Below are positions 1-36,258 of a DNA stretch of 36,258 nt, one piece after another. A program made the translations under genes and the position numbers. The DNA is taken from assembly GCA_029247025.1 (NCBI GenBank), contig JAQWLZ010000050.1:1-36258 (forward strand), written 5' to 3'. Each line of letters begins with the position of its first letter. Position 1 is the first letter of the stretch. Source of the stretch: Alphaproteobacteria bacterium. Its GTDB lineage: Bacteria > Pseudomonadota > Alphaproteobacteria > TMED109. A model generated the notes under the pieces. That model was not told the DNA's origin, did no database searches, and worked only from the letters and a program-made list of their open reading frames with translations.

Positions 1-883
1 CAAAGCGCATTTCGCAATAATCATCAAATGAATTATCAAAAATATATGAAAAATTATCATCTAAAATATCGAAGATTGATTCAAGTTTTGGATAAAATAA
101 ACTAGCCCAGTGTTCTAAGCCAGGATAATGTATTCCTTGGGATATAGACTGAAAAAATTCATCTTGTGATGCATTAACCCCAAAGTTTTTTCTATAATTG
201 TATTTAAATAAATCAATATTATCGGTATTTAAAAGTATTTCAGAAATTGGTAATACTGTTACAGTATTAATTGAAACTTTTGTAAGTTGAGTTAAAGGGT
301 CAAAAAACTTTAATTCTTCTATTTCATCTCCAAAGAAATCAATTCTTATAGGATCCATATAATTAGGTGAATAAATATCTACAATACCTCCCCTAACAGT
401 AATTTCTCCAATATCCATTACATTACCAGTCCTTCTATAGCCTGTATCAATTGCATTTTTTACAAAGGAGGATAAATTTATTTCGGCCCCTATAGTTAAC
501 TCCCTAATATTATTAGGAAAATATTTTAAGGGTATATTTTTTTGTATCAAAGCGTTTACTGTTATTATTACCAAACGAACTGGATTATTATTATCTATTA
601 TTTTTAAAAAACTATTTATTCTTTCTCCTGAAACCCGAGTACTAGGAGATAAACTATCGTAAGGCAAACAATCCCATGCTGGAATATTTACATAATTAAT
701 ATCTGGATAAAGCTGCTCAAATAACTTAGAAATTTTATATAATTTATCTTCATTTTTTACTACATATACAATAGATATTTCATTATCTCTTAATATTGTG
801 TCTCCAATAGAAAACACATCAAGTCCTTCTATTATACCTCCAATATTCTTAGTATTATTATCTTTAATAAATGATTTAAGAAT
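1..883 (-). CDS. mfd: Transcription-repair coupling factor Mfd, N-terminal part (cut by window edge)
   Basis: Mfd is the ATP-dependent translocase that removes stalled RNA polymerase and recruits UvrA. Only about 294 N-terminal codons are present, the UvrB-homology part; the RNAP-interaction and helicase domains lie beyond base 1. Reading the minus strand gives an uninterrupted frame with typical Mfd segments such as GGIIEGLDVFSIGD, IPAWDCLPYD and GGIVDIYSPNYMDPIRIDFFGDEIE. No ATG, GTG or TTG precedes the conserved IEGLDVF segment in this frame. The frame opens after a TGA with ACA ATT CTT AAA, so ATT at 881-883, overlapping the sdhE stop, is the likeliest start; a GTG about 22 codons further in would remove conserved sequence. 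Placement directly behind sdhE, in the same direction, supports the identity. Confidence 0.88.
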   Translation of the reverse strand, partial: MLKSFIKDNNTKNIGGIIEGLDVFSIGDTILRDNEISIVYVVKNEDKLYKISKLFEQLYPDINYVNIPAWDCLPYDSLSPSTRVSGERINSFLKIIDNNNPVRLVIITVNALIQKNIPLKYFPNNIRELTIGAEINLSSFVKNAIDTGYRRTGNVMDIGEITVRGGIVDIYSPNYMDPIRIDFFGDEIEELKFFDPLTQLTKVSINTVTVLPISEILLNTDNIDLFKYNYRKNFGVNASQDEFFQSISQGIHYPGLEHWASLFYPKLESIFDILDDNFSYIFDNSFDDYCEMRF

Positions 884-1145
884 TGTTCAATCCGTTTTTA
901 TTTGAATAAATTTCTAATTTATCTCTTAAACTATCTGATAGGTTTTTTGGCCAATTAATTTTACTAGTAAAACAATTATATAAATCATTATCCGATAATG
1001 GTATAATAAAATTTTCAATTTCATTAATCTCTTTTACTGTAAAATCTGTCTGAAACGTATCGAAGAAACCACCCATTAATATATCCATTTCTCTCATTCC
1101 CCGATGCCATGATCTAAACTTTAATTTTTTAAGTTTTTTATTCAC
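876..1145 (-). CDS. sdhE: Succinate dehydrogenase flavinylation factor SdhE (YgfY/CptB family)
   Basis: This small cytoplasmic protein of 89 aa helps attach FAD covalently to the succinate dehydrogenase flavoprotein. The hallmark RG..E motif is present as WHRGMREMD (R15, G16, E19), followed by the usual acidic helical region with NWP-like spacing (INWPKNLSD). The length matches the family (80-95 aa). The start is GTG at 1143-1145, with an AAGGA sequence about 11 bases upstream; no ATG lies before the conserved RSWHRG segment. The gene is divergent from recG and overlaps the presumed mfd start by 8 bases, so the two are probably cotranscribed. Confidence 0.85.
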   Translation of the reverse strand: MNKKLKKLKFRSWHRGMREMDILMGGFFDTFQTDFTVKEINEIENFIIPLSDNDLYNCFTSKINWPKNLSDSLRDKLEIYSNKNGLNNS

Positions 1146-1236
1146 TTTTCTAATATCCTTAAAAATTATATATTGCAGTTATCATCATATAATAAAAAAC
1201 ACAGTGATTATAATATATGTAGGAGCAAAATACATA

Positions 1237-3318
1237 ATGTCTCTAAAATTACTAGATGAATTATATAATAAAATTGATAAATTAAATGGATTTGGCCCAA
1301 AAAATATAATTTTATTTGATAAACTATGTGGCAGTAGATTATTAGATATTATATTTCATCTCCCAAATTCAATAATAAAAAGGGTAAAAATTAATTCATT
1401 AAAAGATGAATATATATATAAAAGAATAATTATAAACGGAAAAGTTAAAAGTACTTGGTTTAGCTATAAGAAACCCAAAATATCCATAGTAACATTAGAG
1501 GTTAGGAACCAAATATTAGAGATTATTTAATTTAATGTTAATCGAAATTGGTTTTTTAATAATTTTATAAAAGATAATGAAGTTATAATTAGTGGAGAGC
1601 TAATAAAAAAAGGAAATAAATGGCAAGTAATTCACCCAGATTATATAAAAAATAAAAAATTAGAAGAAATTATTCCTATTTATGAAACTACATATCCACT
1701 AACTTCAGGCTTATCCCATAAAAAAATTAAGGCTGCAGTAAAATATTCTACTTCAGAAATTCCAGGATTCAGTGAATGGATCGATTCAGAATTATTAAAA
1801 GATAAAAATTGGCAAAGTTTTAATAAATCGCTATTAAAATTACATTTTCCAAAAACATTAGAAGAAGTTGAAAATGCCCATCTATATAAAGAGAGGCTAG
1901 CATATGATGAAGCTCTTTCCAGACAATTAGCTTTAAATTTAATTAGAAAGCATAAACATAAAACCGAACAAAAAACTTTAATAAATATTAACACATTAAA
2001 AGAGAAGTTAATTAATAATCTGCCTTTTAAGCTAACTGATGATCAGCAGGATGTTTTAAAAATAATATATGAAGATATCAACTTAAATAAAAGAATGTAT
2101 AGACTCTTGCAAGGAGATGTAGGAAGCGGAAAAACTATAGTTGCATTCCTATCAATTCTTCATGTAGTGGAGCATGGATTCCAAGGTGCATTAATGGCTC
2201 CTACAGAAATTCTTGCATATCAACATTATTTATTCTTCAAAAAATATGAGAATATTCTGGGTATTCGTATAGCTTTATTAACTAGTAAAATGCAAAAAAA
2301 TATAAAAATAAATATTATTGATGATATTAATAATGGAAAAATTAATATTATAATTGGGACACATGCGCTAATTCAATCAAATATTAAATTTAAAAACTTA
2401 AGATTAGCCATTATTGATGAACAACATAGGTTTGGAGTTTATCAACGATTAGAGTTATCTAAAAAATCTCCAAATACAGATTTTATGGTTATGACTGCGA
2501 CACCTATTCCTCGAACTTTAGTTCTAACAGATTATGGCGATATGGATATATCCATAATACACTCTAAACCAATAAATAGAGCAAAAATAGAAACAATTAG
2601 TGTTAGTATTCCCAGAATGAACGAAGTTATTAAAGCTATTTCTCGGGCAATAAAAAATAACGAACAAATATTTTGGGTTTGTCCCTTAGTAAAAGATTCT
2701 GAAAAACTAGATTTAGCTGCAGCAGAAACAAGACAAAAATATTTAAATAATATTTTTCCAAATAATGTAGCTATCGTACATGGTCAAATGGATAGCCGGG
2801 ATAAAGAAAATTCATTACTTCAATTTAGTAAAAACGAAAAAAAAATATTAGTTTCAACGACTGTAATTGAAGTAGGTATAGATATACCAAATGCAACAAT
2901 AATGATTATCGAGCACGCAGAAAGGTTTGGCTTAGCTCAATTACACCAACTTAGAGGAAGAATTGGTAGAGGTACAAAAAATTCGGTCTGTATATTACTT
3001 TATGATCAAAAAATAGGAGAAATAGCCAGAGAACGCTTAACAGTTATGAGAGAAACAAACAATGGTTTCTTAATATCTGAAAAAGATTTAAAGCTTAGAG
3101 GTGCAGGTGAAATATTAGGGACAAAACAATCAGGCGGTCAAATGTTTAAAATATTAGATATTAATATACATGAAAATTTAATTAAAATAGCAAATAAAAA
3201 TTCAAAAATGATTATAAATAGAAACCCTAATCTTATCGGAATAGAAGGTGAAAAACTTAAACAACTTTTATATTTGTTCGGTCAAGATAAGGCAGTAAAA
3301 CTTATTAAATCTGGCTAA
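1237..3318 (+). pseudogene. recG: ATP-dependent DNA helicase RecG, interrupted by an in-frame TAA
   Basis: RecG remodels stalled forks and branched DNA. The frame from ATG 1237 (AGGAG 11 bases upstream) to TAA 3318 spans 694 codons counting the terminal stop, normal for RecG, but TAA at 1528-1530 interrupts it at codon 98. The same frame continues after the stop with clear RecG wedge-domain sequence (FNVNRNWFFNNF, EVIISGELIKKGNKW, HPDYI), so no frameshift is needed. Helicase motifs follow: Walker A GDVGSGKT at residues 293-300, DEQHRFG box from residue 394, TATPIPRT, then HGQMDSRDKE and QLRGRIGRG of the second RecA-like domain. The context GAG ATT ATT TAA TTT AAT suggests a TAT or similar codon became TAA. 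The second half has an internal ATG at 2095, so a fragment lacking the wedge might be made. A sequencing error is a live alternative. Confidence 0.85.
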
Positions 3319-3326
3319 TTTATATA

Positions 3327-3977
3327 CTAATTTTTATTTTTCATATATTTTTTTTTAAACTTTGGTGTAACTATACCACCAGATATCACCATTTTTATAC
3401 CTTCTTCTACATTCATATTTAAAACTCTTAAATCTTTTCTAGGAACAAAAAGTAAAAAACCTGACGTTGGATTTGGAGTAGTTGGTAAAAATACGTTAAC
3501 TAGTTCGTCTTTTGATGTTTCTTGAACTTCTCCTTGAGTCTCTCCTGTAATAAAACCAATTGCCCATATTCCTTTTCGTGGATATTCAATTAATACTACT
3601 TCTCGAAAAGATTTTGATGATGTTTTAAGTACACTTTCAAAGATTTGTTTTAAGGCACCATATACCGATCTAATAATAGGTAATCGAGCTATAATTCTTT
3701 CACCTAATTTAATAATATATCTGCCAATAATTCCTGCTGTTAAAAATCCTATAAAAGTTAACATAATAAAAACAATTAAAAGCCCAATTCCAGGTACCTC
3801 AAAGGGCAAAATATTATCATAATGATATTTTACTGGTATGATATTTCTTACTTTACTATCAATGAAACCAATAAATAATAAAGATACATAAAAAGTTAAT
3901 CCTATTGGCGCTGTAACAATTATACCAGTAAGAAAGTATCCTCTAATTTTTGTAAATATACTTTTTGTATCTTTCAT
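3327..3977 (-). CDS. DUF502 family inner-membrane protein
   Basis: This 216-aa integral membrane protein belongs to the DUF502 family, whose function is not established. A cytoplasmic N-terminus leads into transmembrane segments at about residues 12-36 and 60-86. The family-typical soluble part follows: RLPIIRSVYGALKQIFESV, then the VVLIEYPRKGIWAIGFITG strand pair, FLPTTPNPTSGFLLFVPR, and IKMVISGGIVTP near the C-terminus. The length is usual for the family. It ends 8 bases from the convergent recG end and lies 19 bases downstream of the dehalogenase-like gene, so it may share that transcript. Family assignment is confident; the role is unknown. Confidence 0.82.
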   Translation of the reverse strand: MKDTKSIFTKIRGYFLTGIIVTAPIGLTFYVSLLFIGFIDSKVRNIIPVKYHYDNILPFEVPGIGLLIVFIMLTFIGFLTAGIIGRYIIKLGERIIARLPIIRSVYGALKQIFESVLKTSSKSFREVVLIEYPRKGIWAIGFITGETQGEVQETSKDELVNVFLPTTPNPTSGFLLFVPRKDLRVLNMNVEEGIKMVISGGIVTPKFKKKYMKNKN

Positions 3978-3996
3978 ATTAATCCAATTATATTTC

Positions 3997-4866
3997 TCAT
4001 TTATTTAAAAAATTATTAATTAATTCATAAGTTTCCATAGGTTTTTCTTCAGGAAGAAAATGTCCACAATTTACACTTTCTCCTTCTACATTATTTGCCC
4101 AGTCTTTCCAAACTTTTATAGGGTCATATAGTTCTTCTACTGTAGCCTTTGCTCCCCAAAGTACTTGGAGAGGACAAGTTATTTTCTTACTGAAATCTTC
4201 CTTATGATGAACTAAATCAATACTTGCTCCTGCCCTATAATCTTCGCAGGATGCATGAATAGTTTCAGATGTAAAACATCTTAAATATTCATTTATTATT
4301 TTTTCGTCTAAATAATCATTATTTGCCCCCCACATCTTAAGCTTTGATCTAATGTAATATTCTGGATCCTTTCCAATCATAGTCTCAGGGTGAGGAAATG
4401 ATTGTATCAAGAAAAACCAATGATAATAGCGTCTAGCTAATAAAGCATTAGTATTCTCAAATACATGGGAAGTTGGCACTATATCCAATAGAGAAAGTTT
4501 ATTAATACTATTTGGATAGTCTATAGCCATTCTATGTCCAACTCTACCTCCTCTATCATGTCCAACTAAATAATATTTATCAAAGCCGAGTTTTTTCATT
4601 AATTCATTTTGATCAAAAGCCATAGATTTTTTTGAATAAGTAAGGTGTTTATCATCTGATTTTGGTTTATCACTATCCCCATAACCTCTCAAATCAGAAC
4701 ATACTACTGTGTAATTTTTAGCAAATAAATGTGCAACTTTTCTCCATAAAATATGAGTTTGTGGATAACCATGAAGAAGAAGCAAAGGTTCACCTTTACC
4801 CCCTATTTTATAATTTATATTTATACCATCAACGGTAATTTTATTTTCTGAAAAATTTTCAAACAT
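3997..4866 (-). CDS. Alpha/beta hydrolase of the fluoroacetate/haloacetate dehalogenase type
   Basis: This 289-aa soluble alpha/beta hydrolase has the full fluoroacetate dehalogenase residue set. The nucleophile is D104 in GHDRGGRVGHR, with R105 and R108 placed to bind the substrate carboxylate. The acid residue is D128 (LLDIVP), the halide pocket pair H149-W150 (YYHWFF) with Y210 (CEDYRAG), and the catalytic base H269 (CGHFLP). The oxyanion region is LHGYPQTH at 31-38. The start ATG has a strong GAGGAG site three bases upstream, so it is secure. A related epoxide hydrolase would also use Asp, but the R-x-x-R plus His-Trp-Tyr pattern favours haloacid cleavage or a related 2-substituted short acid. 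It has no signal peptide. The native substrate in the sea is unknown. Confidence 0.82.
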   Translation of the reverse strand: MFENFSENKITVDGININYKIGGKGEPLLLLHGYPQTHILWRKVAHLFAKNYTVVCSDLRGYGDSDKPKSDDKHLTYSKKSMAFDQNELMKKLGFDKYYLVGHDRGGRVGHRMAIDYPNSINKLSLLDIVPTSHVFENTNALLARRYYHWFFLIQSFPHPETMIGKDPEYYIRSKLKMWGANNDYLDEKIINEYLRCFTSETIHASCEDYRAGASIDLVHHKEDFSKKITCPLQVLWGAKATVEELYDPIKVWKDWANNVEGESVNCGHFLPEEKPMETYELINNFLNK

Positions 4867-4951
4867 GGGCTCCTCAAATAATATTAAAAGTAATTAATTA
4901 TATCTTAATTATATGTTATATATAACATTTAATTAACAGAAATTTATTCTT

Positions 4952-5425
4952 ATGATTAAATATTTTTTATTATGCACATATATATGTTTTTTAAGTACTC
5001 TTTGCTATAAATATACTTTTTCTTATGATGAAGGTGATTTAGAAAAACTTCTTATAGATAACGAATGTATTAATTGTGATTTATCTGAAGCAGACTTAAG
5101 AAAACAAAATTTAGTTGGAGCAAACCTAGAAGGTTCAAATTTAGACAAAGCTAATTTATGGAGAGCAAATTTAGAAGGAGCAAACCTTAAAAACTGCTCT
5201 TTAGAAGGTGCTAATATTAGAAGAGTTAATCTACAAAATACTAATTTGGATAATAGTTCATTTAGGTGGGCAATAATTAGGCATTCAATGATGGATGGTG
5301 CTTCAGCAATAAATGCTGATTTTAGAAAAGCTGGAATAAGAAAAACAAGCTTTAAAAATGTTATTTTATGTAATAGTAATATGAAATATGGAATTGATAA
5401 CTCAGGATGTAAGAAAAATGATTAA
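4952..5425 (+). CDS. Exported pentapeptide-repeat protein
   Basis: This 157-aa protein starts with a hydrophobic export signal (MIKYFLLCTYICFLS) ending near residue 24. After a short CINCDLSEADL cap, tandem A(D/N)LXX pentapeptide repeats run from about residue 42 to 145, for example ANLEGSNLDKANLWRANLEGANL. Such repeats form a right-handed quadrilateral beta helix. The C-x-x-C at the repeat entrance (CINC) and the cysteine near the C-terminus may form disulfides in the periplasm. The biochemical role is unknown. The reading frame overlaps the start of the next gene by 8 bases, so the two are translationally coupled. The region 4867-4951 is a divergent promoter region shared with the hydrolase gene. 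Confidence 0.8.
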   Translation: MIKYFLLCTYICFLSTLCYKYTFSYDEGDLEKLLIDNECINCDLSEADLRKQNLVGANLEGSNLDKANLWRANLEGANLKNCSLEGANIRRVNLQNTNLDNSSFRWAIIRHSMMDGASAINADFRKAGIRKTSFKNVILCNSNMKYGIDNSGCKKND

Positions 5426-5933
5426 ATTATTAAAAATTATTATTATTATTCTAGTAATCTCACCAAAAGTATTAATGTCTGCTGATATGTCTGGTTACTT
5501 GTTAAGTAAAGCTATCAAAGAATTTAATAATAAAAACTATGAGTCTGCTTATAAATCTCTTACAAATATAGCTCCGACAGGAAACCCAGTAGCAAATTAT
5601 CTTTTGGGACAAATGTATTTAAAAGGATTAGGTATAGAACCTAATTATAAAATTGCGTATGATAAAATCTTATACTCTTCACAAAAATTATTTAAACATG
5701 ATAAATCTTTAGCAATAGAATCTCAAATTACACTTTCAAATATGTATGCTAATGGTATTGGAACTGATATTGACGCATCAAAAGCCTATATGTGGTCATT
5801 CATAGCTTATAAAACTAGTGAAAACATACATTTAACATACCTAGAAAGTCTTAAATCATCTGTGGCAGTAGATGATATTAAGGATATAGAAAAAAAAGGC
5901 CTAAAACTTTTAAAAAATATTATAAAAGATTAA
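5418..5933 (+). CDS. Exported Sel1-like (TPR-type) repeat protein
   Basis: This protein of about 171 aa probably starts at ATG 5418, which opens a signal peptide (MIKLLKIIIIILVISPKVLMSAD). The longer in-frame start at 5388 would add ten charged residues ahead of it and is less likely. Two Sel1-type repeats are visible: ANYLLGQMYLKGLGIEPNYKIAYD, shown here as two adjoining helices, and LSNMYANGIGTDIDASKAYM. Both have the G.G.. turn and the A.... helix pairs of the family. Sel1 repeats usually mediate protein-protein contacts. The start overlaps the stop of the upstream pentapeptide gene, which suggests a two-gene unit of periplasmic proteins. No specific function can be assigned. Confidence 0.75.
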   Translation: MIKLLKIIIIILVISPKVLMSADMSGYLLSKAIKEFNNKNYESAYKSLTNIAPTGNPVANYLLGQMYLKGLGIEPNYKIAYDKILYSSQKLFKHDKSLAIESQITLSNMYANGIGTDIDASKAYMWSFIAYKTSENIHLTYLESLKSSVAVDDIKDIEKKGLKLLKNIIKD

Positions 5934-5934
5934 C

Positions 5935-6261
5935 TTATTTCATTATTGATAAGTCAGTTGATTGAAGGTTTTTTACCACTATAGCATCTCTATCAATTAA
6001 TGTTGCAACTATAGGAGCTATTTCCTTTACCCATCTATCGCTTTTATAGACTTTTTCATATAGATTGTCTTTATGCTCTAAATTTTTAAAGCGACTGATC
6101 CAAATATATGTCTCATCATCATCTTGAACAGAAAAACTGCCGTGTATGACCATTCCCTTTGAGACTTGAAATGGTATAATTGTTTTTTCCATATAGCTTA
6201 ACCATTCTTTCATCTTTCCAGGGAAGATCTTATATGTTCTTAATTCAAAAAATGCTGGCAT
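5935..6261 (-). CDS. NIPSNAP family protein
   Basis: This 108-aa ferredoxin-like-fold protein has the NIPSNAP signature: FFELRTYKIFPGKMKEWL at the N-terminus, GSFSVQDDDETYIWISRFK in the middle and a W after the conserved helix (YKSDRWVKEI). The length is standard for single-domain bacterial members. The function of most is unknown; some sit beside catabolic genes. It lies 9 bases downstream of a methyltransferase gene and is probably cotranscribed with it. The start ATG has TAGGAG 8 bases upstream. Its stop lies one base from the convergent Sel1 gene end. Confidence 0.78.
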   Translation of the reverse strand: MPAFFELRTYKIFPGKMKEWLSYMEKTIIPFQVSKGMVIHGSFSVQDDDETYIWISRFKNLEHKDNLYEKVYKSDRWVKEIAPIVATLIDRDAIVVKNLQSTDLSIMK

Positions 6262-6270
6262 TATATTCTC

Positions 6271-6957
6271 CTATATTTTATTTTTTAAAATATTTAATCT
6301 CATCGGCTGAATAAATTCATATTTATTATTAGAATAATGTGATAAATTATTAAATTCATTTAATAAAAACTCTTTATTATTCTTTATATAAGTAATCCTA
6401 TTTGCATCTACTTTTGATAAAAAATTAATACAATCATCACCATTATTAAAAGCTTTAACTTCACTATATATCAACTCTTTAACAATTTTTAAATTATACT
6501 TATTACAATTATTAATAGCTCTATATGCTTCATTTCTCACTTTTGTTTCATCATCTATATTTTTAACAAAATCATGAAAGTTTCCTTCAGCAATTGGTTC
6601 AATAATTAAAATACTTCCATTATTACTAATTTTATTTTTACAATGCTCTATAGATTTTTCCATTAAATTAATTGGAATATGATGCAAACTATTAAAAAAA
6701 AATATTAAATCATACACATTTATTAGACTATTAATATTTTCTGCACCTGCTTTCATAAAATTTATTTTATTATTATAATCTTTCTTTTTAGCGTCACTTA
6801 TTTGCCCTTCAGATGGGTCTATAGCATCAACTTGACTTCCATTATCACTTGCCCAATGACTAAACCAACCATTTCCACATCCTACATCTAATACAATTTT
6901 ATCTTCTAAGTTTATCTCATTTATTAATATATTTTTTGATTCATTCCAGCCCGACAT
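6271..6957 (-). CDS. Class I SAM-dependent methyltransferase
   Basis: This 228-aa cytoplasmic enzyme has a Rossmann-type methyltransferase N-terminal half. Motif I VLDVGCGNGWFSHWA at residues 23-37 binds SAM, the acidic residue after strand 2 is in DAIDPSEG, motif post-II is INFMKAGAENI, and motif IV is LIFFFNSLHHIP. The second half, with the IIEP strand and many Asn and Lys residues, does not identify the substrate. UbiG/UbiE-like small-molecule or lipid methylation is possible but unproven. Its start has AGGTG a few bases upstream. NIPSNAP follows after 9 bases. Confidence 0.78.
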   Translation of the reverse strand: MSGWNESKNILINEINLEDKIVLDVGCGNGWFSHWASDNGSQVDAIDPSEGQISDAKKKDYNNKINFMKAGAENINSLINVYDLIFFFNSLHHIPINLMEKSIEHCKNKISNNGSILIIEPIAEGNFHDFVKNIDDETKVRNEAYRAINNCNKYNLKIVKELIYSEVKAFNNGDDCINFLSKVDANRITYIKNNKEFLLNEFNNLSHYSNNKYEFIQPMRLNILKNKI

Positions 6958-7030
6958 TTTACACCTAAATATATTTGTTCTCTTTTTGTTCTTATGTTAA
7001 AATAGTATTCCAAAAAGGAAGATAAAATTA

Positions 7031-7216
7031 ATGAAACATAAAGATCAAAACAATTTACCATTTATACATAAAGATACAAAAAAAATAACTAAAAATGGTA
7101 AAATATTACTAGTAATAGAAAAAAACAAATATTTATTGGAATACAATAATAAAAAATACATTTGTATAATAAACAATAAAAAAGAAATTTGTGCTTGTTA
7201 TAGTTTATGGAGCTAA
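7031..7216 (+). CDS. Small hypothetical protein (61 aa)
   Basis: I do not recognise this protein. It is 61 residues, very Lys/Asn/Ile-rich, with alternating hydrophobic and charged residues (GKILLVIEKNKYLLEYNN then KKYICIINNK) that suggest three or four short beta strands. It has a C-A-C near the C-terminus. AAGGAAG lies 10 bases before the ATG, which supports real translation. The gene is divergent from the methyltransferase gene and ends just before the convergent tRNA-Leu. There is a faint beta-strand resemblance to HemP-type small proteins, but the diagnostic C-terminal motif is missing, so no function is claimed. Confidence 0.5.
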   Translation: MKHKDQNNLPFIHKDTKKITKNGKILLVIEKNKYLLEYNNKKYICIINNKKEICACYSLWS

Positions 7217-7229
7217 AATTTAATATAAG

Positions 7230-7316
7230 TGGTGCGGCCAAGAGGACTTGAACCTCCACGAGATCTCTCTCACAACGACCTCAACGTTGCGCGTCTACCA
7301 GTTCCGCCATGGCCGC
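7230..7316 (-). tRNA. tRNA-Leu (anticodon GAG)
   Basis: The minus strand folds into a complete tRNA of 87 nt including an encoded CCA. The acceptor stem GCGGCCA pairs with TGGCCGC, followed by A and CCA. The D arm carries GGCGGAACTGGTAGACGC, the anticodon stem CAACG/CGTTG encloses loop TTGAGGT (anticodon GAG), and a long class II variable arm is present, as expected for leucine. The T arm contains GTTCAAGTC. It sits between the mobA gene and the 61-aa gene and shows no sign of insertion. Confidence 0.95.
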
Positions 7317-7349
7317 AATGTGTAAAAAATACCAAAGAAATCACAACCG

Positions 7350-7952
7350 TCAACTTTTAATATATTTTTCAGCTAATGCAATATCTTCCGGTTTATTTAT
7401 ATTAAAGAAGGGGTCTATATCATTAAAACTCCAATCTATTATAGAAACATTATAAGATGAAGTAAATGCATCTATTTTTCTTACTCCATCACTTAAAGCT
7501 TTATCTAAATGATTATCTAAAGAAAGTGACCACATACTAATAACTGGATAAATATTATTATTAGATGAAGCAAAGATTATATCAGGTTTATTTATTTTTA
7601 ATTCTAAGGACATCCTGTGAACTAAATCTAAGGGCAATAGAGGTGTATCAACTGGCACAGTTACAACATGTGAAACTGGATTAGTAGACTTTTTTGCCCA
7701 TTTTATTGCAGATGAAATACCTGCTAATGGTCCTGAGCCTCCCTCCTCTGTAATTAAATCCTCTATAATAGAGTATTTATATTCTAAAAAATCATTTTTA
7801 TGTCTTGTATTTATGGCTACTCTGTCAACTTGAGATTCAATTTTTTGCAAAACTAAATCAATTAAAGGAACACCTGAAATATTTATAAATGCTTTACCCT
7901 TACCTCCTAATCTTCTTGCACTTCCTCCTGCTAATATAACCCCAGGAAACAT
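7350..7952 (-). CDS. mobA: Molybdenum cofactor guanylyltransferase MobA
   Basis: MobA attaches GMP to molybdopterin, giving the guanine-dinucleotide form that bis-MGD enzymes such as the neighbouring formate dehydrogenase need. This 200-aa protein has the nucleotidyltransferase loop LAGGSARRLGGKGKAFI at residues 7-23, GSGPLAGI at 73-80 and the metal-binding D102 in VPVDTPLLP. The length matches the family. It is the last gene of the fds-oxlT-fdhD-mobA run and lies 25 bases after fdhD, so it is probably cotranscribed. The matching mobB lies in the divergent unit at 17.05 kb. Confidence 0.9.
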   Translation of the reverse strand: MFPGVILAGGSARRLGGKGKAFINISGVPLIDLVLQKIESQVDRVAINTRHKNDFLEYKYSIIEDLITEEGGSGPLAGISSAIKWAKKSTNPVSHVVTVPVDTPLLPLDLVHRMSLELKINKPDIIFASSNNNIYPVISMWSLSLDNHLDKALSDGVRKIDAFTSSYNVSIIDWSFNDIDPFFNINKPEDIALAEKYIKS

Positions 7953-7977
7953 TTATAAAGCAAACATAAAATAAATA

Positions 7978-8790
7978 TTAATCATAAATAATTCTCTCTA
8001 ATCCAGATAATGCAATAAATCTTTTACCCTTAGCTCTTCCTATTAAAGTAAGATTAGCTTTTCTTGCTAAATCTACTCCTGCTGCCGTAAAGCCAGAACG
8101 CGAAATTAAAATAGGAATATGCATTTGAACAGTTTTTATTACCATTTCACTCGTTAAACGACCAGTAGTATATAAAATTAAATCTTCTGTATTAATTTTA
8201 TTAAACCAAAGCCATCCAGCGATTTTATCAAGTGCATTATGCCTACCAACATCTTCAATATATATTAAAGGTTTATTATCTTTACATAAGACACATGAAT
8301 GTATTGCTCCTGCTTCTAAATATAGTGAAGGTTGTGTATTTATTTCTTTAAGTAAAGAGGTAAGCCATGATGTACGGAATTTGGAATTATTATTTAATTT
8401 AACACTCTCAAATAAATCCATTACATCAGAAAACATCGTCCCAACTGCACAACCTGATGTTCTAATTTTCTTTTGCATTTTATCTTCAAAATTGGTTTCT
8501 TTTTCAGTTCTAACCACTATTACTTCAGCTTCCCAATCTAAATCTATTGAAGTTATTTTATCATTTTTACTAAGCATACCTTGATTAACCAAAAAACCTA
8601 CAGCCATCCATTCAGGGTGGTCTCCAACAGTCATACTAGTAACTACTTCCTGCTTATTTAGATAAATTGTTAGCGGCCTCTCCATAACAACATTTTGTGA
8701 AAAAGCATTTCCTAAATGATCCTTGCCATTAACTTTCTTCATTAACCTTTGATCATTAATGTCAGGTTTAATAGATAAATTTTTATTCAT
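7978..8790 (-). CDS. fdhD: Formate dehydrogenase accessory sulfurtransferase FdhD
   Basis: FdhD transfers sulfur from the cysteine desulfurase to the Mo/W-bis-MGD cofactor of formate dehydrogenase, creating the catalytic sulfido ligand. This 270-aa protein has RTSGCAVGTMF (Cys114), the family signature EDVGRHNALDKIAG, YTTGRLTSEMV, and the C-terminal SRSGFTAAGVDLARKANLTL. The Cys motif reads C-A-V-G, where the E. coli enzyme has a C-x-x-C loop, so only the first Cys is kept. It is encoded between the transporter and mobA in the formate dehydrogenase unit, as expected. A perfect 30-bp palindrome precedes its start. Confidence 0.92.
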   Translation of the reverse strand: MNKNLSIKPDINDQRLMKKVNGKDHLGNAFSQNVVMERPLTIYLNKQEVVTSMTVGDHPEWMAVGFLVNQGMLSKNDKITSIDLDWEAEVIVVRTEKETNFEDKMQKKIRTSGCAVGTMFSDVMDLFESVKLNNNSKFRTSWLTSLLKEINTQPSLYLEAGAIHSCVLCKDNKPLIYIEDVGRHNALDKIAGWLWFNKINTEDLILYTTGRLTSEMVIKTVQMHIPILISRSGFTAAGVDLARKANLTLIGRAKGKRFIALSGLERIIYD

Positions 8791-8798
8791 TATATAAG

Positions 8799-8828
8799 AG
8801 AAGCCTATTATTTAAATAATAGGCTTCT
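8799..8828. promoter_or_regulatory. Perfect 30-bp palindrome between the OFA transporter and fdhD
   Basis: The left arm AGAAGCCTATTATTT is followed directly by its exact reverse complement. In the minus-strand transcript it forms a 13-14 bp hairpin 15 bases after the transporter stop and just before the fdhD start. No strong T-run follows, so it may stabilise or attenuate the upstream mRNA rather than end transcription outright. Inferred from sequence only. Confidence 0.55.
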
Positions 8829-8842
8829 AGTCCTATTTTATA

Positions 8843-10576
8843 CTATGCCTTAAAGCCAGGATGCGTATTCTCTACAAAATGTTTCTTATTAACTGGTTTT
8901 ATTAATAAATTAGAGAAAAATGCAATTATCAATAAGCATGCCATAGCGTACATAGTGGTATTATACAAACTTGGAGTTGGATCAACAGTTCCTGCAGGAG
9001 CAATCTCCATTAATTTTGAGATTGTTACTGTTTTTGCTTTAACTAACTCATCTACCTTATCTATAGGTGCACCAAATTTTTCTAAAAATGCTGAAGGGTC
9101 TATTGTCGCAACTAATTTATCTAAAGAGTTAGTTACAGATAATTTTCTTAGCTCAGCAATAGCAACTGGTCCTATTACACCAGCAGTACTCCATGCAGTT
9201 AATAATCTACCGTGAATACCTCCTACATGCATAGTTCCAAACATATCTGCAAGGTAAGCAGGTATAGTAGCAAATCCACCACCATACATAGTAAATATAA
9301 TCATTGTTGCTGCATAAAACATTACTAAGTACATTATTTTAGGGTCAACGCTTACTGCATTAGCAGTGAAAGGGATAGATAAATATAACAATGTTCCTAT
9401 TACAAAGAAGCAGTGATAAGTATTCTTTCTACCTATAAAGTCAGACAAAGATGCCCATATAATTCTTCCACACATATTGAAAACACTAATCATTAATACG
9501 TATGTTCCAGCAAAACCAGCGGTAACCATGGTAGCCATTTCACTTCCAGCAGGAGCTGAACCAAATATTTCTGACATCATTGTTTTAGCAACCCCTATAA
9601 CCCCAATTCCAGCAGAAACATTAAAACATAATACTATCCATAGTTGATAAAATTGTGGTGTCTTAATAGCTTGATTAATATGAACATTATTAAGTGTTTT
9701 CATTTTAGATGCAGACTCATCTTTTGAAGGAGGTTTATAGCCCTCTGGCAACCAACCTTCTGCGGGTACTCTGTATTGGAATGCTGCAATAATCATAATT
9801 ATAAAGTAGACAATTCCTAATGTTAAAAATGCTCCTCCAGCACCGGTATCTCCTGTACCAACTACATAAACTCCAGCATCACCTGGAATTGACATTTGAG
9901 CTGCTTCAGAAGCTGACGCAACAACTACTTCAACTTTTTTACCAGCTACCTCTGCAAATCTTCTTCCACCCTCTGTTATAAGTGTAACGGCCGATTCTAA
10001 ACCTAAATATTCTGGCGCTTTAGCATAGTAATCAAGAAGAAACTTTTTAAGTGGCGCTCCAATCATAGCTCCACCACCAAAACCCATTATGGCCATACCT
10101 GTTGCCATACCTCTTCTATCAGGGAACCATCTTATAAGTGTAGAAACAGGAGAAACATAGCCTAAACCAAGTCCACATCCCCCTAATACCCCATATCCTA
10201 GATATATTAACCAAAGTTGATGTGACATAATACCTATACTACCTACTATAAAGCCTCCACCCCATAAACAGGCAGCCGTTACTCCTACACATCTTGGTCC
10301 TACATCTTCTAACCATTTACCAGCTATAGCAGCTGCAAGCCCTAAGAAGACTATTGCAACTGAAAAAATCCAAATAACACTGCTAAGTGTCCAATCATCA
10401 GCAGCACTGCTTACAACTCCTAATTCCTTAATTAAGGCTGGATTAAAAATACTCCATGCATATACAGAACCTATACATAAATGAATAGCTATAGATGCAG
10501 GAGGTATCCTCCATCTGTTATAGCCTTTTGGCGCTACTATCTTATCTTTCATTAAAAATGAAAACATTCCTGACAT
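8843..10576 (-). CDS. OFA-family MFS transporter (oxalate/formate antiporter-like)
   Basis: This 577-aa MFS carrier of the oxalate/formate antiporter family lies in the inner membrane. The family-typical start PPASIAIHLCIGSVYAWSIF is at about residues 25-44, then GYGVLGGCGLGLGYVSPV, WFPDRRGMATGMAIMGFGGG and, in the second half, GRIIWASLSDFIGRKNTY. The usual 12-helix pattern is extended by two soluble insertions, at about residues 195-245 and 490-540, each before a helix pair; these make it longer than OxlT (about 420 aa). Lying between fdsA and fdhD, it probably moves formate, oxalate or a related small acid. The substrate is not proven by sequence, since OFA members also carry lactate, pyruvate and other anions. 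GC content looks somewhat higher than in its neighbours. Confidence 0.82.
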   Translation of the reverse strand: MSGMFSFLMKDKIVAPKGYNRWRIPPASIAIHLCIGSVYAWSIFNPALIKELGVVSSAADDWTLSSVIWIFSVAIVFLGLAAAIAGKWLEDVGPRCVGVTAACLWGGGFIVGSIGIMSHQLWLIYLGYGVLGGCGLGLGYVSPVSTLIRWFPDRRGMATGMAIMGFGGGAMIGAPLKKFLLDYYAKAPEYLGLESAVTLITEGGRRFAEVAGKKVEVVVASASEAAQMSIPGDAGVYVVGTGDTGAGGAFLTLGIVYFIIMIIAAFQYRVPAEGWLPEGYKPPSKDESASKMKTLNNVHINQAIKTPQFYQLWIVLCFNVSAGIGVIGVAKTMMSEIFGSAPAGSEMATMVTAGFAGTYVLMISVFNMCGRIIWASLSDFIGRKNTYHCFFVIGTLLYLSIPFTANAVSVDPKIMYLVMFYAATMIIFTMYGGGFATIPAYLADMFGTMHVGGIHGRLLTAWSTAGVIGPVAIAELRKLSVTNSLDKLVATIDPSAFLEKFGAPIDKVDELVKAKTVTISKLMEIAPAGTVDPTPSLYNTTMYAMACLLIIAFFSNLLIKPVNKKHFVENTHPGFKA

Positions 10577-10664
10577 TAATTATCTCCCCCTTGAAAACTC
10601 TAAAATTGCAAATTAAACCATAGCTTAGCTATAAAAAATTGCAAACGCTATATTTATTAAATAT

Positions 10665-13433
10665 CTATTCAGCGGCTATTTCAATTTTATTAACTTTAGC
10701 TGCACAAAATTTAAATTCAGGTATTTTACCGAATGGGTCTAATTGCGGATTTGTTAAAATATTTGCAGCAGCTTCACTAAAACAAAATGGCATAAATATC
10801 ATTCCTTCAGGCAATTGCCAATCTTGTCTTACCGCTACAGATACAAAGCCTCTTCGTGTAGAAACCTTTACATTCTGACCAGGTTCTATGTTCATTTTTT
10901 TCATATCAATTGCATTCATACATAAAATAGCATTTGGTTCTATTCCATCAAGTATTTCCGAAGTTCTAGTCATAGCACCAGTGTGCCAATGTTCTAATAA
11001 TCTACCAGTAGTTAAAACTAATGGAAAGTTCTCATCTGGTATTTCTGCAGGTGATACTAATTGAGCAGGAACAATTTTACCTCTTGTATCTTCAGTAGGA
11101 TAACCTTCAACAAATATTATATCATTACCCGGACTATTTATATCATCACATGGGTATGTCACACTATGCTCTTTTTCTAACCTTTCCCAAGTAATATTAT
11201 TTAAAGAAGGCATTACCATGGACATTTCCTTGAATACATCAGATACGTTTTTATATTCCCAATTCATTCCTAAAGAATTAGCTAGATCAATAATAATCCT
11301 CCAATCTTCTCTTGCTTCGCCTGGAGGAGTTATTGCTTTCCTTCCCATTTGTACTTGTCTATTTGTATTTGTAAAAGTACCATCTTTTTCTGCTGCTGCA
11401 GAAGCTGGTAAAATTATATCTGCAAACCATGCAGTCTCTGTCATGAATATATCTTGTACAACCATATGTTCTAATTTAGCCAATCCTTCTCGGGTATGGT
11501 TTTGATCTGGATCAGACATAGCTGGGTTTTCTCCCATCACATACATACCTTTAATATTGTCGTTAATAACTTCATTTATTATTTCTACTACAGTTAAACC
11601 TTTTTTCTTATCTAATTTCTTTCCCCAAAAATCTTCCATTTTACTATAAATTTGTTCATTCTCTACTGAATTATAGTCCGGATACATCATTGGAATTAAA
11701 CCAGCATCAGAAGCTCCTTGAACATTATTTTGCCCTCTTAATGGATGTAGACCAGTTCCAGGACGACCAATTTGTCCAGTAATTAATGAAAGCGTTATTA
11801 AGCATCTCGCATTATCAGTTCCATGGACATGTTGAGATATTCCCATACCCCAAAAAATTATCGATTTTTCAGAGTTAGCATATACTCTTGCAACTTTTCT
11901 AAGTGTGGAAGAATCAATTCCACATTTTTCAGACATAAGTTCTGGAGAAAAGCCTGCAATAGAATTTTTTAACTCTTCAAAACCATTAGTCATTGATTGG
12001 ACATATTGTTTATCATACAATTCTTCTTCAATAATAGTATAAATTAAAGCATTTAGCATAGCTACATCCATACCTGGTTTAAATTCTAAATGCTCCCAAG
12101 CATGCCGTGACATATCGTTTTTTCTTGGGTCCATAATAATAATTTTTGTACCTTTTTTAGCAGCCTGTTTTATATAAGTAGCAGCAACAGGATGATTTGT
12201 AGTAGGTCTAGCACCAATTATAATAGCACAATCAGAATCTTCAGTTGCTGTAAAAGGAGCAGAGACAGCACCTGATCCCACACATTCTAATAATGCAGCG
12301 ACAGAAGATGCATGGCATAATCTTGTACAATGATCCACATTATTAGTAACAAAAGCAGTTCTAATTAGTTTCTGGAATAAATAAGCTTCTTCATTAGATC
12401 CCTTTGCTGACCCAAACCCACATAAAGCAGATGAACCATTATATTTTAAAATATTTTTAAACCCCTTGGCAGAAATTTCTATAGCTTCATCCCAGGAAGC
12501 TTCCCTAAAATAATCTTCAATTCGTCTATCTTTCTTATCTAAAATATACCTATCTTTAGGGGCATTATCCTTTCTAATTAAAGGTTTTAATAATCTTTTA
12601 TCATTATGAACATAGTCAAACCCAAAGCGACCCTTAACACATAATCTCTGATTATTTGCAGGCCCGTCCCTTCCATCGACATGTAATATTTTATTATCTT
12701 TTACATGTACTTTAGTCTGACAACCTACGCCACAAAATGGACATAATGAATTCACACTTTTATCACTATATTTATCCCTCTTTCCATCTTCATTTACTAA
12801 CGATTTTTCTATTAATGCACCTGTTGGACAAACTTGAACACACTCTCCACATGCTACACAGCTTGAATCACCCATACCATCATCAAAATCAAAAGTAATC
12901 TTTGATTTATGACCTCTATAAGACATACCTATTACATCATTAACCTGAACTTCTCTACAAGCTCTTACACATAAGTTACAATTAATACAGGCATCTAAAT
13001 TTACGTGCATTGCTTTATGAGTAATATCTCTTTTTATATCTTTAATTTTAGGATACTGACTTGTATTAATATCCATCTTATCCACCCAATTCCAAAACTT
13101 TGATTCTGGATCTGGATGATTTTCTCTACACGGTTGATCTGCGGAAAGCAGCTCAAATACAGACTTTCTTGCTGAAACAGATCTATCAGAATCTGTATTA
13201 ATTTTCATCCCTTCAGAAGGTTTCCTTATACATGATGCAGCAAGAACTCTTTCCCCTTCTATCTCAACCATGCATGCTCTGCAGTTTCCATCTGACCTAT
13301 AACCAGGTTCATCAGCATGACATAAGTGAGGGATATTTATATTTTTACGCTTAGAGACTTCCCATATAGTTTCACTAGTACTAGCCTCTACTTCATTTCC
13401 ATTTATATAAAATTTAATTTTATCTTTGCTCAT
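10665..13433 (-). CDS. fdsA: NAD-dependent formate dehydrogenase, catalytic alpha subunit
   Basis: The catalytic subunit oxidises formate to CO2 at a Mo- or W-bis-MGD centre. This 922-aa chain has, in order: an N-terminal [2Fe-2S] domain (C38, C51, C54, C68); a His-Cys segment before the ferredoxin part; two [4Fe-4S] motifs (C149, C152, C155, C159 and C192, C195, C198, C202); the molybdopterin-domain cluster (C231, C234, C238, C265); and the active-site metal ligand C373 followed by H374 (HCTRLCHAS). It uses Cys, not selenocysteine, at the metal. The C-terminal dinucleotide-binding domain includes LTTGRLLEHWHTGAMTR. It starts 7 bases after the beta-subunit stop. Architecture matches soluble NAD-dependent enzymes such as Methylobacterium FDH1 and Rhodobacter/Cupriavidus FdsA. 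Mo versus W cannot be decided. Confidence 0.93.
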   Translation of the reverse strand: MSKDKIKFYINGNEVEASTSETIWEVSKRKNINIPHLCHADEPGYRSDGNCRACMVEIEGERVLAASCIRKPSEGMKINTDSDRSVSARKSVFELLSADQPCRENHPDPESKFWNWVDKMDINTSQYPKIKDIKRDITHKAMHVNLDACINCNLCVRACREVQVNDVIGMSYRGHKSKITFDFDDGMGDSSCVACGECVQVCPTGALIEKSLVNEDGKRDKYSDKSVNSLCPFCGVGCQTKVHVKDNKILHVDGRDGPANNQRLCVKGRFGFDYVHNDKRLLKPLIRKDNAPKDRYILDKKDRRIEDYFREASWDEAIEISAKGFKNILKYNGSSALCGFGSAKGSNEEAYLFQKLIRTAFVTNNVDHCTRLCHASSVAALLECVGSGAVSAPFTATEDSDCAIIIGARPTTNHPVAATYIKQAAKKGTKIIIMDPRKNDMSRHAWEHLEFKPGMDVAMLNALIYTIIEEELYDKQYVQSMTNGFEELKNSIAGFSPELMSEKCGIDSSTLRKVARVYANSEKSIIFWGMGISQHVHGTDNARCLITLSLITGQIGRPGTGLHPLRGQNNVQGASDAGLIPMMYPDYNSVENEQIYSKMEDFWGKKLDKKKGLTVVEIINEVINDNIKGMYVMGENPAMSDPDQNHTREGLAKLEHMVVQDIFMTETAWFADIILPASAAAEKDGTFTNTNRQVQMGRKAITPPGEAREDWRIIIDLANSLGMNWEYKNVSDVFKEMSMVMPSLNNITWERLEKEHSVTYPCDDINSPGNDIIFVEGYPTEDTRGKIVPAQLVSPAEIPDENFPLVLTTGRLLEHWHTGAMTRTSEILDGIEPNAILCMNAIDMKKMNIEPGQNVKVSTRRGFVSVAVRQDWQLPEGMIFMPFCFSEAAANILTNPQLDPFGKIPEFKFCAAKVNKIEIAAE

Positions 13434-13440
13434 AATCTAA

Positions 13441-15129
13441 CTATATACTATTTATCTGTTCTGGAAAATATTTTAAAACACAAGTAAGAGGATTTGCTGC
13501 TGCCTGTCCCAGCCCACATATAGATGCATCAGTCATAACATTTCCAACTTCTTCAAGTATTTTAATATCCCAGTCTTTTTCTTCCATTAATTTAACTGCC
13601 ATAGTTGTTCCATTCCTACATGGAGTACACTGCCCGCAGCTCTCATCTTCAAAAAATTTCATTAAATTTAAAGCTACATCTTTAATCTTAACCTTATCAG
13701 AAATAATAACTATAGCAGCTGATCCTATGAAACACCCATAATCTTGAAGTGTATCAAAATCTAGAGGTATATTAGACAAACTTGCAGGAAGTATTCCTCC
13801 TGAAGCTCCTCCAGGAAGATAAGCAATAAATTTATGATCATCCAGCATACCTCCACAATATTCATTAATTAAATCTGAAACTGAAATGCCTGCTGGTGCT
13901 AACTTTACGCCAGGAATTTTAACAAAACCTGATACAGAAAAAGACCTTAAACCAGTTCTATTGTTTCTTCCAAATGATAAAAACCATTTAGAACCCTTTT
14001 CAAAAATTTCTCTAATCCAGTATACAGTTTCTACATTGTGCACCAAAGTAGGAAGCCCATAAACTCCGTTTTGTGCTACATAAGGAGGCCTATGTCTTGG
14101 AATACCTCTTTTACCTTCAACAGATTCAATTAAAGCAGATTCTTCTCCACAAATATAAGCTCCAGCGCCTCTTCGTACCTCAATAAAATTTTCTTTTACA
14201 AAACCTAATTCAATTAATTTTTTTACTTCTTCTCTTAATATTTTAATTATTCCAGGATATTCATCTCTCATATATATAAAACATTTTTCGGCTTCAACTA
14301 CATAAGCTGCTATTAATGTTCCTTCTAGAAATCTATGAGGATCAGTATCTAAATAATATTTATCTTTAAATGTTCCTACTTCACCTTCATCTCCATTTAT
14401 ACACATCATTCTAGGGCCTTTATTAGCTCTTACAAACTCCCATTTTTTTGAAGCTGGAAAACCTGCACCACCTAACCCCCTTAAGTTTGATTCTGATATA
14501 ACCTTACTTAATTGCTCGTAAGTTATTTCTTTTGATTTCAACTTTTTAAGTAATGAATAACCTCCACCTTTAATATAATTATTCAGATCAATAAATTTAT
14601 TTATAACTGGATGAAAGGATTTATTGGTAATTACTTTGTCAACTTTATCAAGAGTTGCATTATCTACATGATTATGTTCAACCTCCAATGCAGGAGCATA
14701 ATCACATTTCCCCATACAAGGTGCTTTTAATACTCTAACTACACCTTTATATTTACTCGATAAATCTTCATATAATTTTTCACTCCCAAATAAACTACAG
14801 GTTAAACTTTCACAAACTCTTATAGTAATATCAGGAAGCTTTTCATCTTTCTCAGAAACTATAGTAAAGTGTGCGTAAAAAGAAGCAACTTCATATACTT
14901 CAGCCATAGATAATTTCATTACTTCAGCTAGCGCTCTTAAATGCCTAGCATATAAAAATTTAAATTTATCTTGTAAAATATGAAGATACTCAATTAAATG
15001 ATCTCTTCTTATGTCATTTATAGGTAGCATCTCTCTAACTTCATTTAAAGATAGAGAGTCCAACTGTCTACCTTTATCAAAAGCGAATTTCTTTCTTCTA
15101 CCTTCACCTGGTTTATAGTTACTATTCAT
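13441..15129 (-). CDS. fdsB: Formate dehydrogenase beta subunit, fused NuoE-like (FdsG) and NuoF-like (FdsB)
   Basis: This 562-aa diaphorase subunit passes electrons from the alpha subunit to NAD+. Residues about 25-165 form a NuoE-like thioredoxin-fold domain with a [2Fe-2S] site (C106, C111, C138, C142). Residues about 190-560 form the NuoF-like part with the FMN/NAD loop GLRGLGGAGFP (216-225), EEGEVGTFKD-like NGDEGEVGTF, the RRGAGAYICGEESALIES FMN segment, and the C-terminal [4Fe-4S] ligands C498, C501, C504 and C538. Cupriavidus and Rhodobacter encode these as separate FdsG and FdsB; the fused form resembles Methylobacterium FDH1 beta. It is the first gene of the operon, with the alpha subunit 7 bases downstream. 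No small FdsD gene is present. Confidence 0.92.
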   Translation of the reverse strand: MNSNYKPGEGRRKKFAFDKGRQLDSLSLNEVREMLPINDIRRDHLIEYLHILQDKFKFLYARHLRALAEVMKLSMAEVYEVASFYAHFTIVSEKDEKLPDITIRVCESLTCSLFGSEKLYEDLSSKYKGVVRVLKAPCMGKCDYAPALEVEHNHVDNATLDKVDKVITNKSFHPVINKFIDLNNYIKGGGYSLLKKLKSKEITYEQLSKVISESNLRGLGGAGFPASKKWEFVRANKGPRMMCINGDEGEVGTFKDKYYLDTDPHRFLEGTLIAAYVVEAEKCFIYMRDEYPGIIKILREEVKKLIELGFVKENFIEVRRGAGAYICGEESALIESVEGKRGIPRHRPPYVAQNGVYGLPTLVHNVETVYWIREIFEKGSKWFLSFGRNNRTGLRSFSVSGFVKIPGVKLAPAGISVSDLINEYCGGMLDDHKFIAYLPGGASGGILPASLSNIPLDFDTLQDYGCFIGSAAIVIISDKVKIKDVALNLMKFFEDESCGQCTPCRNGTTMAVKLMEEKDWDIKILEEVGNVMTDASICGLGQAAANPLTCVLKYFPEQINSI

Positions 15130-15218
15130 TATATCTCAATTTAAGCTTATATTAATTATTATCCAGTTAAACTTATAAGCATCTTATAATATAAGCCATA
15201 ACATAGTAAATTTAGAAT

Positions 15219-15245
15219 AGCCCGCGCCAAAATAAGGCGCGAGCT
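15219..15245 (-). terminator. GC-rich hairpin after the PQQ-type dehydrogenase gene
   Basis: AGCCCGCGCC and GGCGCGAGCT pair with one C-A mismatch around a 7-base loop. It is a strikingly GC-rich stem in very AT-rich DNA, starting 12 bases after the dehydrogenase stop. The T-run that follows on the minus strand is weak (ATTCTAAATTT), so termination is likely but not certain. The region 15130-15218 between it and fdsB should hold the fds operon promoter; no clear -35/-10 pair can be named. Confidence 0.65.
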
Positions 15246-15257
15246 AAACGTTACATT

Positions 15258-16583
15258 CTAATGTGAATGTGCTGTTGCAGTAGCTTTGTAAATTCCACCT
15301 GAATCTGTAGAAATATATAAAGCGTTATCCGGACCCATTACTAAGCCACGGAATCTTTCTGTCATACCAACAGGCATATGAATTACACTTTTAACAGATA
15401 ATCCGTTATCAGCAATATCCACTATGTCTATACGACTTCCAGCTGGTGTATCACCAAAAGCAATACCCATTATACCAGTTGCTAAACGACCTTCATAAAT
15501 TCCCCAGTTTGCGCCTTTAAGGAAAGCAGCAGAACCAGTTCCTTGAGAATAACCGTTATTTTGCCATGCTGGTGGCATTAGATCATCAAAACGTGTATCA
15601 CTCATAGGAGTATATGCAGCACGTTGAGATGGATCCATTCCATCCATTTGATTTGGCTCATATCCACAATACTGATCTGGACAAGCACCTCTACCGCCTC
15701 TTTTTTCAGCAGGATCCCATCCACCATTACCGCCATTAACTAGCATAGTAATTTCGTCATTGTGCCATGGTCCATGTTCTGCAGTAAATGCACGCCCATC
15801 ACTTGGACGGAAGTCTATACCTTGAACATTTCTATGCCCATATGTGTAGATACGTTGATCAGCAGCAATTTTATTGCCACCATGACCATTACCATCGCCA
15901 TCAATTCTTAGAACAACGCCACATATTAATGTATTATCTTGAGGACAAACACCTCTATGTCTGTCACCAGTACCTACCCAAAGATATCCATCTGGTCCAA
16001 TACGAATTCTTCCACCATTATGAGCTCCAGGTCCACCAAATGGTTGATCTGACGCATAAGGTTTAAACTGAATATCTTTTACAATATCCACTCTATTTGA
16101 AAGACTTTTCATATCATTAGCAACGGTCCACTTCATAACAATGTTTCCATCACATCTTTCGAAGTTAGTTTTACAACCATCTCCATGATATTTACTTGAA
16201 GTAGAATATAGATATAATGTTCTATTGTTATCAAAATCAGGATCCAACACTACACCCAACATTCCTTCTTGTGCACCATATGAAAAAAGATCATTTGCAG
16301 TTTGCGCATAACCAGATGAATCTTTCATACCTAAAAGTTTATGCACTTTGCCACCCATTAAAACTGATAGACCATCTAGTTTTTCAGTGAAAAACATAGC
16401 TGAACCATCATTGGTAAAAGCCATATCCCACGGATTTTTTAAGTCTGCAAGTACAGTAGTCACTTCAATCTTAGGAACATTCATTCCCATTCCATGCCCA
16501 TCTGAATAACTAACTTTAGCTAAACCAAAAGACAAAGAGAAAATAATTGCTACTAAAATAGAAAATTTAGATTTAATATTCAT
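15258..16583 (-). CDS. Periplasmic PQQ-dependent sugar dehydrogenase family protein (GSDH beta-propeller)
   Basis: This 441-aa exported protein has a signal peptide of about 27 residues. The mature part is a six-bladed beta-propeller of the glucose/sorbosone dehydrogenase family: LKNPWDMAFTNDGSAMFFTEK (first blade, split here by family), MLGVVLDPDFDNNRTLYLY, HNGGRIRIGPDGYLWVGTGD, YTYGHRNVQGIDFRPSDG, AEHGPWHNDEI and FRGLVMGPDNALYISTDS. The H of HNGG, the R of GHRN and the HGPWHNDE loop correspond to the PQQ/active-site region of soluble aldose dehydrogenases. The Cys-rich inserts (KTNFERCDG, CPDQYCGYEP) may form disulfides. A cytochrome c gene 20 bases upstream is the natural electron acceptor. 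Substrate not determined; a sugar or other alcohol is possible. Confidence 0.82.
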   Translation of the reverse strand: MNIKSKFSILVAIIFSLSFGLAKVSYSDGHGMGMNVPKIEVTTVLADLKNPWDMAFTNDGSAMFFTEKLDGLSVLMGGKVHKLLGMKDSSGYAQTANDLFSYGAQEGMLGVVLDPDFDNNRTLYLYSTSSKYHGDGCKTNFERCDGNIVMKWTVANDMKSLSNRVDIVKDIQFKPYASDQPFGGPGAHNGGRIRIGPDGYLWVGTGDRHRGVCPQDNTLICGVVLRIDGDGNGHGGNKIAADQRIYTYGHRNVQGIDFRPSDGRAFTAEHGPWHNDEITMLVNGGNGGWDPAEKRGGRGACPDQYCGYEPNQMDGMDPSQRAAYTPMSDTRFDDLMPPAWQNNGYSQGTGSAAFLKGANWGIYEGRLATGIMGIAFGDTPAGSRIDIVDIADNGLSVKSVIHMPVGMTERFRGLVMGPDNALYISTDSGGIYKATATAHSH

Positions 16584-16603
16584 ATTCTCTATCCTCTCTT
16601 AAA

Positions 16604-16915
16604 TTAATTATTAATACTCGATAAGTAAGCTGCAAGAATTCTTATTTCCTCATCAGACAATTTCCTTGCCATAGCTATCATAAGCCCAGAATTAGAACCA
16701 ATTTTCTCACCGGACCTATATCTATTTAATCTATCGACAACATATGAAGAGTCTAAGCCAGACACTTTAGGGTAACTAGCAACCCCCATACCAGCCTTAC
16801 CATGACAATTATGACAATTTTTATGGAAACGCTCATCTCCTGCCTCAATATCATTAGCTAATGATTTTGATACAAAAAATAGTATAAAGACACTAATCAG
16901 TTGAAAAATTTTCAA
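16604..16915 (-). CDS. Small periplasmic class I cytochrome c
   Basis: This 103-aa protein has a 20-residue signal peptide ending SLANDI and a single haem c site, C34-H-N-C37-H38, with a Met ligand at M79 or M82 in GLMIAMARKLSDEE. The fold is that of short c5/c553-type cytochromes. It is the first gene of a two-gene unit with the PQQ-type dehydrogenase, so it probably takes electrons from that enzyme to the terminal oxidase. The 136-base region 16916-17051 separates it from the divergent mobB and must hold promoters for both directions. Confidence 0.85.
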   Translation of the reverse strand: MKIFQLISVFILFFVSKSLANDIEAGDERFHKNCHNCHGKAGMGVASYPKVSGLDSSYVVDRLNRYRSGEKIGSNSGLMIAMARKLSDEEIRILAAYLSSINN

Positions 16916-17051
16916 CTACACCTCCCCCTCTTAGCAGCGAAATATCACTATAAACACATATAAAGATTATATATTTAAAATTTACATATATCACTGTTAT
17001 TTAATGTATGTGAATGATATATTAAATCAACTATTTTATTAGGAATTATTA

Positions 17052-17549
17052 ATGATTATAGGTCTAGCTGGTTGGAGTGGAAGTGGTAAAACAACACTTA
17101 TTAAGAATTTACTCCCTGAATTAAAAAAAATAAATATTACTGTATCCACTTTAAAACATGCTCACGAAGGATTTGATGTGGATAAACCAGGCAAGGATTC
17201 TTACATTCATAGAGAATCTGGAGCACAAGAAGTATTAATATCTTCTAAAAATAGATTTGCTTTAATGTCTAATTATGAAGACAAAGAAAAAACTCTAGCA
17301 CAGCTTATAGAAAAGCTAGATCCTGTAGATTTAATAATAATTGAAGGATGGAAAGCAGAAAATATAAAAAAGATAGAAATTTTTAGAAAAGAAATAAATA
17401 AGCCCTTATTGGCGAAAAATGATAAAAATATTATAGCAATTGCAACGAGTGACAAAAGTATAGACGTAAATAATACCGTTTTATTAGATATAAATAATTA
17501 TAAAGAAATAGCTATGTTTATAAAAAATTTAATTGAACAAGAAGCATAA
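17052..17549 (+). CDS. mobB: Molybdopterin-guanine dinucleotide biosynthesis adaptor MobB
   Basis: This 165-aa P-loop GTP-binding protein assists MobA in guanine-dinucleotide cofactor formation. The Walker A loop GWSGSGKT is at residues 7-14, followed by the family features STLKHAHEGFDVDKPGKDSY, HRESGAQEV and the IIEGWKAENIKKIEIFR segment (Walker B-like region). The length matches single-domain MobB. AGGA lies 8-9 bases before ATG. It opens the plus-strand unit mobB-moeA-tusA and faces away from the formate dehydrogenase operon, so cofactor synthesis is encoded on both sides of that enzyme. Confidence 0.9.
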   Translation: MIIGLAGWSGSGKTTLIKNLLPELKKINITVSTLKHAHEGFDVDKPGKDSYIHRESGAQEVLISSKNRFALMSNYEDKEKTLAQLIEKLDPVDLIIIEGWKAENIKKIEIFRKEINKPLLAKNDKNIIAIATSDKSIDVNNTVLLDINNYKEIAMFIKNLIEQEA

Positions 17550-17552
17550 CAA

Positions 17553-18803
17553 ATGACACAGTTGACAAAAGATTTAAAAGCATTTGGAAACAAATTAGTC
17601 AAATTAAATACTGCGATTAAAATTATAAAAAATAATTTTAATCTTCAACAATATACTGAACTAGTAAATTTAAAAAATACTTTAAATAGAATATCTGGAG
17701 AAAATATAATATCTTCTATTAACGTTCCAGCGCATTCAAATTCTGCTGTCGATGGTTATGCAATTAATTTTAAAGAATATTCTAATGGAAATAGAAAATT
17801 CAAAATTATAGGTAAGTCTTCTGCAGGACATCCCTTCAATAAAAAAGTAAAAAAACTTAACTCTATAAGAGTTTTAACGGGAGCAATATTACCACCTAAT
17901 TTAGATACTATTATTATGGAAGAAGATTGTAAGATAATAAATAATATATTAAACCTCCCTGATAACGTAAAAAAAGGCATAAATTACAGGTATTTAGGTG
18001 AAGATATTAAGAAAAATAGTATTGTTTATAAAAAAGGTCATAAAATTAAGCCTCAAGATATTGGAGTTTTAGCTTCTTTAGGAATTAAAAGAATTAGAGC
18101 TTACAAAGCATTGAAGATAGCTATTTTTTCTAGTGGAGATGAACTTGTTAATGTTGGCAAACCACTAAATAAAGGGCAAATTTATGATTCTAATCGTGAA
18201 ATGATTATAGCTTTCCTAGGTAAATTAGGTTTTTTAGTAACAGATCTAGGTATTTTAAAAGATAAATCAGATGTTATTGAAAATAAATTAAAAAAAGCAT
18301 CAATTAATAATGATTTGATTATAACTAGCGGAGGAATGTCATTAGGAGATGAAGACCATATTAAAAATATAATAGATAATAAAGGTAGCATCTATGCTTG
18401 GAGATTAGCAATTAAACCAGGTAGGCCAGTAGGATTTGGTATGTTCAATAAATGCCCTATAATTGGACTACCAGGGAATCCAGCAGCAGCGTTCATTACA
18501 TTTTTAGTAGTAGCAATTCCTATATTAAAGCAGATGTCTGGACAGCTTGTTAATAAATATAATTTAATTCCAATTACTAGCGATTTTTATTACACTAAAA
18601 AAAAGGGAAGAAAAGAATTTATAAGAGTAAAATTAATTAATAAAAAGAATAAACTCACAGCACAAAAGTTTCCCAAAGCTGGTGCAGGTATTCTAACTTC
18701 TACTACATGGTCGTCTGGAATTGGTATATTAGATGAAAAAGTTGAAGAAATTAAACCTGGTGATAAAATAAATTATTTATCATTTAATGAAATTTTAAAT
18801 TAA
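17553..18803 (+). CDS. moeA: Molybdopterin molybdenumtransferase MoeA
   Basis: MoeA inserts the metal oxyanion into adenylated molybdopterin in the cytoplasm. The 416-aa protein carries NSAVDGYA at residues 63-70, SSGDEL at 193-198, the active-site run TSGGMSLGDEDHI at 258-270 and GLPGNPAAAF from 305, followed by the short C-terminal domain IV. Length and motif order are typical. It begins 3 bases after the mobB stop. If the formate dehydrogenase uses tungsten, this MoeA would handle tungstate; the sequence alone does not settle that. Confidence 0.93.
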   Translation: MTQLTKDLKAFGNKLVKLNTAIKIIKNNFNLQQYTELVNLKNTLNRISGENIISSINVPAHSNSAVDGYAINFKEYSNGNRKFKIIGKSSAGHPFNKKVKKLNSIRVLTGAILPPNLDTIIMEEDCKIINNILNLPDNVKKGINYRYLGEDIKKNSIVYKKGHKIKPQDIGVLASLGIKRIRAYKALKIAIFSSGDELVNVGKPLNKGQIYDSNREMIIAFLGKLGFLVTDLGILKDKSDVIENKLKKASINNDLIITSGGMSLGDEDHIKNIIDNKGSIYAWRLAIKPGRPVGFGMFNKCPIIGLPGNPAAAFITFLVVAIPILKQMSGQLVNKYNLIPITSDFYYTKKKGRKEFIRVKLINKKNKLTAQKFPKAGAGILTSTTWSSGIGILDEKVEEIKPGDKINYLSFNEILN

Positions 18804-18804
18804 A

Positions 18805-19029
18805 ATGCCAAATAATAAGTTTATAATTGACCTATTAGGATTGAAATGCCCTCTTCCTGTTTTAAAAGCAAATCGTATTGTAAAAAAATATAAAGCTGGT
18901 GATATACTTGAATTTTTAGTTAATGATAAGTCAGCCCCAGATGATTTTCAGATCTTTTGTGATACTAAAAAATTTAAATTATTATCAATTAATAGAGATA
19001 AAAATATTACAATAAAAATTAAAATTTAA
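18805..19029 (+). CDS. TusA/SirA-family sulfur carrier protein
   Basis: This 74-aa protein has the TusA fold signature: DLLGLKCPLPVLKANRIV, with C15 in the CPxP motif, then GDILEFLVNDKSAPDDFQIFCD. TusA-type proteins carry persulfide sulfur for tRNA thiolation or, in some bacteria, for molybdenum cofactor and FdhD sulfuration. Its start lies one base after the moeA stop, and the operon is a cofactor operon opposite fdhD, so a role in formate dehydrogenase cofactor sulfuration is a reasonable inference. The 3' end overlaps purU by 4 bases on the other strand. Confidence 0.82.
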   Translation: MPNNKFIIDLLGLKCPLPVLKANRIVKKYKAGDILEFLVNDKSAPDDFQIFCDTKKFKLLSINRDKNITIKIKI

Positions 19030-19898
19030 TTAAAAACTATAGTTTTATGCTTATTTAATAATACACGCCTTTCTATATAAAACTTTACAGCTCTGAATAA
19101 TACAATTCTCTCTACATCTCTTCCTGCAGCAACCATATCTGAAGGAGATGTAACATGCGTTACTCTTGCTACATCTTGTTCTATGATAGGACCTTCATCC
19201 AGGTCAGAAGTAACAAAATGTGCCGTTGCACCAATTAGCTTTACTCCCCTTTTGTAGGCTTGCTTATAAGGAGAAGCGCCTTTAAATGAAGGTAAAAAAG
19301 AATGATGTATATTTATTATTTTTGAACTATATTTATCTGATATTTCTTTACTTAATATTTGCATATATCTAGCCAATATAATGGCTTCTGCATTATATTT
19401 TGAAACTAAAGACTCTAAAGATTTTTCTGCATCTTTTTTATTTTCACTGTTAACTTTAATCAAATGAAATGGGATATTATAACTTTTAGCTAATTCTTCC
19501 GTATCTGAATGATTTGAAATTATAGCTGCAATTTCAGCCTTCAATTCTCCTGTTTTTACTCTATATAGCAAGTCTACTAAGCAGTGATCAAATTTAGAAA
19601 CCATAATAATTATTTTAGGTATAATAGAAGTATTATATACATTAAACTGCATTTGTCTTTTTTGAGCTATTAACTCAAAATCTTTTCTAATATCACTAAT
19701 ATCTATATTGTCATTATTACTAATAGATAAAGCTTTAACTCTCATAAAAAAAGAATCCGTCTCTGAATCACCAAATTGATTAGATTCTCTTATTGTCAAC
19801 TTTTGCTCAGCCATAAAGCCAGCAACTTCAGCAACTATTCCAGAAGTATCAGGACAGGATAAAGTTAAAATAAACTCTGTCTTATCTTTATTATTCAT
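19026..19898 (-). CDS. purU: Formyltetrahydrofolate deformylase PurU
   Basis: PurU hydrolyses 10-formyl-THF to THF and formate. The 290-aa protein has an N-terminal ACT domain (residues 1-85, SCPDTSGIVAEVAGF) and a formyl-hydrolase domain with N196 and H198 in IINIHHSFLPSFKGASPY and D234 in SDLDEGPIIEQDVARVTH. Length and order match the family. Its product is the substrate of the formate dehydrogenase next door, so the locus forms a C1-oxidation route from folate-bound units to CO2 and NADH. It ends convergently on the tusA-like gene with a 4-base overlap. Confidence 0.92.
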   Translation of the reverse strand: MNNKDKTEFILTLSCPDTSGIVAEVAGFMAEQKLTIRESNQFGDSETDSFFMRVKALSISNNDNIDISDIRKDFELIAQKRQMQFNVYNTSIIPKIIIMVSKFDHCLVDLLYRVKTGELKAEIAAIISNHSDTEELAKSYNIPFHLIKVNSENKKDAEKSLESLVSKYNAEAIILARYMQILSKEISDKYSSKIINIHHSFLPSFKGASPYKQAYKRGVKLIGATAHFVTSDLDEGPIIEQDVARVTHVTSPSDMVAAGRDVERIVLFRAVKFYIERRVLLNKHKTIVFN

Positions 19899-19991
19899 TT
19901 ACAATCCAAATATTGAAAATTAATTACTAATAAGTATTATGTCATAACTAAGATTTTAATATTAAACAATAAAAAAACTAAGGATTTAAAA

Positions 19992-20843
19992 TTGAATGAA
20001 TGGCAAAAATTAAGTTCAGAAGAAAAAGAATTATACTTAAATCCAAAAAAATCAGTGCCCGATCATCAAATATATCAAAAAATTGCAACAAAATCAGCAG
20101 ATAAATTTAGAGAAATATGTAAGAAAAAATATCTTAATTTATCTTATGGGAATAGGCCTAATCAAAAATTAGATATTTTTTTACCAGATAATAATATTAA
20201 TTGCCCTGTACAAATATACTATCATGGAGGATATTGGATAGGACGAGATAAATACGATCATTCACATTTAGCATTACCTGCTATTAAAAATAATATTATA
20301 CATGTTTCTATTAACTACGATTTATCCCCAAATGTAAAAATAGATATAATTGTTCAAGAAGCATATGAGTCTATACTTTGGGTAATTAAAAATATTGGTA
20401 ATTTTGGAGGAAATGTTAATAATATAAATTTAATAGGACATTCAGCTGGTGCCCATTTAGTAGCTATGGCATTAACTAAAAATTATAAAAAGAAAGGTTT
20501 TTTAAATTCTGCAACGCTTATTAGTGGAATATATCAACCACAAATCACAAAATATATATCCATTAATAATATTATAAATATATCAGATGAAACTATTAAC
20601 TTAACAGATGTATATAAATATCCATTAGTTAATAAAACTAATTTTCTTTTAGTTGTAGGAGATGAAGAGCCAAATTCATGGAAAATGCTTACTGCAGATT
20701 ATGGAGACTGGTTAAAAAAGAAAAATATTCCATTTATATTCTATAGTGCTATAAAGTTAAATCATTTTACAATTGTAAGAGATTTGGCAAATCCAAATTC
20801 ACACTTAGCTAAAACAGTATTAAAAATGTGTAAAAAAGAATGA
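19992..20843 (+). CDS. Alpha/beta hydrolase of the kynurenine formamidase/esterase-lipase type
   Basis: This 283-aa serine hydrolase has the oxyanion motif YHGGYW at residues 77-82, nucleophile S151 in IGHSAGAH, an acid in VVGDEEP (about residue 226) and a catalytic His in KLNHFTIV (about 257). The N-terminal NEWQKLSSEEKELYLNPK followed by VPDH is typical of arylformamidase-like proteins. The start is TTG at 19992 with AAGGA 8 bases upstream; the nearby ATG at 19996 is out of frame. It overlaps larC by four bases, so it is translationally coupled to the lar genes and may act on an ester, lactone or amide whose acid product LarA then isomerises. That link is inference. Confidence 0.78.
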   Translation: MNEWQKLSSEEKELYLNPKKSVPDHQIYQKIATKSADKFREICKKKYLNLSYGNRPNQKLDIFLPDNNINCPVQIYYHGGYWIGRDKYDHSHLALPAIKNNIIHVSINYDLSPNVKIDIIVQEAYESILWVIKNIGNFGGNVNNINLIGHSAGAHLVAMALTKNYKKKGFLNSATLISGIYQPQITKYISINNIINISDETINLTDVYKYPLVNKTNFLLVVGDEEPNSWKMLTADYGDWLKKKNIPFIFYSAIKLNHFTIVRDLANPNSHLAKTVLKMCKKE

Positions 20844-22024
20844 AAAAAAGGTTACATATACACTTAGATCCAATAGGAGGCATCTCTGGAGATATGTTTA
20901 TTTCTGCAATGATAGATGCTGAACCTTCTTTAAAAAATCAAATAAAAATAATTTCTTCTAAAATTATAAAAGATTTAAAGCTATCAATAAAAAAATTAAC
21001 AAATAATCATATATCCGGAACAAAGTTTAATGTAGATCTAATATCTAAAAAAAATAACCATCACAGATCATATACAGATATAAAATTACTTATTAAAAAA
21101 AGCTCTATAGATGAAAAAATAAAAAAAATTGCGATTGATATTTTTCATATTTTAGCAAAAGCTGAGTCAGAAGTTCATGGCGTAACATTAGATAAAGTTT
21201 CATTTCATGAAATTGGTGCATGGGATTCTATTATTGATAATATAATATCAGCTTTTATAATAAATAAATTTAATACAGAATATAATGTCACATGGTCATG
21301 CAGCACTATCCCTATTGGAAGTGGAATGATCAATACTGCTCATGGAATTCTATCTGTGCCAGCTCCTGCAACTGCCCTACTACTTAAAGACTTTCCTGTT
21401 ATTGATGATGGCATTAAAGGGGAAAGAACTACTCCTACTGGAGCAGCAATTTTATCTCATATAAAACCATTTCCTAACATATCTTCAGCAAATTTAGGAA
21501 ATATAAAAATTCATAAACAAGGAATAGGTATTGGCTCTAAAGATTTCAAAACTATTCCAAATATTTTAAGAGTGTTAATTTTTAAAACAGCTAATTCTCC
21601 AGTTATAAATACTACAAATGAAGTAATTTCTGAGATAAATTTTGATATAGATGATCAGACTCCTGAAGATTTAGCCCTTTCTCTAAATACGATTTCTAAA
21701 AGTAATGGTGTACTCGATATTATTCAAAATCCTACTTTAGGTAAAAAAGGCAGAGTTTCTATTAATATTAAAATTTTATGTAGAGTCGAAAAAACAGAAA
21801 AAATAATCAAACATATATTTAACGAAACTAGTACTATTGGACTTAGACATTCGATAAAAGGAAGATATATTCTAAATAGAGAAATAAAAAAAATTAGTCA
21901 TTTTAATATAAAAGAGACTAAAAGACCTTCTGGTAAATTTACTAAAAAAGTTGAATCAAATGATCTTAAGAATTATTCTTATAAAAATAGAAAATCTATA
22001 AAATCAAAAATAGAAAATAACTAA
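20840..22024 (+). CDS. larC: Nickel-pincer cofactor biosynthesis protein LarC
   Basis: LarC is the CTP-dependent nickel insertase (cyclometallase) for the pincer nucleotide of lactate racemase. The 394-aa protein begins HLDPIGGISGDMFISAMIDA, has SFHEIGAWDSIIDNI around residue 122, GIKGERTTPTGAAILSHI, and SEINFDIDDQTPEDLALSL before the C-terminal metal-binding region. It is one continuous ORF, unlike L. plantarum, where LarC1 and LarC2 are joined by programmed frameshifting. ATGA overlap with the upstream hydrolase gives coupling. larE starts one base after its stop. Confidence 0.9.
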   Translation: MKKRLHIHLDPIGGISGDMFISAMIDAEPSLKNQIKIISSKIIKDLKLSIKKLTNNHISGTKFNVDLISKKNNHHRSYTDIKLLIKKSSIDEKIKKIAIDIFHILAKAESEVHGVTLDKVSFHEIGAWDSIIDNIISAFIINKFNTEYNVTWSCSTIPIGSGMINTAHGILSVPAPATALLLKDFPVIDDGIKGERTTPTGAAILSHIKPFPNISSANLGNIKIHKQGIGIGSKDFKTIPNILRVLIFKTANSPVINTTNEVISEINFDIDDQTPEDLALSLNTISKSNGVLDIIQNPTLGKKGRVSINIKILCRVEKTEKIIKHIFNETSTIGLRHSIKGRYILNREIKKISHFNIKETKRPSGKFTKKVESNDLKNYSYKNRKSIKSKIENN

Positions 22025-22025
22025 A

Positions 22026-22847
22026 ATGTTACAACCTGAATTAAAAAAAGTAATAGAAAATATTGTAATTAAAGAAAATACTACTCCAACTATAGCAGTA
22101 AGTGGAGGCATCGATAGTGTTACATTAGCAGTTTATATGAGCATAATATTTAAAGACAAAAAAGTAAAAGTTTCGCATGCAATTGGACCAGCTGTTCCAG
22201 TAGAAGCAACTAATAGAGTAAAGTCTTTATCTAAAAAATATAATTGGGAATTAAAAATAATTAATACTAATGAAATATCGGATCCAAGATATACCGCTAA
22301 TCCAATTAATAGATGTTTTTTTTGTAAAGAAAATCTCTATAAAACAATTAAAACTTATACTGAAGGTAATATCTTTTCAGGAGCCAACTTAGATGATTTA
22401 AGTGATTATAGACCTGGCTTAGATGCTGCAAAAGAGGCGAACGTGGATCATCCATTTATTTTAGCAAAAATAGGAAAAAAAATAATCAGGAAATTAGCTT
22501 TAGATTTAGGCCTAGGAGAACTATCAGAGCTACCCTCTTCTCCTTGCTTAGCTAGCAGAGTAGAGACTGGCATACCCATAACAACTGATTTATTAAATAA
22601 AATTGATAATATTGAAAGATACATAAAAACATTATTTAGTAATGCAGATATACGCTGCAGATGGATAAATAAAAATATAATAATCCAATTTAATTATCCT
22701 AATTTAAATCAAATAAATAATTCTCAAAAACAACTTATACAAAATAAAGTTATAGAAATATTCAATATCAATCATTCAAAAATTAAATTTAGAGAATATA
22801 AAAAAGGAAGTGCATTTATACCACAAAATAAAGAAAAGAGAATATGA
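22026..22847 (+). CDS. larE: ATP-dependent sacrificial/catalytic sulfur transferase LarE
   Basis: LarE thiolates the pyridinium biscarboxylate nucleotide during nickel-pincer cofactor synthesis. The 273-aa protein has the PP-loop VSGGIDSVTLA (residues 25-35), where ATP adenylates the substrate carboxylate. C174 in SSPCLASRVETG corresponds to the sulfur-donating Cys176 of L. plantarum LarE. Two further cysteines, C97 and C100 in NRCFFCKENLY, complete a three-Cys set like that of LarE homologues known to bind a [4Fe-4S] cluster and to transfer sulfur without destroying themselves. Starts one base after larC and overlaps larB by 4 bases. Confidence 0.9.
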   Translation: MLQPELKKVIENIVIKENTTPTIAVSGGIDSVTLAVYMSIIFKDKKVKVSHAIGPAVPVEATNRVKSLSKKYNWELKIINTNEISDPRYTANPINRCFFCKENLYKTIKTYTEGNIFSGANLDDLSDYRPGLDAAKEANVDHPFILAKIGKKIIRKLALDLGLGELSELPSSPCLASRVETGIPITTDLLNKIDNIERYIKTLFSNADIRCRWINKNIIIQFNYPNLNQINNSQKQLIQNKVIEIFNINHSKIKFREYKKGSAFIPQNKEKRI

Positions 22848-23494
22848 CTAAAGAACATTTAATAGATTTTGATAGAAAAGATAGAATTGGAATACCTGAA
22901 ACAATTTTTTGTCAAGATAAAGATATAAACCAAATAAAAAATATATGTAATGATTTAGATAAAGAACAAACTACTCTTTTTACAAGATTATCTATTGAAA
23001 AGTATTCAAAACTGCCCCAAAGGATTCAAAAAATATTAAAATATAATAATATTTCGAACTCTGCCATCTATGGAAAAATACCTTCAATAAAAGAAAATAA
23101 TAATATTGCTATAGTTTGTGCTGGAACTTCAGATATGCCTAGTGTTTCTGAGGCTCACCAAACACTAATTTCCTCTGGCCAATATAGTAAAATATTTGCA
23201 GATCTTGGCGTTGCTGGTTTATGGAGAATTCAAAAATATCTTAAAGAAATAACAAAATTTAAGATTATTATTGTTGCAGCAGGAATGGATGGAGCTCTTC
23301 CAAGTGTATTAGGAGGTTTAGTTTCTCAGCCAATTATTGCTATTCCTACATCTACTGGATACGGAGTATCTAATAAAGGTAATACTGCATTAAATTCTAT
23401 GTTAGCAAGTTGTTCACCAGGTATTACTGTAGTAAATATAGATAATGGTTATGGGGCAGCAACGGCAGCTATAAGGATATTAAATGCAATCTAA
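22844..23494 (+). CDS. larB: Pyridinium-3,5-biscarboxylic acid mononucleotide synthase LarB
   Basis: LarB carboxylates and hydrolyses nicotinic acid adenine dinucleotide, the first step of nickel-pincer cofactor synthesis. The 216-aa protein has a PurE-like C-terminal domain: AIVCAGTSDMPSVSEAH, FADLGVAGLWRI, VVAAGMDGALPSVLGGLV, AIPTSTGYGVS and NIDNGYGAATAAIRI. The N-terminal part (DFDRKDRIGIPETIFCQDK) has the usual short LarB lead-in R-x-G.PE. The start overlaps larE by 4 bases and the end overlaps larA by 11 bases, so all four genes are translationally coupled. Confidence 0.92.
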   Translation: MTKEHLIDFDRKDRIGIPETIFCQDKDINQIKNICNDLDKEQTTLFTRLSIEKYSKLPQRIQKILKYNNISNSAIYGKIPSIKENNNIAIVCAGTSDMPSVSEAHQTLISSGQYSKIFADLGVAGLWRIQKYLKEITKFKIIIVAAGMDGALPSVLGGLVSQPIIAIPTSTGYGVSNKGNTALNSMLASCSPGITVVNIDNGYGAATAAIRILNAI

Positions 23495-24767
23495 AGAAGT
23501 AAAATTATTATATGGTAAAAATGGTATTAACCTAAATATTCAAGATGACTGGAATGCAAATATTATAAGAAAACCATTAATGCCAATTTTAGATGATATA
23601 TCATGTGAAGTTAATAAAGCACTAAATAATCCAATAAATTCACTCTCTATAGATAAAATTTCTAGTAAAGGTAAATCAGTATGTATTTTAGTATGTGATA
23701 TAACTAGACCTGTTCCCAATAAACTTTTTTTAAAGCAAATTATTATAAAATTCATAAATGCAGGGATCTCAGCTGATAATATTCTAATAATAATTGCAAC
23801 AGGTTTGCATAGACCAGCATCGCAAGATGAAATAACTGAAATAATTGGTTCATCTTGGGTGTTAAAAAATATTAAAATAGAGAACCACTTTGCAAGAGAT
23901 GACAGTATGCATAAAAATATAGGTACTACAAAACAAGGTAATATAGTTAAATTAGATAAAAGATTTGTAGATGCTGATATTAAAATAGCAACAGGTTTAG
24001 TAGAACCACATTTTATGGCAGGTTACTCTGGAGGAAGAAAAGTTATTGCTCCAGGTATCGCACATGCAGATACAATAACTACTTTTCATAGTGCTAGGTA
24101 TATGGAGAATCCAAATGCTACAAGTTGTAACCTAATAAATAATCCTTTACACGAAGACCAGCTAGAAATAGTAAATATGATAGGACATATATATGCTATA
24201 AACTGTGTAATTGATGAAGAAAGAAATTTATCATATATAAATTTTGGCGAGATAATATCTAGCCATATGAAGGCTGTAAATTTTGTTTCAAGTTTTGCAA
24301 AAGTTAAATGCAATAATAGCTTTAACACTGTTGTAACAACCGCTGCAGGTAGTCCTTTAGATGGTACTTTCTATCAAACTGTAAAAGGAATGGTTACTCC
24401 ATTAGAAATACTTAAGAAAGGTGGAGATTTAATTATAACTTCTGAATGCTCTGAAGGATTAGGGTCAGAAGAATTTATTGCATCACAAAAAAAACTTTTA
24501 GAAATTGGTCCTAATAAATTTTTAGAAAATATACTAAAAAAAGATTTTGCTGCTATAGATGAGTGGCAAACAGAAATGGAAATAAAATCTCTTATTAAAG
24601 GTAATATATTCCTTTTTTCAGAGGGTTTATCAGAAAAAGATAAACTATATACTGGTGTTAATATTATTAATAATATAGCAAAAACTATCGATGCAAGTAT
24701 TAAAAGGCACAATAATAATAATATAGCTATAATACCAGAAGGACCTTATGTTATTCCTACAATTTAA
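23484..24767 (+). CDS. larA: LarA-family nickel-dependent 2-hydroxyacid racemase/epimerase
   Basis: LarA uses the nickel-pincer nucleotide to interconvert stereoisomers of 2-hydroxy acids by hydride transfer. All key residues of L. plantarum LarA are present at nearly the same positions: R75 (DITRPVP), H109 (GLHRP), H176 (VEPHFMAG), the cofactor-tethering K186 (SGGRKVIAPG) and H202 (TTFHSARY). The length of 427 aa is typical. This is the last gene of the operon. LarA homologues act on lactate, malate, phenyllactate, gluconate and others. No lactate dehydrogenase or permease lies beside it here, so the substrate remains open. It ends convergently with a 4-base overlap on the next gene. Confidence 0.9.
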   Translation: MQSKEVKLLYGKNGINLNIQDDWNANIIRKPLMPILDDISCEVNKALNNPINSLSIDKISSKGKSVCILVCDITRPVPNKLFLKQIIIKFINAGISADNILIIIATGLHRPASQDEITEIIGSSWVLKNIKIENHFARDDSMHKNIGTTKQGNIVKLDKRFVDADIKIATGLVEPHFMAGYSGGRKVIAPGIAHADTITTFHSARYMENPNATSCNLINNPLHEDQLEIVNMIGHIYAINCVIDEERNLSYINFGEIISSHMKAVNFVSSFAKVKCNNSFNTVVTTAAGSPLDGTFYQTVKGMVTPLEILKKGGDLIITSECSEGLGSEEFIASQKKLLEIGPNKFLENILKKDFAAIDEWQTEMEIKSLIKGNIFLFSEGLSEKDKLYTGVNIINNIAKTIDASIKRHNNNNIAIIPEGPYVIPTI

Positions 24768-25381
24768 TAACGTTTCATTGTATATTTATTAATTTTTTTT
24801 GCTAAATCAGTCATATTCATTCTACATTTTTTTAACTCAAATTTCATTATATTATCTTCACTTTTCTTCATTATAAAAATTGAACCTATAGACTTATTTT
24901 TTTTACCATTATATACAACTAGCGCTAAACCTATTTTTTTTCGTCTTTCTTGCTGATCATAAACCATTAAATAATCTCTTATTTTGAAATTTTCTGGAAC
25001 TGCTGGTAATAGAGGATCAAAATTATTTTTTCCTTTTTTTAGTTTATATAAATATATACCATTTATAGGTTTATATTTAAATGCAGGGATAGATCTACTA
25101 GTGAAGATACCATCTCTACATAAAAAACCACTAGGTAATGTCTTTATTAAATAAAATTGTGTTTCCAAATGATTAATAAATTTAAAGCTATGGTGATTAT
25201 CAAAATGTTTAATAGTTAGTCCTTCTTTTGAAATACATAGTTTTAAATCATCAGATACAGAGGTTGTTTTTATATTTTTTTCATTGCATATATTTTTATA
25301 TTCTTTGCTAAAAGCATTATTGTTAATAAATACAGTCCAAAAAATAATCAATAAAGTCAAAGTTTTTGCATATTTTATCAT
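24764..25381 (-). CDS. Exported hypothetical protein (205 aa)
   Basis: I do not recognise this family. The protein begins with a signal peptide (MIKYAKTLTLLIIFWTVFI, cleavage near NAFSKE), then a mostly beta-strand, Lys-rich mature domain. Four Cys residues (CNEK, LCISK, LCRDG, KKCRM) could form two disulfides, which fits a periplasmic location. Segments such as YLIKTLPSGFLCRDG and RKKIGLALVVYNGKKN suggest a small beta-sandwich. It lies 17 bases downstream of the EamA transporter gene, in the same direction, so cotranscription is likely. No function is claimed. Confidence 0.6.
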   Translation of the reverse strand: MIKYAKTLTLLIIFWTVFINNNAFSKEYKNICNEKNIKTTSVSDDLKLCISKEGLTIKHFDNHHSFKFINHLETQFYLIKTLPSGFLCRDGIFTSRSIPAFKYKPINGIYLYKLKKGKNNFDPLLPAVPENFKIRDYLMVYDQQERRKKIGLALVVYNGKKNKSIGSIFIMKKSEDNIMKFELKKCRMNMTDLAKKINKYTMKRY

Positions 25382-25398
25382 TATTTAAATCCTAACCA

Positions 25399-26298
25399 TC
25401 AAATATTAAACAGTATTATTAATATACCTATTAAAGTTATTAATACTCCAAGTATCTCATTAGCAATAATTTTTTCTTTAAAATATAAAATAGATGCAAG
25501 AATTGTAAATATAAGTTCTATTTGCCCTAAAGCTCTCACATAGGCCACATTTTGAACACTCATGGCGTAAAACCAACATATAGATGCAAATGCACCAAAA
25601 AAACCAACAATTAATCCATCCTTCAAACTAAAATAAAGTAAATAAAATTGCTTTATATCTTTCAATAATATGTAAATGGTTAGAATTAATGTTTGAATTC
25701 CTATTGCAATTAATAAAGTAAATGATGAAGTTAACATATAATCAATAGAAAATAAGCTATGTGATGCACCTCTAAATAATACTGCTGATAAGCCAAATAA
25801 TGAACCTGATAATAAACCATAAAAAACTGATAAATTAAAAAAATTTATCCTTAAATCAATTTTTTTGATTGAAGTAATTATAATTCCAATTAAACCTATT
25901 ATAATACCTATTAACCCTATAAAACTTATAGGATCACTAAGTAATATAAAACCAAAGAAAGCTGCCTGAATAGGTTCAGTTTTAGAATATGAAGTTGCTA
26001 CAGAAAAATTATTAGTCCTAAATATTTTTAGTAATAAAAATGTAGCAATTATCTGACTTATACCTCCTATTAAACAATAAAGTAAGAATGTGATATTAAT
26101 ATTTGAAACTAAAAATTTACTATTTGAAAAATTGTATAAAAATAAAAAATATATTAGCACAAAGGGTAAACCGAATAAAAACCTAGTATAAGTTGAACTT
26201 ATATTAGACATATTTTTTTGTAATTTTTTTTGGTAAATTGACCTAAGATTTTGCGAAAAAGCAGCAAAAATAGTTATTGGTATCCATATTTCAATCAT
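25399..26298 (-). CDS. EamA/DMT-superfamily transporter
   Basis: This 299-aa inner-membrane protein has ten predicted transmembrane helices in two EamA repeats. Typical features are the N-terminal half's SKTEPIQAAFFGFILLSDP and GLIGIIIGLIGIIITS, and the second half's LGQIELIFTILASILYFKEK and GVLITLIGILII. Members move metabolites, often amino acids, nucleosides or drugs; the substrate is not readable from sequence. It is divergent from the cupin gene across the 102-base region 26299-26400. Confidence 0.82.
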   Translation of the reverse strand: MIEIWIPITIFAAFSQNLRSIYQKKLQKNMSNISSTYTRFLFGLPFVLIYFLFLYNFSNSKFLVSNINITFLLYCLIGGISQIIATFLLLKIFRTNNFSVATSYSKTEPIQAAFFGFILLSDPISFIGLIGIIIGLIGIIITSIKKIDLRINFFNLSVFYGLLSGSLFGLSAVLFRGASHSLFSIDYMLTSSFTLLIAIGIQTLILTIYILLKDIKQFYLLYFSLKDGLIVGFFGAFASICWFYAMSVQNVAYVRALGQIELIFTILASILYFKEKIIANEILGVLITLIGILIILFNI

Positions 26299-26400
26299 TA
26301 AATACTATCTTATTTTTTATAAATTTGTTTATAATTGCTTTAAACATAATCTAATCTATCATTATATAATTAATAATAAATTAAAAAATGGGAGGGGAAA

Positions 26401-26805
26401 ATGGATAAAAATAATAAAGGTTGGAATTTTATTCATAATATTGCACAAGATGCGGAATGGAAGCCAGGTTTAAGAGATATTTTTGACTATAGAGACCTTG
26501 GAATAAAAGACGGAACAAATGGCGATTATATAGCACATATAATAAAAGCAAACGGTAAAGAGCTTAAAGATGAAGTTAAAGAATGGCATATGCATGAATG
26601 TGAGTTTCAATTTGTATTAGTTTTAAATGGCTGGGCAACTTTTGAATATGAGGGAGAAGGTATAAAAACTATACGTAAAGGAGATGCAATAAATCAAAGA
26701 CCAATGATAGTGCATAGAGAAATTGACTGTTCACCAGACTTTGAAGTTTTAGAAATTGTTGCTCCTGCAAACTTTAAAACTAAAGTTGTTGATAATCCAA
26801 AATGA
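26401..26805 (+). CDS. Single-domain cupin protein
   Basis: This 134-aa beta-barrel protein has cupin motif 1 as EWHMHECEFQFVLVLNGWATF, shown in family order G..H.H...E, with two His and a Glu as likely metal ligands, and motif 2 around KGDAINQRPMIVHRE. The N-terminal DYRDLGIKDGTNGDY segment is common in cupins of alpha-proteobacteria that sit near catabolic genes. The exact reaction is unknown. A strong GGAGG site lies 5-6 bases upstream of ATG. Its stop overlaps the next start by 4 bases. Confidence 0.8.
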   Translation: MDKNNKGWNFIHNIAQDAEWKPGLRDIFDYRDLGIKDGTNGDYIAHIIKANGKELKDEVKEWHMHECEFQFVLVLNGWATFEYEGEGIKTIRKGDAINQRPMIVHREIDCSPDFEVLEIVAPANFKTKVVDNPK

Positions 26806-27449
26806 ATAGAGTTATTAAATTTGATATGAATATACTCAAATTTTTAACCTGTTTAGCAATTTCTTTTATTATTTTTTATAAAAATTTATCAGCATCTGAA
26901 ATTGAAAGTAGACATTTATACAATGTAGGAGATGAAATAAGCTTTTTCATAGAAACTATATTACCTAACAAGTCAACTTATATATCAATGTCACGCTTAA
27001 CAGATATAAAAGAGAATAAAGAGATATGGATAATTGAAAATAGTCCAACCGCAGATAAAAGAGTTTATGATAGAACAACAGGGAATTGGATTGCTTCTTT
27101 CAAAGATGGCAATGAAGTAGCTAGAGCTATACCACATAATGGTGGATTAAAATTTCCCTTACAAAGAGGGGATAAATGGACTCAAAGTTGGACATTTACA
27201 GCAGCAGGAGGCCTATTAACTGGTAAGTCTGAAGCTGAATACAAAGTAAAAAAAGAGACTATAAATGCAAATAATAAAAAATACAAAACACTAAAAATTG
27301 AAATGAAAAATCCACTATGGAATTCTGAAAAAGATAGGAATTGGAAAAAAGAAATTAGATGGATAGATATTGATACTGGAAAAATTATAAAAATATACTT
27401 TAAGAATATAGGCTTCAAAATTGAATATACAGCTACGATTATAGAATAA
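26802..27449 (+). CDS. Exported hypothetical protein (215 aa)
   Basis: This is an exported protein I cannot assign. The frame opens at ATG 26802 inside the cupin stop (ATGA), giving translational coupling; an internal ATG at 26826 begins the signal peptide proper (MNILKFLTCLAISFIIFYKN, cleavage near LSASE) and may be the true start. The mature domain is rich in beta strands and aromatic residues (DKWTQSWTFTAAGG, WNSEKDRNWKKEIRWID). Sequence such as RAIPHNGGLKFPLQRGDKW resembles small lipocalin-like or DUF-type periplasmic proteins, without a decisive motif. It is followed by two hairpins. Confidence 0.6.
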   Translation: MNRVIKFDMNILKFLTCLAISFIIFYKNLSASEIESRHLYNVGDEISFFIETILPNKSTYISMSRLTDIKENKEIWIIENSPTADKRVYDRTTGNWIASFKDGNEVARAIPHNGGLKFPLQRGDKWTQSWTFTAAGGLLTGKSEAEYKVKKETINANNKKYKTLKIEMKNPLWNSEKDRNWKKEIRWIDIDTGKIIKIYFKNIGFKIEYTATIIE

Positions 27450-27464
27450 TACTATAAATAATAA

Positions 27465-27491
27465 TAGCTCCCCATATTACATGAGGAGCTA
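27465..27491 (+). terminator. Hairpin after the cupin/exported-protein unit
   Basis: TAGCTCC-C-CAT pairs with ATG-A-GGAGCTA across a 5-base loop (ATTAC), with one C-A mismatch. It starts 15 bases after the stop at 27449. No T-run follows directly, so it is more likely a 3'-end stabilising or processing hairpin than the main terminator, which lies at 27571. Confidence 0.45.
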
Positions 27492-27570
27492 CTGATCTCA
27501 AGGGATAGAGAGATTTTGAAATTTTATAAGTTATTTCTATTTTGAACATGTAAATTTTGGCTACAATTTG

Positions 27571-27609
27571 AGCGACAAAATTGTCGCTATGTTATTATTT
27601 TTTTTATGC
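27571..27609 (+). terminator. Rho-independent terminator
   Basis: AGCGACAA and TTGTCGCT form a perfect 7-8 bp stem with a tiny loop, followed by ATGTTATTATTTTTTTTATG, which holds a run of eight T on the plus strand. It should end the cupin transcript about 120 bases after its last stop. The region from here to 27681 holds no gene that I can support. Confidence 0.75.
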
Positions 27610-27681
27610 AATCAAAACAACGGCTTAATTGAAATCTATAAAATAAAAAATAACTAACTAGAAATGTCTATACTGCATAGA

Positions 27682-28161
27682 CTAGGAAGTATACTTATGC
27701 TTCCAAGATTTAATTTCACTTTTTTGAGAATCAATCCAGCTTTTCTCAAATTCTTCATATAAACTTAGTAATTGTTTTGTCCCCTGGTATCGAGGGGGTT
27801 TATCTCTTATAAACACTATATCCCCTCTATCTAGTCCCATTTTTATAATTCTTTGTATTTTTCTTTCTGATATATGTGTTAAATGCCTAACCATAGAAAC
27901 CGTAAAATAATCTTTTTCCCCGCCTTCTTGAGCCAAACTAAGCGGTATTTGATTCATATTTGCAGATATAGCAAGCATTGCAATTAACCTATGTTCAGGA
28001 GAAGAATTCCAATAATAATTTCCATGTGATACAGGGTTTTTACATATACTTATCCAAAAATTAAGCCTAAATTGCATAATTCTTCGTAAGGCAATATCTG
28101 CTATTATATCCTCATCAAACATATCACTTTGTGAATAATTATTATCTATTAAATTCGCCAT
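27682..28161 (-). CDS. Winged-helix (MarR-like) transcriptional regulator
   Basis: This protein of about 159 aa carries a helix-turn-helix in the middle: DYFTVSMVRHLTHISERKIQRIIKMGLDRGDIVFIRD is the recognition region plus wing, and it is given here only in outline. The N-terminal helix bundle (IADIALRRIMQFRLNFWISIC) would dimerise. The flanking pattern resembles MarR-type small regulators, though no ligand-binding motif stands out. The start is ATG 28159-28161, with GGGAGG just upstream; the longer TTG frame start at 28171 would use that same sequence as coding. It follows the TauD gene in the same direction after 36 bases, so it may regulate TauD. Confidence 0.65.
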   Translation of the reverse strand: MANLIDNNYSQSDMFDEDIIADIALRRIMQFRLNFWISICKNPVSHGNYYWNSSPEHRLIAMLAISANMNQIPLSLAQEGGEKDYFTVSMVRHLTHISERKIQRIIKMGLDRGDIVFIRDKPPRYQGTKQLLSLYEEFEKSWIDSQKSEIKSWKHKYTS

Positions 28162-28197
28162 TATCCTCCCCAAGAATATTATAGATAATTACAATAC

Positions 28198-29100
28198 TTA
28201 AATTTCTTCCTTATAGCTTGGCATATCTCCTGCTACAGTTGTTCTATGCATAATCCTTCTATATTTAGATTCGTCATATCCGGTACCTCTATGTAATACT
28301 CTTCTATTATCCCATAAAACTAATTCGCCCGTTTTCCACTTATGTTTTGCCATATTGCCTGATTCTAGTATCCAATCGTTAATTTCTTTTATTAATTTTC
28401 TACTTTCGTTTATATCCCATCCAATTATATGGCTACAGTGACTACCTGCATAAAATGCAGGTTTTTTTGTATAAGGATGGATCCTAATTAATCTTTGTTT
28501 CACAAACGGCATATCTTGCTTAAATTTATCATCAAATATATCGCCTGTATTATTTTGACGTGAATAGACTATAGAATGCTCGCATATACAATCTTTAAGG
28601 TCATCAACAGAATATTTTCTAGGTTTATTTTCCCAGGTTTCTAGTGCATGTCTAGCATCAATAAAATCTGTTCCTCCTCCTTCTTCTGGCACTTCACGCG
28701 CACTTAAGATAGATATTTTTGAAGGTACTTTCTTAAAAGAAGAGTCTGTATGCCAATAATTATTACCACGGTCAAAAATAACCTTTTTATCATCAAAAGG
28801 TAACATTTTATTATTTAAATCAACGTTAGATATTCTACTAATTTCTGGTCTGATAGCATTACTAGCTTTATAATCAGGAGCTTTAGTTTGTGTTCCAATG
28901 GAAATTTCTAATTTTCCAAAACCCTCTGAGAAGCGAATTTGATCATCATCGTTGATATCCTGTGAATCTATAACAACTACACCATATGTTTCCACAGCTT
29001 TTTTAATCTCCAAAAAATCAGGTGTAGACATAGATTTAATATTAACACCTGAAATATTTGCAAAGAATTCTTGGTCATTATATGTAGTTTTTATTTCCAT
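28198..29100 (-). CDS. TauD/TfdA-family Fe(II)/2-oxoglutarate dioxygenase
   Basis: This 300-aa non-haem iron oxygenase couples 2-oxoglutarate decarboxylation to hydroxylation of an organic acid. The iron ligands are H117 and D119 (YWHTDSSF) and H270 (RRVLHRGTGY); R281 (KYRRIMHRTT) is placed to bind the 2-oxoglutarate carboxylate. This spacing matches TfdA (H113, D115, H262, R273) closely. The N-terminal ISGVNIKSMS and GVVVIDSQD segments are also TfdA/TauD-like. Members act on taurine, 2,4-D, alkyl sulfates and others; the substrate here is unknown. The start has several ATG-proximal bases but no strong ribosome-binding site. Confidence 0.85.
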   Translation of the reverse strand: MEIKTTYNDQEFFANISGVNIKSMSTPDFLEIKKAVETYGVVVIDSQDINDDDQIRFSEGFGKLEISIGTQTKAPDYKASNAIRPEISRISNVDLNNKMLPFDDKKVIFDRGNNYWHTDSSFKKVPSKISILSAREVPEEGGGTDFIDARHALETWENKPRKYSVDDLKDCICEHSIVYSRQNNTGDIFDDKFKQDMPFVKQRLIRIHPYTKKPAFYAGSHCSHIIGWDINESRKLIKEINDWILESGNMAKHKWKTGELVLWDNRRVLHRGTGYDESKYRRIMHRTTVAGDMPSYKEEI

Positions 29101-29161
29101 ATAAATATTCTCAAATAAAATAAATATTTTTTCAAGAATATTTTATTTTATTTGCTAATAT

Positions 29162-29626
29162 TTATTCAGAATAAAAACCAACTGCACAAATTAAATCTGC
29201 TACTCTAGTAACTAATTGCGTCTTTTTATATAGCTTTTCATCATCAGTTGTTAATCTAGCTATCATTAAATCAACTTCATTTACTTCACCGTATTTTGCA
29301 ACTGCAATCATTGACCTTCCTACCGCTTTTCCCTCTGAGTCCTCAAAATTTAGAACATTTCCACCTTCTAATGTTGGATGGCCTAATAACAAACCTTTAT
29401 CAGTCATACAAAATGGGTACAAATCCTTTACATGTAGTCCACCACTTCCAGTTGTAAATAAATCTAAAGCTCTATTTTTATCTACTTTAACTAAAGAGAT
29501 TGCTCTATCTAATAATGCTGCCGCTTCTTCTTTAGTTCCAAACTCCTCAGCAAATAGGCTTTTAGAAATAAAAAGTGAAAAGATAATAATTAAACTATAA
29601 TTAATTAAATTTTTAATAAGATTCAT
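29162..29626 (-). CDS. Exported single-cache-domain protein
   Basis: This 154-aa protein has a signal peptide (ending LFAEEFG, cleavage near residue 26), then one small Cache-type ligand-binding domain: EEAAALLDRAISLVKVDKNRALDLF, KDLYPFCMTDKGLLLGHP and GKAVGRSMIAVAKYGEVNEVD. No transmembrane signalling domain follows, so it is a free periplasmic protein rather than a chemoreceptor. Two Cys (FCMTD, LICAVG) may form a disulfide. GGAG lies 9 bases upstream of its ATG. It faces the nitrilase across a 159-base divergent promoter region. Its ligand and role are unknown. Confidence 0.72.
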   Translation of the reverse strand: MNLIKNLINYSLIIIFSLFISKSLFAEEFGTKEEAAALLDRAISLVKVDKNRALDLFTTGSGGLHVKDLYPFCMTDKGLLLGHPTLEGGNVLNFEDSEGKAVGRSMIAVAKYGEVNEVDLMIARLTTDDEKLYKKTQLVTRVADLICAVGFYSE

Positions 29627-29785
29627 AATAAAACTCCAAACAATTAAAAATAGAATTTTTTAACAAGAAAGTAATAAAGTCAAGATTAAATACTTGCTGT
29701 AATAAATAATTTATATTTCTTTATTTTGTATGAAATTATTTATTAATCTATATTAATAATAAAAATTTATTTAAAGGAATATATT

Positions 29786-30712
29786 ATGAGTTTTATTGCT
29801 GCGGTTATACAAGATAGTCCTATTGTTTTCGACCTAGACGCTACTATTGATAAAGTAGAAAAATTAACTAAAAAAGCAAAAGAGAAAAATGCTGAACTTG
29901 TAGTTTTTCCTGAAGCATTTATTTCTGCCTACCCAAAAGGTTTAGATTTTGGCGCAAGGATTGGAATGAGATCAAAAGAAGGTAGGTTAATGTATTCTAA
30001 ATATTATAATTCCGCATTAGATTTTAATAGCAAACAATTTAAAACATTATGTCTAATAGCAAAGAAATATAAAATATTAATGAGTATAGGTGTAATAGAA
30101 AAAGATCATGGAACCTTATATTGTACAGTATTATTAATATCTAATAAAGGTGAATATTTAGCCAAACACAGAAAAGTTATGCCCACTGCTATGGAAAGAT
30201 TAATATGGGGGTTTGGTGATGGCTCAACACTTCCAGTTATCAATACTAATATTGGTAAAATTGGATCAGTTATTTGCTGGGAGAATTATATGCCACTTAT
30301 GAGAATGGCAATGTATTCAAAAGGCATTCAATTATATTGTGCACCAACTGCAGATGATAGAGATACATGGATTTCTTCTATGACTCATGTAGCTCTTGAA
30401 GGAAGATGCTTTGTGTTTTCGTCATGTCAATATCTATTAAGAAAGGATTGTCCAGATTACTACAATCCAATACAGGGAAATGATAAAAAAACTATAATTA
30501 TGAATGGTGGTTCTTGCATTATAAATCCCTTAGGGGAAATAATTGCCGGCCCCTTAAGAGAAAAATCAGGTATACTTACAGCTCAGATCGATCTTAATGA
30601 AATTATAAAAGGTCAGTATGATTTTGATGTCAAAGGTCACTATTCCAGACCAGATATTTTTAAATTAAGTATTAATGAAAAAGAAAATAAACCAGTAGAA
30701 TATAAAAGCTAA
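29786..30712 (+). CDS. Nitrilase-family carbon-nitrogen hydrolase
   Basis: This 308-aa enzyme has the Glu-Lys-Cys triad of nitrilases: E43 in VVFPEAFISAYPKG, K130 in KHRKVMPTAMERLIWGFGDG and C164 in GSVICWENYMPLMRMAMY. The FPEAF...YP and CWENYMPL forms are those of true nitrilases (aryl- or aliphatic), not of amidases or NAD synthetase domains. Length is typical and the protein is cytoplasmic, acting as a helical oligomer in known members. AAGGA lies 8-9 bases before ATG. It is the last ordinary gene before the tRNA-Lys remnant. The nitrile it hydrolyses cannot be read from sequence. Confidence 0.88.
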   Translation: MSFIAAVIQDSPIVFDLDATIDKVEKLTKKAKEKNAELVVFPEAFISAYPKGLDFGARIGMRSKEGRLMYSKYYNSALDFNSKQFKTLCLIAKKYKILMSIGVIEKDHGTLYCTVLLISNKGEYLAKHRKVMPTAMERLIWGFGDGSTLPVINTNIGKIGSVICWENYMPLMRMAMYSKGIQLYCAPTADDRDTWISSMTHVALEGRCFVFSSCQYLLRKDCPDYYNPIQGNDKKTIIMNGGSCIINPLGEIIAGPLREKSGILTAQIDLNEIIKGQYDFDVKGHYSRPDIFKLSINEKENKPVEYKS

Positions 30713-30744
30713 AATTTTTATATTATAACTTTATATTGTAACTT

Positions 30745-30789
30745 TGGTGAGCCCTGTAGGGATCGAACCTACGACAAGCTGATTAAAAG
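30745..30789 (-). pseudogene. Displaced 3' half of a tRNA-Lys(TTT) gene (att remnant)
   Basis: The minus strand has loop CTTTTAA (anticodon TTT), stem TCAGC, variable TTGTC, the T arm GTAGG-TTCGATC-CCTAC, acceptor strand AGGGCTC, A and CCA. The matching 5' half is absent: the bases before the loop read GATGC rather than GCTGA, and no GAGCCCT follows at the right distance. The break in the anticodon loop, next to an integrase gene, is typical of an integration end where the original 3' half was pushed aside. Confidence 0.85.
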
Positions 30790-33124
30790 GCATCATTTCC
30801 AGCTATAGTATACCCTTCTATACCACAGACTTTCCTAGTTATCTGCCAAATAATTATAATTAATATGTCTATATTATCTGTTATATTAAAATAGATGTTG
30901 TACCTGTGTTGTACCAATTGAAAAAATATGTAATGACAAGTGTAAATATAACACACACATACAGGTATATAATGGCATTTAACAATACAGATCTGCAGAA
31001 GTTACTGAATGAGAGTAAGATTAAAACCATATTATCCTATGGTGGAAATACAGGACTACGAGCTAAGAAGTTAGCTAATAGAGTCTCCTTTCAAGTTAAT
31101 AAAAGAATTAAAGGTGGTAAGAATACTTCTACTATAGTTGGCTATTACCCTGACATCTCTCTCAAGGATGCATTACAAAAAGCCCATGCTATAAGAACTG
31201 ACGCAGATGCAGGACTTAATCCAAGATTAGAAAAAATTAAAAGAAAAACTGTAGTGACTAAAGGATTAAAAACTTTAGAAGATTGTATTAATGATCATAT
31301 TTATGACAAGGAATCTGCAAGGAGTACTCCTATTCCTGCTAATACTATTAGGCAAACATGGTCAGCATTTAGACTGTGTTCACCAAACCTATTGCTTAAA
31401 CCTATTGCAGAAATTACTCCTAATGAACTGCGAGAATGTTTTAACTTTATGTCCTCAAGCCAATACAAGAATAGAAATGGAACTTTTGGTGCTCGAAGAC
31501 AAGCAGAGATATGGATGTCCTATACTAAAGCTGTATTTAGAATGGCTCACGAGATTAAAGATTATATAGATGTTAACCCCTGCCCTAAAGCATTTTATAA
31601 AATCACAAGAGAAATAAAAAGCTATGACCATTTCTTACAACCTTCAGAAGTTTCTAAAATGATTGAGCTGATAAATGATATGGAATCATACCCAGAATCT
31701 TTTATTAGATATGATGTAATTGGACATAGGCTTACTCAATATCAAGCTATAAAATTAACTGTACTTACTGGTTTGAGAAATGCTTCAGAGCTTTATATTA
31801 TCAAATGGTCAGATGTTAAATTAGGTGTTAACAAACCAACTTTTACTTATACTACCTCCAAACAGCAACAGCCTTTAGAAATACCTATTACACCAATAAT
31901 GGCTGAAGTATTTAAAGATCAAGCTAAAAGAAGGTGTAATGAGTATGTATTTGCAGGAACTTTGAATGCTAAAGATCCAAATACACATATCAAAGGTGTC
32001 TGGAAAGCTATGGTCAGATTAAGAGAACTATTAGCTAGTAGTTCTGATTTAAAACAATTTCAAAATTCAGAGGTCTTTAATAATTTAATGCTTCGACACA
32101 CCTTCACAACTTTGGGAAATAGAATTGGAATACCTATTGAAAAGTTAGATGCTATGTCAGGACATATTCAAACTACTCAAAGAAAAGTTGCTACGACTCA
32201 ATACATTTCTAGGATTGCAGAAGATATGCGAGAAGATTTTATTAGGCTTCACGAGTTTATGCTCGCAGGTAAAGATTTTGAAGATAAAGAAATGTCAGAA
32301 GAAACCATTAAATTAAAACATAATAGTTTAGTGGCTAGACTAAATACACCTAGAGCAAGACAATCAAAATTAAATTATTTTAATGAAAATTACACAGCTA
32401 CTTATTTAGGACAAGCGACTAGGATTTTAAAAGTTTCGAAGCATCACTATACAAGATTCTATGAAGACTTAGGTGAAGGAAAAAAACATTACGAGCCAAT
32501 ACTTGAGATGACTGGCTATCTAATTGAGTTACCTAAATTTATTGTAAAGAGCTTACCTGAATTTGTTAGAAGAGAATATTATACTCTGGTTACAGAGAGA
32601 GAACTATCTGAAAATAGAGCAGAAGCCTTAAAGGGTTTTGATATATCTGATCAAGAATTAGATGAGGGAGATACCTATAATGAAAAAACTGGAGAATTTA
32701 CAAACTTAAAAATAATTCAGAAGATTAGAGACGAGCTAGGAGATACATATAAAAACTCTGATTACTATAAGAAGATGCCTGAAGCACAATTAGAAAAATA
32801 TAAAGCACAACAATATGAGAATTGGAACAACTTGGCTAAGATGGTAAAGCATCCTGATGCAAAAATTACTGGAGGTGATGTTCCTAAATTTATTGCAAAT
32901 GCATTAAAACCTACAGAGGAGAAATGGCAAAGACTTTTAAATAGAGGATCATTAGACTTCCAACCAATCCTCCTAGATAACCAATATAGATTTGATAAGT
33001 ATAGTGCTCTTAGGAAAGCTATTGATAAAAGTCCAGATGACCCAATAGCACAGAAAGCTAAAGTGCAATTAGTAGCTATGGAAAAAGAGGTAAATGACTT
33101 TATAGAATCAAAGAGGTTAAGTAG
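30790..33124. mobile_element. Integrase module bracketed by two unrelated tRNA halves
   Basis: The interval holds one tyrosine-recombinase gene, a possible arm-site pair, and nothing else that I can support. Its left edge is the anticodon loop of a tRNA-Lys 3' half, its right edge the anticodon loop of a tRNA-Thr 5' half, both on the minus strand. It may be the end of a larger island running right, a remnant after deletion, or an assembly junction. The region 30790-30896 before the integrase shows only an inverted repeat (GTATA/TATAC) and no gene. Confidence 0.6.
30897..30915 (+). repeat. Paired 8-bp direct repeat GTTGTACC, period 11 (possible integrase arm site)
   Basis: GTTGTACC occurs twice, separated by TGT, so the repeats are one helical turn (11 bp) apart on the same DNA face. 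The pair lies about 55 bp before the preferred integrase start. It shares the TGTAC core and the 8+3 spacing with two AGTACACA pairs near 34.6-34.7 kb. Tandem arm-type sites for the N-terminal domain of tyrosine recombinases have this arrangement. Confidence 0.5.
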
Positions 33125-33134
33125 TTACCAATGA
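30972..33134 (+). CDS. Tyrosine recombinase/integrase with DUF4102-like arm domain and long C-terminal extension
   Basis: This integrase has 720 aa from ATG 30972; an upstream GTG at 30906 would add 22 poorly conserved residues. Residues below use the longer 742-aa frame. The N-terminus (LSYGGNTGLRAKKLA, IVGYYPDISLKDALQKAHAI, up to about 107) resembles the DUF4102 arm-binding domain of P4-type integrases. The core and catalytic parts follow: R291 (TGLRNASEL), K319, R397 (LRHTFTTLGN), H420 (MSGH) and nucleophile Y433. The box II His (HxxR) is Leu394 here. About 300 residues follow the tyrosine, far more than usual, mostly helical and charged, with no domain I recognise. The last codons (TAC CAA TGA) lie within the tRNA-Thr remnant, so the present C-terminus may be a product of the insertion. 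Confidence 0.8.
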   Translation: MAFNNTDLQKLLNESKIKTILSYGGNTGLRAKKLANRVSFQVNKRIKGGKNTSTIVGYYPDISLKDALQKAHAIRTDADAGLNPRLEKIKRKTVVTKGLKTLEDCINDHIYDKESARSTPIPANTIRQTWSAFRLCSPNLLLKPIAEITPNELRECFNFMSSSQYKNRNGTFGARRQAEIWMSYTKAVFRMAHEIKDYIDVNPCPKAFYKITREIKSYDHFLQPSEVSKMIELINDMESYPESFIRYDVIGHRLTQYQAIKLTVLTGLRNASELYIIKWSDVKLGVNKPTFTYTTSKQQQPLEIPITPIMAEVFKDQAKRRCNEYVFAGTLNAKDPNTHIKGVWKAMVRLRELLASSSDLKQFQNSEVFNNLMLRHTFTTLGNRIGIPIEKLDAMSGHIQTTQRKVATTQYISRIAEDMREDFIRLHEFMLAGKDFEDKEMSEETIKLKHNSLVARLNTPRARQSKLNYFNENYTATYLGQATRILKVSKHHYTRFYEDLGEGKKHYEPILEMTGYLIELPKFIVKSLPEFVRREYYTLVTERELSENRAEALKGFDISDQELDEGDTYNEKTGEFTNLKIIQKIRDELGDTYKNSDYYKKMPEAQLEKYKAQQYENWNNLAKMVKHPDAKITGGDVPKFIANALKPTEEKWQRLLNRGSLDFQPILLDNQYRFDKYSALRKAIDKSPDDPIAQKAKVQLVAMEKEVNDFIESKRLSSYQ

Positions 33135-33161
33135 CGTGCTCTACCCCTGAGCTAAGGCGGC
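33125..33161 (-). pseudogene. 5' half of a tRNA-Thr(GGT) gene, 3' half missing
   Basis: The minus strand reads acceptor GCCGCCT, TA, D arm GCTC-AGGGGTA-GAGC, A, stem CGTCA and loop TTGGTAA (anticodon GGT), a good tRNA-Thr. After the loop comes CTACTTAACC rather than TGACG, so the anticodon stem cannot close and the T arm and 3' acceptor strand are absent. The break again falls in the anticodon loop, at the end of the integrase gene. Its acceptor strand does not pair with that of the tRNA-Lys half. Confidence 0.85.
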
Positions 33162-33212
33162 TTATTAGCTTTCAATATCATATTATATTTAAGTTGGGTA
33201 AATATTTTTTAA

Positions 33213-33240
33213 CAAAAAAGGCTCCCTAAAGTAGAGAGCC
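33213..33240 (-). terminator. Rho-independent terminator of the MpaB/DUF2236-like gene
   Basis: On the minus strand GGCTCTCTA and TAGGGAGCC pair (one mismatch) around a 3-base loop, followed by TTTTTTGTTAAAAAA. It starts about 50 bases after the stop at 33290 and is the cleanest terminator in the window. Confidence 0.8.
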
Positions 33241-33289
33241 ATTAAATATTTTGGGTTAGTTAGTAAAAATTTAGTAAGTATTATTCATT

Positions 33290-34318
33290 TTACTTCCACC
33301 AAGAAGCTGTTCTAGCTATGAACTCTTTAGTAACATTTGGATGGAAGGGGCACTGCGATATTTTTGCCATATTAGGTTCTTTATGTGTAGGTGACAAGAC
33401 GCTTTTTTTGCGCGCTCTTTCTTGTGTTAAAATTTTGGAATGAGGCAATACTCTCTCTTTCATAGTAAAGACTAGCCATACTACTTTCTTTATTATTACA
33501 CTCATCAAAGGGTTGGGTTTATCCATTTGCATGACTTCACGAGTACGAGGTGTTTGCAGTGTTAGCACAAATTGTCGCCCTGCCCAGTGAAGAAAACTTG
33601 GTAACCAGGCATCATTGAACTGTTGAGTGATAGCCTCAGCAAGTTTTTTACCAGAATCTGATTTAGCCCATGGATAATTTTCAAACTCTTCGGCATGACG
33701 CATCATGGCATCCCATGACTCAGGAAATTCTTCAATTTGACCTTCTTGACTCCTGAACTGACCACATAGACTTTGCCAAAAAAGGTGTGCAGCGATTTTT
33801 TGTTTTTCAGAAAAGCCGCGAGCTCCTACGGAGATTTTAACTCTGTGCAGTCCAGTTGCTATCCAAACACAGGTATAAATAAAGTCTCGAGCAGGGTAGT
33901 GTCCAGGAAATTTTTTATTTAGTGCCATGTGAATCTTATTAACAGTCTCTAAAGATCTACGTACGTCAGGATGAGATGGCCCCAATTCAAACCATTGCCA
34001 AAACCGGTGATTAGTTTCAGTAAGGCGAAATTGCTGGTCGTTCAGAACTTGTCCTGTGTTGTCAGTTAACATTGAGCTAGTCTTAGGAGCCATTGTGAAG
34101 GCGGGCATTCCAAGAGTATAAAGAACATTTAAAATGAAATCGCGATAATAGTAGCTAGTTGTTAAAGTCCATATTTGCTCGTAGTGTGTGTATGGATCTA
34201 GTTTTTCAATCTCGCGCTCCACCCAATGATAACCTCGCTTATTAAGTTCTGCGCGAGGCATGTAGTCGGCAAAAGCTTCCTGTCTTAATTGTTCTTCATT
34301 ATTTATAATAGCTTCCAT
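33290..34318 (-). CDS. MpaB-type oxygenase / DUF2236 family protein
   Basis: This 342-aa protein looks like the DUF2236 family, which includes the bacterial latex-clearing (rubber) oxygenase Lcp and fungal MpaB. The visible family pattern is RLTETNHRFWQWFELG, then HPDVRRSLETVNKIHMALNKK with FPGHYPARDFIYTCVWIA and GLHRVKI, helical segments that carry conserved His and Arg; which His would bind haem is uncertain. The C-terminal 60 residues are basic and contain QCPFHP. It has no signal peptide. Sampled sequence is near 40% GC, against well under 30% in the integrase and lar genes, so recent acquisition is likely. A terminator follows, and the AT-rich region 34319-34911 precedes it. The family call is moderate. 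Confidence 0.6.
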   Translation of the reverse strand: MEAIINNEEQLRQEAFADYMPRAELNKRGYHWVEREIEKLDPYTHYEQIWTLTTSYYYRDFILNVLYTLGMPAFTMAPKTSSMLTDNTGQVLNDQQFRLTETNHRFWQWFELGPSHPDVRRSLETVNKIHMALNKKFPGHYPARDFIYTCVWIATGLHRVKISVGARGFSEKQKIAAHLFWQSLCGQFRSQEGQIEEFPESWDAMMRHAEEFENYPWAKSDSGKKLAEAITQQFNDAWLPSFLHWAGRQFVLTLQTPRTREVMQMDKPNPLMSVIIKKVVWLVFTMKERVLPHSKILTQERARKKSVLSPTHKEPNMAKISQCPFHPNVTKEFIARTASWWK

Positions 34319-34417
34319 TTTGATTTCCCCCCCATTTTCAAAATTATGAATTTAGGTTAAATCAAAATAGGACTAAAATACAAGCAATATGTATTACAAT
34401 ACTTTTTTATTGAATTT

Positions 34418-34498
34418 TTACATTCTGTAAATAACTAAACTAATAGTAATAACTACAATAAATACGACTGCTATACTTATTAAAAAAGATAAACTCAT
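34418..34498 (-). CDS. Possible 26-aa single-pass membrane peptide
   Basis: The minus-strand frame ATG to TAA reads MSLSFLISIAVVFIVV then ITISLVIYRM, one uninterrupted hydrophobic helix with a basic end. There is no clear ribosome-binding site, and AT-rich DNA can yield such frames by chance. The location just upstream of the MpaB-like gene, on the same strand, is the only supporting context. Confidence 0.25.
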   Translation of the reverse strand: MSLSFLISIAVVFIVVITISLVIYRM

Positions 34499-34592
34499 AT
34501 TCAAATAATACACTAAAAAAAGAGAAATGCAAAATAGAGGGTTATTATACTATAGGGTTATGATGTTAACGTAAGTTGAAATTTATAGAGTT

Positions 34593-34611
34593 AGTACACA
34601 TTTAGTACACA
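34593..34611 (+). repeat. AGTACACA direct-repeat pair, period 11 (copy 1)
   Basis: AGTACACA is repeated after TTT, giving an 11-bp period. On the minus strand the unit reads TGTGTACT, sharing TGTAC with the GTTGTACC pair by the integrase. A second such pair lies 118 bases downstream, with similar flanks (TTCAT, TAATCAT, TAATG). It may be an arm-type binding site of an integrase related to the one at 31-33 kb. Confidence 0.55.
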
Positions 34612-34710
34612 CTTTCATACTAATACATCATTTAATCATACATTATAAAATATTAATGTAATTACGAATTTTTGACTTCCTGTATAGGTTAAATATCTCA
34701 AGGTAAGGCT

Positions 34711-34729
34711 AGTACACAAATAGTACACA
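34711..34729 (+). repeat. AGTACACA direct-repeat pair, period 11 (copy 2)
   Basis: AGTACACA is repeated after AAT with the same 11-bp period as copy 1. The bases after it resemble those after copy 1 (TTTCATTAATG and CTAATCATGTATT), so the two blocks look like an old tandem duplication of roughly 80-100 bp rather than isolated short repeats. Confidence 0.55.
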
Positions 34730-34911
34730 CTATTTCATTAATGCTACAGCTAATCATGTATTCTGTAATGTATAGTGGAAGCTAAATAGTTATGGTAGAT
34801 AAGGATTAGAAGGGTATAAAGTGGTTAGGTTTAGTACTTATTAGATGCTAAAGGAAAATATATACCAGAAGAGCCTGAAGGTATAGATAAAGTACTAAGC
34901 ATATCCATCAG

Positions 34912-36258
34912 TTAAAGAGCAAAGGCATATTGCACATAAATATTTGTTTCACTCATGGATTGATAGGATAGCGATTGATGTTGTATTGTGGTGGCAATAC
35001 TATGACCACCTGAGATACTATACTCTAATCCAAGAGAGGCTATGGGAAGTGTAGCATTATAATCATCTTCCAAGTCGATACGTTGCAAACCATTTAGACC
35101 ACTAGGAGCAAGGTTGTCGATAGTATGATGGATATTATGATTTACTGCGAGTGCACCATTAAGATTTATAGAGGTGGTAAGAGGTTTGATAAATTTTATT
35201 CCTGCTATTAATGCTAATGTTTTAGCCGAGATTTCATTATACGTTAAGGGATAATCTGCAGTGGTTTCGGTAAAACTATCGATGGTTTTGTTACTATAAC
35301 GCAGTACTCCATAAGGAGATATGGTTAGTGTATTTTGTTGATAGTTATATTTTACTTCTGCAGCAGTATCATAAGCAGCCATTTGAGTTTCCCCTGTTCC
35401 TTTAAACGATACCCCAACTTTAGGACGGGTTAATGCCAGGTTTTGTTGTTGAAAGGCATGGGATAATTTCATTGCATACCCGGAATGATTATCTTTTTGG
35501 TTCCATACTAAAGATCCTCCCACCATTGGTTGTTGTTTATCCACTGTCATGTTTTTGGAATCATAATAATCATGGTTATTATCGTAGAACAATGCCACAC
35601 GGAATTGCTCACTAAATTTCTTTCCCAGTAAAAATGCGGAACTATGTTTGGAGGCATTGGCATTGGCAATCATGGTACCACGACCACCAACCGAGAAACA
35701 CCAGTTGTGTGTACCAAAAGTATCACAATCATAGTTGATATGAGCAAAACTCATGGTGTCTGCAAAGTTAAAGGCAGTGCGGAGTGTTGGAGCGACTTCG
35801 GATGTTAAGGATAGTTTTGTTGAAGTATCTATTGAACCACCTATGGATAAAGCCCAATTTGATCCGTTTGTATTGAATAAATTCCAAGCATAAGAAATGC
35901 TGTCAATCGTGATTGTTCCCGAAGATGTATCTATATTACTACTCGTTAAACCCATAAGGACATCTTTATAGGTAGTATTTACTTTGGCTGAGGAAGTAGA
36001 ATGTATACCAAAATCTAGTTCTCCAGAGGGACTAGTAAAATTTGTCATACCAAAATCGGAGGTGCTATTGATAATAATATTGTAATTTACAGGAAGAGTA
36101 GACTGCCATTCTATATAATCACTACCAACTTTTCCTTGGTCATTGTTAAAGGTCGTAATAGTACCACTATTGTTATAAATATCTATTTTATCAGTACCAG
36201 CAGAGAGTGTTCCTGTATTGGTTAAAGTGGTGATAGTGCCAGTATTATATATTGCATA
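34912..36258 (-). CDS. Autotransporter-type outer-membrane protein, C-terminal part (5' end beyond window)
   Basis: At least 448 codons are open from the window edge to TAA 34912-34914; the ATG at 36048 is internal because the frame continues upstream without a stop. The first 70 visible codons are passenger-type repeats, NTGTITTLTNTGTLS and YNNSGTITTFNNDQG, spaced like a beta-helix. The remaining roughly 280 C-terminal residues have alternating strand patterns (FSVGGRGTMIA, ISPYGVLRYS, LALIAGIKFIKPL) and end IYVQYAFAL, consistent with a 12-strand autotransporter barrel inserted in the outer membrane, though the last residue is Leu rather than the usual Phe. Sampled GC is near 40%, higher than the core genes. 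Such proteins are large and variable and often act in adhesion; no specific role is claimed. Confidence 0.75.
   Translation of the reverse strand, partial: YAIYNTGTITTLTNTGTLSAGTDKIDIYNNSGTITTFNNDQGKVGSDYIEWQSTLPVNYNIIINSTSDFGMTNFTSPSGELDFGIHSTSSAKVNTTYKDVLMGLTSSNIDTSSGTITIDSISYAWNLFNTNGSNWALSIGGSIDTSTKLSLTSEVAPTLRTAFNFADTMSFAHINYDCDTFGTHNWCFSVGGRGTMIANANASKHSSAFLLGKKFSEQFRVALFYDNNHDYYDSKNMTVDKQQPMVGGSLVWNQKDNHSGYAMKLSHAFQQQNLALTRPKVGVSFKGTGETQMAAYDTAAEVKYNYQQNTLTISPYGVLRYSNKTIDSFTETTADYPLTYNEISAKTLALIAGIKFIKPLTTSINLNGALAVNHNIHHTIDNLAPSGLNGLQRIDLEDDYNATLPIASLGLEYSISGGHSIATTIQHQSLSYQSMSETNIYVQYAFAL

Follow-up and report, generated by a model that had tools for sequence, protein, structure and literature searches.

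The window analysed here – the whole stretch of 36,258 nt – makes up all of contig C54 in a draft genome from an Alphaproteobacteria bacterium of the TMED109 lineage (GCA_029247025.1, JAQWLZ010000050.1), an assembly of 1.50 Mb in 73 contigs that is 74.6% complete. Near its right end lie, in order, a nitrilase-family gene, the 3' half of a tRNA-Lys(TTT) gene, a single tyrosine-recombinase gene, the 5' half of a tRNA-Thr(GGT) gene with its flank, a gene for a DUF2236 protein, a short peptide ORF and an autotransporter gene (Table 1).

Table 1. Positions of the features discussed, in the window unless contig C68 of the same assembly is named
Feature	Position	Strand	Details
Nitrilase-family (CN_hydrolase) gene	29786..30712	+	Pfam CN_hydrolase 1.3e-52; resident neighbour of tRNA-Lys(TTT)
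attR core	30744..30794	-	51 bp identical to putative attP of phage contig L135
tRNA-Lys(TTT) 3' half	30789-30745	-	CTTTTAATCAGCTTGTCGTAGGTTCGATCCCTACAGGGCTCACCA; identical to 3' part of tRNA-Lys(TTT) in genome G004
Arm-type repeat pair	30897..30915	+	GTTGTACCTGTGTTGTACC (GTTGTACC); 11-bp phase; between att core and integrase start
Tyrosine recombinase	30906..33134	+	742 aa from GTG; PF00589 2e-09, PF13356 7e-07, PHROG 1 integrase 5.1e-26
tRNA-Thr(GGT) 5' half	33161-33125	-	GCCGCCTTAGCTCAGGGGTAGAGCACGTCATTGGTAA; first 37 bases of the intact gene on contig C20
tRNA-Thr type 5' flank (promoter region)	33162..33211	-	Carried with the Thr half
DUF2236 / MpaB-like oxygenase gene	33290..34318	-	342 aa; cargo; 38-45% identity to plasmid proteins
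Single-span peptide ORF	34418..34498	-	26 aa; MSLSFLISIAVVFIVVITISLVIYRM and variants; accompanies the DUF2236 gene in three places
Relic of autotransporter gene end	34542..34589	+	83% over 48 bp to C20 7457-7504
Arm-type repeat pair	34592..34610	-	GTGTACTA; 11-bp phase; putative second specificity
Second GTGTACTA arm-type repeat pair	34710..34728	-	11-bp phase
Match to 3' flank of tRNA-Lys(CTT) in genome G001	34756..34796	-	41 bp, 87.8% identity
Autotransporter gene	34912..36258	-	Cargo; Pfam Autotransporter 6.7e-11; cut by contig end
tRNA-Lys(CTT) 5' half	C68 3446-3405		Follows resident SDR gene
tRNA-Lys(CTT) 3' half	C68 1517-1476		Precedes resident nitroreductase gene

The Thr half runs from the first base of the tRNA to position 38 and the Lys half from position 32 to the CCA end, each retaining the entire anticodon loop, as att junctions do. 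With the intact tRNA-Thr(GGT) gene on contig C20 of the same assembly, the longest exact match of the Thr half extends over 43 bp (33167-33125). Exact tRNA segments of 37 and 45 nt, both broken at an anticodon-loop edge, leave no room for chance. A sequence-only reading had described these halves on the minus strand with one tyrosine-recombinase gene between them and neither tRNA rebuilt in the window: identity to intact genes bears out the halves and their places, the ORF between them has Pfam Phage_integrase and Arm-DNA-bind_3 matches over the cut-off, and neither half is called as a whole tRNA by ARAGORN or Rfam. Intact copies of both tRNAs, which that reading proposed to seek elsewhere in the genome, turned up for one of the pair: a tRNA search of the draft assembly recovered intact tRNA-Thr(GGT), on C20, as well as tRNA-Lys(CTT), and no intact tRNA-Lys(TTT) was found in what is an incomplete assembly.

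The origin of the Lys half emerges from related genomes. In four of the same genus (G002, G004, G005 and G006), the nitrilase orthologue adjoins an intact tRNA-Lys(TTT) in the same orientation, which identifies the half as a resident gene split by insertion; beyond that tRNA, in G004 and G006, lies a gene read from its sequence as tgt. When the window is aligned to relatives, the match spans the nitrilase gene and the Lys half and ends at the loop, so that foreign DNA starts at 30790. Searches of the 74.6%-complete assembly found neither tgt, the expected upstream gene of the locus, nor a tRNA-Lys(TTT) 5' half.

The junction itself has a close counterpart in a phage contig, L135 (IMGVR_UViG_3300006916_001701 in IMG/VR), found by an exact pattern search with the tRNA half alone. 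At 5395-5444, L135 carries the tRNA-Lys(TTT) 3' half as a putative attP, with phased arm-type repeats (AGTATTCACAA) on both sides of the core; the 51 bp shared with the window include five non-tRNA bases, GATGC, where the host gene has GCTGA. The two also differ: the attP of L135 lies beside the phage's own integrase gene, whose product shows no detectable relationship to the window integrase in a direct comparison, the arm repeats of the two are unlike each other, and the arm motif of the window integrase was not found in viral contigs. Taken together, the split resident gene, the 51-bp identity to a phage attP and the arm-type repeats give the anatomy of an attachment site, and the Lys junction is an ordinary attR. 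That the tRNA is not rebuilt here is expected, since the rebuilt copy should be at the other end of the island, off the contig. Of the features by which Islander defines a tRNA-anchored genomic island, a split target tRNA with its displaced fragment in native context and a tyrosine integrase within the island are present; a third, a regenerated intact tRNA in the same orientation at the other end, would belong to the island end that the assembly lacks. From its position we infer that the window integrase made the insertion into tRNA-Lys(TTT).

Alignment of the integrase reveals the catalytic set R, K, R, H and Y. The GTG start overlaps the arm repeats, which makes the ATG at 30972 the likelier start, and the TGA stop codon falls within the Thr half, at the bases of the Thr loop. 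The C-terminal extension, roughly 280 aa long (32376-33131), has no Pfam match and no known relatives; a structure prediction for the integrase reached a mean pLDDT of 37.9, and a PDB sequence search returned chance matches only. Single-sequence searches found no relatives of the integrase in genome contigs, viral contigs or phages; alignment searches found none in viral contigs and only two in genome contigs, G016 and G024 (records titled Rhodospirillaceae bacterium), both of which lack the C-terminal extension. A class-wide search of 385 genomes found the integrase in its own genome only, so the hope of meeting a tRNA-Thr or tRNA-Lys junction beside the same integrase in related genomes was disappointed across those genomes and the contig collections; the arrangement, with its seam at 33125, is known from one genome.

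In both relatives, the N-terminus of the integrase also faces a tRNA or a tRNA half. Immediately upstream of the G024 relative, which is 27% identical to the window integrase, stands a tRNA 5' half that is not rebuilt (G024:C3:40000-56915, about 11063-11107), apparently, to judge by its bases, of Thr(TGT), and repeats phased at 10 bp lie between the half and the integrase. Only two other recombinases were found in the window's own genome, apparently XerC and XerD to judge by size and score; the genome has no known Thr-specific integrase. Beside two other integrases from the genus (G001:C102 and G003:C32), the adjoining stretches examined contain no whole tRNA gene.

Repeat runs phased at 11 bp are concentrated in the 5.5-kb island, with three inside it and one in the other 30.7 kb of the window; shuffled sequence gave a mean of 0.08, and 0 of 500 shuffles reached three. 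The two distinct repeat sequences suggest that at least two integrase specificities may be represented. Inverted copies of the TTGTACC arm were sought on the other side of the integrase and not found, and 30790-33124 is therefore not established as a self-contained element; near 33125 there are no arm-type repeats.

The Thr side has a different history from the Lys side. The resident tRNA-Thr(GGT) gene stands intact on C20 between an SDR gene, which borders it on the 3' side, and autotransporter and ProX-like genes, which lie 5' of it. The 5' flank of this gene is unlike the one carried with the half, and the half thus does not come from the resident gene. In viral contigs, patterns taken from the Thr 5' and 3' halves turned up no split tRNA-Thr: one hit intact tRNA-Thr genes only, and the other two had no hits. 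Half and flank together match G001:C7 most closely (98.7% over the 77 bp of 33125-33201), followed by G006 (94% over 33125-33211) and the organism's own C20 (88% over the 84 bp of 33125-33208). In a 5'-fragment island at a resident tRNA-Thr, an intact Thr gene would lie downstream of the displaced fragment; here, the resident Lys locus lies to the left of the half and the intact Thr gene is on another contig. The 5' side of tRNA-Thr(GGT) varies among the genomes: in G006 there is nothing (G006:C19), in the window's own genome (C20 7483-9964) and G004 (G004:C12) there is a 764-aa autotransporter gene, and in G001 there are probably DUF2236 and others.

The DNA beyond the Thr half consists of pieces with counterparts beside tRNA genes. 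The DUF2236 protein, whose best plasmid match is likewise annotated DUF2236, has a second copy on the organism's own C68 (88% amino-acid identity) and a third in G001 (96% over 122 aa). In G001, one contig ends just upstream of tRNA-Thr and another begins inside the DUF2236 gene, with ProX further along, so that across the gap the gene probably adjoins tRNA-Thr on its 5' side. The autotransporter relic has its matching gene end on C20, on the 5' side of tRNA-Thr and adjoining ProX, and the truncated autotransporter gene shares related stretches with the autotransporter gene beside tRNA-Thr on C20. The short match to a tRNA-Lys(CTT) 3' flank may be a further island seam. The region is a mosaic of tRNA-linked cargo. 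The peptide ORF and the DUF2236 gene occur together at 33290-34498 in the window, at 2123-3286 in L050 (C68) and at 1-587 in L052, the peptide lying upstream in two of these places and downstream in the third.

The genome contains a second insert that bears on the interpretation. On C68, a 1.9-kb insert (1476-3446) splits the resident tRNA-Lys(CTT) at its anticodon loop, and the target is not rebuilt; in a paper comparison that counts the 7-bp TAATCAG common to both halves a single time, the joined halves show no mismatch in 76 positions to the intact tRNA-Lys(CTT) of G002. The insert has 16-nt inverted ends (88%) and TTTAACCAC-type repeats near both ends, and along with its DUF2236 gene it carries a complete, divergent tRNA-Lys(CTT), 20 of whose 76 positions differ from the G002 gene. 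The insert thus neither rebuilds its target nor deprives the cell of tRNA-Lys(CTT). It is the cleaner lead of the two: such an element would target an essential tRNA gene without rebuilding it, replacing the host tRNA with a foreign one. In the interval from the SDR gene to tRNA-Lys(CTT), genomes G006, G001 and G007 hold different cargo – a 644-aa gene resembling MORN repeats, a 140-aa gene and a 233-aa gene – and no tRNA half was noticed in these intervals where their sequence was read.

Our preferred interpretation, to which we give a probability of roughly two in three, is that a composite genomic island entered the resident tRNA-Lys(TTT) at its anticodon loop, that its right end (attR) lies in the window, and that the Thr half is the end of an imported module. 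The integrase would have inserted the island into the Lys loop, and the off-contig end would carry a rebuilt or replacement tRNA-Lys(TTT). The Thr half would have arrived as part of the island, together with its promoter and the adjoining DUF2236 gene, as the end of a rarer kind of element that carries a tRNA 5' half, and tandem accretion may have brought its module next to that of the integrase, or the junction may be the closed att site of a circular form. If the half is an imported end, the Thr seam joins two island modules rather than two resident tRNA genes. The C68 insert counts in favour of this interpretation, as the same kind of cargo gene sits in a second tRNA-anticodon insert of the same genome; the position of the seam, exactly where the integrase ORF ends, counts against it, as accretion does not predict such a coincidence, and so do the single occurrence of the seam, the missing island end and the absence of a known Thr-specific integrase from the genome. 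The other end of the Lys(TTT) island is absent from the 74.6%-complete assembly, and the history of the Thr seam is one that we infer. Among the three explanations put forward in the sequence-only reading, a collapsed pair of islands comes closest to the composite island, and both an integrase that recombines between tRNA genes and a chimeric contig are disfavoured.

According to the first of these disfavoured explanations, a Thr anticodon-loop site was joined to the Lys(TTT) site by rearrangement between two tRNA genes – by the integrase, or by homologous recombination between two integrated copies of an element – and the DNA to the right of 33161 is a former Thr locus. The geometry is indeed that of attL and attR of one 2.3-kb element, on the same strand and with a full loop in each half, and a precedent exists in the archaeon Thermococcus nautili, where the integrase IntpTN3 inverts chromosomes between tRNA genes (PMC5495485). 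Yet a joining of two resident tRNA genes fails on the Thr side, where the resident gene keeps both its neighbours and the flank of the half is not the resident one; integrase-driven recombination between resident genes would leave both of them rearranged together with a reciprocal junction, and searches of the incomplete assembly turned up no reciprocal Lys 5'/Thr 3' product. The two loops, TTGGTAA and CTTTTAA, agree in only four of seven bases, and IntpTN3 itself failed in vitro on the tRNA-Leu/tRNA-Thr pair tested (PMC5495485). We consider such a rearrangement unlikely; pairs of half tRNA genes need not signify it, since the seams of islands can carry pieces of other tRNA genes.

An error of assembly or amplification that joined unrelated pieces at 33125 or 30789 would be in character for a 73-contig draft of 74.6% completeness, and the 43-bp exact repeat shared with C20 ends precisely at 33125. 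A misjoin at such a repeat, however, would have to lead into DNA that follows a further copy of the Thr half, and an integrase ORF that lacks such a copy does not qualify. A chimeric contig is quite unlikely, given that each break coincides with an edge of an anticodon loop and that the core of the Lys junction recurs in an independent phage attP. Least probable is a single element with two att cores – Thr-type at the integrase 3' end and Lys-type on its 5' side – that could enter either tRNA gene: an integrase stop codon within the Thr loop, arms and a Lys core at the integrase start and DUF2236 cargo probably at tRNA-Thr in G001 would suit it, but arm-type repeats are missing near 33125, the flanks of one core are not an inverted copy of the other's and no second example was found.

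Beyond this one locus, the composite island can be drawn out into a more general picture, which we offer as doubtful: that in this genus small cargo modules move between different tRNA genes via their anticodon loops, some bringing a 5' half and some a complete replacement tRNA, and that the integrase module can link an end of Thr type with a target of Lys type, leaving the assembly of islands unrestricted by tRNA identity. More modestly, the window illustrates that in a marine alphaproteobacterium with a small genome a tRNA island can be a patchwork, with fragments of other tRNA genes at its internal seams.

Set beside known systems, the window seems to combine tRNA islands of known kinds, as a patchwork, and not to be the work of a new kind of recombinase. 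With the class A islands of Islander, which carry a 3' fragment and cross over in the anticodon loop (PMC4383910), it shares a split resident tRNA, a 3' half in native context, and an integrase with arm-type sites just inside the island end; it differs in that its integrase is next to the displaced fragment and not next to a rebuilt tRNA, that a rebuilt end would be off the contig and that a foreign tRNA 5' half stands inside the island. Islands with a 5' fragment make up 159 of the 3919 in Islander (PMC4383910), so a carried tRNA 5' half is rare but not new; there, as here, a 5' half with its promoter marks the element boundary at the anticodon loop, whereas the half in the window lies inside another island, with no intact tRNA-Thr adjoining in the correct configuration. 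By their general description, the tycheposons of Prochlorococcus, also reported in Methylophilaceae, are similar in being tRNA-anchored cargo islands with tyrosine recombinases in small-genome marine bacteria (PMC10872708). IntpTN3 is likewise a tyrosine recombinase that acts at tRNA genes, but the resident tRNA-Thr of the window organism is unrearranged and no reciprocal junction accompanies it. What is unusual, by comparison with all of these, is the meeting of the 5' half of one tRNA with an integrase whose start adjoins the 3' half of a different tRNA.
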